Origin: Herbaspirillum sp. ST 5-3
Lineage (GTDB): Bacteria > Pseudomonadota > Gammaproteobacteria > Burkholderiales > Burkholderiaceae_D
NCBI RefSeq assembly: GCF_004804275.1
Contig: NZ_STGI01000003.1
Coordinates: forward strand, 372,001 to 436,000
Direction of reading: 5' to 3'
DNA length: 64,000 nucleotides
Positions 1 through 64,000 of the stretch are shown here, one piece after another (the first letter of the stretch is position 1; each line of letters begins with the position of its first letter). The position numbers and the translations under genes were made by a program. The notes under the pieces were generated by a model that was not told the DNA's origin, ran no database searches, and was given only the letters and a program-made list of their open reading frames with translations.

Positions 1-330
1 GTCCACAAGGCATGGAAAGCGCATGGTCTCAAGCCGCATCTGGTCGAAACGTTCAAGGTGTCCCGCGACCCGAAATTTGCGAAGAAGCTGGAAAACATCG
101 TCGGTTAGTACCTTAGTCCCCCGGAGCATGCGCTGGTGCTGTGCTGCGGTGCAAGCGCGAGATCGCACGCAGCCGGGACTGCAGTTGAAGAAGGGGAAAG
201 CCGCGACGATGACCCATGATTACAAGCTGCATGGCACGATCACGCTTGACGGCATGGTCATCTCGCACTGCGCGCAACATCGCCAGAGCGCGGCTGGCTT
301 TGGTGAAGATATTCATGCTGAACGCCGAAG
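1..330 (+). pseudogene. IS630-family transposase remnant (5' end outside window)
   Basis: Frame 1 opens without a start codon and reads 35 residues (VHKAWKAHGLKPHLVETFKV..., ending KLENIVG) before a stop at 106-108. This is the conserved stretch just before the DDE catalytic core of IS630-type transposases. The similarity continues out of frame: about 160-270 encodes RTQPGLQLKKGKAATMTHDY and HGTITLDGMVIS, both familiar IS630 core motifs. The segment that should lie between TITL and DGMVI is deleted, and the first catalytic Asp region is scrambled. The copy is therefore broken by at least one frameshift and an internal deletion and cannot encode an active enzyme. The 3' end is not recognisable, so the right limit is approximate. 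Confidence 0.75.
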
Positions 331-356
331 GGGGATGCCGCCCACCGTGGCGGAAT

Positions 357-656
357 CTACCGGCGCCACAGGTAGCAGTGGGTCACGCCGGGAAAAGTCA
401 ATACGGCGAAAAACGCGGAACTGATCGTCCAGATTCTCCAATCCGTTGTCACCAACGTGCTTGTATGGCCTTCCAGAAAATAAGCAACAGTCATCCAGAG
501 AAAATAGAGAATCAGCCATTCCAATGCGCGAACCGCGCCAGACTTCACCTGCGCGCGCGAAAATGGCGGCAAGAGCCGGCGCTGAATGAGGAAGGGGGCA
601 TTTGCCATTGCAATGGCGGAAAGTAGCGATACGACGGCGGACTGCTCGGTAGTCAT
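357..656 (-). CDS. DUF2818-like small membrane protein
   Basis: Encodes 99 residues with a hydrophobic N-terminal segment (about residues 8-25, containing ANAPFL), a second segment around 45-62 (EWLILYFLWMTVAYFL) and a third around 75-92 ending in GVTHCYLWRR. Length, three-segment layout and the N-x-PFL and ...TFPG... signatures resemble the DUF2818 family of betaproteobacterial inner-membrane proteins, whose function is unknown. That family is often found beside respiratory complex I genes, but here it is the last gene of the run that contains ccsB, starting 27 bases after the ccsB stop. It is probably co-transcribed with the cytochrome maturation genes. The family call rests on recalled pattern only. 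Confidence 0.6.
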   Translation of the reverse strand: MTTEQSAVVSLLSAIAMANAPFLIQRRLLPPFSRAQVKSGAVRALEWLILYFLWMTVAYFLEGHTSTLVTTDWRIWTISSAFFAVLTFPGVTHCYLWRR

Positions 657-683
657 GAGGGGAGCTCTTACGAATCGGAATAG

Positions 684-1844
684 TCAAAGTGAGCCGTAGG
701 AATGCAGTCCGGAGAGAAAAATATTCACGCCCAGGAAGGCAAACAGCGTGATCACGAATCCGACTATTGCCCACCATGCCAGCACAGGGCCGTGCACATT
801 CCTGATCAAGCGCATGTGGAGCCATGCGGCATAGTTGATCCAGACGATGAGGGCCCAGGTCTCCTTCGGGTCCCATGACCAGTAGCCGCCCCACGCTTCC
901 GCCGCCCACAAGGCACCCAGGATGGTGGCGATCGTGAAGAAGACGAAGCCCAGCGCAATTGCCTTGTAAGTGAATTCCTCAATCCATTCGTGTGACGGCA
1001 GGCGAGACGAAAAATAGGAACGCTTTGACAGCAACTGCGCCGCACCGAGCATTGCTGCGATGGAGAAAGCGCCGTAGCCGATGAAATTGGCCGGGACATG
1101 CATTTTCATCCAATAGGACTTCAGCGCCGGAATCAGCGGCTGAATCTCGTGGATACTGGCGTCGGCGCCATACCAGAATGTGAATCCGACTGCCGCGCTC
1201 ACGGCCAGCATCACGAACGCGCCCAGCAAGCGGGTCTGGCAGCGCTGTTCAAGGTACAGGTAGAGCACGGTAGTCGTCAGCGAGAACAGAACAAAGACTT
1301 CGTATAGATTGGACACCGGGATATGTCCGATGTCGGCGCCAAGCAGATAGGATTCGTGCCAACGGATCAGCAAGCCAGCCAGCGCGAGAAAGCATGCCAG
1401 CCAGGCGACGCGGCTCCCGAGCTGCAGGGTCTGGTCGGAGCGGTGTATCCAGCCAAGGCCGTAAAGGAAGGTCGCGCCCCAAAACGCAGCACCCATCCAC
1501 ATGATGTTTGCCTGGCTCGACAGGAGATACTTCAGCAACATCGAGCTTTCGATTGATTCCAGCGACCCATGGTACAAAAGTACTGCCAGCAGGCTATACG
1601 CTACCGCTGTGGTGCTCAATCGTTGAATAGGTCTCCAGCGCATGCCGCCGATCGCGAGTGCCGCCGCGCTTATCAGCAATATGCCAATTTCGTAAACGTC
1701 CATCAGTGCCGAGAAATGCAGCAGCGCATACAGACTGCCGGCCGCCACGGCGCAGACGAAAATCAGATCATCAAGCTGCACCAACCTTTTACGGGATAGT
1801 CGACGGTCGACCCGGGTGTGGAGGGAGAGATCAGGAACTTGCAT
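684..1844 (-). CDS. ccsB: Cytochrome c biogenesis protein CcsB/ResC (system II, CcsA-type)
   Basis: A 386-residue integral membrane protein with about eight hydrophobic segments. It carries the haem-handling tryptophan-rich WWD signature WGGYWSWDPKETWAL near residues 317-331, followed by WINYAAWLHMR. In system II this protein works with ResB to move haem across the inner membrane and attach it to CXXCH motifs of apocytochromes c. Length is normal for the family. The start overlaps the end of resB by 14 bases, so the two are translationally coupled. The dedicated clients are likely the NcgB and NcgC cytochromes encoded upstream in the same run. Nothing is missing from the visible motif set. 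Confidence 0.93.
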   Translation of the reverse strand: MQVPDLSLHTRVDRRLSRKRLVQLDDLIFVCAVAAGSLYALLHFSALMDVYEIGILLISAAALAIGGMRWRPIQRLSTTAVAYSLLAVLLYHGSLESIESSMLLKYLLSSQANIMWMGAAFWGATFLYGLGWIHRSDQTLQLGSRVAWLACFLALAGLLIRWHESYLLGADIGHIPVSNLYEVFVLFSLTTTVLYLYLEQRCQTRLLGAFVMLAVSAAVGFTFWYGADASIHEIQPLIPALKSYWMKMHVPANFIGYGAFSIAAMLGAAQLLSKRSYFSSRLPSHEWIEEFTYKAIALGFVFFTIATILGALWAAEAWGGYWSWDPKETWALIVWINYAAWLHMRLIRNVHGPVLAWWAIVGFVITLFAFLGVNIFLSGLHSYGSL

Positions 1845-3861
1845 GAGGATTTCCTTGAGATTCGCCTGGTGAAAAAGATGGATTGGCCTTTCCCGTGGAG
1901 AGACGCGTCAGGCCGTAGCGTTGGACTATGAAGATATTTTCGATTCCCTTGATGTGAGCTTCGAACTCTTCATCGAGAAGCGGGCTGCCGCGATTGGCGG
2001 AGTAGGCAATCAGAAGTGTGCCGTGTTGCGCCGGAGACACCCACAGCCACAAGCGTCGTTCGCGAATGAAGTACATTGCGCAGACGCCGAGTGCCAGCAA
2101 GGCGGTACCGCCATAGACAACGCGCGCACCCGGCGCGTGCGTTACCTGCAATACCGATGAATTCACCTGGCCGATCGACACCGGTTCGAAGTAGATGGCG
2201 ATACGGGCGTCGCGCGCGTCGTCAAAAGCATTCAGGGCGTCATGCAAAAATCGGTCATTCTGCGCCGCAGGTCCGCCGATCATGGCGGCGGCCGCACGTT
2301 GCAGCAGTTCACCATAGATTCGGGCGGCCTTGGCTTGCTCGTTTTTCGGCAAATTGGCAGGGACCATGTCGACCACGCCGCGCCAGCCTTTCGTAGAAAA
2401 AATTTCCAGCAGCGTGGCAACCGTTTTTTGCAGGGGCAAGGCGAGCTCGGCATTTTTCGCAGACGCGCTCACCTGGTCCGCCGCTTTCGCAATCGCGGAC
2501 GTCTGTCCGAGCGATGCGCTCAGCTTGCGATAGCTGTCCAGGGTGCCGGCCGCATCGCGCGGAAATCTCACATACTTCAGCGCGTTCTCCGTTGCGTCGC
2601 GACGGCCGATTACCGCATAGCTGGCGTTGTCGATCGTGATCGGATTACGATAGACGTTCCATTCGCTCGCCTGGCCTAGTTTGTCGCGCAGGAGGAAGCT
2701 GAGTGATGCGCCGACATCCTCCATATTCGCCCTCACGTCGCGTTGCGAAAACCAGCCCGCTCCGGGTGACGACGCGAGTTTTGCAAATACGTTCATCGCG
2801 CGAAAGTCGGTGAATTCGACGGAATATGGTTCACCATTCAGCAGCAATGCGCTCGCTGCGCCGACCGTCCCATGAAAATGGACAGACTCCGACGGACGGT
2901 CCAGCCAATGCAGCTTCATGTCGACCTTCGTGCCGCCGTCGCCGAATCCCGACTGATACAAGGTGATGCCTCTATATGTAAAGGGATGATTGACCTGTAA
3001 TGTGGCGGCCTGCACCTTGTTGCCATCGATGATGTCGATATCGCTGGCGAAATCCCTGGGACGGCCATTGTCGTAGTGCTCGACGCGAAACCGCTTCATG
3101 TGAATCGAAAACGGAAGCTCCTGGAGCAGATAGCCGGTGTTAAAGAACAGGAGGGCACTACTGCCTGTGCTGCCCTCCACTAGATTCATCGTTGCACGAA
3201 ACGATCCGGAATCCGCAGCCAATCTGCTGTGCTGCGGCACCTCGTCCAGCGGCAGATCGCGCGTCTCGGTTTGCAGCAGGCCTGACCATAACTGAAGGCG
3301 TAACATGACATTCCCGTCGATCAGCCCGCCAACGCAAATCATCACGATCGCGCCATGCACAAGCAAATAGCCGAGGCGCCGCAAACCGCCGGCACGTGCG
3401 GCAAACAGCTGGCCACCGCCGTTGAGCGCACGCGTTCTGAAGCTGAATCGTTTGGTCTGCAGGTAGCTGCCGAGTGCGGCCAGCAGGGCAGCATGGCCGG
3501 CGCCGTCCCCGGCGTCCAGCGTGAATTCCCGACAATGCGGAGTACGTCGTAATCCGTCGAGTCCTTTGTGCTGCCGGAAAGCGCGCATCTCGCGCAGCAT
3601 GGATGGCGTGTTCTGGATCAGGCACAACGCCGTCGACGACGCCATGAACCCCAGCAGGACGAAGAACCACCACGCATGATAAATATCGGTCAGGCCGGCG
3701 AGCGACAGCAGCTCCGCCCAGAACTCGCCGTACTCGCTGATGTACAGGCTCGCCGGCTTTCCTTGCTCGAGCACGGAACCGATGGATGCCGCCATGGCGA
3801 CAACCGTCAGGATCGCAACGGCGAAGCGCATCGAGCGCAACAGGCGCAAGAGGTCCTTCAA
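1831..3861 (-). CDS. resB: Cytochrome c biogenesis protein ResB (system II)
   Basis: Begins LKDLLRLLRSMRFAVAIL, the usual ResB N-terminus with its RFLxSMRFA-type motif, followed by three N-terminal membrane segments, a long periplasmic domain and a last segment near the C-terminus (VVYGGTALLALGVCAMYF). The open frame extends much further upstream inside cusA, but family homology starts here. The best start is the TTG at 3859-3861, which overlaps the cusA TGA (3858-3860); an ATG at 3831 is a less likely alternative. About 676 residues, normal for ResB. It pairs with CcsB to export and ligate haem. The coupling to a copper efflux pump immediately upstream is unusual and suggests a shared task in making or protecting copper/haem enzymes. 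Confidence 0.9.
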   Translation of the reverse strand: MKDLLRLLRSMRFAVAILTVVAMAASIGSVLEQGKPASLYISEYGEFWAELLSLAGLTDIYHAWWFFVLLGFMASSTALCLIQNTPSMLREMRAFRQHKGLDGLRRTPHCREFTLDAGDGAGHAALLAALGSYLQTKRFSFRTRALNGGGQLFAARAGGLRRLGYLLVHGAIVMICVGGLIDGNVMLRLQLWSGLLQTETRDLPLDEVPQHSRLAADSGSFRATMNLVEGSTGSSALLFFNTGYLLQELPFSIHMKRFRVEHYDNGRPRDFASDIDIIDGNKVQAATLQVNHPFTYRGITLYQSGFGDGGTKVDMKLHWLDRPSESVHFHGTVGAASALLLNGEPYSVEFTDFRAMNVFAKLASSPGAGWFSQRDVRANMEDVGASLSFLLRDKLGQASEWNVYRNPITIDNASYAVIGRRDATENALKYVRFPRDAAGTLDSYRKLSASLGQTSAIAKAADQVSASAKNAELALPLQKTVATLLEIFSTKGWRGVVDMVPANLPKNEQAKAARIYGELLQRAAAAMIGGPAAQNDRFLHDALNAFDDARDARIAIYFEPVSIGQVNSSVLQVTHAPGARVVYGGTALLALGVCAMYFIRERRLWLWVSPAQHGTLLIAYSANRGSPLLDEEFEAHIKGIENIFIVQRYGLTRLSTGKANPSFSPGESQGNPHASS

Positions 3862-6800
3862 GCGAGCATGTCCAAGGGTTCGGCAGCCAGACCGCCGGGT
3901 TGCCTGCGCCGGTCCTGCGTGAGCAGCAGCGAATACGCCACCGGGATCACGATCAGCGAAAACAGCGGTGCGGACACCATGCCGCCGACCAGCGGTGCCG
4001 CAATGCGCTTCATGACGTCGGCGCCGGGCTGGTCGGAAAACATGATGGGCAACAATCCGCCCAGAATCACCGTGACGGTCATGGCTTTCGGACGCAGGCG
4101 CAACAATGCGCCGTTGATCAGCGCACGCATGACATCGGGGCTGGACGCAGCTGCATTGCTCCGCTCGGCTGCCAATGCATGGTCCAGATACAGCAACATG
4201 ACAATGCCGAATTCGGTAGCGACGCCGGCCAGGGCAATCAATCCGATCACCACCGCGACCGACAGCTCGTAACCGATCAGATAGGTGAACCACAGCCCGC
4301 CGATCAGCGAGAAGGGCAGGCAAAGCAGCACAAGGCCCACCTTGATGAAATTGCGAAAATGAATGTAGAGCAGTGTCACGATCAGCAAGAGCGTGAAGGA
4401 GACCGTTGTCCACAGGTGCGCCTTGCCTTGTTCGAAATTGAGGTACTGACCCTGCCATGCCATGCTGTAGCCCGGCGCGAGCTTGATCTTCTGGTCGAGC
4501 AAGGCGCGCGCCGCGGCCAGGTAACCGCCGACATCCTGTGTTTCCAGGTCGATGAAGACATAGGCCACAGGCCGCGCACCTTCGCTCTTGATCTCGGTCG
4601 GACCGTCGTTGATCTGCAGCCGGGCAACATCGCGCAAGGTGACGATCGCGCCGCCCGGCGCCTTGATCCGGATATCGCCCAGCGCGGCCACCGAATCGCG
4701 GCTGCTACGCGGATAACGCAAGGTGATCGGGAAGCGTTCCCGGCCGCTGACAATGGTTCCGGCCGATTCACCACCGAGCGCTCCCTGGACCACTTTCTGA
4801 ATGTCGGCGACACTCAGCCCGTGGCGTGCCGCTTTCTCGCGCTGGATGTCGATATCGATGTAACGGCCTGCATTAATGCGCTCGGCAAAGACGGAACGGG
4901 TCCCCGGCAATGTACGCAACAGCGACTCGATTTCGATCGAGCTGCGTTCCAACTGTCTGAGATCCGGCCCGCTGATCTTGATGCCCAGCGGTGTGCGGAT
5001 CCCGGTAGACAACATGTCGATCCGCGTCTTGATTGGATATCCCCAGGAGTTGGTCAGTCCTGCCAGTTGCACCGCATCTTCCAGCTTCTGGATCAGGTCG
5101 TCGGTGCTGCTGCCGGACGGCCATTGCGACTTTGGCTTGAGCATGATGGTCGTTTCCAGCATCGAGAGCGGCGCATTGTCGGTCGCAGTATCGGCCCGTC
5201 CCGCCTTGCCGAATACCCGTTCGACTTCGGGCATCGTCGCAATCAGGCTGTCGGTCCGGCGCAGGATATCCCCCGCTTCGTCTACCGACACCCCTGGCAT
5301 CGTGGTCGGCATGTACAGCAGGTCACCTTCATCCAGAGGCGGCATGAATTCGCTGCCCAGTCGGGTGACCGGCACGATCAGCGTCGCCAGTGTCAAGGCT
5401 GCGACACATATCACGAGCCAGGGATGACGCAGCGCGCCCTTGAGTGCAGGCGCGTACAGTCGCATCAGCACTCGGTTGACGGGATTGTCCGCTTCGGCGC
5501 GAATGCGCCCGCGGATTGCATAGCCCATCAGGACCGGTGTCAGGGTGATCGCCAGCATGGCGGCGGCGGCCATCGCATAGGTCTTGGTGTAGGCCAGCGG
5601 GGTGAACAGCTTGCCTTCCTGCCCGGTCAGGGTAAACACCGGCAAGAACGACACGGTAATGATCAAAAGCGAAAAAAACAGGGCAGGACCGACTTCGCCC
5701 GCCGCCTGCCTCACGACGGGCCAAATGTCCCTGCGGTCGGCAGCGCGCTGGCCGCGTAGTTCAAGGTGGCGATGCATGTTCTCGATCATGACGATGGCCG
5801 CGTCGACCATCGCGCCTACGGCAATGGCAATTCCGCCGAGCGACATGATATTGGCCGAGATGCCTTGCGCGCGCATTACATACAGCGCGGCCAGAATACC
5901 GATCGGCAGCGTGACGATGGCAACAAGCGAGGATCGAAGATGAAACAGGAAAACCCCGCATATCAAAGCCACCACCAGCGATTCTTCCAGCAGCTTGTCA
6001 CGCAGGGTGGTAACCGTGCTTTTGATCAACCGCGAACGGTCGTAGGTGGTGATGATCTCGACCCCGGGCGGCAGGCCGCGCTTGAGTTCTTCAAGGCGCG
6101 CCTTGACTGCGGCGACGGTGCTCAAGGCATTCTCGCCATGGCGCATGACGATGATGCCCCCGGTTGTCTCGCCCTTGCCATCGAGATCGGCCACGCCGCG
6201 GCGTGCCTGCGGACCTAGCGTCACATCGGCGACTTGACGCAACCGGATAACGTTACCAGCGCTATCAGTCATCACGGGGATGTCCCCGAAGTCCGCACGA
6301 TGACGCAGGTAGCCATTCGCACGCACCAGATATTCGGAGCGCGCCATTTCGAATGAAGCGCCTCCGCTCGACTGGTTGGCGTCCTTGATGGCCTGTGCGA
6401 CCTGGTCTGTCGTCACGCCGTGGGCGAGCAAGCGAAGCGGATCGATTTCAACCTGAAATTGCCTGGCCATGCCGCCGACGCTGGCGACCTCGGCAACGCC
6501 GGGAACGCTTTGCAATTCGAACTTCAGGAAGAAATCCTGCAAGGCGCGCAACTGGTCTGGAGCGGTTTCTCCGGTCTTGTCGACCAGCGCGTATTCATAG
6601 ACCCAGCCGACTCCGGTTGCATCGGGCCCGAGCGCCGGTGTCGCGCCGGGGGGCAAGCGGCTGCTGATTTGAGCGAGGTTTTCGAGAACCCGCGAGCGGG
6701 CCCAGTAGAGATCGGTCCGGTCCTTGAAAATCACATAGACATACGATTCGCCGAACATCGAAAACCCGCGTACGGCCTTTGTGCCCGGCACGGAAAGCAG

Positions 6801-7016
6801 CGATGCCGTCAGCGGATAGGTAATCTGATCTTCGACGAACTGCGGTGCCTGCCCCGGAAACTCGGTCTTCACGATAACCTGCACATCGGACAGGTCCGGC
6901 AAAGCATCGAGCGCAAGCCGTGACAGCGACTCGATGCCGAGTATCGTCAGTACCAGGCTGAACATCAGCACAAGCACGCGATTGTTGATCGACCAGTCGA
7001 TGATCCGCTTAATCAC
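3858..7016 (-). CDS. cusA: CusA/CzcA-type heavy-metal RND efflux pump
   Basis: A 1052-residue inner-membrane RND transporter of the HME family with twelve predicted membrane segments and two large periplasmic loops. It begins MIKRIIDWSINNRVLVLMFS, the standard HME start. Copper/silver specificity is suggested by methionines where CusA has its three-Met binding site: MPTTMPG near residue 573, SMLETTIMLKP near 620 and RIDMLSTGIRTP near 668. CusA pumps Cu(I)/Ag(I) from periplasm and cytoplasm through CusB to an outer-membrane channel using the proton gradient. The start lies two bases after the cusB stop. No cusC-like outer-membrane channel or cusF is nearby, so the channel must come from elsewhere. 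Confidence 0.93.
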   Translation of the reverse strand: MIKRIIDWSINNRVLVLMFSLVLTILGIESLSRLALDALPDLSDVQVIVKTEFPGQAPQFVEDQITYPLTASLLSVPGTKAVRGFSMFGESYVYVIFKDRTDLYWARSRVLENLAQISSRLPPGATPALGPDATGVGWVYEYALVDKTGETAPDQLRALQDFFLKFELQSVPGVAEVASVGGMARQFQVEIDPLRLLAHGVTTDQVAQAIKDANQSSGGASFEMARSEYLVRANGYLRHRADFGDIPVMTDSAGNVIRLRQVADVTLGPQARRGVADLDGKGETTGGIIVMRHGENALSTVAAVKARLEELKRGLPPGVEIITTYDRSRLIKSTVTTLRDKLLEESLVVALICGVFLFHLRSSLVAIVTLPIGILAALYVMRAQGISANIMSLGGIAIAVGAMVDAAIVMIENMHRHLELRGQRAADRRDIWPVVRQAAGEVGPALFFSLLIITVSFLPVFTLTGQEGKLFTPLAYTKTYAMAAAAMLAITLTPVLMGYAIRGRIRAEADNPVNRVLMRLYAPALKGALRHPWLVICVAALTLATLIVPVTRLGSEFMPPLDEGDLLYMPTTMPGVSVDEAGDILRRTDSLIATMPEVERVFGKAGRADTATDNAPLSMLETTIMLKPKSQWPSGSSTDDLIQKLEDAVQLAGLTNSWGYPIKTRIDMLSTGIRTPLGIKISGPDLRQLERSSIEIESLLRTLPGTRSVFAERINAGRYIDIDIQREKAARHGLSVADIQKVVQGALGGESAGTIVSGRERFPITLRYPRSSRDSVAALGDIRIKAPGGAIVTLRDVARLQINDGPTEIKSEGARPVAYVFIDLETQDVGGYLAAARALLDQKIKLAPGYSMAWQGQYLNFEQGKAHLWTTVSFTLLLIVTLLYIHFRNFIKVGLVLLCLPFSLIGGLWFTYLIGYELSVAVVIGLIALAGVATEFGIVMLLYLDHALAAERSNAAASSPDVMRALINGALLRLRPKAMTVTVILGGLLPIMFSDQPGADVMKRIAAPLVGGMVSAPLFSLIVIPVAYSLLLTQDRRRQPGGLAAEPLDMLA

Positions 7017-7018
7017 GC

Positions 7019-8407
7019 TTACATCTCTCCGGAGTGATGGCGATGCTGCACGGCGGCGATCTCCTTGTCAGAACCGCCGGCTTGCGGCTCTTGGCGGGAA
7101 ACGGTGGCGTCTTCGGCCGTCTGGCGGCGCTGCATGGACTGAATCGATGACGCGGAATCGAGCAGGAACTGTCCGTTGGTGGCCACGCGCGTACCCGCGC
7201 GTAATCCGTCCAGGACCTCGACCATCTCGTGGTCTTCCAGCCCAGGCTTCACTTCAACGGTGTGAAAGCGGCCGTCTGCCTCGCTGATGACGACAAAGTC
7301 GCCGTGGCCGGTGCGAATGAGTGCATCTCTCGGCACAGCCAGCGCGCGCCGCGCCTGGCTGTGGATTTCCACGTCGGCGAATGCGCCGGGAAGAAACGCT
7401 TGACCGTCATTGGCCAGCGCGATCTTCAGCTTCGCCGTTCTGGTGACCGGATCGATCTGCAAGGTCGACAGATCCACTTTGGTCCTGAGCTGTTTCGTTT
7501 CTTGAAAGCTCGACGTCAACACGATGTCGTCGCCATTCCGGATCCAGTTGAGCTGGTCCGGAAACACCGTGACTTCGGCCCACACCCGACGATAGTCCGC
7601 ATAGGTCAGGATGGGCTGCATCGGATTGACGGCATTGCCTTCGCGCGCGGATACCCCGGTCACGATGCCGTCCTGCGATGCGCGTACTGGAACGACATCG
7701 AAGATACGGCGCTGCTTGTCCAGGACCTGAATCACCTCGGGCGGCACGTCGGCTGCGAGCAGGCGGTCCCGCGCCCTGAAGCGCTCCCTCGCCAGGCTTC
7801 CCAGCATCGTGCCGCTGGGTCCGCCGATTTCCATGCCGGCGCCGGTGAGCGCATCGCGCCGGGTCAGCAGGTCGATGTAGTCGCGCTGCCTCTGCTGCAG
7901 TTCCGGCGAGTAGATCTCAAACAAGACCTGCCCCTTCTTGATCGCCTGCCCGACGCCCTGCACGTGCAAGCGCCGTATCCAGCCGTCGAACTTTGGCGTC
8001 ACGACAATACTTCGGCTTTCATCGGCGTGGATCGACGCGTAGGTGCTGGCGGTATGGTGCATCTGCGTGAGGGACGCAACTTCCGTTCTGACTCCCATGC
8101 GCATCCGCGTCGCTTCATCGATGTGCACCTGGTCATGTGCAGGATCCCTGGCTTCAGCGGCGGTCTTGATCAGTGTCATTCCGCAGATCGGGCAGTCGCC
8201 GGGTTTGTCGTGCAATACGTCGGGATGCATCGAGCAGGTATATATCTCACCGAGGCCGACAGCATCCGGCACACCACGATGGGCGGTTGCCGGGCCGGCA
8301 GCGACGCTGGCAGGCAGTGGGCGATATAGCGCGGCGCCATAGCCGAGTGCTGCCGAAACCGCCGCCGTGACGCCCCAGCCAAGAAGCCGTTTCCGTGTTG
8401 TATTCAT
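7019..8407 (-). CDS. cusB: CusB-type RND periplasmic adaptor with N-terminal heavy-metal-binding domain
   Basis: A 462-residue membrane-fusion protein. Residues 1-30 form a signal/anchor segment. Around residues 55-80 lies a short metal-binding domain, YTCSMHPDVLHDKPGDCPICGM, with the CxMHP...CPxCGM pattern typical of CusB-like adaptors. Barrel-sandwich and hairpin regions follow (QVLFEIYSPELQQRQRDY), then a beta-barrel domain and a His/Met-poor tail ending in HRHHSGEM. The adaptor bridges CusA to an outer-membrane channel and collects Cu(I). It is followed two bases later by cusA and preceded by a small protein that carries the same CSMHP/CPIC motif, implying a metal relay. Confidence 0.92.
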   Translation of the reverse strand: MNTTRKRLLGWGVTAAVSAALGYGAALYRPLPASVAAGPATAHRGVPDAVGLGEIYTCSMHPDVLHDKPGDCPICGMTLIKTAAEARDPAHDQVHIDEATRMRMGVRTEVASLTQMHHTASTYASIHADESRSIVVTPKFDGWIRRLHVQGVGQAIKKGQVLFEIYSPELQQRQRDYIDLLTRRDALTGAGMEIGGPSGTMLGSLARERFRARDRLLAADVPPEVIQVLDKQRRIFDVVPVRASQDGIVTGVSAREGNAVNPMQPILTYADYRRVWAEVTVFPDQLNWIRNGDDIVLTSSFQETKQLRTKVDLSTLQIDPVTRTAKLKIALANDGQAFLPGAFADVEIHSQARRALAVPRDALIRTGHGDFVVISEADGRFHTVEVKPGLEDHEMVEVLDGLRAGTRVATNGQFLLDSASSIQSMQRRQTAEDATVSRQEPQAGGSDKEIAAVQHRHHSGEM

Positions 8408-8429
8408 GATGTTGCCGCTCGGCGTCGTG

Positions 8430-8708
8430 TCACGTCGGCTTGACCTTGACCAGCCGCATGTTGCAGATCGGGCAGTTGCCCGGTTTGTCGCTCATGACGC
8501 GCGGGTGCATGGAGCATGTGTATTTGTCCTGGGTCGCGGCAAGCTTCGCCGACACGCCGTGCCCGGCGTCGGCTGAAGTCGCGGGCGCCTGGGTCGGCAT
8601 AGGCGGGTTGGCTTCGCGCGGCGCGTGATTGATCCGGGCGTAGACCATGGCCGAAGATAGTGCCATTGTTGCACCGGCACCGATGAAGAGTCGTCGTTTG
8701 ATGTTCAT
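8430..8708 (-). CDS. Small exported heavy-metal-binding protein (CSMHP...CPICNM motif)
   Basis: Encodes 92 residues: an N-terminal signal or anchor helix (MNIKRRLFIGAGATMALSSA), a Pro/Ala-rich linker, then YTCSMHPRVMSDKPGNCPIC with a final NMRLVKVKPT. The metal-binding unit is nearly identical in pattern to the N-terminal domain of the CusB encoded next. The start at 8708 is chosen because a GGAAGG ribosome site lies just upstream; an in-frame ATG at 8735 lacks one. Likely a periplasmic or membrane-tethered copper carrier between NirK/NcgA and CusAB, by analogy with CusF, although the fold differs. Function is inferred from motif and position only. Confidence 0.8.
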   Translation of the reverse strand: MNIKRRLFIGAGATMALSSAMVYARINHAPREANPPMPTQAPATSADAGHGVSAKLAATQDKYTCSMHPRVMSDKPGNCPICNMRLVKVKPT

Positions 8709-8781
8709 GAAAATACCTTCCGTCGAAATGCTCATGGGGAGAGATATGAAAGGCGGGCCTCGCCCTTCATATCTCGCAGGA

Positions 8782-9711
8782 TCAGCGGACCAGGATGTTT
8801 TCGCCGCGGCCCATCTTGGGATCGGCATCCTTGGTGAATTGCAGCACCGCGATCGCGCCGGTCAGCGCCTGCTGCATCGAATGCGATACCAGCGCGTTGG
8901 CGCCTTCAATCGGTGAAACGATATCGAAGGTTGCTGCATCGCCCGGGCCGACCACATAGGTCTGCAGGCCGGTGATCGCATTTTTCGGATTGCCGCTCGG
9001 GTAGACCTTGTCCCAGATGCCGGCGATCGCATGGAACGACGAAAACTCGTTGGGGCCGGCATTGATGAAGTAAATGCGAACACGTTCGCCCGGCTTTGCC
9101 TGCAGCATGCGCGTGGCCGCCGGATCGTGTACCGGGTCATACTTGAAAACGCCGCCGTTGAACATGACGTTGCTCCATTTCTTCGCCATCATGTCTTTCT
9201 GGTTGTCCGGGTTCGGATAAAGCTCGGACTGGATCAAGACGTATTCGCGATCCGCTTTCGGCATTGCGTTGGCATCCTTCGGATCGACGATGATCGCACC
9301 GTACATGCCGCGCGCGATGTGCTGGATCATCGGATCGGCGCCGCAGTGGTAGAAGAAGATGCCGGGATGCGAGGCATTGAAGGTGAAGCTGCCTTTTTCC
9401 CCTGGCTTCACTGCTTCGAAATCCTTGAGGACGTCGAACTGACCGGCGTGCATGTCCATCGAATGGGAATTCTTGTTGTTCTTGTCGTTGAACAGCGTGA
9501 ATTCGACGGTGTCGCCTTCGGCGACATGCACCACGGGGCCCGGAACCTGACCCTCAAACGTCCAGCTGCGGTACATCGTGCCCTTGTTATCGATCGGCAA
9601 ATCAACTTCCTTTGCCGTCATCGATATCTTGACCGTTTTGGCCTCGACGCCGGTCGCCGCCAGCATCGCCAGTGCCGCGGACACGGCGGCCAGTGCTATT
9701 TTCATTTTCAT
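8782..9711 (-). CDS. nirK: Two-domain copper nitrite reductase (NirK)
   Basis: A 309-residue secreted protein with a signal peptide ending about VEAKT. Copper ligands match NirK: His83 and Asp86-x-His88 in HSMDMHAG, His122-Cys123 in FFYHCGADPM, His131 and Met136 for the type 1 site, with His227 (SFHAIAG) and His277 (VSHSMQQA) in the second cupredoxin domain completing the type 2 site. The enzyme reduces nitrite to nitric oxide in the periplasm with electrons from a cupredoxin or cytochrome c. It is the fourth gene of an ncgABC-nirK operon, as in Nitrosomonas europaea, where it contributes to nitrite tolerance under NsrR control. A related two-domain oxidase without reductase activity cannot be excluded by sequence. 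Confidence 0.85.
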   Translation of the reverse strand: MKMKIALAAVSAALAMLAATGVEAKTVKISMTAKEVDLPIDNKGTMYRSWTFEGQVPGPVVHVAEGDTVEFTLFNDKNNKNSHSMDMHAGQFDVLKDFEAVKPGEKGSFTFNASHPGIFFYHCGADPMIQHIARGMYGAIIVDPKDANAMPKADREYVLIQSELYPNPDNQKDMMAKKWSNVMFNGGVFKYDPVHDPAATRMLQAKPGERVRIYFINAGPNEFSSFHAIAGIWDKVYPSGNPKNAITGLQTYVVGPGDAATFDIVSPIEGANALVSHSMQQALTGAIAVLQFTKDADPKMGRGENILVR

Positions 9712-9739
9712 CTTTTTTCCCCTTGTTTGGTTTGGATAT

Positions 9740-10114
9740 TCAATTGCTCGCAGTCTTGCTGACGAAGCGCAGGTAACTCACCATCTCCTTGATTTGATCG
9801 TCGTTTAACACTCCCCCCCATTTCGGCATAAGAACGGATTTGCTCACGGCCAGGCCACCTTCCTTGATCGCCTTGAACAAGGTCGCGTCAGGCGTATCGC
9901 CCATCGCTTTTGAATCGGTATGGTCGCGCGGCTTGACCGACATGCTCTTGCTGTTGATGCCATTGCCGTCGCGATTGACGCCATGGCACTGCACGCAGTA
10001 AGTGTTGTAGATCTTGATCGAGGCGGCATGCGTATCGTCCGCCCATGCGGCAGCTGACAACAGACTCGTTAATGAAGCGGCCACCAGGGCCAGCGTGGTT
10101 GGGTGGCGCATCAT
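9740..10114 (-). CDS. ncgC: Periplasmic monohaem cytochrome c (NcgC-like)
   Basis: A 124-residue class I cytochrome c with a signal peptide ending near AAAWADD. The haem site is CVQCH at residues 40-44 and the probable distal ligand is Met96 in SVLMPKWGG. The start codon overlaps the TGA of the diheme cytochrome gene (ATGATGA), so the two are translationally coupled; ATG codons at 10114 and 10111 both fit, and 10114 gives the ATGA overlap. Gene order and size match NcgC of the Nitrosomonas ncgABC-nirK operon. It probably carries electrons between the quinone or cytochrome pool and NirK or NcgA. The partner assignment is inference. Confidence 0.87.
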   Translation of the reverse strand: MMRHPTTLALVAASLTSLLSAAAWADDTHAASIKIYNTYCVQCHGVNRDGNGINSKSMSVKPRDHTDSKAMGDTPDATLFKAIKEGGLAVSKSVLMPKWGGVLNDDQIKEMVSYLRFVSKTASN

Positions 10115-10803
10115 TTCTTCTCCGTGGACTTGAGGGTTGCGATATAGCCGGCCAGTTTTTGCACATCGCCGTCGTTCAGATCGAGTGTCGGCATCCACAC
10201 ATGCGGATCGAATTTTTGCGGGTCCTTCAAGTAGGAAACGACAAAGTCCGGTTGCAAGCGGTTGCCCGCGGTGTACATCTCGGGTCCGGATGCGCCGCCA
10301 CTGCCGGGTTTGGCCGCATGGCAGGAGGTACAGCCGCGCAGTTTCGAGAACAGCATCGCTGCCATCGACGCGTTGACCGGTGCGCTCTTGAATGCGCCTT
10401 TCTCGACCAGCGCGTCATCCTTCAATGCCATCAGCGCGTCGGCGGCCGATACGGCGTCCTCTTTCGACAGCTTGATATGCTCCGCCAGTTTGCTGCTATC
10501 GATGGCGTCGGCTTCCTTGTTGGCGCTGGCCTTGACGACCTTCGAATACATGACGCCGCCAGGCCGCAAGGTGGTCGGGTTCTGCAACCAGCTGACCAGC
10601 CATTCGCGGTTGAACTTGTTGCCCGCATAATGCAGATCCGGGCCCTTGCGTTCCCACAGATGGTCGAGCGATGCTTTTTCGGGCTTGCTGACTGCGTGGC
10701 AGGCAACGCACTGCTGCTTCAGAAGATCCTGCCCGCTGCCGGCCCACGCAGTCAGCGTCGTCGCGCCGAGTGCCAACGCCCCCACTACAAGATTGAAATT
10801 CAT
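10111..10803 (-). CDS. ncgB: Periplasmic dihaem cytochrome c (NcgB-like)
   Basis: A 230-residue exported protein with signal peptide (cleavage near AWAGS) and two haem c attachment sites, CVACH at 32-36 and CTSCH at 158-162, one in each half, so it looks like a tandem duplication of a class I cytochrome domain. Both haems would be attached by the ResB-CcsB pair encoded downstream. It lies 14 bases after the multicopper oxidase gene, in the position of NcgB in the ncgABC-nirK operon. In Nitrosomonas the ncg products are needed to tolerate the products of NirK; the exact electron route here is not known. Confidence 0.88.
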   Translation of the reverse strand: MNFNLVVGALALGATTLTAWAGSGQDLLKQQCVACHAVSKPEKASLDHLWERKGPDLHYAGNKFNREWLVSWLQNPTTLRPGGVMYSKVVKASANKEADAIDSSKLAEHIKLSKEDAVSAADALMALKDDALVEKGAFKSAPVNASMAAMLFSKLRGCTSCHAAKPGSGGASGPEMYTAGNRLQPDFVVSYLKDPQKFDPHVWMPTLDLNDGDVQKLAGYIATLKSTEKK

Positions 10804-10817
10804 TTGTCACTCCCTGT

Positions 10818-11867
10818 TTATTGAATTGCCTGACCTTTGAAGACCTCGTTGGTGTAGATGCCAGGACCCTTTTTCAACGATTCTTCGTAGTAGAAGTCGG
10901 GCTGGAATTTCTTGTCCTTCCAGTCGTACCAGGTATCGTTGTTCTTGATCTCGTTGTATTCGAGCACGCTCATGATTCCACCCATTGGGCGGTTGCCGTT
11001 CATGGTGTGGGTATCGACGTGGTCGTGAATCATCCAGCGGCCGGGATTGTCTGCGGTGAAGATGACGTCGTAGCGCTCGCCGGGCGAGATCGATACGGTA
11101 TCGCCGGAGATCGGGTTGGCCAGCGGGAAGCCATCCTTGAAGGCAATCTTCATGACGTGGCCATGCAAGTGAATGCTGTGGACCAGATCGCCTGCGCCGA
11201 TAAACCGAAGACGTACGACATCGCCCTTGTTGACGCGCAATGGTTGCGTCTCCGGATAGGATTTGCCGTTGATGGTGAAGTAGTTGTAGACGCCACCGGG
11301 AACGCCGCCGAAGCCGGGTTTCTCCGCGTATTCCGATTCCCAGTCGGATAGCATCAGGATGAAGTCCTTGGTGACGGATTTTTCCAGGGCTGTCGGTTTT
11401 TTCGGGCGAACGATAAACGGGCCGAACATGCCGCGCAGGGTAACGTGTTCATTCACATTGACATGGCAGTGATACCAGAATGTTCCGGATGGCTCGGCAG
11501 TGAATTTGTACGTGAAGCTGTCGCCGGGCTCGATCGCGGTTTGCGTCACGCCCGGTACGCCATCATTGCGCCAGGTACCACGTTGCAGCATGCCGTGCCA
11601 GTGGATGGTGTGCGGCAGGGCCGTCATGTTGTTGACGTTGACCGTCAGCTCATCGCCTTCATCGACATAAAACAGGGGACCGGGTACCTGGCCGCCATAA
11701 GCGAAGGTGTGGTACTGCTGCTTTTCCACCAAAGTGATGCGCGTATCTTCAATATTCATCTCGAAGTTCCGCTTGGCGGCGACCGCTTGTGTGACAGAGA
11801 GAGCGCCTACGAGCAGGATGCTTCCCGCTGCGAGGAGTTTTCGCAATCTCGTTCCCCAACTATGCAT
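10818..11867 (-). CDS. ncgA: Two-domain multicopper oxidase, type 1 copper in domain 1 (NcgA-like)
   Basis: A 349-residue secreted oxidase with a signal peptide ending near AVAAKRN. Domain 1 holds HTIHWHG (His86, 89, 91) and WYHCHVNVNEH with Cys134, His135, His141 and Met147, so a complete type 1 centre lies in domain 1. Domain 2 has HSIHLHGH (230-237) and HDHVDTH (281-287), where the cysteine expected in many oxidases is Asp282. Domain 2 thus supplies only type 2/type 3 ligands, the pattern of type C two-domain oxidases thought to be related to NirK. First gene of the ncgABC-nirK operon, preceded by an FNR-type box and an NsrR-like operator. The substrate is unknown; Cu(I) or an NO-related species are possible. 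Confidence 0.87.
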   Translation of the reverse strand: MHSWGTRLRKLLAAGSILLVGALSVTQAVAAKRNFEMNIEDTRITLVEKQQYHTFAYGGQVPGPLFYVDEGDELTVNVNNMTALPHTIHWHGMLQRGTWRNDGVPGVTQTAIEPGDSFTYKFTAEPSGTFWYHCHVNVNEHVTLRGMFGPFIVRPKKPTALEKSVTKDFILMLSDWESEYAEKPGFGGVPGGVYNYFTINGKSYPETQPLRVNKGDVVRLRFIGAGDLVHSIHLHGHVMKIAFKDGFPLANPISGDTVSISPGERYDVIFTADNPGRWMIHDHVDTHTMNGNRPMGGIMSVLEYNEIKNNDTWYDWKDKKFQPDFYYEESLKKGPGIYTNEVFKGQAIQ

Positions 11868-11883
11868 AATTCCCCCTTATATA

Positions 11884-11906
11884 AACAGGTATATTAAATA
11901 CCACTT
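11884..11906 (-). promoter_or_regulatory. Candidate NsrR operator upstream of ncgA
   Basis: A 23-base near-palindrome centred on 11895, core GTATATTAAATAC (11889-11901) inside perfect GGTAT/ATACC arms. Against the NsrR consensus as I recall it (AAGATGYATTT, one base, then its mirror image) 17 of 22 defined positions agree, and 12 of 13 in the core including the free centre. It lies 17 bases upstream of the ncgA start, and nsrR is the next gene upstream, so NO-relieved repression of the operon is the simple reading. Match counted by eye. Confidence 0.6.
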
Positions 11907-11944
11907 TAAATGCAAAAAAAATGACTTCGATTTCTTGTCGGTTC

Positions 11945-11958
11945 TTGATCTGGGTCAA
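11945..11958 (-). promoter_or_regulatory. FNR/Anr/Dnr-type box upstream of ncgA
   Basis: TTGATctggGTCAA fits the FNR-family consensus TTGAT-N4-ATCAA with one change (GTCAA is a common variant half-site). Centre 11951.5 is 84 bases upstream of the ncgA start. If it acts as a class II activator site, transcription would begin near 11910, immediately before the NsrR-like operator, which would place the repressor over the start of the transcript. The -10 region at the predicted distance is only a run of T and is weak. Low-oxygen or NO-dependent activation is inferred. Confidence 0.6.
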
Positions 11959-12244
11959 TTTTAAAACAAGTAAATCGTATACATGTTTAAATTTTTCTGC
12001 AATGAAAATGTAGAATTCTGCTACGTCATGCAAGGCTATTGATTGGCGTGGAGGATAGACTAAGCATCCGACAGGGAGGCTGCGGCCTGCCTGCGACATG
12101 AGGATGAGCAGTGGCGGAAGGCGATGGCATATGCCCGCTCAAATACACAGTGTCGTTCCCCGGTATTGGCTGGTGCTGTGCCGTATGACCCTTGCCGTGA
12201 TTGCAGCGCAGGGGACCGGATGGACGGATAGTGAAGCAGCGACG

Positions 12245-12721
12245 CTATCCGGTCTTCTTTCTGGGGGTGCGGTGGATCCGTATCGGCTGTGGGGTGACCA
12301 CGCGTTTGACAGGCGGACGGCTATCGTTAATCAAGTCATCCAGCGTGGCGCTGTCAAGTATCGCGAGATAGGCATCGGTCGCCCGGTGCAATAAACCTCT
12401 GAGCTTGCACGTCGGGGTCAGCACACACTTGTTGTTGATCCGATCGAAGCACTCGACCATGAAGAAATCGCTCTCGGTGCTGCGTATTATTTCCCCGATA
12501 TTGATGCTCTGCGATTCCATTTTTAGCCGGATGCCGCCGTTACGGCCACGTACTGTCTCGATGATCTCGGCAACACTCAGTTGATACACGATCTTCATCA
12601 GATGGTTCTTGGAGATGTCGTGCACGTCGGCGATATCCTGTGCTGTCACCAACCGGTCGCGATTGACGCCAAGATACATCAGTACACGCAATGTATAGTC
12701 AGTGTAAGCCGTAAGTCTCAT
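12245..12721 (-). CDS. nsrR: Rrf2-family NO-sensing repressor NsrR
   Basis: 158 residues starting MRLTAYTDYTLRVLMYLG, the classic Rrf2/NsrR start, with a winged helix to about residue 65. Cysteines 91, 99 and 105 in ECFDRINNKCVLTPTCKL form the [4Fe-4S]-ligating C-x7-C-x5-C set; E. coli NsrR has C-x4-C-x5-C at nearly the same positions. NO destroys the cluster and releases DNA, derepressing NO-response genes. The gene sits directly upstream of ncgABC-nirK on the same strand, as in other NsrR loci. The C-terminus is extended by a basic tail (PIRIHRTPRKKTG). The open frame runs farther upstream, but 12721 is the conserved family start. Confidence 0.88.
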   Translation of the reverse strand: MRLTAYTDYTLRVLMYLGVNRDRLVTAQDIADVHDISKNHLMKIVYQLSVAEIIETVRGRNGGIRLKMESQSINIGEIIRSTESDFFMVECFDRINNKCVLTPTCKLRGLLHRATDAYLAILDSATLDDLINDSRPPVKRVVTPQPIRIHRTPRKKTG

Positions 12722-12763
12722 TGAGGAATTCCTGACTTTAGGTCGATTTGAAACCTGCGAAAA

Positions 12764-13243
12764 GTGCTCCTCCCCGCAGTCTACCGTCACAAGCCGGTTG
12801 TCGTAACAGCCGTGACAATCCCGATTGTAGACCATCCGGGGACAGCCGAAGGGGCCGCCATTCGTCTGATTTACAGCGCCAACTACAAGATCACGCTTGA
12901 GCAAAAAACTCCGCCATATCGCTATATGAAATCACCGAATACGGTTTATGGACTAGCTGTTTATACGCCAGTGGGCTTCGATGAATCAAAGCGCAGTGAT
13001 CCCGGAAAGACTAGCTATGACAACAGAAACGTCTATTTTCATCGCAATCAGAATGGCGAAGCGGGCGCGTATATCGAATGCAGTAATGTCACGCCTGCTG
13101 CAGGGAAATGTGAACTCCAATTCAACATGCTGCCGGTAGTGCGTGCCGATATCTCGGCGAGTTTCCGCAAAAGGGTGATCCGCTTGGGTTTTCAGGACCA
13201 ACCGCAGAGTGAGTTTTCGGCGGTGGTCGCCACCATTCACTAA
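12764..13243 (+). CDS. Hypothetical protein, possibly a truncated remnant
   Basis: The frame encodes 159 residues. The first 50 show no recognisable feature and partly overlap the nsrR promoter region, whereas residues from about 55 (an ATG at 12926, MKSPNTVYGLAVYTPVGF) look like genuine protein, with VYFHRNQNGEAGAYIECSN followed by a paired CxFxMLP-like strand pattern. That C-terminal block resembles small periplasmic proteins of unknown function that carry a conserved YI-C-N motif, but no signal peptide is present, so it may be the surviving 3' part of a longer gene. It converges with the methyltransferase gene 40 bases downstream. Function unknown. Confidence 0.4.
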   Translation: MLLPAVYRHKPVVVTAVTIPIVDHPGTAEGAAIRLIYSANYKITLEQKTPPYRYMKSPNTVYGLAVYTPVGFDESKRSDPGKTSYDNRNVYFHRNQNGEAGAYIECSNVTPAAGKCELQFNMLPVVRADISASFRKRVIRLGFQDQPQSEFSAVVATIH

Positions 13244-13283
13244 ATCCCATTCAAACATTGGTTCTCTTGGCTGATGTCTCTGC

Positions 13284-14150
13284 TTATTTTGAGGCGATTG
13301 CCACGGACGGCACTCGAGCACCCACTTTCCAGCAGGCCGCAACAAAGCGAACTTCAGTACCGTCGACATAAGGATCAAATGCGGCACGAACTGTTTCGAT
13401 CAGTTGTTGGCGAGTTTGCTCGTCGACTTCCTGAAAAACCCGGCCAAGAGGGCCGAGCTGGGTCAGATAGCGAAGCAGCCCTTTCTCGGGGAAGGTGCAG
13501 ACAATGTCGATCGGATCGATCTCGATTTCGGCCCAGCCACTCTCTTCAAGAATGCGGTAAACCCGGCTCTGGTTCGCAAATGCAAATTGTCCCGGCTCAT
13601 CCGGCCGCCGCACGGGAATGTTTGACAGGACGCCTGCCGCTGCACGCTCTGCAGTTGTCATAAACGGATTTTCCTCGGCACCTCGCCAGGCGTAAAACTG
13701 CAGCCTTGCGTTGCCTCGTGCGGCAAACCGCAAGTTGGCAAACGCAGCGATAGGATCATCGAAGAACATCACCCCGAAGCGGGAAACGATCGCGTCGAAG
13801 CTTCCAGGCTCGAAGGCATGCTTTTGCGCGTCGTCGCATATAAAGCTGGCAGTGGAGTCTTCCAGTGCCGCGCGAGTCCGGGCGGCATTGATCATCGGCT
13901 CCGAGATATCGATGCCGACACAGCGACCCCTTGTCCCGATGCGCCGTGCCAGCGCGAGCGTCGTGCTGCCGGTCCCGCAGCCGACGTCAAGTATCCGTTG
14001 TCCGGATTCGGCAGAGACCGCTTGCACCAGCATGTCCTCGATGGGTTGGAACATCTGATCGAGCAGATCCTGCGCTTCGACCCAGGCGCGTCCGGCGACG
14101 CCGTTCCACAGCGTTGCCTGCTCGTTATTGCCCATATGCTTCGCATTCAT
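13284..14150 (-). CDS. Class I SAM-dependent methyltransferase
   Basis: 288 residues. The SAM-binding motif I is ILDVGCGTGSTTLALA at about residues 52-67, followed by an acidic end of strand 2 (GIDISEPMI) and motif FDAIVSRFGVMFFDDP, the usual post-motif order of UbiE/Methyltransf_11-type enzymes. The start at 14150 has an AGGAAG ribosome site; the frame extends 18 codons further without support. It is divergent from a MerR regulator across a SoxR-box-like operator, so expression probably responds to that regulator. The substrate cannot be predicted. It resembles small-molecule methyltransferases often paired with MerR genes. Confidence 0.85.
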   Translation of the reverse strand: MNAKHMGNNEQATLWNGVAGRAWVEAQDLLDQMFQPIEDMLVQAVSAESGQRILDVGCGTGSTTLALARRIGTRGRCVGIDISEPMINAARTRAALEDSTASFICDDAQKHAFEPGSFDAIVSRFGVMFFDDPIAAFANLRFAARGNARLQFYAWRGAEENPFMTTAERAAAGVLSNIPVRRPDEPGQFAFANQSRVYRILEESGWAEIEIDPIDIVCTFPEKGLLRYLTQLGPLGRVFQEVDEQTRQQLIETVRAAFDPYVDGTEVRFVAACWKVGARVPSVAIASK

Positions 14151-14197
14151 CGTGCTTCCTTTCGCTTGTTTTCGAAAAACGGAAGTGATACTGTGCC

Positions 14198-14217
14198 ACT
14201 TCAAGTCAACTTGAGGT
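14198..14217. promoter_or_regulatory. SoxR-box-like dyad in the divergent methyltransferase/MerR promoter
   Basis: ACTTCAAGTCAACTTGAGGT is a 20-base dyad with 8 of 9 arm positions paired. It closely follows the SoxR operator (CCTCAAGTTAACTTGAGG, from memory). On the minus strand TTGACC (14220-14215) could be a -35 with a CAGTAT-like -10 about 21 bases on, the long-spacer arrangement that MerR-family activators correct. It ends three bases before the GTG start of the regulator. Confidence 0.65.
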
Positions 14218-14220
14218 CAA

Positions 14221-14661
14221 GTGGTGAAAAGCCTGGACATCGCCGAGGTGGTCCGCCAATCCGGCTTACCCGCGTCAACACTGCGTTTCTACGAAGAGAA
14301 GGGGCTGATCGTCTCCATCGGCAGGCGTGGCTTGCGCCGCCTGTTCGACCAGGGTGTATTGGAGCGATTGGCGCTGATCGCCCTGGGGCGTGCATCGGGC
14401 TTTTCGCTCGATGAGATCGCGGTCATGTTCGCGCCGAACGGCGAATTGCATATCGACCGCCAGATGCTGGCGAGCAAGGCGGAGGATCTGGACAGGACCA
14501 TCAAGACGCTTTGCGCCATGCGCGACGGCCTGCGTCATGCCGCTGTCTGCCCGGCGCCAAGCCATCTGGAATGCCCGACTTTTCGTCGCATTCTGAAGGC
14601 GGCCGCGTCGGGAGCTATCGGGACAAAAAAGAAGGCAGTCCGGCAACACCAGCGCGGCTAA
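14221..14661 (+). CDS. MerR-family transcriptional regulator
   Basis: 146 residues starting with GTG (14221 or 14224). The N-terminal winged helix (DIAEVVRQSGLPASTLRFYEEKGLI) is typical of MerR proteins, then GRRGLRRLFDQGVLERLALI and a dimerisation helix (about 78-110). The effector region has only two cysteines (VCPAPSHLEC) and lacks the four-cysteine [2Fe-2S] set of SoxR, although the operator looks SoxR-like. It probably controls its own promoter and the divergent methyltransferase. The 3' end runs into a strong bidirectional terminator. Confidence 0.85.
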   Translation: MVKSLDIAEVVRQSGLPASTLRFYEEKGLIVSIGRRGLRRLFDQGVLERLALIALGRASGFSLDEIAVMFAPNGELHIDRQMLASKAEDLDRTIKTLCAMRDGLRHAAVCPAPSHLECPTFRRILKAAASGAIGTKKKAVRQHQRG

Positions 14662-14692
14662 CGCTCAACAGTGCCTTGAAACAAGGCGCCGA

Positions 14693-14732
14693 GAATGAAA
14701 AAGCCGCCGGGCAATCGGCGGCTTTTTCATTC
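14693..14732. terminator. Bidirectional rho-independent terminator
   Basis: A perfect 17-base inverted repeat (14693-14709 and 14716-14732) with a 6-base loop. Each arm has a GCCGCCG stem preceded by A5 and followed by T5, so it can stop both the MerR transcript and the converging rpoD-like transcript. Confidence 0.9.
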
Positions 14733-14760
14733 GCTAACAGCACATGCGCACCAGTTTTTC

Positions 14761-16692
14761 TCAGTCGGCTTCCAGAAAGCTTCTCAGCTTCTCGGCACGC
14801 GACGGATGGCGCAGCTTGCTCATTGCGGCGGCTTCGATCTGGCGAACGCGTTCGCGCGAGGCGTCGAGTTGTTTGCCGACTTCTTCCAGCGTATGGTCGC
14901 GCGAGGTGTCGAGCCCGTAGCGCATGCGCAGCACTTTCGCCTCACGCGGCGTCAGCGAGGCCAGCATGTCCTTGATGATGGTCCTCATCGATGCCTGTAC
15001 CGCCGCATCTTCCGGCGCCGTCGTATGCGTATCCTCGATCATGTCGCCGAGCTCCATGTCGCCTTCTTCACCGACCGGGATATCCAGCGATATCGGTTCG
15101 CGAACGATCTTCATGATCTCGCGCACTTTGGCTTCCGGCAGTTTCATCTTGACGGCCAGGGTAGCCGCGTCGGGCGATACACCGGTTTCGCTGCGGATCG
15201 ATCGCGCGATGCGATTGAGCTTGTTCACCATTTCCATCATGTGCACCGGCACCCGGATGGTCCGCGCCGTGTCCGCGACCGCGCGCATGATCCCCTGGCG
15301 AATCCACCATGTCGCATAGGTGGAAAACTTGAAGCCGCGGCGGTATTCAAACTTGTCGACCGCTTTCATCAAGCCGATATTGCCTTCCTGGATCAGGTCG
15401 AGGAAGGGCAAGCCGCGGTTGACGTATTTCTTCGCGATCGAGACCACCAGGCGCAGGTTCGCCTCGATCATCTCGTTCTTCGCGCGGCGCACGCGCATTT
15501 CCGCGGCCGCTACCTGCCGCTGGATGTTGCGCAGATCCGTGAGCGGAATCGCCACATGCGCCTGCACTTCCTGCAGCCGCTCCTGCGCCTCTTTCACCGC
15601 GGGTGCATGACGCACCAGGCCGGCACTGTAGGACTTGCCGGCGGCGGCTTCGTCATCCACCCACTGCGTGTTGGTGGCGTTGCCGGGGAAGACGGCATTG
15701 AAATGCGCACGCGGCATGCCGCACCGGTCGATCACGATGTCGGTGATAGCCTTTTCGCTCTCGCGCATGCGATCGACTTGCGCGCGCAGGGACGCGGCCA
15801 GCTGCTCGATGGCCTTGGGTGCGAGGCGGATGCCGGCCAGCTCGGATGAGATGGCTTCCTGTGCCTTGAGATAGGGCCTGGAACGATAGCCGTAGCGGGC
15901 GCGGGCCTTGTCCATGGCGTTGAAGGACGTCGCGATGCGATCAAATGTCGCAAGCGCGTCGGCTTTCAATTGCTGCAACTGGCGCGGCGACAGCGTCGCA
16001 CCGTCGTCGTCCTCATCCGTGCTTTCCGCATCGCTTTCCAGTTCGTCATCCTTTTCGCCCTTGCCATGCGCGGCGGCGACTGATGTCGAACTGTCATCAT
16101 CGGACGCCGGCAGCTCTGCCATTCCGCCGATGAAGGCATTCACCTTGATTTCATCGTGCGCGATCTTTTCCGCCGTAGCGAGGATCTCGCGTACGATCGC
16201 CGGGCAGGCCGACAATGCATGCATCATGTCGTTCAGACCGGCTTCGATGCGCTTGGCAATGTCGATTTCGTTCTGGCGCGTGAGCAGGCTGGCCGTGCCC
16301 ATGCGGCTCATGTACAGGCGCACGGGGTCGGTGCTGCGGCCGAAGTCGCTGCCGTTGGTGGACAGCGCGGCTTCGATCGCGGCTTCGGCTTCCTCATCGA
16401 CGGCAGTTGCCGTTGTGTTATCAGACCACAGGAGCGTTTCCGCATCCGGGGTCTGCTCGTAGACGGCGATGCCCATGTCCGTCAGGCTGGCAATGATGCC
16501 TTCGATCGCGTCGCCTTCAGCGATGTCGTCCGGCAAGTGGTCGATGATTTCGGCGTGCGTCAGATAGCCGCGCTGCTTGCCCAGCTCCAATAATGTCTTG
16601 AAGTCCTGGCGATGATGTTCGCGCGCGGCTTCCGGCATGTCGCGAAGCGACTGGCGGCTCTTGTTTGCGGGGGTGTCGGTTCGTGTAGTCAC
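14761..16692 (-). CDS. rpoD: RpoD-family sigma factor (probably a second, non-housekeeping copy)
   Basis: 643 residues with the full primary-sigma layout: region 1.1 (about 28-90), region 1.2 ([11 protein letters not shown], about 121-131), a non-conserved insert rich in Asp/Glu near 210-235, region 2 ([20 protein letters not shown]), region 3, and region 4 with [20 protein letters not shown]. It departs from the nearly invariant RpoD of Burkholderiales at usually fixed positions ([20 protein letters not shown] where QAITRSIADQARTIRIPVHM is usual; [16 protein letters not shown] in region 4.2) and has a shorter, different N-terminus. I read this as a paralogous group 1/2 sigma. The neighbours are c-di-GMP and stress genes rather than dnaG, which also argues against the housekeeping locus. 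Confidence 0.85.
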
Positions 16693-16870
16693 TGCTTCTT
16701 GCTACTCCTGATAAAGAATGAGGTTCATCCGGAGTAGTTAAGTGTGGTTTGTGTGACACCACGTGACAGCCGGAAGAGCCAAAAATGCAACCTCAAAAAT
16801 GCAAACTGATCGAGGTCTTTTTTCCTGTGTGCGATATGGGGATGAAGCGCCGGAATTCGAGGGCTTCGTC

Positions 16871-16903
16871 AAAAAAAACCGGCAGCGGCAGCAGGTGCCG
16901 CTC
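16871..16903 (-). terminator. Rho-independent terminator of the PAS-GGDEF gene
   Basis: On the minus strand an AGCGGCA/TGCCGCT stem with a CCTGC loop (16884-16902) is followed within a few bases by eight T (16878-16871). It lies just past the stop of the gene ending at 16931. Confidence 0.75.
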
Positions 16904-16930
16904 TGCAGGCAGTCCCCCGCCGAAAAAGGC

Positions 16931-17845
16931 TCAAGGCGTGTGACAAAAGCGAAAGGCATTTCCGCCTTCGCGTTTCACCGCGTTCATGGCCTGGTCCGCG
17001 CGGCTGAGCAAGCTTTTCGCATCGTTGCCGTCAGCCGGATAGATTGAGACGCCGATGCTGGCGCCAAGTTCGATTTTTTGGCCTTCAATGATGAACGAAT
17101 GGGAAAGCGCCTCCAGCAGTGCGCTTGCCATGGTCATGGCGACCTCCCTGTCGTGAATGTCGATCATCAGGACCGTGAAGGCGTCGCCGCCAAACCGGGC
17201 GAGGGTGTCCTCCTTGCGCAGGGTCGAACGCAGGCGGTCCGCGACGGCGGCAAGCAAGCGGTCGCCGATGCGGGATCCCAGCCTTTCGTTGATGGATGCG
17301 AATTCGTCAAGGTCGATGAACAGGGTTGCAAGCATCTGCTGCGCGCGTTCGGCGTGGGCGACCGCGAGCTGCAGGACGCTGAGGAAAAACAGCCGGTTCG
17401 GCAAGCCCGTCAGCGCATCATGGTAGGCGAGGTAGTGGTCGGTTTCCCTATCCTTCTTGCGCTTGCTGATGTCGCGCTGGATGGCGATGAAATTGACAAC
17501 AAGACCATCTTCATTGAACAGCGGTGTGATCACTTCTTCCACGGTATAGAACGAGCCGTCCTTGCGCCGGTCGACCACTTCGCCTTGCCACACGTGGCCT
17601 GCCAGGATGGTTTCCCACAAGCGGGTGTAGAAGGAGGGGCTCTGCATGCCCGACTGAAGCAGGGCGGGCGTGTGGCCGATCGCTTCGGAAGGTGCAAAGC
17701 CGCTCAGGCTGCAGAACGCGTCGTTGACCCAGATGATGCTGCCCGCTTCATCGGTAACGAAGACGGCATTGGCAACGGTGCTGAGCGTTTTGACCAGGGA
17801 GAAATGCTGGTCGGGCAGACGATTGTTGTCGGAGAAACTATTCAT
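16931..17845 (-). CDS. PAS-GGDEF protein with a degenerate GGDAF active site
   Basis: About 304 residues from ATG 17845 (an ATG nine codons upstream is also in frame). One PAS domain (about 20-130; VFVTDEAGSIIWVNDAFCSL) with a PAC tail, linked by the RDISKRKKDRETDHYLAYHDALTGLPNR hinge to a GGDEF domain. The signature reads RFGGDAFTVL: the fourth residue of GGDEF is Ala. This glutamate is normally conserved in active diguanylate cyclases, so the enzyme may be weak or inactive and act as a sensor or effector, possibly by heterodimerising. No membrane segment. It lies downstream of the large PAS-GGDEF-EAL gene on the same strand, separated by about 190 bases. Confidence 0.88.
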   Translation of the reverse strand: MNSFSDNNRLPDQHFSLVKTLSTVANAVFVTDEAGSIIWVNDAFCSLSGFAPSEAIGHTPALLQSGMQSPSFYTRLWETILAGHVWQGEVVDRRKDGSFYTVEEVITPLFNEDGLVVNFIAIQRDISKRKKDRETDHYLAYHDALTGLPNRLFFLSVLQLAVAHAERAQQMLATLFIDLDEFASINERLGSRIGDRLLAAVADRLRSTLRKEDTLARFGGDAFTVLMIDIHDREVAMTMASALLEALSHSFIIEGQKIELGASIGVSIYPADGNDAKSLLSRADQAMNAVKREGGNAFRFCHTP

Positions 17846-18034
17846 TGCCTGCCCGTAAATGATGCACGACAAAATAGCGCCAGCGAATGGGCGTCATGTT
17901 GTTCCGGGGGGAAGAATGAAGTGGAGCGGACGGCGAGGCGGCAGACCCGGTTGATGAAGAAATGCACTTTTACATCGAGTGCCTGACACTTGGTGTACGC
18001 GCCACGTCTTCCCCCGAGCTGCCGCACTTTCAAT

Positions 18035-21000
18035 TTAATGCGACATCCGCTGTTCGTTTTGATGAAGATCAATGGGCATGCCCGACATCAGGAAGCGCCC
18101 GCATTCATCGGCCGGCATCGGCGGGTAGAGCAGGAAACCCTGTACGTCGTCGCAATGCTGTTCCATCACGAATTGCAGCTGTTCGTGCGTCTCCACGCCT
18201 TCGGCCACGACGCGCATGCCGAGGCTGTGCCCCATGGCGACGATCGCGCTGGCGATGGCCTTGTCGCCGGAATCCATCGGAATGCCGCGGATGAAGGAAC
18301 GGTCGATCTTCAGGATGTCGACGGGGAGATGCTTCAAGGAGTTGAGCGACGAGTATCCGGTGCCGAAATCGTCGATCACGATGTTCAGGCCCAAGGCCTT
18401 GAGCTCTCTGAGCGCGTCCACGGTATCCGGTTCGATCTGCATGGCCGTCTCGGTGACTTCCAGGTCGAGGCCGATATCGGTATAGGGCGGCACGGCTCCC
18501 AGTTTCTTGCGGATCTCGTCGACCAGGTGCGGCCGCTTGATCTGGCGCACCGACAGGTTGATTGCCAGGCGAACCGGCGGCATGCCTTCCGCGCGCCAGA
18601 GCTGCAACTGCGCCCAGGCCGTGTCGAACACCCAGTCGCCGATCGACTCGATCAGGTCGGTTTCTTCCGCGATTGGAATGAAACGCCCTGGAAGCTGAAG
18701 GCCGTGATGCGGGCGATTCCAGCGAATCAGCGCCTCGACGCCAACGATACGTCCGGTGGCAAGGCTGACTTGCGGCTGATAGAACAATTCCAGCTGGTTC
18801 AGTGTGAGGGCGTGGCGCAGGTCGCGGTCGATCAGCAGGGTCTCGGTCGCGGTGCGCGTCATCTCCGGCGTATAGAACTCGTACGCGTTGCGTCCCTTGT
18901 CCTTCGCGCCGTACAAGGCCATGTCGGCCGACTTGGAAAGCGTTTCCGGGTCGAGCGCGTCGTCCGGAAAGATGCCGATGCCCACGCTGGTGGAAATGGT
19001 GAGCATCTGGTTGGACAGCGGCAGGGGCAGGGAGACCAGCTTGGTCAGTTTCTGCGCGAACATCGCCGCATCCTCGATGCTGTCGACCTGCGGCAGGATG
19101 ATTGCGAACTCGTCCCCGCCAAGGCGGGCGACCGTATCTTCCTCGCGGATCGCCGTTTTCAGACGCGCGGCAATGACCTGCAGCAACTGGTCGCCCGCCG
19201 CATGGCCCAGCGTGTCATTGATCAGCTTGAAGCGGTCGAGGTCGAGCAGCAGCAGCGCGGCGCGCGTGTGATGGCGCTTGGCATGCGCCAGCGCCTGGGT
19301 GATCCGGTCGTTGAACAGAAGCCGGTTGGGAAGGCCGGTGAGAACGTCATGGTAGGCCAGTTGCGTCAGTTTCTCTTCGGTCGCCTTGATGGTCGTAATG
19401 TCGGAAAAGACCGAAATGAAATCGGTGATCCGGCCGCTGTCATCCCTGACCGCGGTGATGGTCTCCCAGGCGGGGAAGTGCTCGCCGGATTTCCGGCGAT
19501 CCCAGATTTCGCCCTGCCATGAGCCCGTCTGCTCGATGCTGGACCACAGGCTTCGATAGAATTCGTGGTCCTGCCGGTCCGACTTCAAAATGCGCGGATT
19601 CCTGCCGATCACTTCCTCGGGCTGGTAGCCGGTGATCTGGGAGAACGCCTTGTTCACGGCGACGATGGTGCCGCCCGCGTCGGTGATGAGGATGGCGTCG
19701 GTGGTGTGCTCGAATACGGTGGCGGCTTGCCGCAATTTCTTTTGCGCTTCCGCCAGTTCGGTCATGTCGAACAGCGTGGTGCGGCTGCTGACGATGCCGC
19801 CGTCGAGGTCGAAAACGATGGACGCGCTCAGCATCACTGGCAGGATGCTGCCATCCTTGCGTATGAATTCGACTTCCAGGTCGCGCACGCGCCCGGGGTC
19901 GAGGAATTTGGGAAAGTTTTCGCTGAACTTCTTCTTGCTTTCCTCTGTGAGCAGTTCGGTCACCTTCTTCTTGCCGATCAGTTCCTCGCTGTCGTAGCCC
20001 AGCCAGTCCAGCTCCGTCTTGTTGATCTGCAAGAACACGCCGTCGCCGTCGAGCGTGTGATAGCCGCAAGGCGCGTGGTCATACAGGTCCTGCAATTCCT
20101 CGGCGTAATGCTCCAGTTCGCGCTGGATACGCATGCGCTCGCCGATGTCGCGCACGATCGCCATCCATCGCCCGTCGGCCAGGATTCGTGCGTTCACCTC
20201 GACGGGAACGAATTCGCCAGACTTGTTCCGCAGCTCCCATTCGCCGACTTGGGCGTGTTCGCTGCTCTGCAGAAAGTACTCCCGGGACTGAGCGAGCCGC
20301 TCCTTGTCCTTGTCGGGAATCAGGTCCGTAATGTGCATGCCGATCAGCTCGTCGCGGTTGTATCCGAGCATGCGGCAGGCGCTCATGTTCACATCGGTGT
20401 ACTTGCCATCCCTGTTCGCAATGAAGATGCCATCTGCCGCGTTGTCGAACAGCTGGCGAAAAAGCCTTTCACTCTCTTCGAGCGCGCGCTCCGATTGCTT
20501 GCGCAAGGTGATGTCCTGCACCATGCCCACCATGACGAGAGGCTTTCCGTCCTTGTCGCGGCTGTAGATATCGCCGCTTGCCAGTACCAGCCTTTCGGTG
20601 CCCTGCGGCAGGCAGACCCGATATTCGAGCTGATACGGCTTCTGTTCGGTTGTCGCAAGGCGCAGCGCTTCCCTCAAGGTAGACCTGTCCTCCGGGTGGA
20701 CACGCTGCAGGATCATGTCGAGCGGCACGGATGCACGATCCGGCGACAGCCCGAACAGAGGAAGGACTTCCGGCGATGCCGTCACCGTATTGGTGTCGAT
20801 TTCCCACTTCCAGGTCCCCGACAAGGACATGGTTTCCGTCTTCGCCAGATTGGTCGCAATCCGACGTAGCGATTCCTGCAAGGCTCTGCGGTCACTGATG
20901 TTTTCGACCGCAGCCAGCAAATAGCGCATGCCGCCGTTGCTGGAGCGGGTCACCCACAGGCTCAGGCTGGCCCAGACGATGGTACCGTCCTTGCGGACGT

Positions 21001-21346
21001 AACGTTTCTCCCAGGTGACACCAGGGACACGGCCGTCCAGAATCTGTTTTCGAAGTTCCTGGTCTTTTACTCGGTCGTCAGGATGGGTCACGTCCAGGAT
21101 GGTGCGTTCGAGCAATTCGTTGCGACTGTAACCCAGCATGTCACAGAACCGCTGGTTGACTTCGAGAAAGTGGCCGTTCGGTGCGAATTGCGCAAAGCCG
21201 ATCGGCGTGTCGCTGAAGAAGGCACGGAAACGTTTTTCGCTGGCGCGCAGCACTGCTTCCGCTTGCTTGCTGCGTGCAAGGTCTTTTCTTAAGCGCTTGA
21301 TCGCCTCCGTGAGGGAGTCGATGCGCGCCTGCAGGGAATTTTCCAT
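18035..21346 (-). CDS. Five-PAS GGDEF-EAL cyclic-di-GMP enzyme
   Basis: 1103 residues, soluble, starting with a coiled coil (MENSLQARIDSLTEAIKRL). At least five PAS domains follow in tandem (about 35-150, 170-280, 290-400, 425-530, 545-655), each with PAC-type ends such as NISDRR, DITLRK, DIGERM and DMTEL. The GGDEF domain has an intact RLGGDEFAIIL. The EAL domain has GVEALIRWNRP, NLSVRQI, LEVTETAM, DDFGTGYSSL and AEGVET, so the phosphodiesterase site also looks intact. It can in principle both make and break cyclic di-GMP, with direction set by ligands of the PAS array. Which ligand (oxygen, redox, haem or FAD) cannot be told from sequence. Confidence 0.93.
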   Translation of the reverse strand: MENSLQARIDSLTEAIKRLRKDLARSKQAEAVLRASEKRFRAFFSDTPIGFAQFAPNGHFLEVNQRFCDMLGYSRNELLERTILDVTHPDDRVKDQELRKQILDGRVPGVTWEKRYVRKDGTIVWASLSLWVTRSSNGGMRYLLAAVENISDRRALQESLRRIATNLAKTETMSLSGTWKWEIDTNTVTASPEVLPLFGLSPDRASVPLDMILQRVHPEDRSTLREALRLATTEQKPYQLEYRVCLPQGTERLVLASGDIYSRDKDGKPLVMVGMVQDITLRKQSERALEESERLFRQLFDNAADGIFIANRDGKYTDVNMSACRMLGYNRDELIGMHITDLIPDKDKERLAQSREYFLQSSEHAQVGEWELRNKSGEFVPVEVNARILADGRWMAIVRDIGERMRIQRELEHYAEELQDLYDHAPCGYHTLDGDGVFLQINKTELDWLGYDSEELIGKKKVTELLTEESKKKFSENFPKFLDPGRVRDLEVEFIRKDGSILPVMLSASIVFDLDGGIVSSRTTLFDMTELAEAQKKLRQAATVFEHTTDAILITDAGGTIVAVNKAFSQITGYQPEEVIGRNPRILKSDRQDHEFYRSLWSSIEQTGSWQGEIWDRRKSGEHFPAWETITAVRDDSGRITDFISVFSDITTIKATEEKLTQLAYHDVLTGLPNRLLFNDRITQALAHAKRHHTRAALLLLDLDRFKLINDTLGHAAGDQLLQVIAARLKTAIREEDTVARLGGDEFAIILPQVDSIEDAAMFAQKLTKLVSLPLPLSNQMLTISTSVGIGIFPDDALDPETLSKSADMALYGAKDKGRNAYEFYTPEMTRTATETLLIDRDLRHALTLNQLELFYQPQVSLATGRIVGVEALIRWNRPHHGLQLPGRFIPIAEETDLIESIGDWVFDTAWAQLQLWRAEGMPPVRLAINLSVRQIKRPHLVDEIRKKLGAVPPYTDIGLDLEVTETAMQIEPDTVDALRELKALGLNIVIDDFGTGYSSLNSLKHLPVDILKIDRSFIRGIPMDSGDKAIASAIVAMGHSLGMRVVAEGVETHEQLQFVMEQHCDDVQGFLLYPPMPADECGRFLMSGMPIDLHQNEQRMSH

Positions 21347-21734
21347 AGAGGATGGCTACCCAGGCGTTGGTCAGAAAGAGATAAGACAACATGTTGAACG
21401 CCAAGTGTCAGTTTGCGCAGCTTTGCGGATCTGGATTTGCGGAAAGATAAATTGGCGCGGATTAATCCGGCGCAATCCGACCAAAGTTTGCGGCAAGCTT
21501 CAATGGGCCGCGATTGTGTCGCGCAGCGGTTTCGATTGACCTCGCTCATGGCGGGGTGCGGCCCAATACCTATGATGAGTGCAGTGCTCCGGGTCGGCTT
21601 GCGTCTCGCGACGAGCGGAGCCGGGGCGGTTGTCCTCTGCGGCGTGCGGATGTTCACTGCATGGCCGTACGCGCCGGGGAGCATGGCGTTATTCGGGTTG
21701 TTTCAATTGATTCGCACTCACGATGGAGGCCACT
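21347..21734. other. Intergenic region upstream of hsp20
   Basis: Spacer between the divergent PAS-GGDEF-EAL gene and hsp20. It contains a weak FNR-like motif TTGACctcgCTCAT (21536-21549) with a TATGAT hexamer (21571-21576) 31 bases on, listed separately. No convincing gene or sigma-32 promoter is visible. Confidence 0.5.
21536..21576 (+). promoter_or_regulatory. Weak FNR-like box and -10 upstream of hsp20-ppsA
   Basis: TTGACctcgCTCAT has one perfect half-site and one 3-of-5 half. A TATGAT -10-like hexamer at 21571-21576 is centred 31 bases from the box centre, close to the class II spacing of 32 seen at other boxes in this window. Suggestive only. Confidence 0.35.
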
Positions 21735-22181
21735 ATGGCTAATTTGACCCGCTTTGATCCCTTCAGCGACATGATGCGGTTTGATCCCTTCCGCAACATG
21801 GATGATTTTTTCAAGGAGTTTTCCATGATGCCTTCGCTGCGCGGCATGGAAGCCGAGCCGCGCATCCGCATGGACGTATCGGAAACCGAACAGGCTTATC
21901 AGATCAAGGCCGATATTCCGGGCGTGAAGAAAGAAGACATCAAGGTCGCGATCGACGGCAACGTGGTTTCCATCCGTGCGGAAACCAAGGAAGAAAAAGA
22001 AGAGAAGATGGAAGGCAACATGGTGCGCAAGGAGCGCCACTACGGCGAGCAGTATCGCAGCTTCACGCTGCCGCAGGATGTGGATGAATCCAAGGTCGAA
22101 GCCAAGTATCAGGATGGCGTGCTGAGCCTGATGCTGCCGAAGAAGGCCGGCGGCACCACCAAGCAGATCACCATCCAGTAA
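21735..22181 (+). CDS. Hsp20/alpha-crystallin small heat-shock protein
   Basis: 148 residues from the ATG at 21735, preceded by GGAGG; an upstream in-frame ATG at 21723 lacks such a site. The N-terminal arm has FDPFSDMMRFDPFRNMDDFF, followed by an alpha-crystallin domain (about 38-135; YQIKADIPGVKKEDIKVAIDGN, later YRSFTLPQDVDESKVEAKYQDGVLSL) and a short C-terminal extension with no clear I-x-I motif other than ITIQ. It acts as an ATP-independent holdase for unfolding proteins. It precedes ppsA by 25 bases, an arrangement also seen in low-oxygen stress loci of Burkholderiales. Confidence 0.95.
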   Translation: MANLTRFDPFSDMMRFDPFRNMDDFFKEFSMMPSLRGMEAEPRIRMDVSETEQAYQIKADIPGVKKEDIKVAIDGNVVSIRAETKEEKEEKMEGNMVRKERHYGEQYRSFTLPQDVDESKVEAKYQDGVLSLMLPKKAGGTTKQITIQ

Positions 22182-22206
22182 CGGCTGCCTGCGGCGCCGC
22201 GCCGGC

Positions 22207-24630
<2,424 letters not shown>

Positions 24631-24752
24631 CAGGCTGTTGAAAAACTACTGCGCGGGCCGATTCTGGGGTCTGCGGTGCTCTGCGTACCAGTCGTACGCT
24701 TGCGCTCCTCGACCCCAATCTCGCCCCGCTCGCAACGTTTTTCAACAGCTTG
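24631..24752. repeat. Long dispersed-type inverted repeat (self-complementary hairpin)
   Basis: Arms GGCTGTTGAAAAAC (24633-24646) and GTTTTTCAACAGCT (24737-24750) match at 13 of 14 positions, with further pairing inside (CTGGGGTC against GACCCCAA, GCGTAC against GTACGC). The whole 120-base block folds on itself between the converging ppsA and CBS genes. I recognise this layout from intergenic repeats of Burkholderiales genomes; it may also serve as a terminator. Confidence 0.8.
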
Positions 24753-25142
24753 CTAGGTCATATTCTTGTCGAGGAACAGCCTGACGAAGTCGAGCGAGGA
24801 CACGATGCCGACCATCGATTTGCCCTGCATTACCACCACGTGATGAATCTTGTGCGTGAGCATCAGTTCGGCGACTTCCGCAATCGATGCCTCGGGCGCG
24901 ACCTCGATCGGCCGGTAAGTGCAGATCTCCCACGCCTTCACGGTTTTCGGGTCTCTTCCCGTCGCATGGAACTTGAGCAGGTCGGTTGCGGTGACGATAC
25001 CGAGGACGGCGCCGTCGCTATCATAGACGGGAGCGGAGGAAACATGATGTGCTTGCATCTGCGCTTCCACTTCCTCCACGGAATCGTCCATGCTGGCTGG
25101 GCTGAGGACCCTGTGCATGATCGAGGAAATCGGTTTGTTCAT
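24753..25142 (-). CDS. CBS-domain pair protein
   Basis: 129 residues from ATG 25142 (AGGGCGG just upstream; the frame extends 19 codons further). Two CBS domains: residues about 5-60 (SIMHRVLSPASMDDSVEEVEAQ...GIVTATDL) and 70-125 (YRPIEVAPEASIAEVAELMLTHKIHH...GIVSSLDF). Such stand-alone pairs bind adenine nucleotides and are often part of low-oxygen or energy-stress regulons. Transcribed away from the hydrogenase operon, with an FNR-like box about 80-95 bases upstream of its start. Partner unknown. Confidence 0.9.
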   Translation of the reverse strand: MNKPISSIMHRVLSPASMDDSVEEVEAQMQAHHVSSAPVYDSDGAVLGIVTATDLLKFHATGRDPKTVKAWEICTYRPIEVAPEASIAEVAELMLTHKIHHVVVMQGKSMVGIVSSLDFVRLFLDKNMT

Positions 25143-25222
25143 GATGGCCGCCCTGTCTGGATTGCCGCTCGTGTGGAGGTGCTGCGGCAATAAAGACACT
25201 ACGCGCAGCAGGTCGCCGTGCC

Positions 25223-25236
25223 TTGAGCTGGTTCAA
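25223..25236. promoter_or_regulatory. FNR-type box between the CBS gene and the hydrogenase operon
   Basis: TTGAGctggTTCAA: both half-sites keep the TTGA/TCAA core. Centre 25229.5. On the minus strand TAGTGT (25201-25196) lies 31 bases from the centre and could be the -10 for the CBS gene; on the plus strand no good -10 is seen at the same distance. It may serve either or both divergent units. Confidence 0.45.
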
Positions 25237-25407
25237 ACGGATGGCGATACGGAGTAAGCAAGGGCTATCGGGCTTTCAGCACCGATAGCGCAATCCAACA
25301 GGCTGTCTGCGGCGCGTTTGATCTCGCACCGTGGCAATCGCGCCGCAGTTTGCTAATGTGGCCCTCAACCGTGCTGACGGATGCTCGATGGATAGCAAAT
25401 CAACGCC

Positions 25408-26543
<1,136 letters not shown>

Positions 26544-26547
<4 letters not shown>

Positions 26548-27374
26548 ATCCCTACCTGCCGGCAGAGGCGGAGGTGGTCGAGCGGGTGCAGGAGTCTACG
26601 ACGATCTTCACGCTGCGCCTGCGGTTTTGCGATCCGGCCGTGCGCAGCGACTACAGCTTCGAGCCGGGGCAGTTCAATATGCTTTACCTCTACGGCGTGG
26701 GCGAGGTGCCGATTTCCATCGTGTCCGACCCGCACGATCCCGCCGTGCTCGACCACACGATACGCGTGGTCGGCCGCGTCACGCGCGGCCTGGCGGAACT
26801 GAAACCGGGCGACCGCATCGGCCTTCGCGGTCCGTACGGACGTGGATGGCCGCTGCGGCAGGCGCCGGGCCATGATGTGCTGATCGTGACCGGCGGGCTG
26901 GGCTGCGCGCCGGTGGTGTCGGTGATCAATTACGTCATCATGCGCCGCACCCTGTTCGGCAAACTGACCATCATCCAGGGCGTGAAGCATGCGGAAGATC
27001 TGTTGTGGCGCGAGCGCTATGCCTACTGGAACACCTTGCCCGACACGCAGGTGCTGCTGTCGGCCGACCACGGCGGACCGGTGTGGCCGTGGCATGTCGG
27101 CCGCGTCACCGAAGTCTTCAACGTCGCAGACATTGCGGCGGAGCGCACCTTCGTGATGATGTGCGGACCGGAAGCAATGATGCGCGCCGGCGTCACGGAC
27201 CTGACCGGCCGCGGCGTCGCGGAGGACCATATCTACGTCAACATGGAGCGCAACATGCAATGCGCGGTCGGCCACTGCGGGCATTGCCAGTACGGCGCCG
27301 CATTCGTGTGCAGGCAAGGGCCGGTGTTCGCCTATCCCGAGGTCAAGGCGCTGTTCAATGTAAAGGGATTCTGA
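26544..27374 (+). CDS. FAD/NAD(P)-binding hydrogenase subunit (group 3b gamma-type)
   Basis: 276 residues from the ATG that overlaps the previous stop (ATGA); the open frame begins earlier but family similarity starts at MNPYLPAEAEVVERV. A ferredoxin-reductase-like FAD domain (FEPGQFNMLYLYGVGE, RGPYGRGWP) is followed by an NAD(P)-binding domain (VTGGLGCAPVVSVIN, MCGPEAMM) and a C-terminal [2Fe-2S] motif (CAVGHCGHCQYG...C). The layout matches the gamma subunit of sulfhydrogenase and dihydroorotate dehydrogenase electron-transfer proteins. It couples H2 oxidation or evolution to NAD(P)H. Confidence 0.9.
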
Positions 27375-28159
27375 TGTCGCCGAAACCACGCATTGCCGTC
27401 CACAAGTTCTCGTCCTGCGACGGCTGTCAGCTGGCGTTCCTCAATCTCGGGGAAACCCTGGTGCAACTGGCGGAACTGGTGGACATCGTGCATTTCGCCG
27501 AGGCCGGGCCGGTTGCAGCCGACGCGCATGTCGATGTCGCCTTCGTCGAAGGCAGCATCAGCACCGCGCACGACCTGGAACGCATCCGGCAGGTGCGCGA
27601 CAACTGCACCTGGCTCGTCACCATTGGCGCCTGCGCCACCGCCGGGGGCGTGCAGGCCCTGCGCGGCCTTGCCGATGCCAAGATATGGGTATCGGAAATC
27701 TACGCAAGTCCTGAATACATCGATTCGCTTGCTACCTCCACGCCGATTGCCGATCACGTCAAGGTCGACCTTGAATTGTGGGGCTGCCCGGTGAACAGCC
27801 GGCAGGTGCTGGGCGCGCTCCGCGCACTGCTGTCCGGCGTGATGCCGCCCGACGAGGAAGACAAGGTGTGCCTCGAATGCAAGCGCCGCCAGAATGTTTG
27901 CGTGGTGGTGGCGAAGAACCTGCCGTGCATGGGGCCGGTTACTCGCACCGGCTGCGGTGCGCTGTGCCCATCCTTCGGGCGCGATTGCTACGGATGCTAC
28001 GGGCCGGCGGAAAACGTGAATACGCGCTCGCTGTCGCGCCGGCTGGAGGGATTGGGGCTGGTGCGGGAAGAAATCGCCCGTCGCTATCTGTTCATCAATA
28101 ACGGCGCGCCGGCATTCCGACGCGCCGGGCTGGCCGTGAAGGATTCGGGCGATGGCTGA
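27374..28159 (+). CDS. [NiFe] hydrogenase small subunit (group 3b delta-type)
   Basis: 261 residues from ATG 27374 (TGATG overlap with the previous gene). N-terminal SSCDGCQLAFLNL supplies the proximal-cluster cysteines with GACATAGG and WGCPVN; the C-terminal part has CLECKRRQNVC and CMGPVTRTGCGALCPSFGRDC, binding two more Fe-S clusters. No Tat signal is present, so it is cytoplasmic like other group 3 hydrogenases. It carries electrons from the large subunit to the beta/gamma subunits. Confidence 0.92.
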   Translation: MSPKPRIAVHKFSSCDGCQLAFLNLGETLVQLAELVDIVHFAEAGPVAADAHVDVAFVEGSISTAHDLERIRQVRDNCTWLVTIGACATAGGVQALRGLADAKIWVSEIYASPEYIDSLATSTPIADHVKVDLELWGCPVNSRQVLGALRALLSGVMPPDEEDKVCLECKRRQNVCVVVAKNLPCMGPVTRTGCGALCPSFGRDCYGCYGPAENVNTRSLSRRLEGLGLVREEIARRYLFINNGAPAFRRAGLAVKDSGDG

Positions 28160-29462
28160 ACAGCGCAGCATGAGCATACGTGTGCCCTTGCTGGCGCGGG
28201 TGGAAGGCGAGGGGGCGCTGGAGATGGACATCCAGGACGGCGCGCTTGCCGGACTGCGGCTGCGCATCTTCGAGCCGCCGCGCTTCTTTGAAAAATTCCT
28301 CGAAGGGCGCGCCTTCCACGAAGTGCCGGACATGGTGGCGCGCATCTGCGGCATCTGCCCGGTGGCCTACCAGATGAGCGCGGTCCACGCGCTGGAAAGC
28401 ATCTTCGGCGTCGACCCGGGGAAATGGGTGCGCGTCATGCGGCGCCTCATGTATTGCGGCGAGTGGATCGAAAGCCACAGCCTGCACATCCACCTGCTCG
28501 CGGCACCGGACTTTCTCGGCTATGCCAACGCGATCGAAATGGCGCGCGACCATCCGCTGGAAGTGCGCCGCGGCATGGCGCTGCAGGCACTCGGAAACGA
28601 GCTGATCCGCCTGCTGGGCGCGCGTTCCGTGCATCCGGTCGGGGTGCGTGTCGGCGGTTTTCACAAGGCACCGGCCATGGACGAGGTGGAGCGGCTGCGC
28701 GAGCGTCTGCGCGCTGCGCTGCCGGAAGCGCAGGCGCTGATCGTCTGGGCCGCGAGTCTGTCGATGACGGACCACGAGCAGCCATTCACCTGCGTGGCGA
28801 TGCGGCATGATAGCGCGCACTATAACGAGTACCCGATGAACGAAGGCCGCATCGTCTCCGATCGCGGCCTGGACATCGGGATAGCGCAGTTCGACCAGGT
28901 GTTCACGGAGCGGCAGGTGCCGCACTCGACCGCTTTGCATTGCGAACTGGCGGGCGAACCCTATCTGGTCGGCCCGCTGGCGCGCATCAACCTGAACCGG
29001 GACAGGCTGCCGAGTGTCGTGACGGACGTGCTGCGCGCCACGTCCATCGATTTTCCCAGCCACAATCCGCATCACAGCATCGTCGCTCGCGCCGCCGAAG
29101 TCTGCTACGCGCTTTGGGAAGCGCTACGGATACTGGATGTGTACGTTGTGCCGGATTCGCCGTTTGTCGAAGTCGTGCCGGGCGCCGGGATCGGCTTTGG
29201 CTGCACGGAAGCGCCGCGTGGCCTGCTCTGGCATCGCTATGAAACCGGCGACGACGGCAGCATCAGGAGCGCGCGCATCGTGCCGCCGACCAGCCAGAAT
29301 CAGGCGCGCATCGAGCAGGATCTGCGGCTGTCTCTCGAAAGTTACGGCCTGCACCACAGCGAGGATGAATTGCGCATGGTCGGCGAACGCGTGATTCGCA
29401 ATTACGACCCCTGCATTTCCTGTGCAACGCATTTCCTCAAACTCAAGGTCCGGCGTTCATGA
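28152..29462 (+). CDS. [NiFe] hydrogenase large (catalytic) subunit, group 3b-type
   Basis: 436 residues. The L1 nickel-binding motif is ARICGICPVAYQMSAVHALE (about 57-76) and the L2 motif is DPCISCATHFLKLKV at the extreme C-terminus (about 419-433), giving four cysteines for NiFe. There is a short tail after CATH for the protease to remove. The residue after CGICPVA is Tyr where uptake hydrogenases have His; this agrees with my memory of group 3b enzymes. It overlaps the small-subunit gene by 8 bases and the protease gene by 4. No hyp maturation genes are in the window. Confidence 0.92.
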   Translation: MAEQRSMSIRVPLLARVEGEGALEMDIQDGALAGLRLRIFEPPRFFEKFLEGRAFHEVPDMVARICGICPVAYQMSAVHALESIFGVDPGKWVRVMRRLMYCGEWIESHSLHIHLLAAPDFLGYANAIEMARDHPLEVRRGMALQALGNELIRLLGARSVHPVGVRVGGFHKAPAMDEVERLRERLRAALPEAQALIVWAASLSMTDHEQPFTCVAMRHDSAHYNEYPMNEGRIVSDRGLDIGIAQFDQVFTERQVPHSTALHCELAGEPYLVGPLARINLNRDRLPSVVTDVLRATSIDFPSHNPHHSIVARAAEVCYALWEALRILDVYVVPDSPFVEVVPGAGIGFGCTEAPRGLLWHRYETGDDGSIRSARIVPPTSQNQARIEQDLRLSLESYGLHHSEDELRMVGERVIRNYDPCISCATHFLKLKVRRS

Positions 29463-29971
29463 ACCCGATCAGGATCATCGGCATCGGTTCGCCGTTCAGC
29501 GGTGACCGCATGGCATGGGATGCGGTCGATGCGATTGCGCGCAGCGGCATGCTCGATCGCTTCCCGAAGGGCATCGTGCAAATCTTCTGCACTGGTGCCC
29601 CGGCGACCGACCTGCTGCCGATGATGAGCGGCGCGAAGGCTGCCATCCTGATCGACACGGTGATCAGCGGAGCGCTTCCGGGGACGGTGCGCAAAATCGA
29701 TGCGAGCGAAATGATGATCGAAACGGCAAATTTGTCGAGCCACGCGCTGGGTGTGCCCGAATGCCTCGCGCTGGGCAACAGCCTGGGGGTGCTGCCGAAG
29801 ACGGTGCTGCTGTATGGCGTGGAGATCCGCGAGGATGGGACGGACGACGATGCGACTGCGCAGATGGCGGAATTGCTACGCGCGATCGCCAACGAGCTGG
29901 ATGTGCTTGTCCGACTGGATGAGCGGGCTCCAGCGCAGCATCGTTCCCGCGCAAACGGGAACGACGGATAA
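29459..29971 (+). CDS. Hydrogenase maturation endopeptidase (HybD/HycI family)
   Basis: 170 residues. The start MNPIRIIGIGSPFSGDRMAWDAVDAI is the family nucleotide-binding-like fold with an acidic metal ligand in SGDR/D; ILIDTVISGALPGTV and SSHALGVPECLALG provide the Asp and His expected to bind nickel. The enzyme trims the C-terminus of the large subunit after nickel insertion. It overlaps the stop of that gene (ATGA), so its specificity for this hydrogenase is very likely. The C-terminal tail RAPAQHRSRANGNDG looks unstructured. Confidence 0.88.
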   Translation: MNPIRIIGIGSPFSGDRMAWDAVDAIARSGMLDRFPKGIVQIFCTGAPATDLLPMMSGAKAAILIDTVISGALPGTVRKIDASEMMIETANLSSHALGVPECLALGNSLGVLPKTVLLYGVEIREDGTDDDATAQMAELLRAIANELDVLVRLDERAPAQHRSRANGNDG

Positions 29972-29992
29972 CAGATATCAATGCAATGCGTT

Positions 29993-30454
29993 TTACCCGC
30001 GCACACGCACCTCGCGCTTGTGCGCATTCGTGATCGCCTGCACAAAGGCCTGCATTTCTTCCGCCACGACTTCCAGCAGATCGTCGAGCGTCACGATGCC
30101 GATCAGCACGCTTTGCTCATCCGTCACCGGAACGCGCCGGATGCCACGCTGGCGCATGATGCCCAGCACATCGCTGATCGAATCGGATGGACGGGCGGTG
30201 ACCGGATCGGCGGTCATGATGTCGGCGATGCGCAAGGACTGCGGATCGAAATCGCGTGCCACCGCAATGACCGCGATGTCGCGGTCGGTGACGATGCCCG
30301 TGACAACACGACCGATCGGCGCTTCCCGCACCACCACCAGGCTGCCGACATGCTCGTCGCGCATCAACTGCGCGCCTGTCTTCACACTCATCTCTTCAGT
30401 GACAAAAACGACGGAGCGATTGCAGACTTCGCCGATATCCATTTTCTCTCCCAT
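29993..30454 (-). CDS. CBS-domain pair protein
   Basis: 153 residues from ATG 30454 (GGAGG five bases upstream); ATG 30442 (MDIGEV) is also possible. Two CBS domains: about 7-65 (CNRSVVFVTEEMSVKTGAQLM...GIVTDRDIAV) and 77-135 (ADIMTADPVTARPSDSISDVLGIM...GIVTLDDLLE). A basic tail (NAHKREVRVRG) follows. A palindromic FNR-type box TTGAGataaCTCAA lies 62 bases upstream. Converges with the hydrogenase operon. Probable nucleotide sensor; partner unknown. Confidence 0.9.
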   Translation of the reverse strand: MGEKMDIGEVCNRSVVFVTEEMSVKTGAQLMRDEHVGSLVVVREAPIGRVVTGIVTDRDIAVIAVARDFDPQSLRIADIMTADPVTARPSDSISDVLGIMRQRGIRRVPVTDEQSVLIGIVTLDDLLEVVAEEMQAFVQAITNAHKREVRVRG

Positions 30455-30515
30455 GCTTTCCTCCATGCTTGATGCGGGGTCAGATTCAAGTGTGGTCCCA
30501 GGCGGCAGGGAGGGG

Positions 30516-30529
30516 TTGAGATAACTCAA
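30516..30529 (-). promoter_or_regulatory. FNR-type box upstream of the CBS gene
   Basis: TTGAGataaCTCAA is a perfect 5+5 palindrome with N4 spacer, an FNR/Anr-like pattern with G/C at the inner half-site positions. Centre 30522.5, 68 bases upstream of the CBS start. No strong -10 is seen at the ideal distance; TTGAAT (30489-30484) is the nearest. Confidence 0.5.
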
Positions 30530-30560
30530 CGGCGCGGTAGGAGGCCGGGAAGACGTGAGC

Positions 30561-31145
30561 TCAACGCCCCTCGTTTGCAAAAAGATCGGAGGGAATCAGC
30601 GAATAGGCAATGGCATCGCTGGGTCGTCCCTGGAAAAGCAGGCGATTTCTGGCCATGCCTTCGCGGGTCGCACCGAGCTTCTCGGCGACGTGCTGGCTGC
30701 TCACGTTGTGCGGCAGGACGAATATTTCAAGCCGGGTCAGCGTTAGCTCCGTAAATGCGATATCGGTTGCGAAGCGCGCAGCCGCGCTTGCGATGCCATT
30801 GGCGCGACGGCTCTCGCGCACCCAGTACCCGAGGTTGCCGAAGTTGTAAGCGCGACTAAGATGGTTGATGCCAGTCCCGCCAAGACAGTTGCCCGTGGCG
30901 GCGTCGAAGATCCCCATCGGGTACTCGGCATTGCTTTCCCAACTCTGCAGGCAGTACCTGATCCAGCTTTCCGCGTCTGTCTGGGAGTAGCCGGGATAGC
31001 ACCACGGAAACCAATAGCTCAGGGATTCCACCGATTCCCGAACGGCCGCAAAGAAGCTCTGTGCGTCTTCCGTCACAAATGGGCGAACCACGATCCGGCC
31101 GTCGCTGCGTACTATGTCGTGTCGCATAGAAATGTCAAAGTGCAA
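30561..31145 (-). CDS. GNAT-family N-acetyltransferase (RimJ/RimL-like)
   Basis: 194 residues. Strand-helix order and RPFVTEDAQSFFAAVRES, LGYWVRESRRANGIASAAARF (acetyl-CoA pyrophosphate loop region, Arg/Gly-x-Gly/Ala-like) and RLEIFVLPHNVSSQHVAEKLGATREGMARNR fit ribosomal-protein-type acetyltransferases. An ATG at 31127 (MRHDIV) is an alternative start; neither has a strong ribosome site. The target is unknown. It follows the CBS gene's promoter region on the same strand and is probably a separate unit. Confidence 0.85.
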   Translation of the reverse strand: MHFDISMRHDIVRSDGRIVVRPFVTEDAQSFFAAVRESVESLSYWFPWCYPGYSQTDAESWIRYCLQSWESNAEYPMGIFDAATGNCLGGTGINHLSRAYNFGNLGYWVRESRRANGIASAAARFATDIAFTELTLTRLEIFVLPHNVSSQHVAEKLGATREGMARNRLLFQGRPSDAIAYSLIPSDLFANEGR

Positions 31146-31336
31146 AAGAGTGCCAATTTAACACGGCGATTTCATGAAAGACGACGCACCCAGCCCTAAA
31201 AACCGGTGCCGCAGCTCTTGATAATCCCCGCCGCAAGCGCCACCTATATCAAAGGTGCGCTGAACCCGGCCGTGCCTGAAGGAATGCATTTGCGTTTACT
31301 CCCGTCGCCGCTGTAATTTGTGGATATCAACCAGAC

Positions 31337-32098
31337 ATGCCATCTTCTCTCGCATACCGATTCAGACGCTTGAAGCGCAGCGTGCTTGCCAAGACAGCAT
31401 TGCTGTCCTCGCGCGTCAGCCCCTTGCTTCGACATGATGTTCCCCTCGCCAGGATGGAGTATGCAGGCGAGGAACAGAGCAGGAACCTGGTTATTTTTCT
31501 GCCCGGCATCGACGACCTCGCGGAGGATTTCGAGCGCAGGGGATTCATCGACGACATGCGGCGCCATGGCATTACGGCCGATGCGGTGGCGATCGATGCG
31601 CATTACGGTTACTACGCGTCGCGCACGATACACGAGCGCATCACCAGCGATGTCATCGATTCGGCACGTTCGGCCGGTTACGAGCAGATCTGGCTGGCAG
31701 GAATGTCTCTCGGCGGCTTCGGCGCTGCGTCCTATGCGGCGCGGCATGCATCGCATATTTCAGGCTTGTTGCTGTTCGCGCCTTACCTCGGCGGCGGACC
31801 ATTGATCCGGGAGATCGCCGCAGCCGGCGGCCTCAGGAACTGGGAGCCGGGCGGCGTGCATGACGACGATTACCAGCGTGCATTGTGGCGCTGGTTCAAG
31901 GACCAATTTTCCAGTGCCGATCCGGCATTGCCGATCTATCTTAGCTATGGCAAACGCGACATGTTCCAGCGGGCCAACGGCCTGCTTGCCGATGCCTTGC
32001 CGGAAGACCGCGTCCTGTCGATTCCCGGCGGGCACAATTGGCGTACCTGGAAGGAGCTATGGCAGATGCTGCTACCGAACTGGAAGACCAGCCTGTAA
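31337..32098 (+). CDS. Alpha/beta hydrolase
   Basis: 253 residues. Strand-loop VIFLPGIDDLAEDF is the oxyanion region; the nucleophile elbow is GMSLGGFGA with Ser near residue 123; SYGKRDMF supplies an acidic residue and PGGHNWRTW the catalytic His near the C-terminus. No signal peptide. The 3' end overlaps the converging acyltransferase gene by 27 bases. It lies between the GNAT and lipid genes; a role on esters or lipids is possible, but the substrate is not predictable. Confidence 0.85.
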   Translation: MPSSLAYRFRRLKRSVLAKTALLSSRVSPLLRHDVPLARMEYAGEEQSRNLVIFLPGIDDLAEDFERRGFIDDMRRHGITADAVAIDAHYGYYASRTIHERITSDVIDSARSAGYEQIWLAGMSLGGFGAASYAARHASHISGLLLFAPYLGGGPLIREIAAAGGLRNWEPGGVHDDDYQRALWRWFKDQFSSADPALPIYLSYGKRDMFQRANGLLADALPEDRVLSIPGGHNWRTWKELWQMLLPNWKTSL

Positions 32099-32854
32099 GC
32101 CAGCCTGTGATGCATCGCCTTCTTTCGTGATGGCCAGCATGGCCCGATGCGCCGCGGCAGCCAGTTCCGGAACGGTCGCTGGGTCATCGCTTGAGGGCAC
32201 GATCGTCAAGCCGATTTCCAGATGAATCGCACGCCGGCGCGGCCACCATGTTCCGGGCCGCAAGGCTTCCCGCACACCGTCCAATCCTGCTACCACAATC
32301 GGTACCCGTGCCCGCACCGCAGCGCGGAATGCTCCGGAGTGGAAGGGCCGCAGCCCCGGCTCCGGCACGAAACCTCCCTCCGGAAACACCACGATATTGC
32401 CCCCTTTGAGCAAGGCAGCAACGAGGATCTCCACGTTCGCTGTCTTGTGCCCCGGTTTGGAATGCTGCAGGACGATCGTTCCTATGCCTTTCAACAGGGG
32501 CCACAGCAGGCTCTGGCTTCGATACTGTTGCCGGACGATGAAGGCATAGCCCGGATCGCAGGGAAGCAGCGCGCTCAACACGAGGCCGTCAAGAAAACTG
32601 GTGTGATTGACCACCAGCATATGGGGAGAGGGCGGAAGACGTTCGATGCCGCCGACCGACAATGGCATGCGGACAAGACGGAAGATCAGCCGTGTTGCGA
32701 AGCGGGCAATGCGTCGCCCGCGTGGCAGTCCGAGGAGGGCGATCAGGCTGCCGAAGAGCAGCACAAGCAAGCCACCCACCACCCAGGCATAGACGCCATA
32801 AATCCATTCGCCGATACGCCGGGTTACTGTCATAGGTTGTGAGATGAGTGTCAT
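32072..32854 (-). CDS. 1-acyl-sn-glycerol-3-phosphate acyltransferase (PlsC family)
   Basis: 260 residues with two N-terminal membrane segments (WIYGVYAWVVGGLLVLLFGSL). Acyltransferase motif I is NHTSFLDG (NHx4D; about residues 79-86), and motif III is FPEGGFVPEPGLRPF, where Gly-Phe replaces the usual Thr-Arg after FPEG. Transfers acyl chains to lysophosphatidic or related acids at the inner membrane. An FNR-type box with a well-placed TAGTAT -10 lies directly upstream, so low-oxygen induction is likely. It is divergent from the PHA depolymerase gene. Confidence 0.88.
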   Translation of the reverse strand: MTLISQPMTVTRRIGEWIYGVYAWVVGGLLVLLFGSLIALLGLPRGRRIARFATRLIFRLVRMPLSVGGIERLPPSPHMLVVNHTSFLDGLVLSALLPCDPGYAFIVRQQYRSQSLLWPLLKGIGTIVLQHSKPGHKTANVEILVAALLKGGNIVVFPEGGFVPEPGLRPFHSGAFRAAVRARVPIVVAGLDGVREALRPGTWWPRRRAIHLEIGLTIVPSSDDPATVPELAAAAHRAMLAITKEGDASQAGLQAGLPVR

Positions 32855-32883
32855 GGCCGATCTTGTTCAATCGGCATCACTTC

Positions 32884-32925
32884 ATACTAGAGAGACACCG
32901 CAGGCACTTGATTGAGACAGCTCAA
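32884..32925 (-). promoter_or_regulatory. FNR-type class II promoter of the plsC-like gene
   Basis: TTGAGacagCTCAA (32912-32925) is a perfect 5+5 palindrome, centre 32918.5. On the minus strand TAGTAT (32889-32884), a good -10, is centred exactly 32 bases away, the spacing expected when an FNR-family protein sits at -41.5. It could also act on phaZ in the other direction, but no comparable -10 is seen there. Confidence 0.6.
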
Positions 32926-33059
32926 GTTCTTCCGATCCTCGTTTCCTCGCATTTCGCCTGAAGTCTTGATCTGCGCACTTGAAAACAGGCAAGGCGCGGG
33001 TAGCATTTCCAAACAGGAAACAATTCATCCGGTGCCGACGCGCCTTCGCGCAGGGAGAC

Positions 33060-34304
33060 ATGTCCATGCTCTATCAGATCCACGAAAACAACCGTGCATG
33101 GATGGCACCTTTCGTCAACGCCGCGCATCTGTCCTACCTGTTCCTGAGCAATCCGGCTTCTCCATTTGCCTACAGCCCGTTCTCGCAGCGGCTCGCGGCC
33201 GGTTTCGAGCTGTTGTACCGTCTTGGCAAGGAATACGAAAAGCCGCGGTTTGAAATCGCGTCAGTCATGGTCGGCAACAACGATGTTGCGGTCACGAAGG
33301 AAACGGTGCTTGCCAAGCCGTTCTGTCATTTGCTGCACTTCAAGAAGGAATGGGGAGCGCTCAAAGAACCGAGGCTGAAGCAGCTCAGGGTGCTGCTCAT
33401 GGCGCCGCTGTCGGGCCATCATGCGACCCTGCTGCGCGACACCGTCATGGCCTTGCTGCCGGCGCATGATGTCTACATCACCGACTGGATAGACGCGAAG
33501 ATGGTGCCCTTGTCGCAAGGCGAATTCCATCTGCACGATTATGTGTACTACATACAGGAATTCCTGCATCTGCTCGCGCCGGGGCTGCATGTGATCTCGG
33601 TTTGCCAGCCTTCCGTGCCGGTGCTCGCGGCGGTGTCCCTGATGGCGACCGCGAAGGACCCCGACCTGCCGCGCTCGATGACCATGATGGGCGGGCCGAT
33701 CGACACGCGCAAGTCGCCCACCGTGGTGGATCAGCTCGCGACCGAGCGCGACCTGGAATGGTTCGAGCGAACCGTGATCCACAAGGTCCCGCCCAATTAT
33801 CCCGGCCATGGCCGTCGCGTGTATCCCGGCTTCGTGCAGCATTTCAGCTTCATCGCGATGAACGCCGCGCGCCACGCCCGCAGCTACCAGGAGTTTTACG
33901 AACACCTCGCGCAAAGCGGCGGCGACATGGTGACCGAGCATCATCGCCGCTTTTACGACGAATACAACGCCGTACTCGACATACCGGCCGAGTTTTATCT
34001 CGAAACGGTCAAGATCGTCTTCCAGGAAACGCGACTGGCCAACGGAACATGGAAAGTGGAAGGCAAGCCGGTGCGTCCGATGGACATCAAGAGCGTCGCG
34101 CTGCTCACCATCGAAGGCGAGTGGGACGACATCACCGGGCGCGGCCAGACCAAGGCGGCGCATCATCTTTGCCCGGGCATCCCGCGCGCGAAGCGGGAGC
34201 ATTACGTGGTGCCGGAGGTGGGACACTTCGGCATTTTTTCCGGCCGCCGCTGGTATGAAAGGGTGTGTCCCAAGATCGCGCAATTCATCAAGGCACATGC
34301 TTGA
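33060..34304 (+). CDS. phaZ: Intracellular polyhydroxyalkanoate depolymerase
   Basis: 414 residues from ATG 33060 (GGGAG just upstream; ATG 33066, MLYQIHENNR, is the alternative and equally like the family). The catalytic motif VCQPSVPVLAA puts a cysteine (about residue 182) at the nucleophile position, as in PhaZ of Cupriavidus, in place of the lipase-box serine; GEWDDITGRGQT and EVGHFGIFSGRRW supply the Asp and His. It degrades PHB granules in the cytoplasm to hydroxybutyrate units. The upstream frame to 32979 has no family similarity. Confidence 0.93.
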   Translation: MSMLYQIHENNRAWMAPFVNAAHLSYLFLSNPASPFAYSPFSQRLAAGFELLYRLGKEYEKPRFEIASVMVGNNDVAVTKETVLAKPFCHLLHFKKEWGALKEPRLKQLRVLLMAPLSGHHATLLRDTVMALLPAHDVYITDWIDAKMVPLSQGEFHLHDYVYYIQEFLHLLAPGLHVISVCQPSVPVLAAVSLMATAKDPDLPRSMTMMGGPIDTRKSPTVVDQLATERDLEWFERTVIHKVPPNYPGHGRRVYPGFVQHFSFIAMNAARHARSYQEFYEHLAQSGGDMVTEHHRRFYDEYNAVLDIPAEFYLETVKIVFQETRLANGTWKVEGKPVRPMDIKSVALLTIEGEWDDITGRGQTKAAHHLCPGIPRAKREHYVVPEVGHFGIFSGRRWYERVCPKIAQFIKAHA

Positions 34305-34374
34305 CTTCGCGTGTGGCCGAGTTGCGTAAAGGGCAAGTGGGCACGATTGCGCCGTTGCATGCGCGCGCGAAATC

Positions 34375-34388
34375 TTGACCTCAGTCAA
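34375..34388 (+). promoter_or_regulatory. FNR-type box upstream of bacteriohemerythrin
   Basis: TTGACctcaGTCAA is a perfect palindrome of the FNR/Anr/Dnr class (TTGAC/GTCAA half-sites), centre 34381.5, about 90 bases upstream of the start codon. A possible -10 (TAAGGT, 34409-34414) lies 30 bases from the centre. Confidence 0.55.
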
Positions 34389-34470
34389 TGGATTCCGATC
34401 TGCCGGCGTAAGGTGTAAAGATTCCGTGATTAAATCGTTTTAACGAGAACATTTTTGCCGAGGCTTTCCG

Positions 34471-34917
34471 ATGCTGAACACGACGACCAAGGAATCCGAT
34501 TCGCCTTATCTCACCTGGACGAATGAGCTGGCCATTGGGCATGCGCTGATCGATGCGGACCACCAGCACATCTTCGATATTGCGAACCGGCTGCAGGCTG
34601 AAATTTCGGATGCGGAAACCGCCGAGCCGCCGGAATATTCGATCGTCGGTGAAGTCCTGGTGGAGCTGATCGAGCACACCGGCGGGCATTTCATGCGTGA
34701 GGAAGCGCTCATGCAGACGATCGGGTATCCCCTCTACGAAGCGCACAAGCGCGAACATGACATGCTGATGGAAAAGGTGAACCATCTTCATCGGCAGTTC
34801 ATGGATGGCCAGAACAATCTTGCCCTTGAAGTCTCCGAATTCCTGCGCAAATGGCTGGTCCGCCATATTTTCAATTCCGACATGGAGCTGGGACGCAGCG
34901 TGCGCGCGCACGAATAA
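34471..34917 (+). CDS. Bacteriohemerythrin
   Basis: 148 residues with the complete di-iron ligand set: His in GHALIDADHQHIFDI (H, then DxxHxxxF), HTGGHFMREE (HxxxHFxxEE), HKREHD and HIFNSDMELG (HIxxxD). It reversibly binds oxygen, and in several bacteria delivers or buffers O2 or responds to NO. The preceding FNR-type box suggests expression at low oxygen. It is a single-domain soluble protein with no chemoreceptor fusion. Confidence 0.93.
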   Translation: MLNTTTKESDSPYLTWTNELAIGHALIDADHQHIFDIANRLQAEISDAETAEPPEYSIVGEVLVELIEHTGGHFMREEALMQTIGYPLYEAHKREHDMLMEKVNHLHRQFMDGQNNLALEVSEFLRKWLVRHIFNSDMELGRSVRAHE

Positions 34918-35688
34918 CTACTTCCCTTCACCCCGCAGTCCGTCCGTCAGACCGGAAAGCATCTCGATCGGCAAGGGAAACACGATGGTCGAGGACTTGT
35001 CGCCGGCGATGCTGTTCAGGGTTTGCATGTAGCGCAGTTGCATCGCGCCCGGCTGCTGCGCAAGCACGTGCGCTGCCTGCATGAGCTTTTCCGAAGCCTG
35101 CAGTTCTCCCTCGGCATGAATCACCTTTGCCCGGCGCTCGCGTTCCGCCTCGGCCTGTCGCGCAATGGCGCGTATCATCGACTCATCGAGGTCGACATGC
35201 TTGATCTCCACGTTTGACACCTTGATGCCCCACGCGTCGGTCTGGGCGTCGAGCACTTGCTGAATGTCCAGATTGAGGCGCTCGCGCTCGGCCAGCATGT
35301 CGTCGAGTTCGTGCTTGCCGAGCACCGACCGCAATGTGGTTTGCGCGAGCTGGCTGGTCGCTTCGAAGAAATTGGCGACCTGGATGATGGCCTTGTCGGG
35401 TTCGACCACGCGGAAGTAGATGACGGCGTTGACCTTGACCGAGACATTGTCGCGGGAGATCACGTCCTGTGTCGGCACATCGAGCACGATGGTGCGCAGG
35501 TCGACGCGAATCATCTGCTGCACCGCCGGGATGATGAGTACCAGCCCCGGACCTTTTACCTTCCAGAAACGGCCGAGCTGGAAAACGACGCCGCGCTCGT
35601 ATTCGCGCAGGATGCGAACCGACGACACGAGCAGCAGAATGAGCAGGATGGCGAGGCCGCCGAAGCTGAATCCGAAATCGATCAACAT
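34918..35688 (-). CDS. Slipin/stomatin-like SPFH membrane protein
   Basis: 256 residues from ATG 35688, overlapping the end of the nfeD gene by 7 bases; the frame continues upstream inside nfeD without similarity. One N-terminal membrane hairpin ([17 protein letters not shown]), then the SPFH/band 7 domain ([32 protein letters not shown]-like [21 protein letters not shown]) and a C-terminal coiled coil rich in Glu/Arg ([23 protein letters not shown]). Slipins form membrane microdomains and are cleaved or chaperoned by the partner NfeD protease encoded just upstream. Confidence 0.93.
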
Positions 35689-37124
35689 GCTTGTTCTCCT
35701 TGTGCGTGATTGCCGACGGGAACGACCTCCAGTGCCAAGCCCTTGCGCGCCACAACGCGGACTTTCTGCTTGCGATGCAACGGTGTCTTGCTGACGACGT
35801 GCCAGGTTTCGCCATGCAGGCGAGCCCAGGCGTCGTCCGGCGTATCGTCCACGACCTCCGCGATGGCGCCGATCAGATCGCTCGGCCCGCCGACGAGGGC
35901 GCGCCGCCGGGTCTTCAGCGCGATGCCGACGATCGCGCCGATCACCAGCGCGCTCAGTACCGCAACGGCCGCGATCAGCGCAAGCGGAATGCCGAATCCG
36001 GGCAGTTCGGTGTCGATCAGCATCAGCGCGCCCGCCACGAAGGCCGCCACGCCGCCCAGGCCGATGATCCCGAAGCTGGGCAGGAAGGCTTCCGCCACCA
36101 TGAACGACAGGCCGAGAAGGATCAGCGCCAATCCCGCGTAGTTCACCGGCAGCAGTTGGAGCGCATACAGCGCGAGCAGCAGGCAAATGGCGCCGACCAC
36201 GCCCGGCACGCCAAAGCCGGGACTCATGAACTCGAAAAGCAGGCCGTAGATGCCGATCGTCATCAGCAGCAAGGCGATGCCCGGATTGGTGATCGTGGAC
36301 AGAAACTTCGAGCGCCAGTCGGGTGCCAGATCGATGACCGGCGCATCGCGTGTCTGCAGCAGTCTGTCCGTGCCCGCCACCTGGATTCTCTTTCCATCGA
36401 GCCGCGCCATCAGCGCCGGCACGTCGGCGGCGACGAGATCGACGACATGCATCTGCAGCGCCTCGTCCGCCGGAAGGCTGACTGCCTGGCGCACGGCCCG
36501 TTCGGCCCATTCCGTATTACGGCCGCGCAATTGCGCCAGCCCGCGGATATAGGCCGCCGCATCATTGACCTGCTTGTGCGTCATTGGCGAGGTCGTGGCA
36601 TCGTCTGGCGAAGCGGGCTTGCCGCTTTTCTTGTCGCGCTCGTCGTTCTTGCCGTCCGGCGCGGGCTGCATCGGCGCGCCGAGCTGGACAGGCGTTGCGG
36701 CACCCAGATTGGTGCCGGGCGCCATTGCGGCAATATGGCTCGCGTAAAGGATATAAGTGCCGGCACTCGCCGCGCGCGCACCGCTGGGCGCCACAAAGCT
36801 GGCCACCGGAACCGGCGAGGCGAGGATCGCCTTGATGATCGAACGCATCGATGTGTCCAGCCCGCCTGGCGTGTCCATCTTCAGGATCACGAGCTGGCTA
36901 CGGTCCCTGGCGGCGCGTGCGATTCCGCGCACGACATAATCGGCGCTGGCCGGGCCGATCGCATCATCGATGGTCAGCACAGTCACCGGCGCGGCGGCGA
37001 AGGCGGGAAGGCGGAAAAGCCCCAGCGTCAGCGCGAGCAGGGCGAGCAAGAACGCGCGGCGGACAGTCCTTTCTTGCCGGCCTGTCCGCGCGGCGTCAAT
37101 GGCAACATTCTTCCGACCCGGCAT
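35682..37124 (-). CDS. NfeD-type membrane serine protease (ClpP-like)
   Basis: 480 residues from ATG 37124 (GAGGCGA upstream; an ATG 13 codons earlier is possible). A signal or anchor segment is followed by a ClpP-like domain: [18 protein letters not shown], then [18 protein letters not shown] with the catalytic serine in SAG, and a lysine in [16 protein letters not shown] Lys/Asp/Pro-rich linker ([14 protein letters not shown]) is unusual in its charge. Four to five membrane helices and a C-terminal OB-fold NfeD domain ([23 protein letters not shown]) follow. It pairs with the slipin gene downstream; overlap implies translational coupling. Confidence 0.92.
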
Positions 37125-37230
37125 GGCATCGCCTCGCACCCGTCTGCCCATGTTGCCGATCATGCACTTGCAAGATCGGGCCGGTATTGTGCGCGATCAG
37201 TTCGGGTAGCTTGGTGCGGTCGAGGTTTCC

Positions 37231-37455
37231 CTATACATGGTCGGGCTCGGGCGGCGGCGCCTCCGGAGGCGAATGCTCAGGAATGATTTCCGGTCGCGCC
37301 GGGCCGGGCGGGATGCCGGGGTCGGGCGGCGGCTCGGGCACCTCAGGCTCAGGCCGGTAGCCCGGGTTGATTTCCGGCTCCGGGTTGGGAACCGCCGGAA
37401 TTTCCGGCGGCGTGTGAGGTGCTAGCTGATCCGATGGTCCTGTATTCACAGTCAT
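37231..37455 (-). CDS. Small Pro/Glu-rich hypothetical protein
   Basis: 74 residues starting MTVNTGPSDQLAPHTPPEIP, with more than a third proline and repeated PEP/PPE units (PNPEPEINPGYRPEPEVPEP). No signal peptide or fold is recognisable. It starts two bases after the Csp stop on the same strand, so it is probably the last gene of the Rieske-Csp unit. The ribosome site is weak. Composition could reflect a periplasm-spanning or metal-binding linker, but this is speculation. Confidence 0.55.
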   Translation of the reverse strand: MTVNTGPSDQLAPHTPPEIPAVPNPEPEINPGYRPEPEVPEPPPDPGIPPGPARPEIIPEHSPPEAPPPEPDHV

Positions 37456-37457
37456 AT

Positions 37458-37862
37458 TTACATCGGGCCTGCCATGCCGGCGCCCGTCTGTGCCGATTTG
37501 CCGGAAAGCGGCATGCCGGTCTGCCCGCCTGCCATTTGCTGGCAGCTTTGGGCGCACGCCCGGCATGCCTGTACGCACTCGTCCATGTCGCCGATCTGTT
37601 CGCAGCTGTCGGCGCAGGCATCGCACACCTCGGCGCAGGCAGCGCAGATGCGTGCATGCAGCGCCGAGCTGCTCATCATGAAGTCGGCGCTGGTGCGGCA
37701 GATATCGGCGCAATTCATCATCAGCCGGAAATGTTCCGGCGCCACATGACGACCGCCGCTCTCAAGGCAGTGATTCATCGCCGTCTGCGTGCAGACACGG
37801 TAACAGTTCAAGCAATCGTCGATGCATTGCTTCATGTCCATGTTGGCGGAGGTGGACAGCAT
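37458..37862 (-). CDS. Four-helix-bundle copper storage protein (Csp/DUF326-type)
   Basis: 134 residues from ATG 37862 with AGGAG upstream. Sixteen cysteines occur in helical CxxxC patterns (KQCIDDCLNCYRVC, NCADIC, RICAACAEVCDACADSC, ECVQACRACAQSC), as in Csp proteins, whose four-helix core is lined by thiolates that store many Cu(I) ions. No signal peptide is seen, so this is a cytosolic Csp3-like form. The Met/Gly-rich tail (GGQTGMPLS...GAGMAGPM) might add weak copper ligands. It lies downstream of the Rieske gene and complements the copper theme of the 3-12 kb operon. Confidence 0.9.
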   Translation of the reverse strand: MLSTSANMDMKQCIDDCLNCYRVCTQTAMNHCLESGGRHVAPEHFRLMMNCADICRTSADFMMSSSALHARICAACAEVCDACADSCEQIGDMDECVQACRACAQSCQQMAGGQTGMPLSGKSAQTGAGMAGPM

Positions 37863-37948
37863 CTTGTTCTCCTCGAAAGTGGAAAGGGGCAGCAGGCTAC
37901 GCAGCATTCATGCCATCGGTCGGAACACCTCGCGCCGTCCAGTGCAGC

Positions 37949-38545
37949 TCATCCAGACTTCTTCTTGTCCTCGCCGATCAGCAACTTGGTATCGCTGAGG
38001 AAGGTGTAGGCCGGCACTTCCAGGTTGCGCGGTGCCGGCACGTTCTTGAACACGCGTCCGGCCAGATCGAACTTGGAGCCGTGGCAGGGACAGTAGAACC
38101 CGCCGGGCCAATCGCTGCCGAGATCCGATGCGCCGCGCTCGGGACGGAATACCGGAACGCAACCGAGATGGGTGCAGATCCCGATCAGCACCAGGTAGGG
38201 CGGACGAATCGCGCGCGCCGGATTGGCGGCATAGGGCGGCTGCTGCGGCGCTGTCGAGTTCGGATCGGCCAGCAGATTGTTGTGCTTGCTCAGCTCGGCC
38301 ACCATCTCATCGGTCCGGTGCAGTATCCAGATCGGCTTGCCGCGCCACTCGGCGGTGGTCAGCTTGCCTGGTCCGAGCGTGCTGATATCGACCTCGACGG
38401 GTGCGCCGGCGGCGCGGGCCGCCTCGCTGGGCTGCATGCTGGAGAGAAATGGATAAATGGCTGCGACGACGCCAGCGCCACCCACCACACTTGTTGCGGT
38501 GAGAAGGGCGTTGCGCCGGTCGGGGTCGGCAACGGAATCTGTCAT
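37949..38545 (-). CDS. petA: Ubiquinol-cytochrome c reductase-type Rieske iron-sulfur protein (orphan)
   Basis: 198 residues. An N-terminal twin-arginine-like region (DPDRRNALLTAT) and a membrane anchor (VVGGAGVVAAIYPFL) precede the Rieske domain. [2Fe-2S] ligands are C124-T-H126-L-G-C129 and C152-P-C154-H155, with both disulfide cysteines present. Full length for bacterial bc1 Rieske proteins. However, no cytochrome b or c1 gene follows; the next genes encode Csp and a Pro-rich protein. Either this is a second, specialised Rieske copy or an exchange subunit for the bc1 complex under particular conditions. Confidence 0.92.
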   Translation of the reverse strand: MTDSVADPDRRNALLTATSVVGGAGVVAAIYPFLSSMQPSEAARAAGAPVEVDISTLGPGKLTTAEWRGKPIWILHRTDEMVAELSKHNNLLADPNSTAPQQPPYAANPARAIRPPYLVLIGICTHLGCVPVFRPERGASDLGSDWPGGFYCPCHGSKFDLAGRVFKNVPAPRNLEVPAYTFLSDTKLLIGEDKKKSG

Positions 38546-38897
38546 GACGTTCTCCTTTCGGAAGGCATGGAGGGAAGATGACGGGTATTTCCGGAGCTGC
38601 GGATTGCATCTTCCATACCAGCCCGTGTTCCATCGCGCAGCCCCGGCCGGAAGCGGCCTGTTTTGTAAATTCTTACAAAGCCTGTGTAATCCGCTCGACT
38701 GACGTGCGCTGCTTCATGCAAGAAATGCACGGTTTCCTTGCTTCCCATGCATGAGCGCTGCAATCGGCGGCAACAGGAAATCGCGCGCTTTTGCGCATTC
38801 TCCAATTGCGTGATTGCGCGGCCCGAACTGCATGCATTTTCCACTTCTCTAAAAACATTCCCCAGGCGGCGCATTCCGAGGTGAAGGAGCAGATGAC
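38546..38897. other. Intergenic region between the Rieske gene and the parvulin operon
   Basis: Divergent promoter spacer of about 350 bases with no credible coding sequence. I looked for a sigma-54 (-24/-12) site on account of the activator downstream and found only an imperfect TGCAC...TTGCT with wrong spacing. No FNR-type box is present. Confidence 0.5.
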
Positions 38898-39650
38898 ATG
38901 ACAGCGATTGTACGCATCGATGACGAGGTCATTGAGGTTGACGACTTTGTCAGGATATTGAAGCTGACAGGACAGTTCGAGGGGCTGGTCGAGCAACTGG
39001 TGCGGGACAAGCTCACCGTTCGTGCGGCGAAGAAAAAGGGCATTCCGGTATCGCCCGACGAGATACAGGAAAGGGCCGACCAGTTCCGACGCGTGCAGGG
39101 CCTGCATCGGGCGGCCGACATGAATCATTACATGGATGCGCTCGGCGTCAGCCTGGATGAATTCGAGGAATTCATCACCGACAGCCTGTACCAGGAAAAG
39201 ATGATGGCCGAGGTGTGCAACGACAAGGCGGTGGAGGCGTACTTCAAGCTGAATTCGCCCAAGTTCGACAGCATCGAGGTGAGCCACATCGTGATGAGCA
39301 CGGAAGGCCAGGCCAAGGAAATGATTTCCGTCCTGCGCGACGATCCGGAGAGCTTCGAGGAAATGGCGCGCGAGCATTCCATCGCCGACACGCGCGAGAA
39401 GGGCGGGCTGATCGGCAAGGTGCTGCGCGGATCGCTCAAGACTGATATCGAGGCCAAGGTGTTCAATGCCTCGGTCGGCGATTTGCTCGGGCCGTTCCCG
39501 TCGCCGGACAAATCGTTCTACGAGATTTTCATGGTCAACGCGAAACATCCGGCCATGCTGGATGAGGAGACGGGCGCCGAGGTGCGGCGCTTGCTGCGCG
39601 AGGAATGGCTGATGGCGCGGGCGCAGGAACATATTATCGAAGCGAGGTAA
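38898..39650 (+). CDS. Cytoplasmic parvulin-type peptidyl-prolyl isomerase (SurA/PpiC-like)
   Basis: 250 residues without signal peptide. The N-terminal half is a SurA-like helical chaperone region (MTAIVRIDDEVIEVDDFVRIL, EFITDSLYQEKMMAEV), and the C-terminal part is a parvulin rotamase domain (about 120-215; SIEVSHIVMSTEGQAKEMISVLRDDPESFEEMAREHS, GGLIGKVLRGSL). It is the first gene of a three-gene unit with a peptidase-containing ABC exporter and a sigma-54 activator, so it may hold or isomerise the exported precursor in the cytoplasm. Parvulins accompany C39-type exporters in some cyanobacterial clusters, which supports a role in export. Confidence 0.88.
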   Translation: MTAIVRIDDEVIEVDDFVRILKLTGQFEGLVEQLVRDKLTVRAAKKKGIPVSPDEIQERADQFRRVQGLHRAADMNHYMDALGVSLDEFEEFITDSLYQEKMMAEVCNDKAVEAYFKLNSPKFDSIEVSHIVMSTEGQAKEMISVLRDDPESFEEMAREHSIADTREKGGLIGKVLRGSLKTDIEAKVFNASVGDLLGPFPSPDKSFYEIFMVNAKHPAMLDEETGAEVRRLLREEWLMARAQEHIIEAR

Positions 39651-39737
39651 GTCTTATTCGCAAGGCCGCGTTCTCTCCCCTGCATGGGGGAAGGGAACAG
39701 CCGGCAATCATGTTCAAGTCGTTCCCTGCGCAAACTC

Positions 39738-42700
39738 ATGGAAGCCTCCGCCCAACCCCAATCCCTCGCCGATTTCCTGTCCTCGGTGGAAATCCTGTCC
39801 CCCTTTGCTCGCGAAGAGCTGGAGCAACTTTCCGAGCATGCCGAATCGCGCTTCTTTTCCTTCGGCGACACTGTCTGCAATGCCGGCGAACCAGCCAAGG
39901 GCTTGTATGTGATCAAGTCCGGCTCGGTGCGCATGTTCACCGAGGAGCACGGCAAGGAAATCAGCATGGGTGTGCGCAAAGCCGGCGAGGTGTTCGCCGA
40001 CATTGCGATGCTGCGCGATTACCGCCACGAATCCTCGGTGCGCGCGTCGGCCAAGACCGAGCTGCTGTTCATTCCGCGCGAAATCATCGAGCCCATCATC
40101 AACCGCAATCCGGCCGCGTATGCCTTCGTGACGAGCTATGTCGCGATCAGTTCGGCGGGCGGCTTCGTGACGCGCCTGTTCGATCTGCGCGGCAAGGTCA
40201 ACAAGAGCGAACTGGAGGAATTCATCCGCAGCGTCGGCGTCAAGCGCGTCGCCGCCGGCAAGGAAATCCTGAAACAGAACTCGCGCGACGACCGCCGCCT
40301 GTATGTGATCCGCCAGGGCGAAGTGCGCATCGTGCGCAGCGAGGAGGGCGAGGAATACACGCTGGCGACGCTGCGGCAGGGCGAGATCTTCGGCGAAAAG
40401 GCGTGCCTGATGCGGCAGGAACAATTGGCCTCGGTCGTCACCAATACCGAAGTCACGCTACTGGTGATTCCCGAAAAAACCATCCACGTGATTCTGGAGC
40501 GCAATCCGAAACTCGGTGAAGTATTGGAAGACCGCATCCGCATCATCGAGCGCGAACTGCATCGGCAAAAGAAACTGGCGGAGCGGCGCAAGCGTCCGGT
40601 GGTCCTCGATCTGCAGTCCAAGCCTGAATTCGGCGAGAAGATCATCAAGCGCTTCGCCTGGGTGGAACAGGCCGAAGAGATGGATTGCGGCGCGGCCTGT
40701 CTTGCGATGCTGTGCAAGCACTACGGCATTCCGATGACGCTCGGCAAATTGCGCGAACTGGCGAATGTCACCACCGCTGGCGCCACCATGGACAGCCTCG
40801 CACGCGCCGGCGAATCGCTCGGCTTCACCACGCGCGGCGTGCAATGCACCTACGAAGCTTTGCTCGGTTTCGAGCTGCCCTTCATCATCCACTGGGAGGG
40901 CTACCACTACGTGGTGGTGTACGGCATTTCCAAACAACAGGTCTGGATGGCCGACCCGGCGATCGGCTTCCGGAAAATGAGCGTGGAGGAATTCGAGCGC
41001 GGCTGGAGTGGCACCTGCCTTGTTTTCACGCCCGGCCAGAACCAGGTGAAGCTGGCGGCGGCGCGTTCGCCATGGATACGCTTCGTCGGTTATCTGCAAC
41101 CCTACAGAAAGATACTCGCGCACCTGTTCCTGGCCACCTTCGTGATCCAGGTGCTGGGCATCGTGCCGCCGATGATCATCCAGAACATTCTGGACGGCGT
41201 GATCGTGCACCAGAACTTCAGTCTGCTGCACTTGCTGATCGCGGGCCTGATCATTTCCAATGTGTTCACGCAGCTGATGTCGACCATCCGTTCTTTCCTC
41301 GCCAACTTCATGGTGCGCAACATGGATTTCGCGATGATGTCGCAGTTCTTCAAGCACACCATGTCGCTGCCGTTCTCCTTCTTCGCCAAGCGCAAGACGG
41401 GCGACATCCTCGCGCGCTTCCAGGAGAACATCACCATCCGCGCCTTTCTGACGGAATCGACCGTCACCACCATCCTCAACCTGCTGATGGTCTTCCTCTA
41501 CTTCACCATCATGTTCATGTACAACGTGAAGATGACGCTGGTGCTGATCGCCTTCGTCATTCCGATCATTGCGCTGACCGTGCTGGCGACGCCGAAGGTG
41601 AAGAACTATGCGCGCGAAGTGTTCACCGCATCGACCGATGCGCAAGCCTTCCTGATGGAAGCGCTCGGCGGCGTCGAGACGGTCAAGGGCATGGGCATCG
41701 AGCGGCCGGTACGGCTGAAGTGGGAGAAGAAATACGCCAAGTCGCTGGAGACGCAATACCGCGCGCAAACCTTCAACATCTGGATCTCGCTGGTCAGCCA
41801 GGTGCTGAACGCCGCCACCACGATCGCCATCCTCTGGGTCGGCGCCAACCTGGTGCTGGCGCGCGAACTCTCCATCGGCCAGTTGATGGCCTTCAACGCC
41901 TTGATGGGCAGCGTGTTGTCGCCCCTGATGGGACTGGTCGGGCTCTGGAGCCGGCTCAACGATGCCGGCGTGGCAATGGAACGCCTCGGTGATGTGCTGG
42001 ACATGGAGCCGGAGCAGAGGCCGGAAGACCTGCCTTCGCGCGTGGTGCTGCCCGACCTGCAGGGCGAGATCAAGCTGGACAGCATCTATTTCCGCTACGG
42101 CGAAAGCGACACCCCCTATGTGCTGGAAAACATCAGCCTCGACATCAAGCCGGGCGAGCTGGTTGCCATCGTCGGCCGCAGCGGCTCGGGCAAGACCACG
42201 CTGGCCAAATTGCTGGTCGGCTTCTATCCGCCCACCGACGGCAAGATCATGGTGGACGGCTACGACATGAGCGTGATCGACAAGGAGTATTACCGTGCCC
42301 AGGTTGGCTATGTGATGCAGAGCAACCTGGTGTTCTCCGGCACCATCGCAGAGAACATCGCCAGCGGCGACGAAAGCCCGGATCGACGCCGCATCGAAGA
42401 AGTGGCGAAGATGGCCGATGCGCACGCCTTCATCGCCAAGATGCCGCTGGGTTACGAACAAGTCGTCGGCGAACGCGGCATGGGCCTGTCGGGCGGACAG
42501 GTCCAGCGTCTGTGCATCGCGCGCGCGCTCTACCATGATCCGCGTCTGCTGGTATTCGACGAAGCCACTTCCGCACTGGATACCCAGTCGGAAAGCAACA
42601 TCATCGGCAACATGAGCGAAATCCTCAAAGGGCGCACCGCCGTGATCATTGCACACCGTCTCAGCACCATCATGCGGGCCGACAAGATCCTGGTGCTGTA

Positions 42701-42797
42701 CGAGGGAGCGATCGTGGAACAGGGGCGGCATGAGGAACTGGTGGACCGGAAGGGGATGTACTACCAGCTCGTCCAGAAGCAACTGAGCGCGGCATGA
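39738..42797 (+). CDS. Double cNMP-binding, C39-peptidase ABC exporter
   Basis: 1019 residues from ATG 39738 (family-like start MEASAQPQSLADFLSSVEIL; an ATG at 39684 adds 18 residues without support). Two tandem cyclic-nucleotide-binding folds occupy about 15-135 and 150-275. A C39 bacteriocin-processing peptidase follows at 300-430 with Cys317 in EEMDCGAACL, His390 in GYHYVVVYG and Asp406 in MADPAIG, a complete catalytic set. The six-helix membrane domain is at about 455-720 and the ATPase has GRSGSGKTT (about 814) and LSGGQVQRLCIARAL. It should cut double-glycine leaders and export the peptide. No HlyD-type adaptor is encoded nearby. Gene overlaps the next by ATGA. Confidence 0.93.
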   Translation: MEASAQPQSLADFLSSVEILSPFAREELEQLSEHAESRFFSFGDTVCNAGEPAKGLYVIKSGSVRMFTEEHGKEISMGVRKAGEVFADIAMLRDYRHESSVRASAKTELLFIPREIIEPIINRNPAAYAFVTSYVAISSAGGFVTRLFDLRGKVNKSELEEFIRSVGVKRVAAGKEILKQNSRDDRRLYVIRQGEVRIVRSEEGEEYTLATLRQGEIFGEKACLMRQEQLASVVTNTEVTLLVIPEKTIHVILERNPKLGEVLEDRIRIIERELHRQKKLAERRKRPVVLDLQSKPEFGEKIIKRFAWVEQAEEMDCGAACLAMLCKHYGIPMTLGKLRELANVTTAGATMDSLARAGESLGFTTRGVQCTYEALLGFELPFIIHWEGYHYVVVYGISKQQVWMADPAIGFRKMSVEEFERGWSGTCLVFTPGQNQVKLAAARSPWIRFVGYLQPYRKILAHLFLATFVIQVLGIVPPMIIQNILDGVIVHQNFSLLHLLIAGLIISNVFTQLMSTIRSFLANFMVRNMDFAMMSQFFKHTMSLPFSFFAKRKTGDILARFQENITIRAFLTESTVTTILNLLMVFLYFTIMFMYNVKMTLVLIAFVIPIIALTVLATPKVKNYAREVFTASTDAQAFLMEALGGVETVKGMGIERPVRLKWEKKYAKSLETQYRAQTFNIWISLVSQVLNAATTIAILWVGANLVLARELSIGQLMAFNALMGSVLSPLMGLVGLWSRLNDAGVAMERLGDVLDMEPEQRPEDLPSRVVLPDLQGEIKLDSIYFRYGESDTPYVLENISLDIKPGELVAIVGRSGSGKTTLAKLLVGFYPPTDGKIMVDGYDMSVIDKEYYRAQVGYVMQSNLVFSGTIAENIASGDESPDRRRIEEVAKMADAHAFIAKMPLGYEQVVGERGMGLSGGQVQRLCIARALYHDPRLLVFDEATSALDTQSESNIIGNMSEILKGRTAVIIAHRLSTIMRADKILVLYEGAIVEQGRHEELVDRKGMYYQLVQKQLSAA

Positions 42798-44080
42798 AAC
42801 TGTACAACCCTCTCGGACATGCCAGCTCCGCCGTCTCGTACGCGGGGCTGATCGAAAAAATCGAAATCCTGCGCACCACGCTGCGCTGGGCGTCGAAGCT
42901 GGAACGTTCGGATATTGAAAAGCTGCTGCGGCAATCCAACGCCTTGCGCGATGAAGTGATGCAGTTGTCGCACAAGGAGCGCTTCGTGCAGGCGGCATCG
43001 GCCGAACCGCTGCCGCAGGAACAGACACCTGGCGAGCGCCGGCAGGCGCTGCTGGACCGCAGTTTTGTCTTCGAGGGCACCTTCGGCGACAACCCGAAAC
43101 TGCTCGAATCGCTGGAAATCGCCGAAAAGGCCGCGCCCACCGACCTGCCGGTGCTCATCGACGGCGAAAGCGGAACCGGCAAGGAACTGATGGCGAAAGT
43201 CATCCACGCCAACGGCTCGCGCGCCGACAAGCCTTACATCTCCGTCAACTGCGGCGCGATTCCCGACAACCTGCTCGAATCCGAATTGTTCGGCCACAAG
43301 AAGGGCGCCTTCACCGGTGCCTCCAACGACCGCAAGGGCAAGTTCGAAAGCGCGCACAAGGGCACCATCTTCCTCGACGAAATCGGCGAGCTGCCGCTGC
43401 CCGGTCAGGTCAAGCTGCTGCGCGTGCTGCAATCGCACGAGATCCAGCGCGTAGGTTCCGATGAACTCATCTCCGTCGATGCGCGCATCGTCGCCGCTAC
43501 CAACAAGAACCTGCGCAAGCTGATCGAGGAGGGAACCTTCCGCGAAGACCTGTTCTACCGGCTCAGCGTCATCCATGTGACCCTGCCGCCGCTGCGCGAA
43601 CGCAAGGACGAGATCCCTCTATTGTTTGCCTACTTCGGCGACGAAGCGGCCGAAGCGCTGAAACGGCCACCGATCAAGATGACGCCGCGCCTGCGCGATT
43701 TTCTGCTGAATTATGGCTATCCCGGCAACATCCGCGAACTGCGCAACCTGATCTACCGCCTGTCCTGCCTGGCCGGCGACACTGCCGACCTGAGCCATCT
43801 GCCTGAGGCCATCCGCCCACGGTCGTCCGTGCCGGTCGAACTTCCCGCAACCAGCGTACCGAGCTTTGCCTCGCTGAGCGACGCCAAGCGCGCCGCCAGC
43901 GACGAAGCGGAGCGGGCATTTCTGGAGCAGGGATTGCGCGAAGTCGGCGGCACGGTGGCAGAGTTGGCCCGGCGATGCGACATGAACCGCTCGCACCTGC
44001 AAATGCTGCTGAAGAAGCACGGCATTCACTCGAAGGATTTCAGAAAGCGCGGAGCGACGCAGAGCGGGAGTGCGGTGTAG
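42794..44080 (+). CDS. Sigma-54-dependent transcriptional activator
   Basis: 428 residues. The N-terminal 95 residues are helical and match no receiver, GAF or PAS domain that I know. The AAA+ domain has Walker A GESGTGKE (about 124-131), GAFTGA (about 171-176) for sigma-54 contact, Walker [15 protein letters not shown] and an arginine-finger region [11 protein letters not shown]. The C-terminus holds a Fis-type helix-turn-helix ([24 protein letters not shown]). Its start overlaps the exporter stop by ATGA, so its signal probably relates to export. Its target promoter is not visible in the window. Confidence 0.93.
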
Positions 44081-44656
44081 GCGGCAGTGCTGATGCGGCG
44101 ATGCCTAATAAGCGTAGGCGTTCTCACAAGGACGAGCAATTCGATCCATGGCATATTCACCCGTGGCGGGAGGCGCTACATTGCCTGTCTCCGCGAAGCG
44201 TCGCTCTCCGTTCAATCATCATCGCTGCAAGACCTGCGGGCGCCGCGGTCCCGCCTAAATGCGCCAGATGTTGTAAGCCATGAGGTTGGAAGATTCAACA
44301 TCGCGAATCGTCGTTTGCTGGTTCTGACTGCCATCGATCGCGGATGGAGCGAATAGTTTCTTGTGATTGATTCTGTCGGCCAGGCGGCTGTAGAATCGGC
44401 CTGCCGCGTTTTGCGAGTGTATTAATGCCGTGCGCACGAGCGATAATTGTGAGGTAAATGCGGCGGAAAGCCGTTTTACAGGAGATCGGGGCTATACAGG
44501 TGCTAGGTTATGCCTACCGGAGTGCGCTGACATTAGAGAGCCTCAGTTGATATGGTGTTGTTTCTGACGCCTGAACGAACTCTGAATCGGATATTCCCAA
44601 TACTTGGGCAAACCATGCTAGGGTATTTTCTTGGCCGTAGTGAAAAGGATAAATAG
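44081..44656. other. Region without a supported gene between the sigma-54 activator and the orphan islet
   Basis: Composition falls from GC-rich to AT-richer along this stretch. Short frames occur, among them a plus-strand 60-codon frame at 44101-44283, a minus-strand 60-codon frame at 44255-44437 and a 30-codon frame at 44459 with a GAGGT upstream, but none resembles a known family or has a double-glycine leader. It may hold the boundary of a horizontally acquired segment. Confidence 0.4.
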
Positions 44657-45178
44657 ATGACCACCACGAACATCCGCTTCACCGTCCATCGCAAAGGCGG
44701 CCGACTTGGCGGTCAAACTCTTGAACATGCCGTTCCAGAGTTTGATTGGACTACGTTTAAGAATTTGCCCAATGCGGACGCTTTCGTAAAGAAGGCGTAT
44801 TTCTCCGCTGCACAAAAAATCGTGCGTGAGCTTCATGAGGGTAAGAACGGTACTGAACTTCATCATCTTCAGTCTGTTGAAAATCTTATGGCGCGTTCTC
44901 TTAAATTCACACGAGAGGAAATTGAGGATTGGTGTGAAAGTCGAGAATGGGCAAAAGCGGCATTTCAAGTCGAGTCGGACAAGGCGATTAATTTTCTAAA
45001 ACAAAACTTGCCGCTCCTCTCGACTAACGAATCGGCGTTTCCCGGAAAGCTGCGCGCGCGTGCTGCAGAAATTGTGGCTGAAGTGGCCGACGTCAAGGCT
45101 GACCCGGTGGCGGACTACCTATTCGTAAAGCTAACTCAGGAGCAGACAAAAGATGATTTGTTGCTGATTTTGTTGTAA
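44657..45178 (+). CDS. Hypothetical protein of the AT-rich islet
   Basis: 173 residues (MTTTNIRFTVHRKGGRLGGQTLEHAVPEFDW...), soluble, charged, mostly helical, with no family that I recognise. Codon use is noticeably less GC-rich than in the neighbours (many AAA, TTT, GAA and AAT codons). It is followed 36 bases later by a gene for a protein with a C-terminal membrane helix, so the two probably form one unit. No nuclease, toxin or phage motif can be named. Possible roles in defence or mobile-element biology are speculation. Confidence 0.65.
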   Translation: MTTTNIRFTVHRKGGRLGGQTLEHAVPEFDWTTFKNLPNADAFVKKAYFSAAQKIVRELHEGKNGTELHHLQSVENLMARSLKFTREEIEDWCESREWAKAAFQVESDKAINFLKQNLPLLSTNESAFPGKLRARAAEIVAEVADVKADPVADYLFVKLTQEQTKDDLLLILL

Positions 45179-45214
45179 ACGTCTAACTCAATAACCCATT
45201 ATCACGGTACCGCA

Positions 45215-45898
45215 ATGCGTCCTGCTATAGCTCGGGCAACTCAGCAACTTCGCCGATCAGCTCAGTTGCTTGAGTATCGCCGCCTCAATTGGAAGGTGGA
45301 GACAAGCGCGAGGATTTGGCGCGAGTTTGAAGATTTCATTCTTTTGGGCAGAGAATTGGATCTCCCATTTACATTGCGCGTTTCCCGAGAGGGTGCGCCA
45401 AACGAAGAGACGATTCAAATCGCCGTGTCTCGCGCCAATACAGGTGTTGTCGATCGCAAGTACAGTTCACCTTTGGTTGAGCCGAGTCAAACCGATAGTC
45501 CGGTATTTGAGACCGGGGGTGAATTGGTTGCCTCTCAGTCAATCACCGGAGATGTCTGTTTCATTGCTTATCCACGTAGGTCGGATCGACTCAACCCAGA
45601 GAAGAAGGAGCTAATACTCTTCCATCCATTTGATCCCGTCGAGGTGACACCCTGTCTGATAAAGAAGGTCCTAAGGCGCTATCTGATCGTGCTGCAAGAC
45701 AGCAGCTTTTTGGGTACTGAAGATGCTCTAACTTGGTCCGAGCGAATTGTGCTTGTATGGCTGTATTTCCGCGAACTCCGGAGCCGGCATGAACTTTATA
45801 GGTCATTACTCGCCATGCGGAACGAATGGGCTAAGGCAGTTACCGCAGGCGTTATTGCATTCGTTGTCGGGTACCTTAGCGCGAAATGCGGCACCTAA
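45215..45898 (+). CDS. Hypothetical protein with a C-terminal membrane anchor
   Basis: 227 residues. The first 200 are soluble with a basic N-terminus (RATQQLRRSAQLLEYRRLNW) and a beta-rich centre; the last 20 (WAKAVTAGVIAFVVGYLSAK) form a single hydrophobic helix, the layout of a tail-anchored protein. No family recognised. Base composition matches the preceding orphan gene and differs from the surrounding chromosome. Start at ATG 45215; no strong ribosome site is seen. Confidence 0.65.
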   Translation: MRPAIARATQQLRRSAQLLEYRRLNWKVETSARIWREFEDFILLGRELDLPFTLRVSREGAPNEETIQIAVSRANTGVVDRKYSSPLVEPSQTDSPVFETGGELVASQSITGDVCFIAYPRRSDRLNPEKKELILFHPFDPVEVTPCLIKKVLRRYLIVLQDSSFLGTEDALTWSERIVLVWLYFRELRSRHELYRSLLAMRNEWAKAVTAGVIAFVVGYLSAKCGT

Positions 45899-45970
45899 CT
45901 CAAAAATCAGGCGAGATGTCTCATGCCCGTTGTCGCGGCCTAGGACCGTAAAACAAGCTGGAGTCCATTA

Positions 45971-46180
45971 ATGGACACAAAATCTATATATTGCAGTAAA
46001 TGCCGCGACGCCAACAGCCAGAAGATCGCGAGAGGTAAGACTGGCGCGGATATTTTTAGACGTGTTAGCGTTGTGAGCCAAAATAAAAATGGTTCATTTA
46101 AATGCGTGTGTGAGTGTTGTGGTCACACTTGGTCATCGGTGGCGGCTGAGGCAGCTGCACTATATAAACTGCATCACTAA
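45971..46180 (+). CDS. Small zinc-ribbon protein
   Basis: 69 residues. Two cysteine pairs, YCSKC (residues 8-11) and CVCECCGHTW (near 46-53), are spaced like a zinc ribbon; the end VAAEAAALYKLHH is helical. Such mini-proteins bind nucleic acid or act as adaptors. It closes the AT-richer islet after two orphan genes, from which it is separated by 72 bases. No recognised family member is known to me. Confidence 0.6.
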   Translation: MDTKSIYCSKCRDANSQKIARGKTGADIFRRVSVVSQNKNGSFKCVCECCGHTWSSVAAEAAALYKLHH

Positions 46181-46362
46181 TGCACACTACTGCAATTCGA
46201 CACTGACGCCTCTCGGCGCCAGTCAATGTAGTTGTTTAGGCTTTAGAAAAACTGAGTTGCTCAACGAGATAAATCTCAAGAAAGAGATACATTGGCGCCG
46301 ATGCTGCATGCCGCTTCCCCTCGCCGGTCGCACCCACACGCCCGTACAAGCGCATCCACCCA

Positions 46363-47091
46363 TCAGTGCTGATGCGCGCCGCCGAGGTAGGCGGCCTTTA
46401 CTGCCGGATCGTTCTTCAGGCTTTCTGCGGGACCATGCACCGAAATCCGTCCGTTCTCCAGCACATAGCCGTAATCCGCCACGTTCAATGCAGCAGCCGC
46501 GAATTGCTCGACCAGCAGCATGGTCACGCCGCGTTCTTTCAGGCGGGAGATGATGCGAAACACCTCGTCGACCAGAATGGGTGCCAGGCCCATCGACGGT
46601 TCGTCCAGCAGCACCACTTCCGGATTGAGCATGATGGCGCGCGCCATGGCGAGCATCTGCTGCTCGCCGCCGGAGAGCGTGCCGGCCAGCTGGTTCTGGC
46701 GTTCCTTCAGGCGCGGGAACAGCTCCAGCGCCTGGCCCAGGTCGGTGTCGATATCGCCGCGTGTGCGCGAACGTGTGAAGCGCGGGAATGCGCCGAGCAG
46801 CAGGTTGTCCTTCACGCTCATGGTGGAAAACACGCGCCGTCCTTCCGGCGAGTGGGCCAGGCCGGCGCGGGCAATGCGGTACGAATCCATGCCCGTCACG
46901 TCCTTGCCGTCAAAGAGGACGTTGCCGCCTTTCGGCTTGAGCATGCCGGAGATGGCGCGCATGGTCGTGGTCTTGCCGGCGCCATTGGAGCCGATCAGGG
47001 TGACTACTTTTCCCTTGGGTACGTCGAGGGAAATACCGTGCAGCACCTCGACCTTGCCGTAGGCGGCGTGCAGATTTTGAATGGTAAGCAT
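46363..47091 (-). CDS. livF: Branched-chain amino acid-type ABC transporter ATP-binding protein LivF
   Basis: 242 residues with Walker A GSNGAGKTTT (about 35-44), Q-loop region, signature LSGGEQQMLAMARAIM and Walker B VVLLDEPSMGLAP, all LivF-like. With LivG it powers a high-affinity importer. It is the last gene of the unit livK-livH-livMG-livF; the start lies 11 bases after the livMG stop. The substrate may be leucine/isoleucine/valine or another small molecule, since this family also imports amides, urea and aromatic acids. Confidence 0.93.
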   Translation of the reverse strand: MLTIQNLHAAYGKVEVLHGISLDVPKGKVVTLIGSNGAGKTTTMRAISGMLKPKGGNVLFDGKDVTGMDSYRIARAGLAHSPEGRRVFSTMSVKDNLLLGAFPRFTRSRTRGDIDTDLGQALELFPRLKERQNQLAGTLSGGEQQMLAMARAIMLNPEVVLLDEPSMGLAPILVDEVFRIISRLKERGVTMLLVEQFAAAALNVADYGYVLENGRISVHGPAESLKNDPAVKAAYLGGAHQH

Positions 47092-47102
47092 GTGGACCTC
47101 TC

Positions 47103-49055
47103 TTAAGCTGCCGCGGCACTGTCGGCGCCGCCACCCAGATACGCTTCAATCACGCGCGGATCGGCTTGCACCATGGCGGGCTTGCCTTCCGCGATCTTCT
47201 GACCGAAGTCGAGCACCGTGACCGTATCGCAGATCGACATCACCACATCCATGTGATGTTCGATCAGGATCAGGGTGATGCCGTGCTCGCGGATCTTCCG
47301 GATGATCGAGACCAGCTCCTTGATGTCGGGCGCGGTGAGTCCCGCGGCCGGTTCGTCGAGCAGCAGCAGGTTCGGATTGAGGCCCAGCGCACGGCCGATT
47401 TCCAGCAGGCGCTGCTTGCCGTAGGGCAGATTGCGCGCCTCCTCGTTGGCAAGCTCGGGCAGGCCGACGAACTTCAGGATGCTGGCTGCGCGAATGCGCG
47501 CGCTGTGCTCCTCCTCGCGATAGCGGCGGGTCTGCAGCATCACGTCGAGAATGTTCGACTTGAAAGTGTGATGCAGGCCCACCAGCACGTTTTCGGTCGC
47601 CGTCATTTCCCCGAACAACTGCACATTCTGGAAGGTGCGCGCCACGCCGCCCAGGGCAATCGCCGACGGCGTCGCGCCCGAGATCACGCGGCTGTTGAAT
47701 TCCACCGCGCCCGCCGTCGGCTGATAGATGCCGGTGAGCACGTTCATCATGGTGCTCTTGCCGGAACCGTTGGGGCCGATCAGCCCGTGGATGGAACCGG
47801 TGACCACGTTCAGGTTGACCTGGTTGAGCGCTTTCAGGCCGCCGAACTGCATCAGCACCTGGCGCGCGGCGAGCAGGGTGCCGCCGATCTTCACGCTTTG
47901 ATCCGGCGCCGCCCATGCATGTTTCTCGTCGCCTTGCTCGTGGTATTCCTGATGACGATGCACAGCCTGCGGGCGAATCTTCTCGACGACGCCGCGCAGA
48001 TAGCCGACGATGCCGTCCTGCAGGTAATACACGACGAAGAGCGTCATCAGGCCGAAGATGGTCAGACGCCAGTCGGTGATGTTTTCAAGGCGATAGGAGA
48101 ACACCGCCATGCCGATGGTCGATGCCATCGGAACCATCACGTCGCGAATCGACCTTGTCTTCTTGCTCAGCATGAAGGCGCAGCTTGCCACCACCACGAC
48201 GGCGGCGGTTACGGCAATCTTGCGGAACAGTTCGATGTCCGACAGCAGGCTGGGCAGCATCACCACGATGAGCGCACCGAGCAGGGCACCGGAGCGGGTC
48301 TTGCGGCCGCCCATGATGACTGCCAGCAGGAACAGGATGGTCAGTTCAAAGTTGTAGGTATTCGGCGAAATGTACTCTTCCGAATACGTGTAGAGCCCGC
48401 CCGCCAGTCCTGCCAGTCCGGCGCTGATCACGAAGGCGTAGACCTTGTAGCGATACACCGACACGCCCATGCAGTCCGAGGCGACCGGACTGTCGCGCAA
48501 GGCCTGGAAGGCCCGGCCCAGGTGTGACTTGAGGATGCGATGGACCACGATCAGGGACAGCACCATCAGCACGGCGACCACATAGAAATACGCAACCTCG
48601 CCCAGCTTGACGCCGAAAAAGGACGGCTTCGGCACCTTGATGCCGAGCGGGCCTTCGGTGAGGAAGGTCATTTCATTGATGAGGATCTGCACGATGGTGC
48701 CGAAGGCGAGCGTCACCATGGCGAGGTAGGGCCCCGTCACGCGCAGCGCGGGCAGAGCCAGCAGCGCGCCGAACACGGCCGTCACGGCGATGCTTGCCGG
48801 CACCGCGATGAAGAACGGCATGCCGAGCTTGAATACCAGGACGCCGGTGGTGTACGAGCCGATGCCAAACAGCGCTGCATGGCCGAGCGACACCTGTCCC
48901 GTATATCCCACCACGATATCCAGCCCGAACAGCAGGATCGCGTAGATCAGGATGGTTTCCGCGAGATGGATGTAATACGGATTGTGGAAGACCTGCGGAA
49001 ACAGCGCGAGCGCGGCGATGCCGAGCAGGGCAAGAATGCGATTTTTGTTGAGCAT
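47103..49055 (-). CDS. LivM-LivG fusion: ABC permease plus ATP-binding domain
   Basis: 650 residues. Residues 1-340 are a LivM-type permease with about ten membrane segments (AETILIYAILLFGLDIVVGYTGQVSLGHAALFG is the LivM signature area). A charged linker (VHRHQEYHEQGDEKH) leads into a full LivG-type ATPase (about 390-645; GPNGSGKSTMMNVLTG, LPYGKQRLLEIGRAL, LLLDEPAAGL). Such fusions occur in Betaproteobacteria. A second hydrophobic patch at 290-340 adds extra helices to the permease. Read as one continuous frame, so it is not a sequencing artefact in this window. Confidence 0.92.
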   Translation of the reverse strand: MLNKNRILALLGIAALALFPQVFHNPYYIHLAETILIYAILLFGLDIVVGYTGQVSLGHAALFGIGSYTTGVLVFKLGMPFFIAVPASIAVTAVFGALLALPALRVTGPYLAMVTLAFGTIVQILINEMTFLTEGPLGIKVPKPSFFGVKLGEVAYFYVVAVLMVLSLIVVHRILKSHLGRAFQALRDSPVASDCMGVSVYRYKVYAFVISAGLAGLAGGLYTYSEEYISPNTYNFELTILFLLAVIMGGRKTRSGALLGALIVVMLPSLLSDIELFRKIAVTAAVVVVASCAFMLSKKTRSIRDVMVPMASTIGMAVFSYRLENITDWRLTIFGLMTLFVVYYLQDGIVGYLRGVVEKIRPQAVHRHQEYHEQGDEKHAWAAPDQSVKIGGTLLAARQVLMQFGGLKALNQVNLNVVTGSIHGLIGPNGSGKSTMMNVLTGIYQPTAGAVEFNSRVISGATPSAIALGGVARTFQNVQLFGEMTATENVLVGLHHTFKSNILDVMLQTRRYREEEHSARIRAASILKFVGLPELANEEARNLPYGKQRLLEIGRALGLNPNLLLLDEPAAGLTAPDIKELVSIIRKIREHGITLILIEHHMDVVMSICDTVTVLDFGQKIAEGKPAMVQADPRVIEAYLGGGADSAAAA

Positions 49056-49057
49056 GT

Positions 49058-49948
49058 TTACACCTTCTTGATCGCAGCTTTGCCGAACAGGCCGGCAGGT
49101 TTGACGGCCAGCACCAGCAGCAACAGCAGCAGGCCCGGCACTTCCTTGTAGCCGGTCGAAATGTAGAAGCCGGTCAGCGTTTCGGCGACGCCCAGGATCA
49201 GCCCGCCGACGATCACGCCGATGCCCGAGGTCAGGCCGCCGATGATGGCCACCGCGAAGGCTTTCAGACCGAGCGCCGAACCCATGGTCGCGCCGGTCAG
49301 CGTCAGCGGCGCGACCAGCACGCCGGCAAAGGCGGCGGTCGCGGAAGACAGGGCATAAGAGAAGGTGATCACCATGCTGGTGTTGATGCCCATCAGGCCG
49401 GCCGCGTCACGGTCGTTGGAGGTGGCGACCACTGCCTTGCCGTAGATCGACTTGCGGTTGAACATCTCGACCGCGAACATCATCGCCAGCGCGCCGATCA
49501 CCACCACGATCTGCATCGGCTGCACATTGGCGCCGAAGACCTGCAGCGGCGCGGCCGACAGCGGCGAGGGGAAGGTCAGGTCATCCTTGCCCCAGATGTT
49601 TTCGGCGACGTTCTTGAAAATGATCGCCAGCGCGATGGTCGACATGATCCAGCCGAATTCCGACTTGATCTTGATGGCCGGCCGCACGCCGATCCATTCG
49701 ACGATGGCGCCTTGCAGCGCACCGAACAGGATCACCAGCGGAATCATCAGCCAGTAGTTGAGATAAGGCCCGCCGTGGATGTTGCCCACCAGGCTGAGGC
49801 CGACCAGTGCGCCGAGCATGAGCGCTTCGCCCTGGCCGAAATTGAGCGTGCCGGAAGTCGCGAAGGTGAGCTGATAGCCGAATGCGATGACGGCGTAGAT
49901 CATGCCCAGCGCGATACCGCTGAATGCGAGTTGAAGAAGAATATCCAT
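49058..49948 (-). CDS. livH: Branched-chain amino acid-type ABC permease LivH
   Basis: 296 residues, about eight membrane helices, starting MDILLQLAFSGIALGMIYAVIAFGYQLTFATSGTLNFGQGEALMLGAL, the diagnostic LivH beginning. The EAA-like loop and GLKAFAVAIIGGLTSGIGVIVGGLILGV near residue 225-255 complete the family pattern. The stop is two bases before the livMG start. It is separated from the binding-protein gene by a 181-base spacer containing a long inverted repeat. Confidence 0.93.
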   Translation of the reverse strand: MDILLQLAFSGIALGMIYAVIAFGYQLTFATSGTLNFGQGEALMLGALVGLSLVGNIHGGPYLNYWLMIPLVILFGALQGAIVEWIGVRPAIKIKSEFGWIMSTIALAIIFKNVAENIWGKDDLTFPSPLSAAPLQVFGANVQPMQIVVVIGALAMMFAVEMFNRKSIYGKAVVATSNDRDAAGLMGINTSMVITFSYALSSATAAFAGVLVAPLTLTGATMGSALGLKAFAVAIIGGLTSGIGVIVGGLILGVAETLTGFYISTGYKEVPGLLLLLLVLAVKPAGLFGKAAIKKV

Positions 49949-49978
49949 GATTGCCTTGGAAGCTGAGCGCGGAATAGC

Positions 49979-50089
49979 GCTCCTCCCCCTTCAAGGGGGA
50001 GGTTGGAAGGGGGATGGGTTTGCGCCGTGCAGCCAAAAACCCATCCCCACCCCAACCCTCCCCTTGAAGGGGAGGGAGCGTTCTCTCAT
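49979..50089. repeat. Long inverted repeat between livK-like and livH
   Basis: Two arms of about 43 bases (about 49979-50021 and 50046-50089) pair imperfectly around a short loop (the C-rich right arm includes CCCTCCCCTTGAAGGGGAGGG, itself a small dyad). It resembles dispersed intergenic repeats of Burkholderiales. In the transcript it would form a strong hairpin between the abundant binding protein and the permease message, a common way to make more of the former. Confidence 0.75.
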
Positions 50090-50129
50090 GAGCGGAGTTA
50101 TTTAATACTTCGAGAGGATGTAAGTGAAC

Positions 50130-51287
50130 TTACTGCGCGCGCACCACGTGGCCGCCCTTGACCATGCCCATGACCGGCATGCCCATCTTGACGGCTTCAT
50201 GGTCAGCCTTGGTGAACGGCTTGTCGTAGGTCGTGACGACGCCGTCAACCTTGGTCTGCAGGCTTTCCAGCGCAGCACGTACCTTCGGGCCTTCGGTCGA
50301 GCCGGCCTGCTTGATGGCGGCGGCGAGCAGGTAGACCGAGTCATATCCCTGCGCGGCGGACACCGGCGAGGGGATGCGGCCGTTGGCCGGCTTGTAGGTG
50401 GCGACATAGGCATCGATGAAGGCCTTGCGCTTCGGCGTGTTCGCTTCCTGGATGAAGGTCTGCGGCATCAGCGCGCCTTCGCCGTTCTTGCCGGCGTTGT
50501 CGATGAAGTTGCCCATGGAGAGAGTCCAGCTGCCGATCATCGGCACCTTCCAGCTCAGCTTTTCCATGCCGTTGGCGATCTGGGCCAGCTCGGGGCCGAT
50601 GCCGTAGGTCAGGATGGCTTGCGCGCCGGCTGCCTTGGCCTTCAGCAGTTGCGCCGTCATGTCGACGTCCTTGATGTTGAACTTTTCGACGGCGACCGGC
50701 TTGACACCTTTCTTGTCGAGCGCCTTTTCCAGGTCCTCGCGGCCGAGCTGGCCGTAGTTGGTGGAGTCGGCCAGGATCGCGACCTTGGTCAGCTTGCGCT
50801 TGCCGATGGCTTCATCGACGATCATCGCGGACTGGATGGTGTCGTGTGCAGCGTTGCGGAAAATGTAGTTCTCGGGCTGGTCATCAAACTGGTGCGTGAC
50901 CAGCGTGCCGGTTGCCACATTGTTCATGACGGGAATCTTGGCTTCCTGATAGAAGCGCTGGGAGGCGAGCGACACGCCGGTGTTGATGAAGCCGACGGTG
51001 GCGACGACTTTTTCCTTGTTGATCAGTTCCTGCGCCACTTGCACGCCGCGCTCGTTCTTCGCTTCGTCGTCGCGTTCCACGAGCTGGATCTGGCGGCCGA
51101 GCACGCCGCCGTTCTTGTTGATTTCGGCGACGGCCAGCTTCACGCCGTCACGCATCGAAACACCCATGGGAGAAGAACCGCCCGTGAACGGCCCGGACAC
51201 ACCGATCTTGACGGGATCTGCGGCGATGCCCGCGACGGACCAGCTTACCAATGCAGCAGCAATCAGCGTTTTCGCTTTGTATGTCAT
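50130..51287 (-). CDS. ABC transporter substrate-binding protein (LivK/Peripla_BP_6 family)
   Basis: 385 residues with a signal peptide (MTYKAKTLIAAALVSWSVAGIAADPVKIG). The type I periplasmic-binding fold shows VSGPFTGGSSPMGVSMRDGVKLAVAEIN, the usual ligand-loop signature, and later GYDSVYLLAAAIKQA. It delivers substrate to LivH-LivMG-LivF. First gene of the unit; the upstream spacer on the minus strand holds no obvious attenuator. Ligand identity is open: similar proteins bind branched amino acids, amides or aromatic compounds. Confidence 0.92.
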   Translation of the reverse strand: MTYKAKTLIAAALVSWSVAGIAADPVKIGVSGPFTGGSSPMGVSMRDGVKLAVAEINKNGGVLGRQIQLVERDDEAKNERGVQVAQELINKEKVVATVGFINTGVSLASQRFYQEAKIPVMNNVATGTLVTHQFDDQPENYIFRNAAHDTIQSAMIVDEAIGKRKLTKVAILADSTNYGQLGREDLEKALDKKGVKPVAVEKFNIKDVDMTAQLLKAKAAGAQAILTYGIGPELAQIANGMEKLSWKVPMIGSWTLSMGNFIDNAGKNGEGALMPQTFIQEANTPKRKAFIDAYVATYKPANGRIPSPVSAAQGYDSVYLLAAAIKQAGSTEGPKVRAALESLQTKVDGVVTTYDKPFTKADHEAVKMGMPVMGMVKGGHVVRAQ

Positions 51288-51840
51288 GTCTTCCTCTAAC
51301 TTTTATCTTCATTTTTGGAAACGTGCCGGATGATTCCGACATCGAATGTTACGTATCGACGACGACGCCATTTGACTGGCACCGACGGCCTTATCCGTAA
51401 CGCAAGAAGGGTATTACGAGTTGCGCATATGCGCAAACCGTATAACTACGTAGTTATAGACACAATTAGAGAGCGGGCTTGTCTGGATGGCAATGCTGCC
51501 GTTGAGACGGATTAAAAGAATATGTCCCGATGAATAAGGGAAAGACAGGATATCGATTCAATAACGGCCGGATGGCAGATCCGGGCTCTTTTGTCGCTCC
51601 TGTACCACTCATTTCACGGACACGTTGCATGTTCGTGACACGGCCGGAAAGGATGTCGATCATGCTGGAGGTTTTCTGGAAAAATTGATCCAGATTAACT
51701 TTAAAGATTCTTTCCAAATATATGATTTATTCCGTGCGGAAAGACAGCCGTCCGAATAGGGACTGCCACGCGCTTCGACTTGCATTTTGACCCGACGCAT
51801 TGTTGCCGCAATTGACACACTACTCACTCGACACTTGAAC
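51288..51840. other. Divergent promoter region, livK-like/outer-membrane protein
   Basis: A 550-base AT-rich spacer. Frames at 51315-51515 and 51466-51717 overlap each other on opposite strands and look non-coding. It contains the FNR-type box and TATGAT -10 at 51685-51726, listed separately. Confidence 0.5.
51685..51726 (+). promoter_or_regulatory. FNR-type class II promoter of the outer-membrane protein/tlpA unit
   Basis: TTGATccagATTAA (51685-51698) differs from the FNR consensus at one position. TATGAT (51721-51726), a 5-of-6 match to the -10 consensus, is centred exactly 32 bases downstream of the box centre, the class II spacing. Predicted start near 51733 and a leader of about 108 bases. 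Confidence 0.6.
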
Positions 51841-52800
51841 ATGAAGACTCCGAAGCTGTTGCTCCTCGCCGCTGCCGTCAGCGCCATTCCCTCACTGAGC
51901 TTCGCCAGCTGCGGCGCCGCCTTTTGCACGGTCAATTCCAACTGGACATCGGAAAGCGCGATGGTGGACGCGACCTCGTCCTTCGATTTGCGTTATGAAT
52001 TCATCAAGCAGGACCAGCCGCGTACCGGAACCGACAACATTGCGGTCGGCCAGATCCCGCATCACCATGATGAGGTCAGCACCTACAACCGCAATCTCGT
52101 CGCCAGCTACAGCCGCAGCTTTGGCTCCGGCTGGGGCGTGTCGGTGATCGCGCCGATGGTCGATCGTGACCACACGCACATTCACAATCATCGCGGCGTG
52201 CAAGTGGTGGAGCAATGGAATTTCAGCGAGCTCGGCGACATGCGCGTCATTGGCCGCTACCAGTTGCCGATGATCGGCGATCCGATCAACGCCAGCACCG
52301 CCGGCTTCACCTTCGGATTGAAGCTGCCGACCGGCAGGACCGATGTGGCGAATGCCGATGGCGACGTGGCCGAGCGCAGCCTGCAGCCGGGATCAGGCAC
52401 CACCGATCTGATCGCAGGTGCCTACTACCACCAGAAACTCCCGCTCAGCAATTCGTCCTGGTTCGCGCAGGTCCAGTATCAGCATGCGCTGAATGAACAC
52501 GACGGATTCAAGCCCGGCGCGCAGTTCGGCGCGGACCTCGGCTATCGTTATGGCGTGAGCGACAATCTCGGCGCGCTGGTTCAGCTCAATGCCGTCGTCA
52601 AGCATCGCGACAGCGGTACCGACGCCGAACCGGCCGACAGCGGCAGCCGCTCGGTATTCATCAGTCCCGGGCTCAGCTATGCGGTGGCGAGCAACCTGCA
52701 GCTGTATGGCTTCTACCAGCATCCGATCTACCAGAACGTCAACGGCGTTCAGCTGACGGCGAAGCGCGCGTTCGTACTCGGCCTGAGCGGGCGGTTCTGA
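51841..52800 (+). CDS. Outer-membrane beta-barrel protein (transporter/MetA-like)
   Basis: 319 residues from ATG 51841 with a signal peptide ending SLSFASC. Alternating-hydrophobicity strands (NLVASYSRSFGSGWGVSVIAPMV, MRVIGRYQLPMI, FTFGLKLPTGRTD) and the terminal aromatic SGRF are typical of outer-membrane barrels. Two His-rich loops (QIPHHHDEV, DHTHIHNHRG) could bind metal. It is followed 23 bases later by a TlpA-like thioredoxin, so the pair may serve metal or cytochrome-related export or sensing. Exact family is uncertain. Confidence 0.8.
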   Translation: MKTPKLLLLAAAVSAIPSLSFASCGAAFCTVNSNWTSESAMVDATSSFDLRYEFIKQDQPRTGTDNIAVGQIPHHHDEVSTYNRNLVASYSRSFGSGWGVSVIAPMVDRDHTHIHNHRGVQVVEQWNFSELGDMRVIGRYQLPMIGDPINASTAGFTFGLKLPTGRTDVANADGDVAERSLQPGSGTTDLIAGAYYHQKLPLSNSSWFAQVQYQHALNEHDGFKPGAQFGADLGYRYGVSDNLGALVQLNAVVKHRDSGTDAEPADSGSRSVFISPGLSYAVASNLQLYGFYQHPIYQNVNGVQLTAKRAFVLGLSGRF

Positions 52801-52823
52801 ATACGGAAACAATGAGGAACGCG

Positions 52824-53264
52824 ATGCTGAAACGGATCTTGATCTTGCTGCTGGCAATGCCGCTCCTCGCGCAGGCAGCCTCGTCCACGTTTTCACTGGT
52901 CGACATGCAGGGGAAAACGCACACGCTGGCGGCGCACCAGGGCAAATGGGTGCTGGTCAATCTATGGGCGACTTGGTGCGTACCCTGCTTGAGCGAAATG
53001 CCGGAACTGGAAGCGCTGAGCAAGTCGCGCGACGATCTCGTCGTTCTCGGCCTCGCGGTCGATGGGCAAAACCCGCGCAGGGTGGCGCAATTCGCCGAGA
53101 AAATGCGCGTGACTTATCCGATCATCGCCGGCGACGAGGAAATGGCGAAGCAGTTCAAGCCGCGCGGATTCCCGACCAGCATCCTGTACGACCGTGCCGG
53201 CAATCCGGTGCTGCTCAAGGAAGGCGCGATCACCCGCAAGGAAATCGAAAACGTCCTGCGCTGA
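52824..53264 (+). CDS. TlpA/ResA-like thiol-disulfide oxidoreductase
   Basis: 146 residues from ATG 52824 (GAGGAA upstream; ATG 52812 is an alternative). Signal peptide MLKRILILLLAMPLLAQAAS, then a thioredoxin fold with WATWCVPC (Cys52, Cys55) and the cis-proline region FKPRGFPTSILYD. Periplasmic reductants of this type keep haem-binding or copper-binding cysteines reduced. Downstream of the outer-membrane barrel gene in the same unit, under the FNR-type promoter. Its client is not visible locally. Confidence 0.9.
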   Translation: MLKRILILLLAMPLLAQAASSTFSLVDMQGKTHTLAAHQGKWVLVNLWATWCVPCLSEMPELEALSKSRDDLVVLGLAVDGQNPRRVAQFAEKMRVTYPIIAGDEEMAKQFKPRGFPTSILYDRAGNPVLLKEGAITRKEIENVLR

Positions 53265-53280
53265 GAGCGGATCCCGGAAA

Positions 53281-54390
53281 TCAATCCCCGAAACAAATCC
53301 CCAGGTCGCGTCCGGTCTGCAGCGTATCGCTGTCCATCGGCACGGCCTTCATGCGGCCGGCGACTTCTTCGAGCGAAACATAATCCACGTTAGGGAAGGC
53401 CAGCGACACCATCACCCCCGACAATCCGTTGTCGAGCCCGCGCACGGCGGCCGCGCCGAAACGCAGGGCCGCCAGCCGGTCGAAGGAAGTCGGGCTGCCG
53501 CCGCGCAGCAGATGGCCCAGCACCACCACGCGCGCATCCTTGCCGGTGCGCTCCTGCAATGCCTTGGCCACGCGTTCGCCCATGCCGCCCAGACGTTCGG
53601 CGTGGCCGACTTCGGCAGGCGCGAGCACTTCGCGGTGGCCGTCCACCGGTTGCGCGCCTTCGGCCACCACCACGATCGAATACATGCGTCCCAGCTTGTC
53701 GCGGCCGCGCACCTTGGCGGCGACCTTGTCGATGTCGAAGGGGATTTCCGGAATCAGGATGCTGTGCGCGCCGCCGGAAATGCCGGAATGCAGCGCGATC
53801 CAGCCGGCATAGCGGCCCATCACTTCCACCACCATGATGCGCTGATGGCTTTCGGCGGTGCTGTGCAGGCGGTCGAGGCACTCGGTGGCGAAATCCACCG
53901 CGGTATCGAAGCCGAAGGTGGTGAAGGTCTTGTCGAGATCGTTGTCGATGGTCTTGGGCACGCCCACCACGCGCAAGCCCTTGCGATGCAGCGCGTTGGC
54001 AATGGTCAGCGAGCCGTCGCCGCCAACCGACACCAGCGCGTCCAGCCCTTCCTTCGCAAAGAACTGCAGCACATCTTCCGAGCGGTCGATCTCCTGGGTT
54101 GTACCGTCGGGCATCGTGACCGGGAACTTGAGCGGATTGCCCTTGTTGGTGGTGCCGAGGATGGTGCCGCCCAGATGCGCAATGCCGCGCACCTTGTCGA
54201 GCGTGAGGCGGACCACGCCGCCTTCGGGATAGCGTTCCGGACAAAGTATGCCGTTGAAGCCGTCGCGGATGCCGACGCATTCCCAGCCGCGCTTGATGGC
54301 GGAGACGACGACCGCGCGAATGACGGCGTTGAGGCCGGGTGCGTCACCGCCTCCCGTATTGATGGCAATGCGTCGGATCGGATTGGACAC
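53281..54390 (-). CDS. pfkA: 6-phosphofructokinase (PfkA family)
   Basis: 369 residues. INTGGGDAPGLNAVIRAVV is the N-terminal phosphate loop; SVGGDGSLTIA has the glycine after GGD typical of ATP users; VGVPKTIDNDLDKT has the lysine more usual in PPi or mixed-type enzymes; VVEVMGRYAGWIAL binds the sugar phosphate. It phosphorylates fructose 6-phosphate in glycolysis. The phosphoryl donor is best read as ATP, but a mixed type cannot be excluded. Single gene, ending 17 bases from the converging tlpA gene. Confidence 0.92.
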   Translation of the reverse strand: MSNPIRRIAINTGGGDAPGLNAVIRAVVVSAIKRGWECVGIRDGFNGILCPERYPEGGVVRLTLDKVRGIAHLGGTILGTTNKGNPLKFPVTMPDGTTQEIDRSEDVLQFFAKEGLDALVSVGGDGSLTIANALHRKGLRVVGVPKTIDNDLDKTFTTFGFDTAVDFATECLDRLHSTAESHQRIMVVEVMGRYAGWIALHSGISGGAHSILIPEIPFDIDKVAAKVRGRDKLGRMYSIVVVAEGAQPVDGHREVLAPAEVGHAERLGGMGERVAKALQERTGKDARVVVLGHLLRGGSPTSFDRLAALRFGAAAVRGLDNGLSGVMVSLAFPNVDYVSLEEVAGRMKAVPMDSDTLQTGRDLGICFGD

Positions 54391-54496
54391 GGAAACTCCT
54401 GCGGCGAGATGAGTGGGAAAGTATCCCCGGCGGGCATGGGCAAGTCAATGGTCCGCCGCCAGCGCCCAGTGCGATTGCATGAAGGTCAAAACCATC

Positions 54497-54569
54497 GTCC
54501 ACGGAAAACACGGAAGACACGGAAAAAAAGCAAAAAGCGCCTTCCGTGTTTTTCGTGTTTTCCGTGGAC
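54497..54569. repeat. Inverted repeat of CACGGAA units
   Basis: Left arm begins GTCCACGGAAAACACGG at 54497 and the right arm ends with its mirror image at 54569; the arms pair over about 25-28 bases with repeated CACGGAA/TTCCGTG units. This is a widely dispersed intergenic repeat pattern in proteobacteria. It lies between two minus-strand genes and could terminate the yjdM transcript. Confidence 0.8.
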
Positions 54570-54619
54570 CGAGTAGTGGCTACGTGCAATCGCCGTGCAG
54601 CAGGATGGGAAACGCGCTC

Positions 54620-54961
54620 TCAGGCTTTCCGCAGGTAGCAGGCCTTCAGCATGAAGCTGCCTGCGTCCATCTTGCAATCGACTTCATGATCGCCGCCGAC
54701 CAGGCGGATGCTCTTGACCTTGGTGCCCATCTTCAGCGTGATGGAGGATCCCTTGACTTTCAGGTCCTTGATGAGCACCACGGAATCGCCGTCGCTCAAC
54801 ACATTGCCGTTGGCATCTTTCACCACCGCATCCGAACTGTCGTCGGTCTTGGCGGTTTCCACCATGGGCCACTCATGCCCGCAGTCGGCGCAAACATAGT
54901 TGCTGCCGTCCGGGTAAGTGTTTTCCATGGAACATTGCGGGCAGGGTGGGAGTGCGGACAT
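54620..54961 (-). CDS. yjdM: YjdM/PhnA-type zinc-ribbon protein
   Basis: 113 residues from ATG 54961 (AAGGAA upstream). N-terminal zinc ribbon CPQCSMENTYPDGSNYVCADCGHEW (about 6-30), then a small beta-barrel domain with VKDANGNVLSDGDSVVLIKDLKVKGSS and IRLVGGDHEVDCKMDAGSFMLKACYLRKA, both conserved signatures of the YjdM/PhnA family. Despite the old name it is not required for phosphonate use; its role is unresolved. Confidence 0.93.
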   Translation of the reverse strand: MSALPPCPQCSMENTYPDGSNYVCADCGHEWPMVETAKTDDSSDAVVKDANGNVLSDGDSVVLIKDLKVKGSSITLKMGTKVKSIRLVGGDHEVDCKMDAGSFMLKACYLRKA

Positions 54962-55028
54962 GATTTCCTTCAAATTACAGGCGGTTCAAAGGCTTGGAAG
55001 TATAACCGTTTGTAATGGAATCGAGAAA

Positions 55029-55439
55029 TCAATAAGCCTCGATGGCCGGATAGAAATCCGTGTCTTCCTTGCGCATGCGATCCCACAGGACGCGCAATAC
55101 ATTATTGGCATCGGTGCGGAATTCCTCGGGCTTGCTGGTCAGCGTCGCCGGGGTGTTCCATCTGCGCGCGAAACTGAGATAGGCGTGCGCGATGCTGGTC
55201 ATCTCGTCCTGGAACTTCTTGCCCATCTGCGCAAGCGATGCGTCGCCGGTTTCTTTCAGTGCGGGATAAAGAATCTTGTCCTCGACGGCCAGATGCAGCT
55301 TGATGGTGGAACTCATCGAGATGATCATGCGTGCGATTTCATCCGCGTTGGTGCGAATGCCGCTCTTGACCAGTGCTCTCAGTCCCGTGATGCCTGACAG
55401 GATTTCAACATGCTGCTGCTTGAACTTGTCGATGTTCAT
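55029..55439 (-). CDS. Hemerythrin HHE-domain protein
   Basis: 136 residues. Metal ligand candidates are H10 (FKQQHVEIL), H53 (IKLHLAVEDKILYP, with Glu56-57) and later H85 (IAHAYL) plus KEDTDFYP; the pattern is that of stand-alone HHE proteins, some of which respond to NO damage, such as YtfE. It is shorter than YtfE and lacks the N-terminal ScdA-type domain. A second NsrR-like palindrome lies 109-131 bases upstream, which supports an NO-response role. Confidence 0.85.
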   Translation of the reverse strand: MNIDKFKQQHVEILSGITGLRALVKSGIRTNADEIARMIISMSSTIKLHLAVEDKILYPALKETGDASLAQMGKKFQDEMTSIAHAYLSFARRWNTPATLTSKPEEFRTDANNVLRVLWDRMRKEDTDFYPAIEAY

Positions 55440-55547
55440 GACTTCTCCTTAGCGATCTAACAAAAGTGCAGTGGGGACGGGGCCGGCGTCCAGTTTGTGT
55501 ATCGCTTGCAAGCGTTGACGTAAAGCAATTTTAAAGAGATCTGCTAA

Positions 55548-55570
55548 AAGATGCAAATAGAATATATCTT
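55548..55570 (-). promoter_or_regulatory. Candidate NsrR operator upstream of the HHE protein
   Basis: A 23-base near-palindrome starting AAGATGCA and ending ATATCTT. Seventeen of 22 defined positions agree with the NsrR consensus as I recall it; the left half keeps AAGATGCA intact. It is embedded in an AT-rich stretch 109 bases upstream of the start codon. Confidence 0.5.
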
Positions 55571-55710
55571 TAAATTTTCATCCTCGATGCGGCATTTTTC
55601 ATGTGTTTTCACTCTTGAAAATAGTTAGGGCGACGCGGAGTTTGGAATGCATGGGTGATAATACGTAGGTGATTCCACTCAGTCTTTTCGGATGGGCTTT
55701 CAACACAAGC

Positions 55711-56415
55711 ATGGAAAACTCTCAGACCTTCGATACCCGCCTTTTCGATCGCGTCGGCTTGAACCGGCACGCGATTTTCGATCTGGATGCGCTGCCCGCG
55801 GACCTTGCCACAGCGGTGCGGGCGGACTGCGCGGACGCACAGCGCTATCGCCAGCTCATTCTGCTCGGTCACGCCGGAAGGCAGCTCTGGGAATCGGTCA
55901 AGGCTTCGGACGTTGATACGGAGCATCCGATCGATGATTTCAGCGTGCGCACCGTGCAGGACTGGTTCGCGCAACACCAACCGCAAAGCGTTTACGAAAT
56001 CCTCTATCCCGGAACGACAAACATCGGCTTGCAGCGACTCGGCCAACTGGCCGGATGGCACCATGCCACGCCCTTCATGGTGGGAATCGACCAAGAGTGG
56101 GGAACCTGGTATGCGTATCGCGCGGTGATTGTCGCCGATACCGCGTTTGCGCCGACCAGGGCGATCGCGAGCGAGCATCCTTGCATGCGCTGCCATGACA
56201 AGCCTTGCATTGCCCGCTGCCCCGCATCCGCTCTCGACGGCGGCCAATTCAGCCTGGAAAAGTGCATCGGCTACCGCAAGCAGGCCGACTCGCGCTGCAA
56301 GGAAACCTGCCTCGCTCGCATGAGTTGCCCGGTCGGCAGCACGCATCGTTATTGCGATGAACAGATCCGCCATACCTATTCGCTCTCCATGCGCGCGATC
56401 GAGCAGTATTACTGA
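55711..56415 (+). CDS. 4Fe-4S ferredoxin-type protein (QueG-like C-terminus), function unknown
   Basis: 234 residues from ATG 55711 (a GTG at 55669 extends the frame). The N-terminal 140 residues contain GHAGRQLWESVK and an unrecognised WHHATPFMVGIDQEWGTWYAYRAV segment. The C-terminal third has CMRCHDKPCIARCPASAL and KCIGYRKQADSRCKETC, giving two clusters of cysteines like the ferredoxin part of epoxyqueuosine reductase, but the cobalamin-binding domain is absent. Single gene, divergent from the HHE protein. Possibly a redox partner protein. Confidence 0.75.
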   Translation: MENSQTFDTRLFDRVGLNRHAIFDLDALPADLATAVRADCADAQRYRQLILLGHAGRQLWESVKASDVDTEHPIDDFSVRTVQDWFAQHQPQSVYEILYPGTTNIGLQRLGQLAGWHHATPFMVGIDQEWGTWYAYRAVIVADTAFAPTRAIASEHPCMRCHDKPCIARCPASALDGGQFSLEKCIGYRKQADSRCKETCLARMSCPVGSTHRYCDEQIRHTYSLSMRAIEQYY

Positions 56416-56497
56416 CGATACATGGCTATGCCTTGATCCAGATTCTTCTCCGACAGTGCATTTCGTCGTACCGTAGATGGTGAAGGCAGGGACAAGA

Positions 56498-56539
56498 TTG
56501 ACATGAGTCAACGATTTTCCGGAGACACCTCTCGATAAC
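56498..56539 (+). promoter_or_regulatory. FNR-type class II promoter of the MacAB/Lol-like exporter unit
   Basis: TTGACatgaGTCAA (56498-56511) is a perfect FNR-class palindrome, centre 56504.5. GATAAC (56534-56539), matching the -10 consensus at its four central positions, is centred exactly 32 bases downstream. Predicted start near 56546, 37 bases before the coding start. Confidence 0.55.
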
Positions 56540-56582
56540 GGAGTTCGCCGGACCTCTCCGGCCACCAATGCAGGAGTGTACG

Positions 56583-57836
56583 TTGGGCATGTCAGGACTT
56601 TCCGAATCGTGGCACAAGCATCGCGGGATGTTTGTCGTGCTGGCCATCGCCTTGCTGGCGGCCGCGTTCTTCATCGTGCGCGAGGTCCTCGGGCCGGAAG
56701 TGAATGCCTATGCCGTCACCCGCAGCGATATCGTGCAGACCGTCGTCGCCAGCGGCCGCGTCGAGACACCCTTGCGCGTCGACATCGGCAGCCAGATTAC
56801 CGGCACCGTGGCCGCCATCCCGGTGGCCGAAGGGCAGTCGGTGCGTGCCGGCGAATTGCTCATTGCCCTGGAAAACAGCGAAGCGAATGCCGCCGTGATG
56901 CAGGCGCGCGCCGCCGTGACGCAGGCGCAAAGACGGCTCAACCAGTTGCAGGAAGTTGGCCTGCCCACGGCGCAGCAGGGGCTGCGGCAGGCAGAGATCG
57001 GGCTGCGCAATGCGCAACGTCAATACGACAGGACCAGGGAATTGCGCAGCAAAGGCTTCGTCGGCGAGGCGCAGCTTGACGAGGCGCAACGCGCGCTCGA
57101 CATGGCGCAAAGCCAGTTGCGGACCGCGCAGCTGCAGGTAGAAACCAACAAGCCCCAGGGCAGCGATTATCAGATGGCAAAGGCGGCACTGGAACAGGCG
57201 CAAGCCAGCCTGCGCATGGCGCTCGCGCGTCTGGATTACACCAGCATCAAGGCGCCGGCTGAAGGCACCCTGATCGCACGCAATGTCGAACGTGGCGACG
57301 TGGTGCAGCCCGGCAAAACGCTGATGGTACTGTCACCTGCAGGGCAGACGCAGCTCGTGCTGCAGATCGACGAAAAGAATCTCGCCTCCCTGCACCTCGG
57401 GCAGCATGCGCTCGGCTCGGCGGACGCGTATCCGGAGCAACGCTTCAATGCCGAACTGGCCTACATCAATCCCGCAGTGGATCCGCAGCGCGGATCGGTC
57501 GAAGTCAAGCTGAACGTCCCGCAGCCGCCGGCCTACCTGCGGCAGGATATGACGGTATCGGTCGACATCGAGGTTGCGCGGCGCTCCAATGCCATTGTTG
57601 CGCCGGCCGTCGCGGTGCATGACTTCGGCGGCAAGGCGCCGTGGGTGATGAAGGTCAACGGCAGCCGCACAAGGCGCCAGGCGGTCAGCCTCGGTGCGCG
57701 CGGAAGCGGCGTGGTCGAAATTCTCGACGGCGTGCAAGCGGGCGATGTGCTGCTCGCCGCGACCCAAACCGATATTTCCGAAGGCGAGCGGGTGCGTGCG
57801 GTGGTCCAGCCTGCGAACCATCAGCCGCGACCATGA
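56583..57836 (+). CDS. Membrane-fusion protein (HlyD/MacA family)
   Basis: About 417 residues. The AGGAG at 56572-56576 best fits the TTG at 56583; ATG 56589 (MSGLSES) and ATG 56568 are alternatives. N-terminal membrane anchor (GMFVVLAIALLAAAFFIV), a lipoyl half (VEAPLRVDIGSQITGTVAAI-like region near 65), a long coiled coil (about 105-205), the second lipoyl half (APAEGTLIARNVERGDVVQPG) and a beta-barrel domain. It works with the permease and ATPase encoded next, with which it overlaps by ATGA. Confidence 0.9.
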   Translation: MGMSGLSESWHKHRGMFVVLAIALLAAAFFIVREVLGPEVNAYAVTRSDIVQTVVASGRVETPLRVDIGSQITGTVAAIPVAEGQSVRAGELLIALENSEANAAVMQARAAVTQAQRRLNQLQEVGLPTAQQGLRQAEIGLRNAQRQYDRTRELRSKGFVGEAQLDEAQRALDMAQSQLRTAQLQVETNKPQGSDYQMAKAALEQAQASLRMALARLDYTSIKAPAEGTLIARNVERGDVVQPGKTLMVLSPAGQTQLVLQIDEKNLASLHLGQHALGSADAYPEQRFNAELAYINPAVDPQRGSVEVKLNVPQPPAYLRQDMTVSVDIEVARRSNAIVAPAVAVHDFGGKAPWVMKVNGSRTRRQAVSLGARGSGVVEILDGVQAGDVLLAATQTDISEGERVRAVVQPANHQPRP

Positions 57837-59062
57837 ACGATCTCTTGCCGTTCGAATGGATTGCGGCGATCCGCTTCCTGCGCGAAGGGCGTCTGCAGTC
57901 CTTGTTCATCATCTGCGGCGCGGCCATCGGCGTCGCCGTGATCGTGTTCATGTCGGCGCTGCTCGACGGGATGCAGGCCAACATCTTTCGTCGCGTGCTC
58001 AGTTCGCAGGCGCACATCGTGCTGGAGCGGCCGAAACAGGTGGCGCGTCCGCTGCGTCCGCAGGAACCGGGCCGTTCCGCGCTGGCGACCATCCAGAAGC
58101 CCTCGCAGCGCATGAGTTCCATCGATCAATGGCAAAAGGTGCGCGACGAAATGAGCGCGCGTCCCGACATCGCGGCGGTATCGCCAACCGTCGCCGGGCC
58201 GGCCTTCGCGGTGCGCGGCGATGCCAGCCAGGCGATTTCGCTGATCGGCATCGATCCCGAGCAGTACACCAAGATCGTGCCGCTGCCTGAAAAAATCATC
58301 AAGGGTGCGTTTCGCCTGACGAATACCGATATCCTGATCGGCAGTCAGTTGTCGGATGACCTCGGCCTGCAGGTCGGCGACAAATTGCGCGTGGCCACCG
58401 CATCCGGCGGCAACCTCACGCTGACCATCGCCGGCATCTTCGATCTCGGTAGTCGCGGCGCCAACCTGCGCAATGTGTATGTGCTCTTGTCCACCGCGCA
58501 AAACCTGATCAACCTGATCGGCGGCGTATCCAGCATCGACCTCACGGTCCACGATCCTTTCCAGGCCGAAGAGATTGCGCAGTCGATCGCCGCACAGACC
58601 GGACTGGATGCGCTGTCCTGGATCAAGTCGAACAATCAGTTTTTCCTCGGCCTGAATGCGCAGAAGTTTTCCAGCCAGATGATCCGGCTGTTCGTCGGGC
58701 TGTCGGTCGCTGCCGGCATTGCCAGCGTGCTGGTGGTGTCGGTGGTGCAGCGCTCGAAGGAAATCGGCATCCTGCGCGCCATGGGCGGCTCGCGCGGCCA
58801 GATCATGCGCGTGTTCCTGATCCAGGGAGCGCTGGTCGGCCTGCTCGGTTCGTTGCTGGGTTCAACGATCGCTGTCGGCCTGCTGGCGGTATGGCGGCTG
58901 GTAGCCAAGAATCCGGACGGCACGCCCATGTTCGCGATCACCGTGCAGCCCTCGCTGTTCGTCTGGGCCGCGGTCGTGGCTACGCTGACGGGGCTGCTTG
59001 CCGCCGTGACGCCCGCATTGCGCGCTGCGCGCCTGGAACCGGTGGAGGCGATCCGTGGCTGA
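57833..59062 (+). CDS. MacB/LolC-type ABC transporter permease
   Basis: 409 residues. One N-terminal helix ([23 protein letters not shown]), a large periplasmic domain (about 45-265; MacB_PCD), then three helices (about 280-300, 330-355 and 370-390) containing [30 protein letters not shown], the FtsX/MacB signature. It uses mechanotransmission rather than passage through the membrane. Starts by ATGA overlap with the fusion protein; the family exports peptides, macrolides or lipoproteins, and this substrate is unknown. Confidence 0.92.
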
Positions 59063-59744
59063 CGAAGTCCTGCGACTGGAGAACATCAGCAAATCCTACG
59101 CTATCGGCACGCCTGCCGAAACCGAGGTTCTGCATGGTATCGATCTGAGCTTAAAGAAGGGCGAGTTCTGCGCCTTGATCGGACCTTCCGGTTCAGGCAA
59201 GAGCACGCTGCTCAATATCGTCGGGCTGCTGGACCGTCCTACCAGCGGCAAGCTCTATCTCGAAGGAGAGGACACAACGACGCTGGACGAGGCAGCGCTG
59301 ACCCGCCTGCGCGGCCACAGCATCGGCTTCGTGTTCCAGTATCACCATCTGATTTCCGCCTTCACCGCGCTCGAAAACGTGATGATGCCGATGCTGCTGG
59401 AGAACGGGCGGCCCAATGCGGCGATGCGCATCAAGGCGCGCGAGCTGCTGGAAAACGTCGGCCTCACGCAATGGCAGGACCATCTCGCCACCAACATGTC
59501 TGGCGGCCAGCAGCAGCGCGTCGCCATCGCACGCGCGCTGGCATTGCAGCCATCGCTCGTGCTGGCCGACGAGCCGACCGGAAACCTCGATACCAAGTCC
59601 GCCAATGCGGTGTTCGAGCTGATGCGGCATGTGGGCGCGACCAGCGGAACGACCTTCCTGTTCGTCACCCACAACATGAGCCTGGCAAAGATGTGCGACC
59701 GGACCGTGGAATTGGTGGACGGACGTATCGTTGGGGAAAAATAA
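59055..59744 (+). CDS. MacB/LolD-type ABC transporter ATPase
   Basis: 229 residues starting with GTG 59055 ([18 protein letters not shown]), overlapping the permease gene. Walker [16 protein letters not shown], signature [15 protein letters not shown], Walker [14 protein letters not shown]-loop FVTHN. It completes a tripartite exporter with the two upstream genes; an outer-membrane TolC-like protein must come from elsewhere. Confidence 0.94.
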
Positions 59745-60271
59745 GTCGCGGGGAGGGCATCGCAGCTTGCGCCGTAGGGCGCCACGTCAATTGCAATTGG
59801 CGGCTTATGGAAATTGACAGGCTAGCGTCACCAGCGCCATAGGCGTCTAGTTGCTTGGGCTAAGGTGTTGCGATTGGCCTACTTCCCTCCACAGCCATTG
59901 CGACAGGTGGCCCAATGTCATTGTTGCCGTGCATTGCCCATTTACGTAGTACCGGGCTTTTTCATGTCTGCTTTCTGCGGGATACAGGACCATCGAATGA
60001 AGCAGGGCAGGGGCCGTTGCCGGCCAATTCGAGACGTTCACCGCAGCAACGTATTACCCCAAAGCAGTCAATTGATTCCTCCATACACCGTGGCAAAACC
60101 AGGCTCTCTCTGATCCGGTAAACTACCTCGTCGACCGGCTACAAATTTCTATAGCAGACCAAGTCGGGATAGGCATAAAATTTTTCACCCTATTTGATGT
60201 TCGGCGCTGCCAGGTGCTCGTCGATGAGTGACAGCCCAGCGGTCCACCCAACTCGGAGTAGACTCACCCCT
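59745..60271. other. Non-coding or decayed region downstream of the exporter
   Basis: About 530 bases. Short frames at 59865-60113 and 59915-60121 (plus) and 59847-60041 (minus) overlap and resemble no family. Their cysteine and histidine runs (VAQCHCCRALP) look like degraded sequence. No repeat or tRNA was recognised. Confidence 0.4.
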
Positions 60272-60838
60272 ATGGGACTCTTGACCTTCAGCATCAACGT
60301 CACCCTCGACGGTTGCATCGACCACCGGGAGGGAGTCGCCGACGACGAGACACACGCTTTCTTCACTCGCCTCATGGACGAGGGAGGGGCGATGCTTTGG
60401 GGGCGCGTCACCTACGAGATGATGGAGAGCTACTGGCCGGCGATTGCCCGTGGCGGCGAAGAGGCGCCGCCAGCGATGCGCGAATGGGCGGCCAAGTTGG
60501 AAGCGAAGCCGAAGTACGTAGTGTCGTCGACGCGAACGGACTTCCCGTGGACCAACAGCCACCATATTGTCGGTGACTTGCGCACAGGTGTGCAAAAGCT
60601 CAAGGACGCTACCCCGGCCGGCGTGCTCCTCGGTAGCGACAAGCTGGCGACCGAACTGGACCGGCTGGATCTGATCGACGAGTACAAGTTGCTCGTACAC
60701 CCCAGGATCGCAGGTCACGGCCCAACCCTCTACCAGAGCGGACTTCACAGCACGCGACGGCTCGAGTTGGTCTCGGCGACGCCACTTCGCAACGGCGCGG
60801 TCGCCATGCACTACCGGCGAGCACAACAGTCCTTTTGA
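60272..60838 (+). CDS. Dihydrofolate reductase-family (RibD C-terminal-like) protein
   Basis: 188 residues from ATG 60272 (MGLLTFSINVTLDGCIDH, the usual family start). AMLWGRVTYEMMESYWP and LLGSDKLATELDRLDLIDEYKLLVHPRIAGHGPTLY are the conserved NADPH-fold motifs of the YyaP/RibD_C group. It probably reduces a pteridine- or riboflavin-like substrate; the precise reaction is unknown. The upstream frame to 60194 is unsupported. Single gene between decayed regions, so recent transfer is possible. Confidence 0.88.
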   Translation: MGLLTFSINVTLDGCIDHREGVADDETHAFFTRLMDEGGAMLWGRVTYEMMESYWPAIARGGEEAPPAMREWAAKLEAKPKYVVSSTRTDFPWTNSHHIVGDLRTGVQKLKDATPAGVLLGSDKLATELDRLDLIDEYKLLVHPRIAGHGPTLYQSGLHSTRRLELVSATPLRNGAVAMHYRRAQQSF

Positions 60839-61119
60839 AGGCAGCTCTAGGCCTCCAAGCGGCCGAATGAGAAGCCGCAAGGACCCGCGACACTCGGCCA
60901 TTTCCTGCCATTAGACAGTTTCCTCTAAGTGATATTGCTTTGCCAACATTGGCGTGGAAGCATCCATGGAAACTATCTGCTTTCCTCAGCAATTTAATGC
61001 TGGATCAATCCACAGCTTATTGCTGGAGGCTAGGTGCAGTAAACAAGGGTTCTGAACAAACGGTGTAACCGTCCACCCCGCAGTGTTGAACTGGATCGAA
61101 TGCGAATCATCCAAGAGGT

Positions 61120-61365
61120 ATGAAAATCGGTCTATCGAAAGCGCCGCCACAGGTGAAGACGCTGGAGGAAGCACAAGCGCTCATCGAGGCGTTGTGGCCG
61201 CTGTTGCGCGAACAAACAGCGCAAATTGAAAGACAGGCAAAGCTGATCGAGCCGCAGTCCAGACTAATCGAAGAACAGCCTCGGCGAATTGAAACACTGG
61301 AAGAGCAGTTGCGCGGCAACTCCCGCAATTCATCGAGGCCGCCGTCGACGCCCCCTGCCTGTTGA
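61120..61365 (+). pseudogene. IS66-family transposase (TnpC) N-terminal remnant
   Basis: 81 codons: a Glu/Arg-rich coiled coil (LIEALWPLLREQTAQIERQ...) that ends ETLEEQLRGNSRNSSRPPST, the hallmark junction between the N-terminal coiled coil and the catalytic part of IS66 TnpC (NSRNSSKPPSSD). It stops right after this motif, so only the first sixth of the transposase survives; no TnpA or TnpB and no terminal repeats are visible. The sequence between 60839 and 61119 shows no gene. Confidence 0.75.
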
Positions 61366-61498
61366 AGTTGCTCGGCATGATCCGGTTTGGCTCAGTTCAG
61401 GCAAGAGGAGACAGGGGTGCGGGGTCATTCACATTCATACTGCCCCGTCCGTTTGCAAATCAGCGCAACAAGTTCTGCATGATCACTAAGGACGGGCC

Positions 61499-64000
61499 AT
61501 GACAGGTTTGGAACAAAAACGCATTTCCCGGCTGTTCGAGCATGCCGCGCACGGGGCTTCCGCAGTCGCGATCGCCGTCGGTGTCCTGGTACTGCTTGGC
61601 TGGGCCTTCGACCTCGCTCCGCTCAAGAGCGTTTTTTCCGGCTTAGTGGTTATGAAGGCCAACACCGCGCTGGGCTTTATCCTGGCCGGAGCTTCCCTGT
61701 GGGCGGCCACCATTTCTCGCGCCCCTGGACGCCGGCCCCTGATGGTTGCGCGGTTCTGCGGAGGGGCCATGCTGCTTCTCGGCCTGCTGGTTCTGGCCGA
61801 ACACCTCACTGGCCTGGACTTCAACATTGACCAACTACTGGTTCGTGACATCACCACTCTGCCAGGCGACATTCCGGGCCGATTCGCCCTCAGCACAGCC
61901 GCCTGTTTTGCGGCCCTTGGCACGGCTCTGTTGCTGCTAACTTGGGAGAAGGGCGGCTTCGTCCTGGTCGTGCATGCCCTGGCGAGCGTGCCCATCCTCG
62001 TCGCAGGGGCTGCCCTGGTCAGCTATGGCTATGACCTCGAGGCATTCTTGCGCATCAACCTGAATTACACCCCGATGGCGCTACACACGGCAGCGGTCTT
62101 CGTGGTGCTTGGCCTGGGGATCATCAGTGCGCGGCCCTACTATCCCTTCCGGCACATTCTGACCAGCGACAGCGTAGCGGGCAACATGGCGCGCCGGCTG
62201 TTGCCGACCGCCATCGGGATGCAACTTGCGATGGGATGGCTGCTGATGAAAGGCCTCCAGGCCGGTTATCTCAGCGCGGCCGTGGGCTTGGCGCTGTTCG
62301 TGGTGGCGAACATCGGCGGCCTCAGCGCAATAATCCAGTGGAATTCTGTTCGGCTGTACCAGGCAGAGGCCCTTCGCAGGCTGGCGGAAAAGCACATCAG
62401 TGAACGGATTAAAGAGCTAGAGGCATTCTTTCATCTTTCTGCGCTGGCAAAACGGAAGGATTTTGCTCTGGACAGCCTCTACCAGGAGTTGGCAAATGTT
62501 CTTCCAGAAAGCTGGCAATATCCTGAAATCGCCTGCGCCAGGATCGTAATGGGCGAGAGTGAAATCCGTACGGCCAATTTTGGACTATCCGAGTGGATGC
62601 AAGCGGCACCGATCAAGGTTCATGGAGCAGTCGTCGGGCAGATCGAGGTTGGTTACCTTGAGCAGAAGCCGGAGGAGGACGAAGGGCCATTCCTCAAGGA
62701 AGAGAGACGGCTCATCAATGCCATCGCGGAACGGCTTGGACAGATTATCGAGCTAAAGCGCGCCGAGGACGCCCTGAAGCAGGCCTCGGCCTACACCCGC
62801 AGCCTGATTGAGGCGAGCCTGGATCCGCTCGTTACCATCAGCGTCGAAGGCAAAATCACCGACGTGAATGAGGCGACAGTACGGGCCACCGGTGTTTCCC
62901 GCGAGGCGCTGCTGGGCAGCGACTTCTCTAACTATTTCACCGAGCAGGACAAGGCACGCGACGGCTACCAGAAAGCATTTGCCAAGGGGTTTGTCACAGA
63001 CTATCCGCTTGCCCTGCGCCATGTGTCCGGGTGGGTGATGGAGGTGTTGTACAACGCCAGCGTGTACCGCAACGAGAAAGGTGACGTCATTGGGTTATTT
63101 GCCGCAGCACGTGACATCACCGAACGCAAACGGGCGGAGGAGGCGCTGCGGGAGAGCGAGGAACGCTTCCACGCCATTTTTGATTGGGTGAACGACGCCA
63201 TCTTCATTCACGACATGGCTACCGGCACCTTACTGGACGTAAACCGGCGGATGACTGAGATGTACGGTTACAGCCATGACGAGGCCCTAAAGCTTGACGT
63301 CGGGACCCTTTCCGCCGGCACTCCGCCTTACACACAGGAAGACGCTTTGCGGAGGTTGGCGAGCGCCGCCCGCGGCGAGCCTCAGACCTTCGAATGGCTG
63401 GCAAAGGACAAAACCGGCAGGCTGTTTTGGGTCGAGGTCGCGATCCGGTCCGCCAGGCTGGACGGCCAGGATCGCCTACTGGTGTCGGTACGGGATATCA
63501 GTGAGCGCAAGCAGGCACAGAAGGCCTTGCAGGAGAGCGAAGAGCGTTATCGCTCGGTGATCGCCGCGCTGTTCGAGGGTATCCTCCTGCTGGACGCCGA
63601 CGGAGCGATCCTAGCCTCTAACCCCAGCGCTGAGCGCATGCTGGGGCTCACCTTGGACCAGTTGGCGGGACGCACGCCCTTCGATCCGAGGTGGCGGGCC
63701 ATGCACGAAGACGGCTCGCCGTTCCCCGGAGAGGCGCACCCGACCTGGGTGACGCTCCAGACCGGCGAGCCCTGCCACAATGTGATCATGGGGGTACACA
63801 AGCCGGACGGCACGCTGACGTGGATGTCGACCAACTCCCAGCCGTTGTACCGCCCAGGCGACGCCAAGCCCTATGCCGTGGTGGCCTCCTTTGCCGACAT
63901 CACTGAACGCAAACGAGCCGAAGAGGATCTGCAGGCGCTCCAAAACCAGCTCCGCGAGCAGGCGTTCCGCGACCCGCTGACCGGCCTCTACAATCGCCGT
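61499..64000 (+). CDS. Membrane-bound multi-PAS sensor diguanylate cyclase (3' end outside window)
   Basis: 834 residues to the window edge, ATG 61499 preceded by AAGGA. About eight membrane helices in residues 20-285 (HAAHGASAVAIAVGVLVLLGW..., ARRLLPTAIGMQLAMGWLLM), a helical linker and possible GAF-like domain (about 310-425), then three PAS domains (about 425-545, 550-675, 680-810) each ending in an ERKxxEE-type linker. The frame ends REQAFRDPLTGLYNRR, the start of a GGDEF domain, so cyclic-di-GMP synthesis is likely; an EAL domain may follow. Third PAS-type c-di-GMP protein in the window. Confidence 0.9.
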   Translation, partial: MTGLEQKRISRLFEHAAHGASAVAIAVGVLVLLGWAFDLAPLKSVFSGLVVMKANTALGFILAGASLWAATISRAPGRRPLMVARFCGGAMLLLGLLVLAEHLTGLDFNIDQLLVRDITTLPGDIPGRFALSTAACFAALGTALLLLTWEKGGFVLVVHALASVPILVAGAALVSYGYDLEAFLRINLNYTPMALHTAAVFVVLGLGIISARPYYPFRHILTSDSVAGNMARRLLPTAIGMQLAMGWLLMKGLQAGYLSAAVGLALFVVANIGGLSAIIQWNSVRLYQAEALRRLAEKHISERIKELEAFFHLSALAKRKDFALDSLYQELANVLPESWQYPEIACARIVMGESEIRTANFGLSEWMQAAPIKVHGAVVGQIEVGYLEQKPEEDEGPFLKEERRLINAIAERLGQIIELKRAEDALKQASAYTRSLIEASLDPLVTISVEGKITDVNEATVRATGVSREALLGSDFSNYFTEQDKARDGYQKAFAKGFVTDYPLALRHVSGWVMEVLYNASVYRNEKGDVIGLFAAARDITERKRAEEALRESEERFHAIFDWVNDAIFIHDMATGTLLDVNRRMTEMYGYSHDEALKLDVGTLSAGTPPYTQEDALRRLASAARGEPQTFEWLAKDKTGRLFWVEVAIRSARLDGQDRLLVSVRDISERKQAQKALQESEERYRSVIAALFEGILLLDADGAILASNPSAERMLGLTLDQLAGRTPFDPRWRAMHEDGSPFPGEAHPTWVTLQTGEPCHNVIMGVHKPDGTLTWMSTNSQPLYRPGDAKPYAVVASFADITERKRAEEDLQALQNQLREQAFRDPLTGLYNRR

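Follow-up and report, generated by a model that had tools for sequence, protein, structure and literature searches.

In Herbaspirillum sp. ST 5-3, a run of genes on one strand joins ncgABC-nirK and an nsrR-like regulator to genes for a copper pump (cusBA) and for System II cytochrome c assembly (resB-ccsB). This linkage of copper and haem enzymes with the machines that serve their cofactors, which had been proposed in an initial annotation of the sequence, is real and conserved. On balance, we judge that the run is probably one inherited module, namely a periplasmic unit for nitrite and NO that responds to NO and brings its own copper exporter and cytochrome c synthetase. The window analyzed here is the whole stretch of 64,000 nucleotides from this genome, and the coordinates below refer to it.

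Gene layout

The run comprises the following features, in the direction of transcription.

12245..12721, minus strand: nsrR-like Rrf2-family regulator (Pfam Rrf2, E 1.9e-34, 119 bits), with three cluster cysteines
11945..11958, minus strand: site TTGACCCAGATCAA, presumably FNR/Dnr-like, upstream of ncgA (sequence match)
11884..11906, minus strand: NsrR-like inverted repeat, 16 bases short of the ncgA start
10818..11867, minus strand: ncgA, two-domain multicopper oxidase (best PDB match 3g5w, E 3.6e-161)
10111..10803, minus strand: ncgB, dihaem cytochrome c (two CXXCH)
9740..10111, minus strand: ncgC, monohaem cytochrome c (one CXXCH)
8782..9711, minus strand: nirK, ncg-type copper nitrite reductase (best PDB match 4kns, E 2.6e-146)
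8741..8775, minus strand: hairpin of 15 pairs directly 3' of nirK (no T-run; z -2.83 and -2.77 in two tests)
8430..8708, minus strand: HMBD mini-protein of 92 residues (Pfam HMBD, 7.7e-13)
7019..8407, minus strand: cusB, membrane-fusion protein with an N-terminal HMBD (domain scan; NCBIfam RND adaptor)
3858..7016, minus strand: cusA, HME-RND pump with Cu(I)/Ag(I)-type methionines (PDB CusA, 1196 bits)
1831..3861, minus strand: resB, System II subunit (Pfam ResB, 338 bits; TTG start)
684..1844, minus strand: ccsB, System II subunit with WWD motif (NCBIfam CcsB, 237 bits; cut-off 187.6)
357..656, minus strand: DUF2818 protein, last gene of the run (family scan)

Every gene from nsrR to DUF2818 lies on the minus strand where the initial annotation had placed it, and the names given there agree with our family scans and PDB matches. 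Its description of small gaps or overlaps in much of the run is borne out for ncgA-ncgB-ncgC-nirK (spacers of 14, -1 and 28 bases), for cusB-cusA (2 bases) and for the overlaps of cusA with resB (-4 bases, the TTG start of resB overlapping the cusA stop) and of resB with ccsB (-14 bases). The gap between nsrR and ncgA is 377 bases, and the regulator gene is thus not simply the first gene of the tight run. The remaining spacers are 73 bases between nirK and the HMBD gene, which hold the hairpin, 22 bases between the HMBD gene and cusB, and 27 bases between ccsB and DUF2818. Past DUF2818, no copper, haem or nitrogen-oxide family was found in the eight ORFs scanned.

The NcgABC-NirK core

The window has the hallmarks of an ncg cluster: the order ncgA-ncgB-ncgC-nirK on one strand, the ligands of a two-domain oxidase, a dihaem NcgB, a monohaem NcgC, and an nsrR nearby that encodes the Fe-S cysteines. 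We take the best PDB matches of NcgA and NirK, 3g5w and 4kns, to be Nitrosomonas europaea proteins, and the N. europaea locus in our set (L102) has the same order, with NcgA, NcgB, NcgC and NirK 68, 57, 52 and 68% identical to those of the window. Against NCBIfam, NirK reaches 191 bits for the Cu nitrite reductase model, under its cut-off of 296, while the best model for NcgA is a copper-resistance oxidase at 147 bits, far under its cut-off of 479.

Cofactor residues were checked in 24 chosen loci: the window plus 23 more, of which 18 have cus and 5 lack it. The nine positions checked in NirK are kept in all 24, and the 15 copper-ligand positions checked in NcgA are kept in 23/23 true rows, the row of L149 being a mis-hit that was left out of this count. 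NcgC has one CXXCH throughout (24/24), and NcgB has two in 22/24; the exceptions, each with one, are L097 and L149, and the contig of the latter begins inside the gene. The window's genome also encodes a second NirK (on C1), which is 40% identical and carries a fused cytochrome domain. Its neighbors are COX1-family, CbbQ/NorQ-family and VWA genes, resembling norB, norQ and norD.

In N. europaea, nirK and ncgABC are reported to confer nitrite tolerance, and nirK is reported to be harmful in ncg mutants (PMC5080386). As of 2020, the role of NcgABC was described as still not fully elucidated (PMC6967387).

Conservation of the linkage

A pattern scan with one genome per species yielded 308 NirK relatives, the best 80 of which are our named loci; L052 and L053 are repeats of L082 and L119, with contigs of identical length, and stand outside the named counts. 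Among the best 80 of 308 plus the window, 72 of 81 loci have all of ncgABC ahead of nirK when a separate NcgA is required. Of the nine exceptions, L112, L118, L144 and L149 begin at or near a contig end, and the remainder are the Nitrospira loci L137, L142 and L147 and the Mariprofundus-type loci L143 and L150.

Conservation of the linkage in relatives had been set beforehand as one test of the proposed unit, and it was found. In the same set, cusB/cusA lie just downstream in 29/74 loci with at least 1.5 kb of downstream sequence. With the window excluded, this follows NirK identity: cusBA accompanies 26/29 of the nearest NirKs (at least 70% identical), 0/28 of those at 60-70%, and 2/16 of those below 60%. 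The 60-70% group without cus consists of Nitrosomonas, Nitrobacter, Sphingopyxis and others, and the loci of these three genera show neither cus nor res at this place. One locus, L143, was scored as lacking cus because its cusBA lies 4.4-5.6 kb past the nirK start, but it is counted as linked in the CusA tree below. The full ncgABC-nirK set occurs without cus in 37 named loci, Nitrosomonas and Nitrobacter included, and the helpers are therefore not needed for the ncg core.

Carriers of ncg-nirK-cusBA include Duganella, Cupriavidus, Inhella, Mitsuaria, Paucibacter, Thiobacillus, Gallionella and an acidobacterium. The resB-ccsB pair is found in 11 of the 80 named loci (best 80 of 308), or 12/81 with the window, and resB is never present without cusA in these 81 loci. 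Among the 62 loci with at least 7 kb downstream, cusA is present in 26 and resB in 12. The carriers of resB-ccsB are Duganella (4), Cupriavidus (2), Inhella, Mitsuaria, Paucibacter, Pelomonas and one Burkholderiaceae MAG, and DUF2818 gives partial matches solely in four Duganella loci among the relatives. A chance neighborhood was rejected, as genera far apart show this order and the linked CusA and ResB sequences form groups of their own.

A nirK-linked CusA clade

CusA scores 1170 bits against the NCBIfam CusA/CzcA model (cut-off 701). CusB reaches 121.9 bits for the CusB model, under its cut-off of 390, and 111.9 bits for the RND adaptor model, over its cut-off of 94.9. The methionines M569, M619 and M668 of CusA align with what we take to be M573, M623 and M672 of the E. 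coli protein. This triad is kept in 22/22 linked and 12/14 other CusA rows and is absent from two CzcA-type rows, and both residues of the pair that aligns with M271 and M755 are present in 1/36 rows. From these residues, CusBA is predicted to export Cu(I)/Ag(I).

In a quick tree built from 22 linked CusA sequences and 14 others, with SH-aLRT as its support measure, 21 of the 22 linked sequences and one other share a single clade (SH-aLRT 100). The unlinked member is from Gallionella, where its gene has a second NirK-type gene as its tail-to-tail neighbor, and the linked sequence outside the clade is from Mariprofundus, where cusA is 4.4-5.6 kb from nirK. CusA of L097 sits on a long branch, and its placement is unsure. 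The Thiobacillus-type CusA groups with that of Gallionella (support 93, under the 95 mark) even though their NirKs are 75% and 58% identical, respectively, to that of the window, which hints at an exchange of parts.

With the genome's own CusC as the tblastn query, no CusC was found in the window's run; over the loci, matches occur only in the linked set of L143 and in a separate cus set of L084. The run also contains no CusF and has an HMBD protein instead, and a second HMBD motif near cusB is seen in 5/28 other cus loci under a strict pattern. Another cus locus in the window's genome encodes a CusA (C40) that is 50% identical to the linked one, a CusC, and a CusB with a CusF domain.

Because CusC occurs in a linked set only in L143, export from the cell is not assured, and the HMBD mini-protein adjoins nirK. 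Both observations suit a role in copper supply, where the copper loaded into NirK and NcgA would be recovered or delivered by CusBA together with the HMBD proteins. We hold this to be quite improbable, considering that the export-type methionines are kept in CusA, that the CusC of the other locus could be borrowed, and that relatives have the same enzymes without cus.

The run might also be a copper-resistance determinant first, with NcgA oxidizing Cu(I) in the manner of CopA/CueO, copper removal falling to CusBA and the HMBD proteins, and NirK and the cytochromes providing a side activity. This would accommodate the copper-resistance model that fits NcgA best, the HMBD and pump methionines, and a distant CusA relative (21-24%) encoded upstream on the opposite strand in six named Thiobacillus-type loci. 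It would leave unexplained the NsrR-like boxes described below and the 37 named loci that do without cus; nor is a part in plain copper resistance known for the cytochromes or ResB-CcsB, and the genome has cus genes elsewhere that include CusC and a CusF domain. We thus consider a primary role in copper resistance unlikely.

ResB-CcsB and a System I parallel

The window encodes members of both the ResB and CcsB families, with the WWD motif and histidines of System II. ResB has a weak PDB match and a strong Pfam match, while the PDB entries nearest to CcsB are structures of proteins for cytochrome c biogenesis. The WWD and histidine positions are kept in 12/12 CcsB rows and also in the CcmF of L096, and the four-base overlap of cusA and resB recurs in 9 of the 12 resB-bearing loci.

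This pair is not the only one in the genome. Another ResB-CcsB set (at C39) is 34% (ResB) and 57% (CcsB) identical to the linked set, and its ResB scores higher against the family (502 versus 339 bits). A second, unlinked ResB is present in all 11 searched genomes with a linked ResB. When 12 linked and 12 unlinked ResB sequences are placed in an unrooted tree, one branch with support of 100/100 separates the two sets. The tree omits two unlinked fragments from genome G729 and a partial ResB-like match at C23:540740 of the window's genome, and the unlinked copy of D. callida is missing from it.

A parallel is provided by Rhodanobacter fulvus (L096), in which ncgABC-nirK is followed by System I genes: ccmF, ccmH and a cycH-like gene. 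A second ccmF lies elsewhere in the genome. Among 45 Rhodanobacter genomes, there are seven NirK matches at E 1e-60, six of which are only 43-46% identical, such that R. fulvus alone has an ncg-type NirK. In this one case, the same functional link is made with different genes. A CcmF search of the other 79 named and 20 further loci returned only weak CcsB similarity in the eleven resB-bearing loci. Both helper machines have diverged from further copies in the same genome, and in one lineage System I takes this place, which fits the logic of dedicated cofactor supply.

Regulatory sequences

The best PDB matches of the regulator are NsrR proteins (5n07 at 1e-18, with the cysteines aligned), while its NCBIfam scores of 122.8 bits for NsrR and 125.2 bits for RirA are both under their cut-offs. 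An nsrR lies at most 2 kb upstream of ncgA in 38/60 testable loci, being divergent in 25 and co-directional in 13. The box before ncgA (23 bases) matches 17/22 positions of an NsrR-type consensus, on which all box scores are based, with a shuffle p of 0.025. Judged against shuffles, NsrR-like boxes at p≤0.05 occur in 49/69 upstream regions (named loci plus the window) versus 5/65 control stretches taken 3' of nirK. By group, boxes are found in 46/56 nearer loci (NirK at least 60% identical), in 3/13 farther ones, and in 21/27 of the loci with cus; L084, L096 and L097 have no box above shuffles. NsrR has reportedly been linked to nirK expression in N. europaea, going by the title of a 2004 paper, and control of the run by this NsrR is a plausible reading of the boxes. 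An FNR-type site as a family-wide feature was dropped, with a match in only 8/97 upstream regions.

The strong hairpin after nirK means that full-length co-transcription cannot be assumed. Folds with z≤-2 just 3' of nirK are common, both with cus (18/29 loci) and without (31/52), and in the close relatives L072 and L073, the hairpin is followed by a T-run, like an intrinsic terminator. The hairpin may end most transcripts, lowering cus/res expression, and ncg-nirK may be expressed above cus-res through either partial termination or 3'-end protection. At the same time, the distance from nirK to cusB is just 43-64 bases in 9 of the 11 other resB-bearing loci, leaving little room for a separate promoter; it is 177 and 230 bases in two Cupriavidus loci (starts estimated in all cases). 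Promoter-like sites number three in 13.4 kb compared with a mean of 5.7 in shuffles. A weak one (9/12) just before the cusB start leaves some room for a putative internal promoter, and co-transcription of the run across the hairpin is putative.

Distribution and mobility

NirK matches at E 1e-60 occur in 11/399 genomes of the order and in 24/369 genomes of the class, own genome included in both. Within the genus, 8/15 genomes match NirK at E 1e-40. The window's NirK had no match at E 1e-60 in 72,556 plasmid records, and no NirK relative was confirmed in viral contigs; a plasmid or viral origin is unsupported by these searches.

The patchy distribution suggests that the region may move as a block, and with it comes the possibility that the run is an accretion of independent units, co-inherited only because they travel together. 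That the window's genome is the only one of 15 in the genus with a NirK more than 40% identical, and that a hairpin separates nirK from cus, would be expected of such an accretion. Distance correlations fail to discriminate: NirK distances correlate with those of linked ResB at r 0.83 and of unlinked ResB at r 0.77, and with values this close, the mirror-tree approach cannot separate co-inheritance from species history. The CusA and NirK groupings also partly disagree. Accretion nonetheless strikes us as doubtful, as the order is kept across several proteobacterial lineages and an acidobacterium, the gene ends overlap, the linked sequences form one CusA clade and one ResB group, and System I genes occupy the same place in Rhodanobacter.

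A proposed mechanism

If the run is one inherited module, NO would inactivate the Fe-S regulator NsrR, freeing the box before ncgA. NirK and the oxidase NcgA would swap electrons via the haem proteins NcgB and NcgC, keeping nitrite and NO tolerable. CusBA would clear Cu(I) that is overloaded or freed from damaged copper sites, while the extra ResB-CcsB would attach haem to NcgB and NcgC when housekeeping assembly is short or impaired, and it may be these needs that hold the genes together. Copper is reported to raise the nitrite sensitivity of gonococci (PMC9280163). From the gene content, we infer that the label in the initial annotation, an NO/nitrite and copper defence unit, may be apt.

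A variant with a different direction of catalysis is an oxygen-driven NO oxidase, in which a reversed NirK converts NO to nitrite and passes electrons via NcgC and NcgB to NcgA for the reduction of O2. The harm done by nirK in ncg mutants would then be explained, as NirK would there run forward and make NO. A reversed NirK has reportedly been proposed as an NO oxidase, and its generality in that role has been doubted; we rate the variant as improbable here. If it is true, the unidentified NO oxidase of nitrifiers would gain a self-contained form, which here also brings its own means of exporting copper and attaching haem.

Under the reading that we favor, copper export and haem attachment would seem to be dedicated parts of one nitrogen-oxide run, the latter by System II or System I depending on lineage. 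The recurrence of the set in other bacteria suggests that nitrite/NO handling, copper pumping and cytochrome assembly belong together. Nitrifiers are slow to work with, and the same set is found in heterotrophs such as Duganella and Cupriavidus, where its parts could be deleted singly.

Comparison with known systems

The ncgABC-nirK core has already been described in ammonia and nitrite oxidizers and in Zetaproteobacteria. By titles and abstract openings, in mostly non-subscription literature, no paper was found that places nirK with cusBA or resB-ccsB, and the literature searched gave no description of the putative extended module, in which CusA and ResB each form a group of their own.

The window shares with the N. 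europaea ncgABC-nirK system and its NsrR the gene order, the protein types, the nearby nsrR and box-like sites. Unlike the window, the Nitrosomonas loci in our set are without cusBA, resB-ccsB and the HMBD gene. The Zetaproteobacterial cluster has nirK beside NcgB/NcgC-like cytochromes and NcgA-like oxidases in organisms that do not oxidize ammonia, and in the excerpt available, the report mentions no copper pump or cytochrome assembly genes, in contrast to the window (PMC3603346).

With E. coli CusCFBA, the comparison is one of a shared pump in a different setting. The window's CusA aligns over its full length with the PDB CusA and keeps the methionine triad, whereas the run is without CusC and CusF, carries one HMBD on the N-terminus of CusB and another in a protein of its own, a small one, and holds a CusA that sits in its own nirK-linked clade. 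With System II, finally, the window shares ResB-CcsB family models scoring over their cut-offs, the WWD motif and the histidines, but its set is a diverged second copy placed in a nirK run.

Genes downstream of nirK in related loci

Immediately 3′ of ncgABC-nirK in Rhodanobacter fulvus, we observe a System I set consisting of ccmF, ccmH and a cycH-like gene (L096:10845-14732), with this ccmF being one of two in the genome. At the position held in other loci by the copper pump genes cusB and cusA, nirK at L104 (11054-14748), and likewise at L107 and L110, is instead followed by the gene for a TonB-dependent receptor together with one for a PepSY membrane protein. A Gallionella MAG carries a second CusBA (L237:6225-11717) that belongs to the nirK-linked clade of the CusA tree and is arranged tail to tail with a further gene of the NirK type.

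Elements flanking ncgABC-nirK

Upstream of the NsrR-like box (that is, of window position 11906), a second shared element, TTTAAACATGTATAC, was spotted by eye and is common to the window and three Duganella loci (L074, L075 and L076). Immediately past the nirK stop lies a hairpin (window 8741-8775), and the equivalent position was also examined in relatives: stable folds here are frequent across the family despite differing sequences, and those of the close relatives L072 and L073 carry a T-tail.

Additional NirK and CcsB/ResB-like genes

In the window's own genome, a cytochrome-fused NirK adjoins genes resembling norB, norQ and norD (L241:9124-16650), and the ncg NirK is therefore not the sole NirK. 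The same genome has a further gene set (L242, contig C23:535000-553067) in which two matches are CcsB-like, one is a partial match to ResB and one a weak match to the COX1 family.
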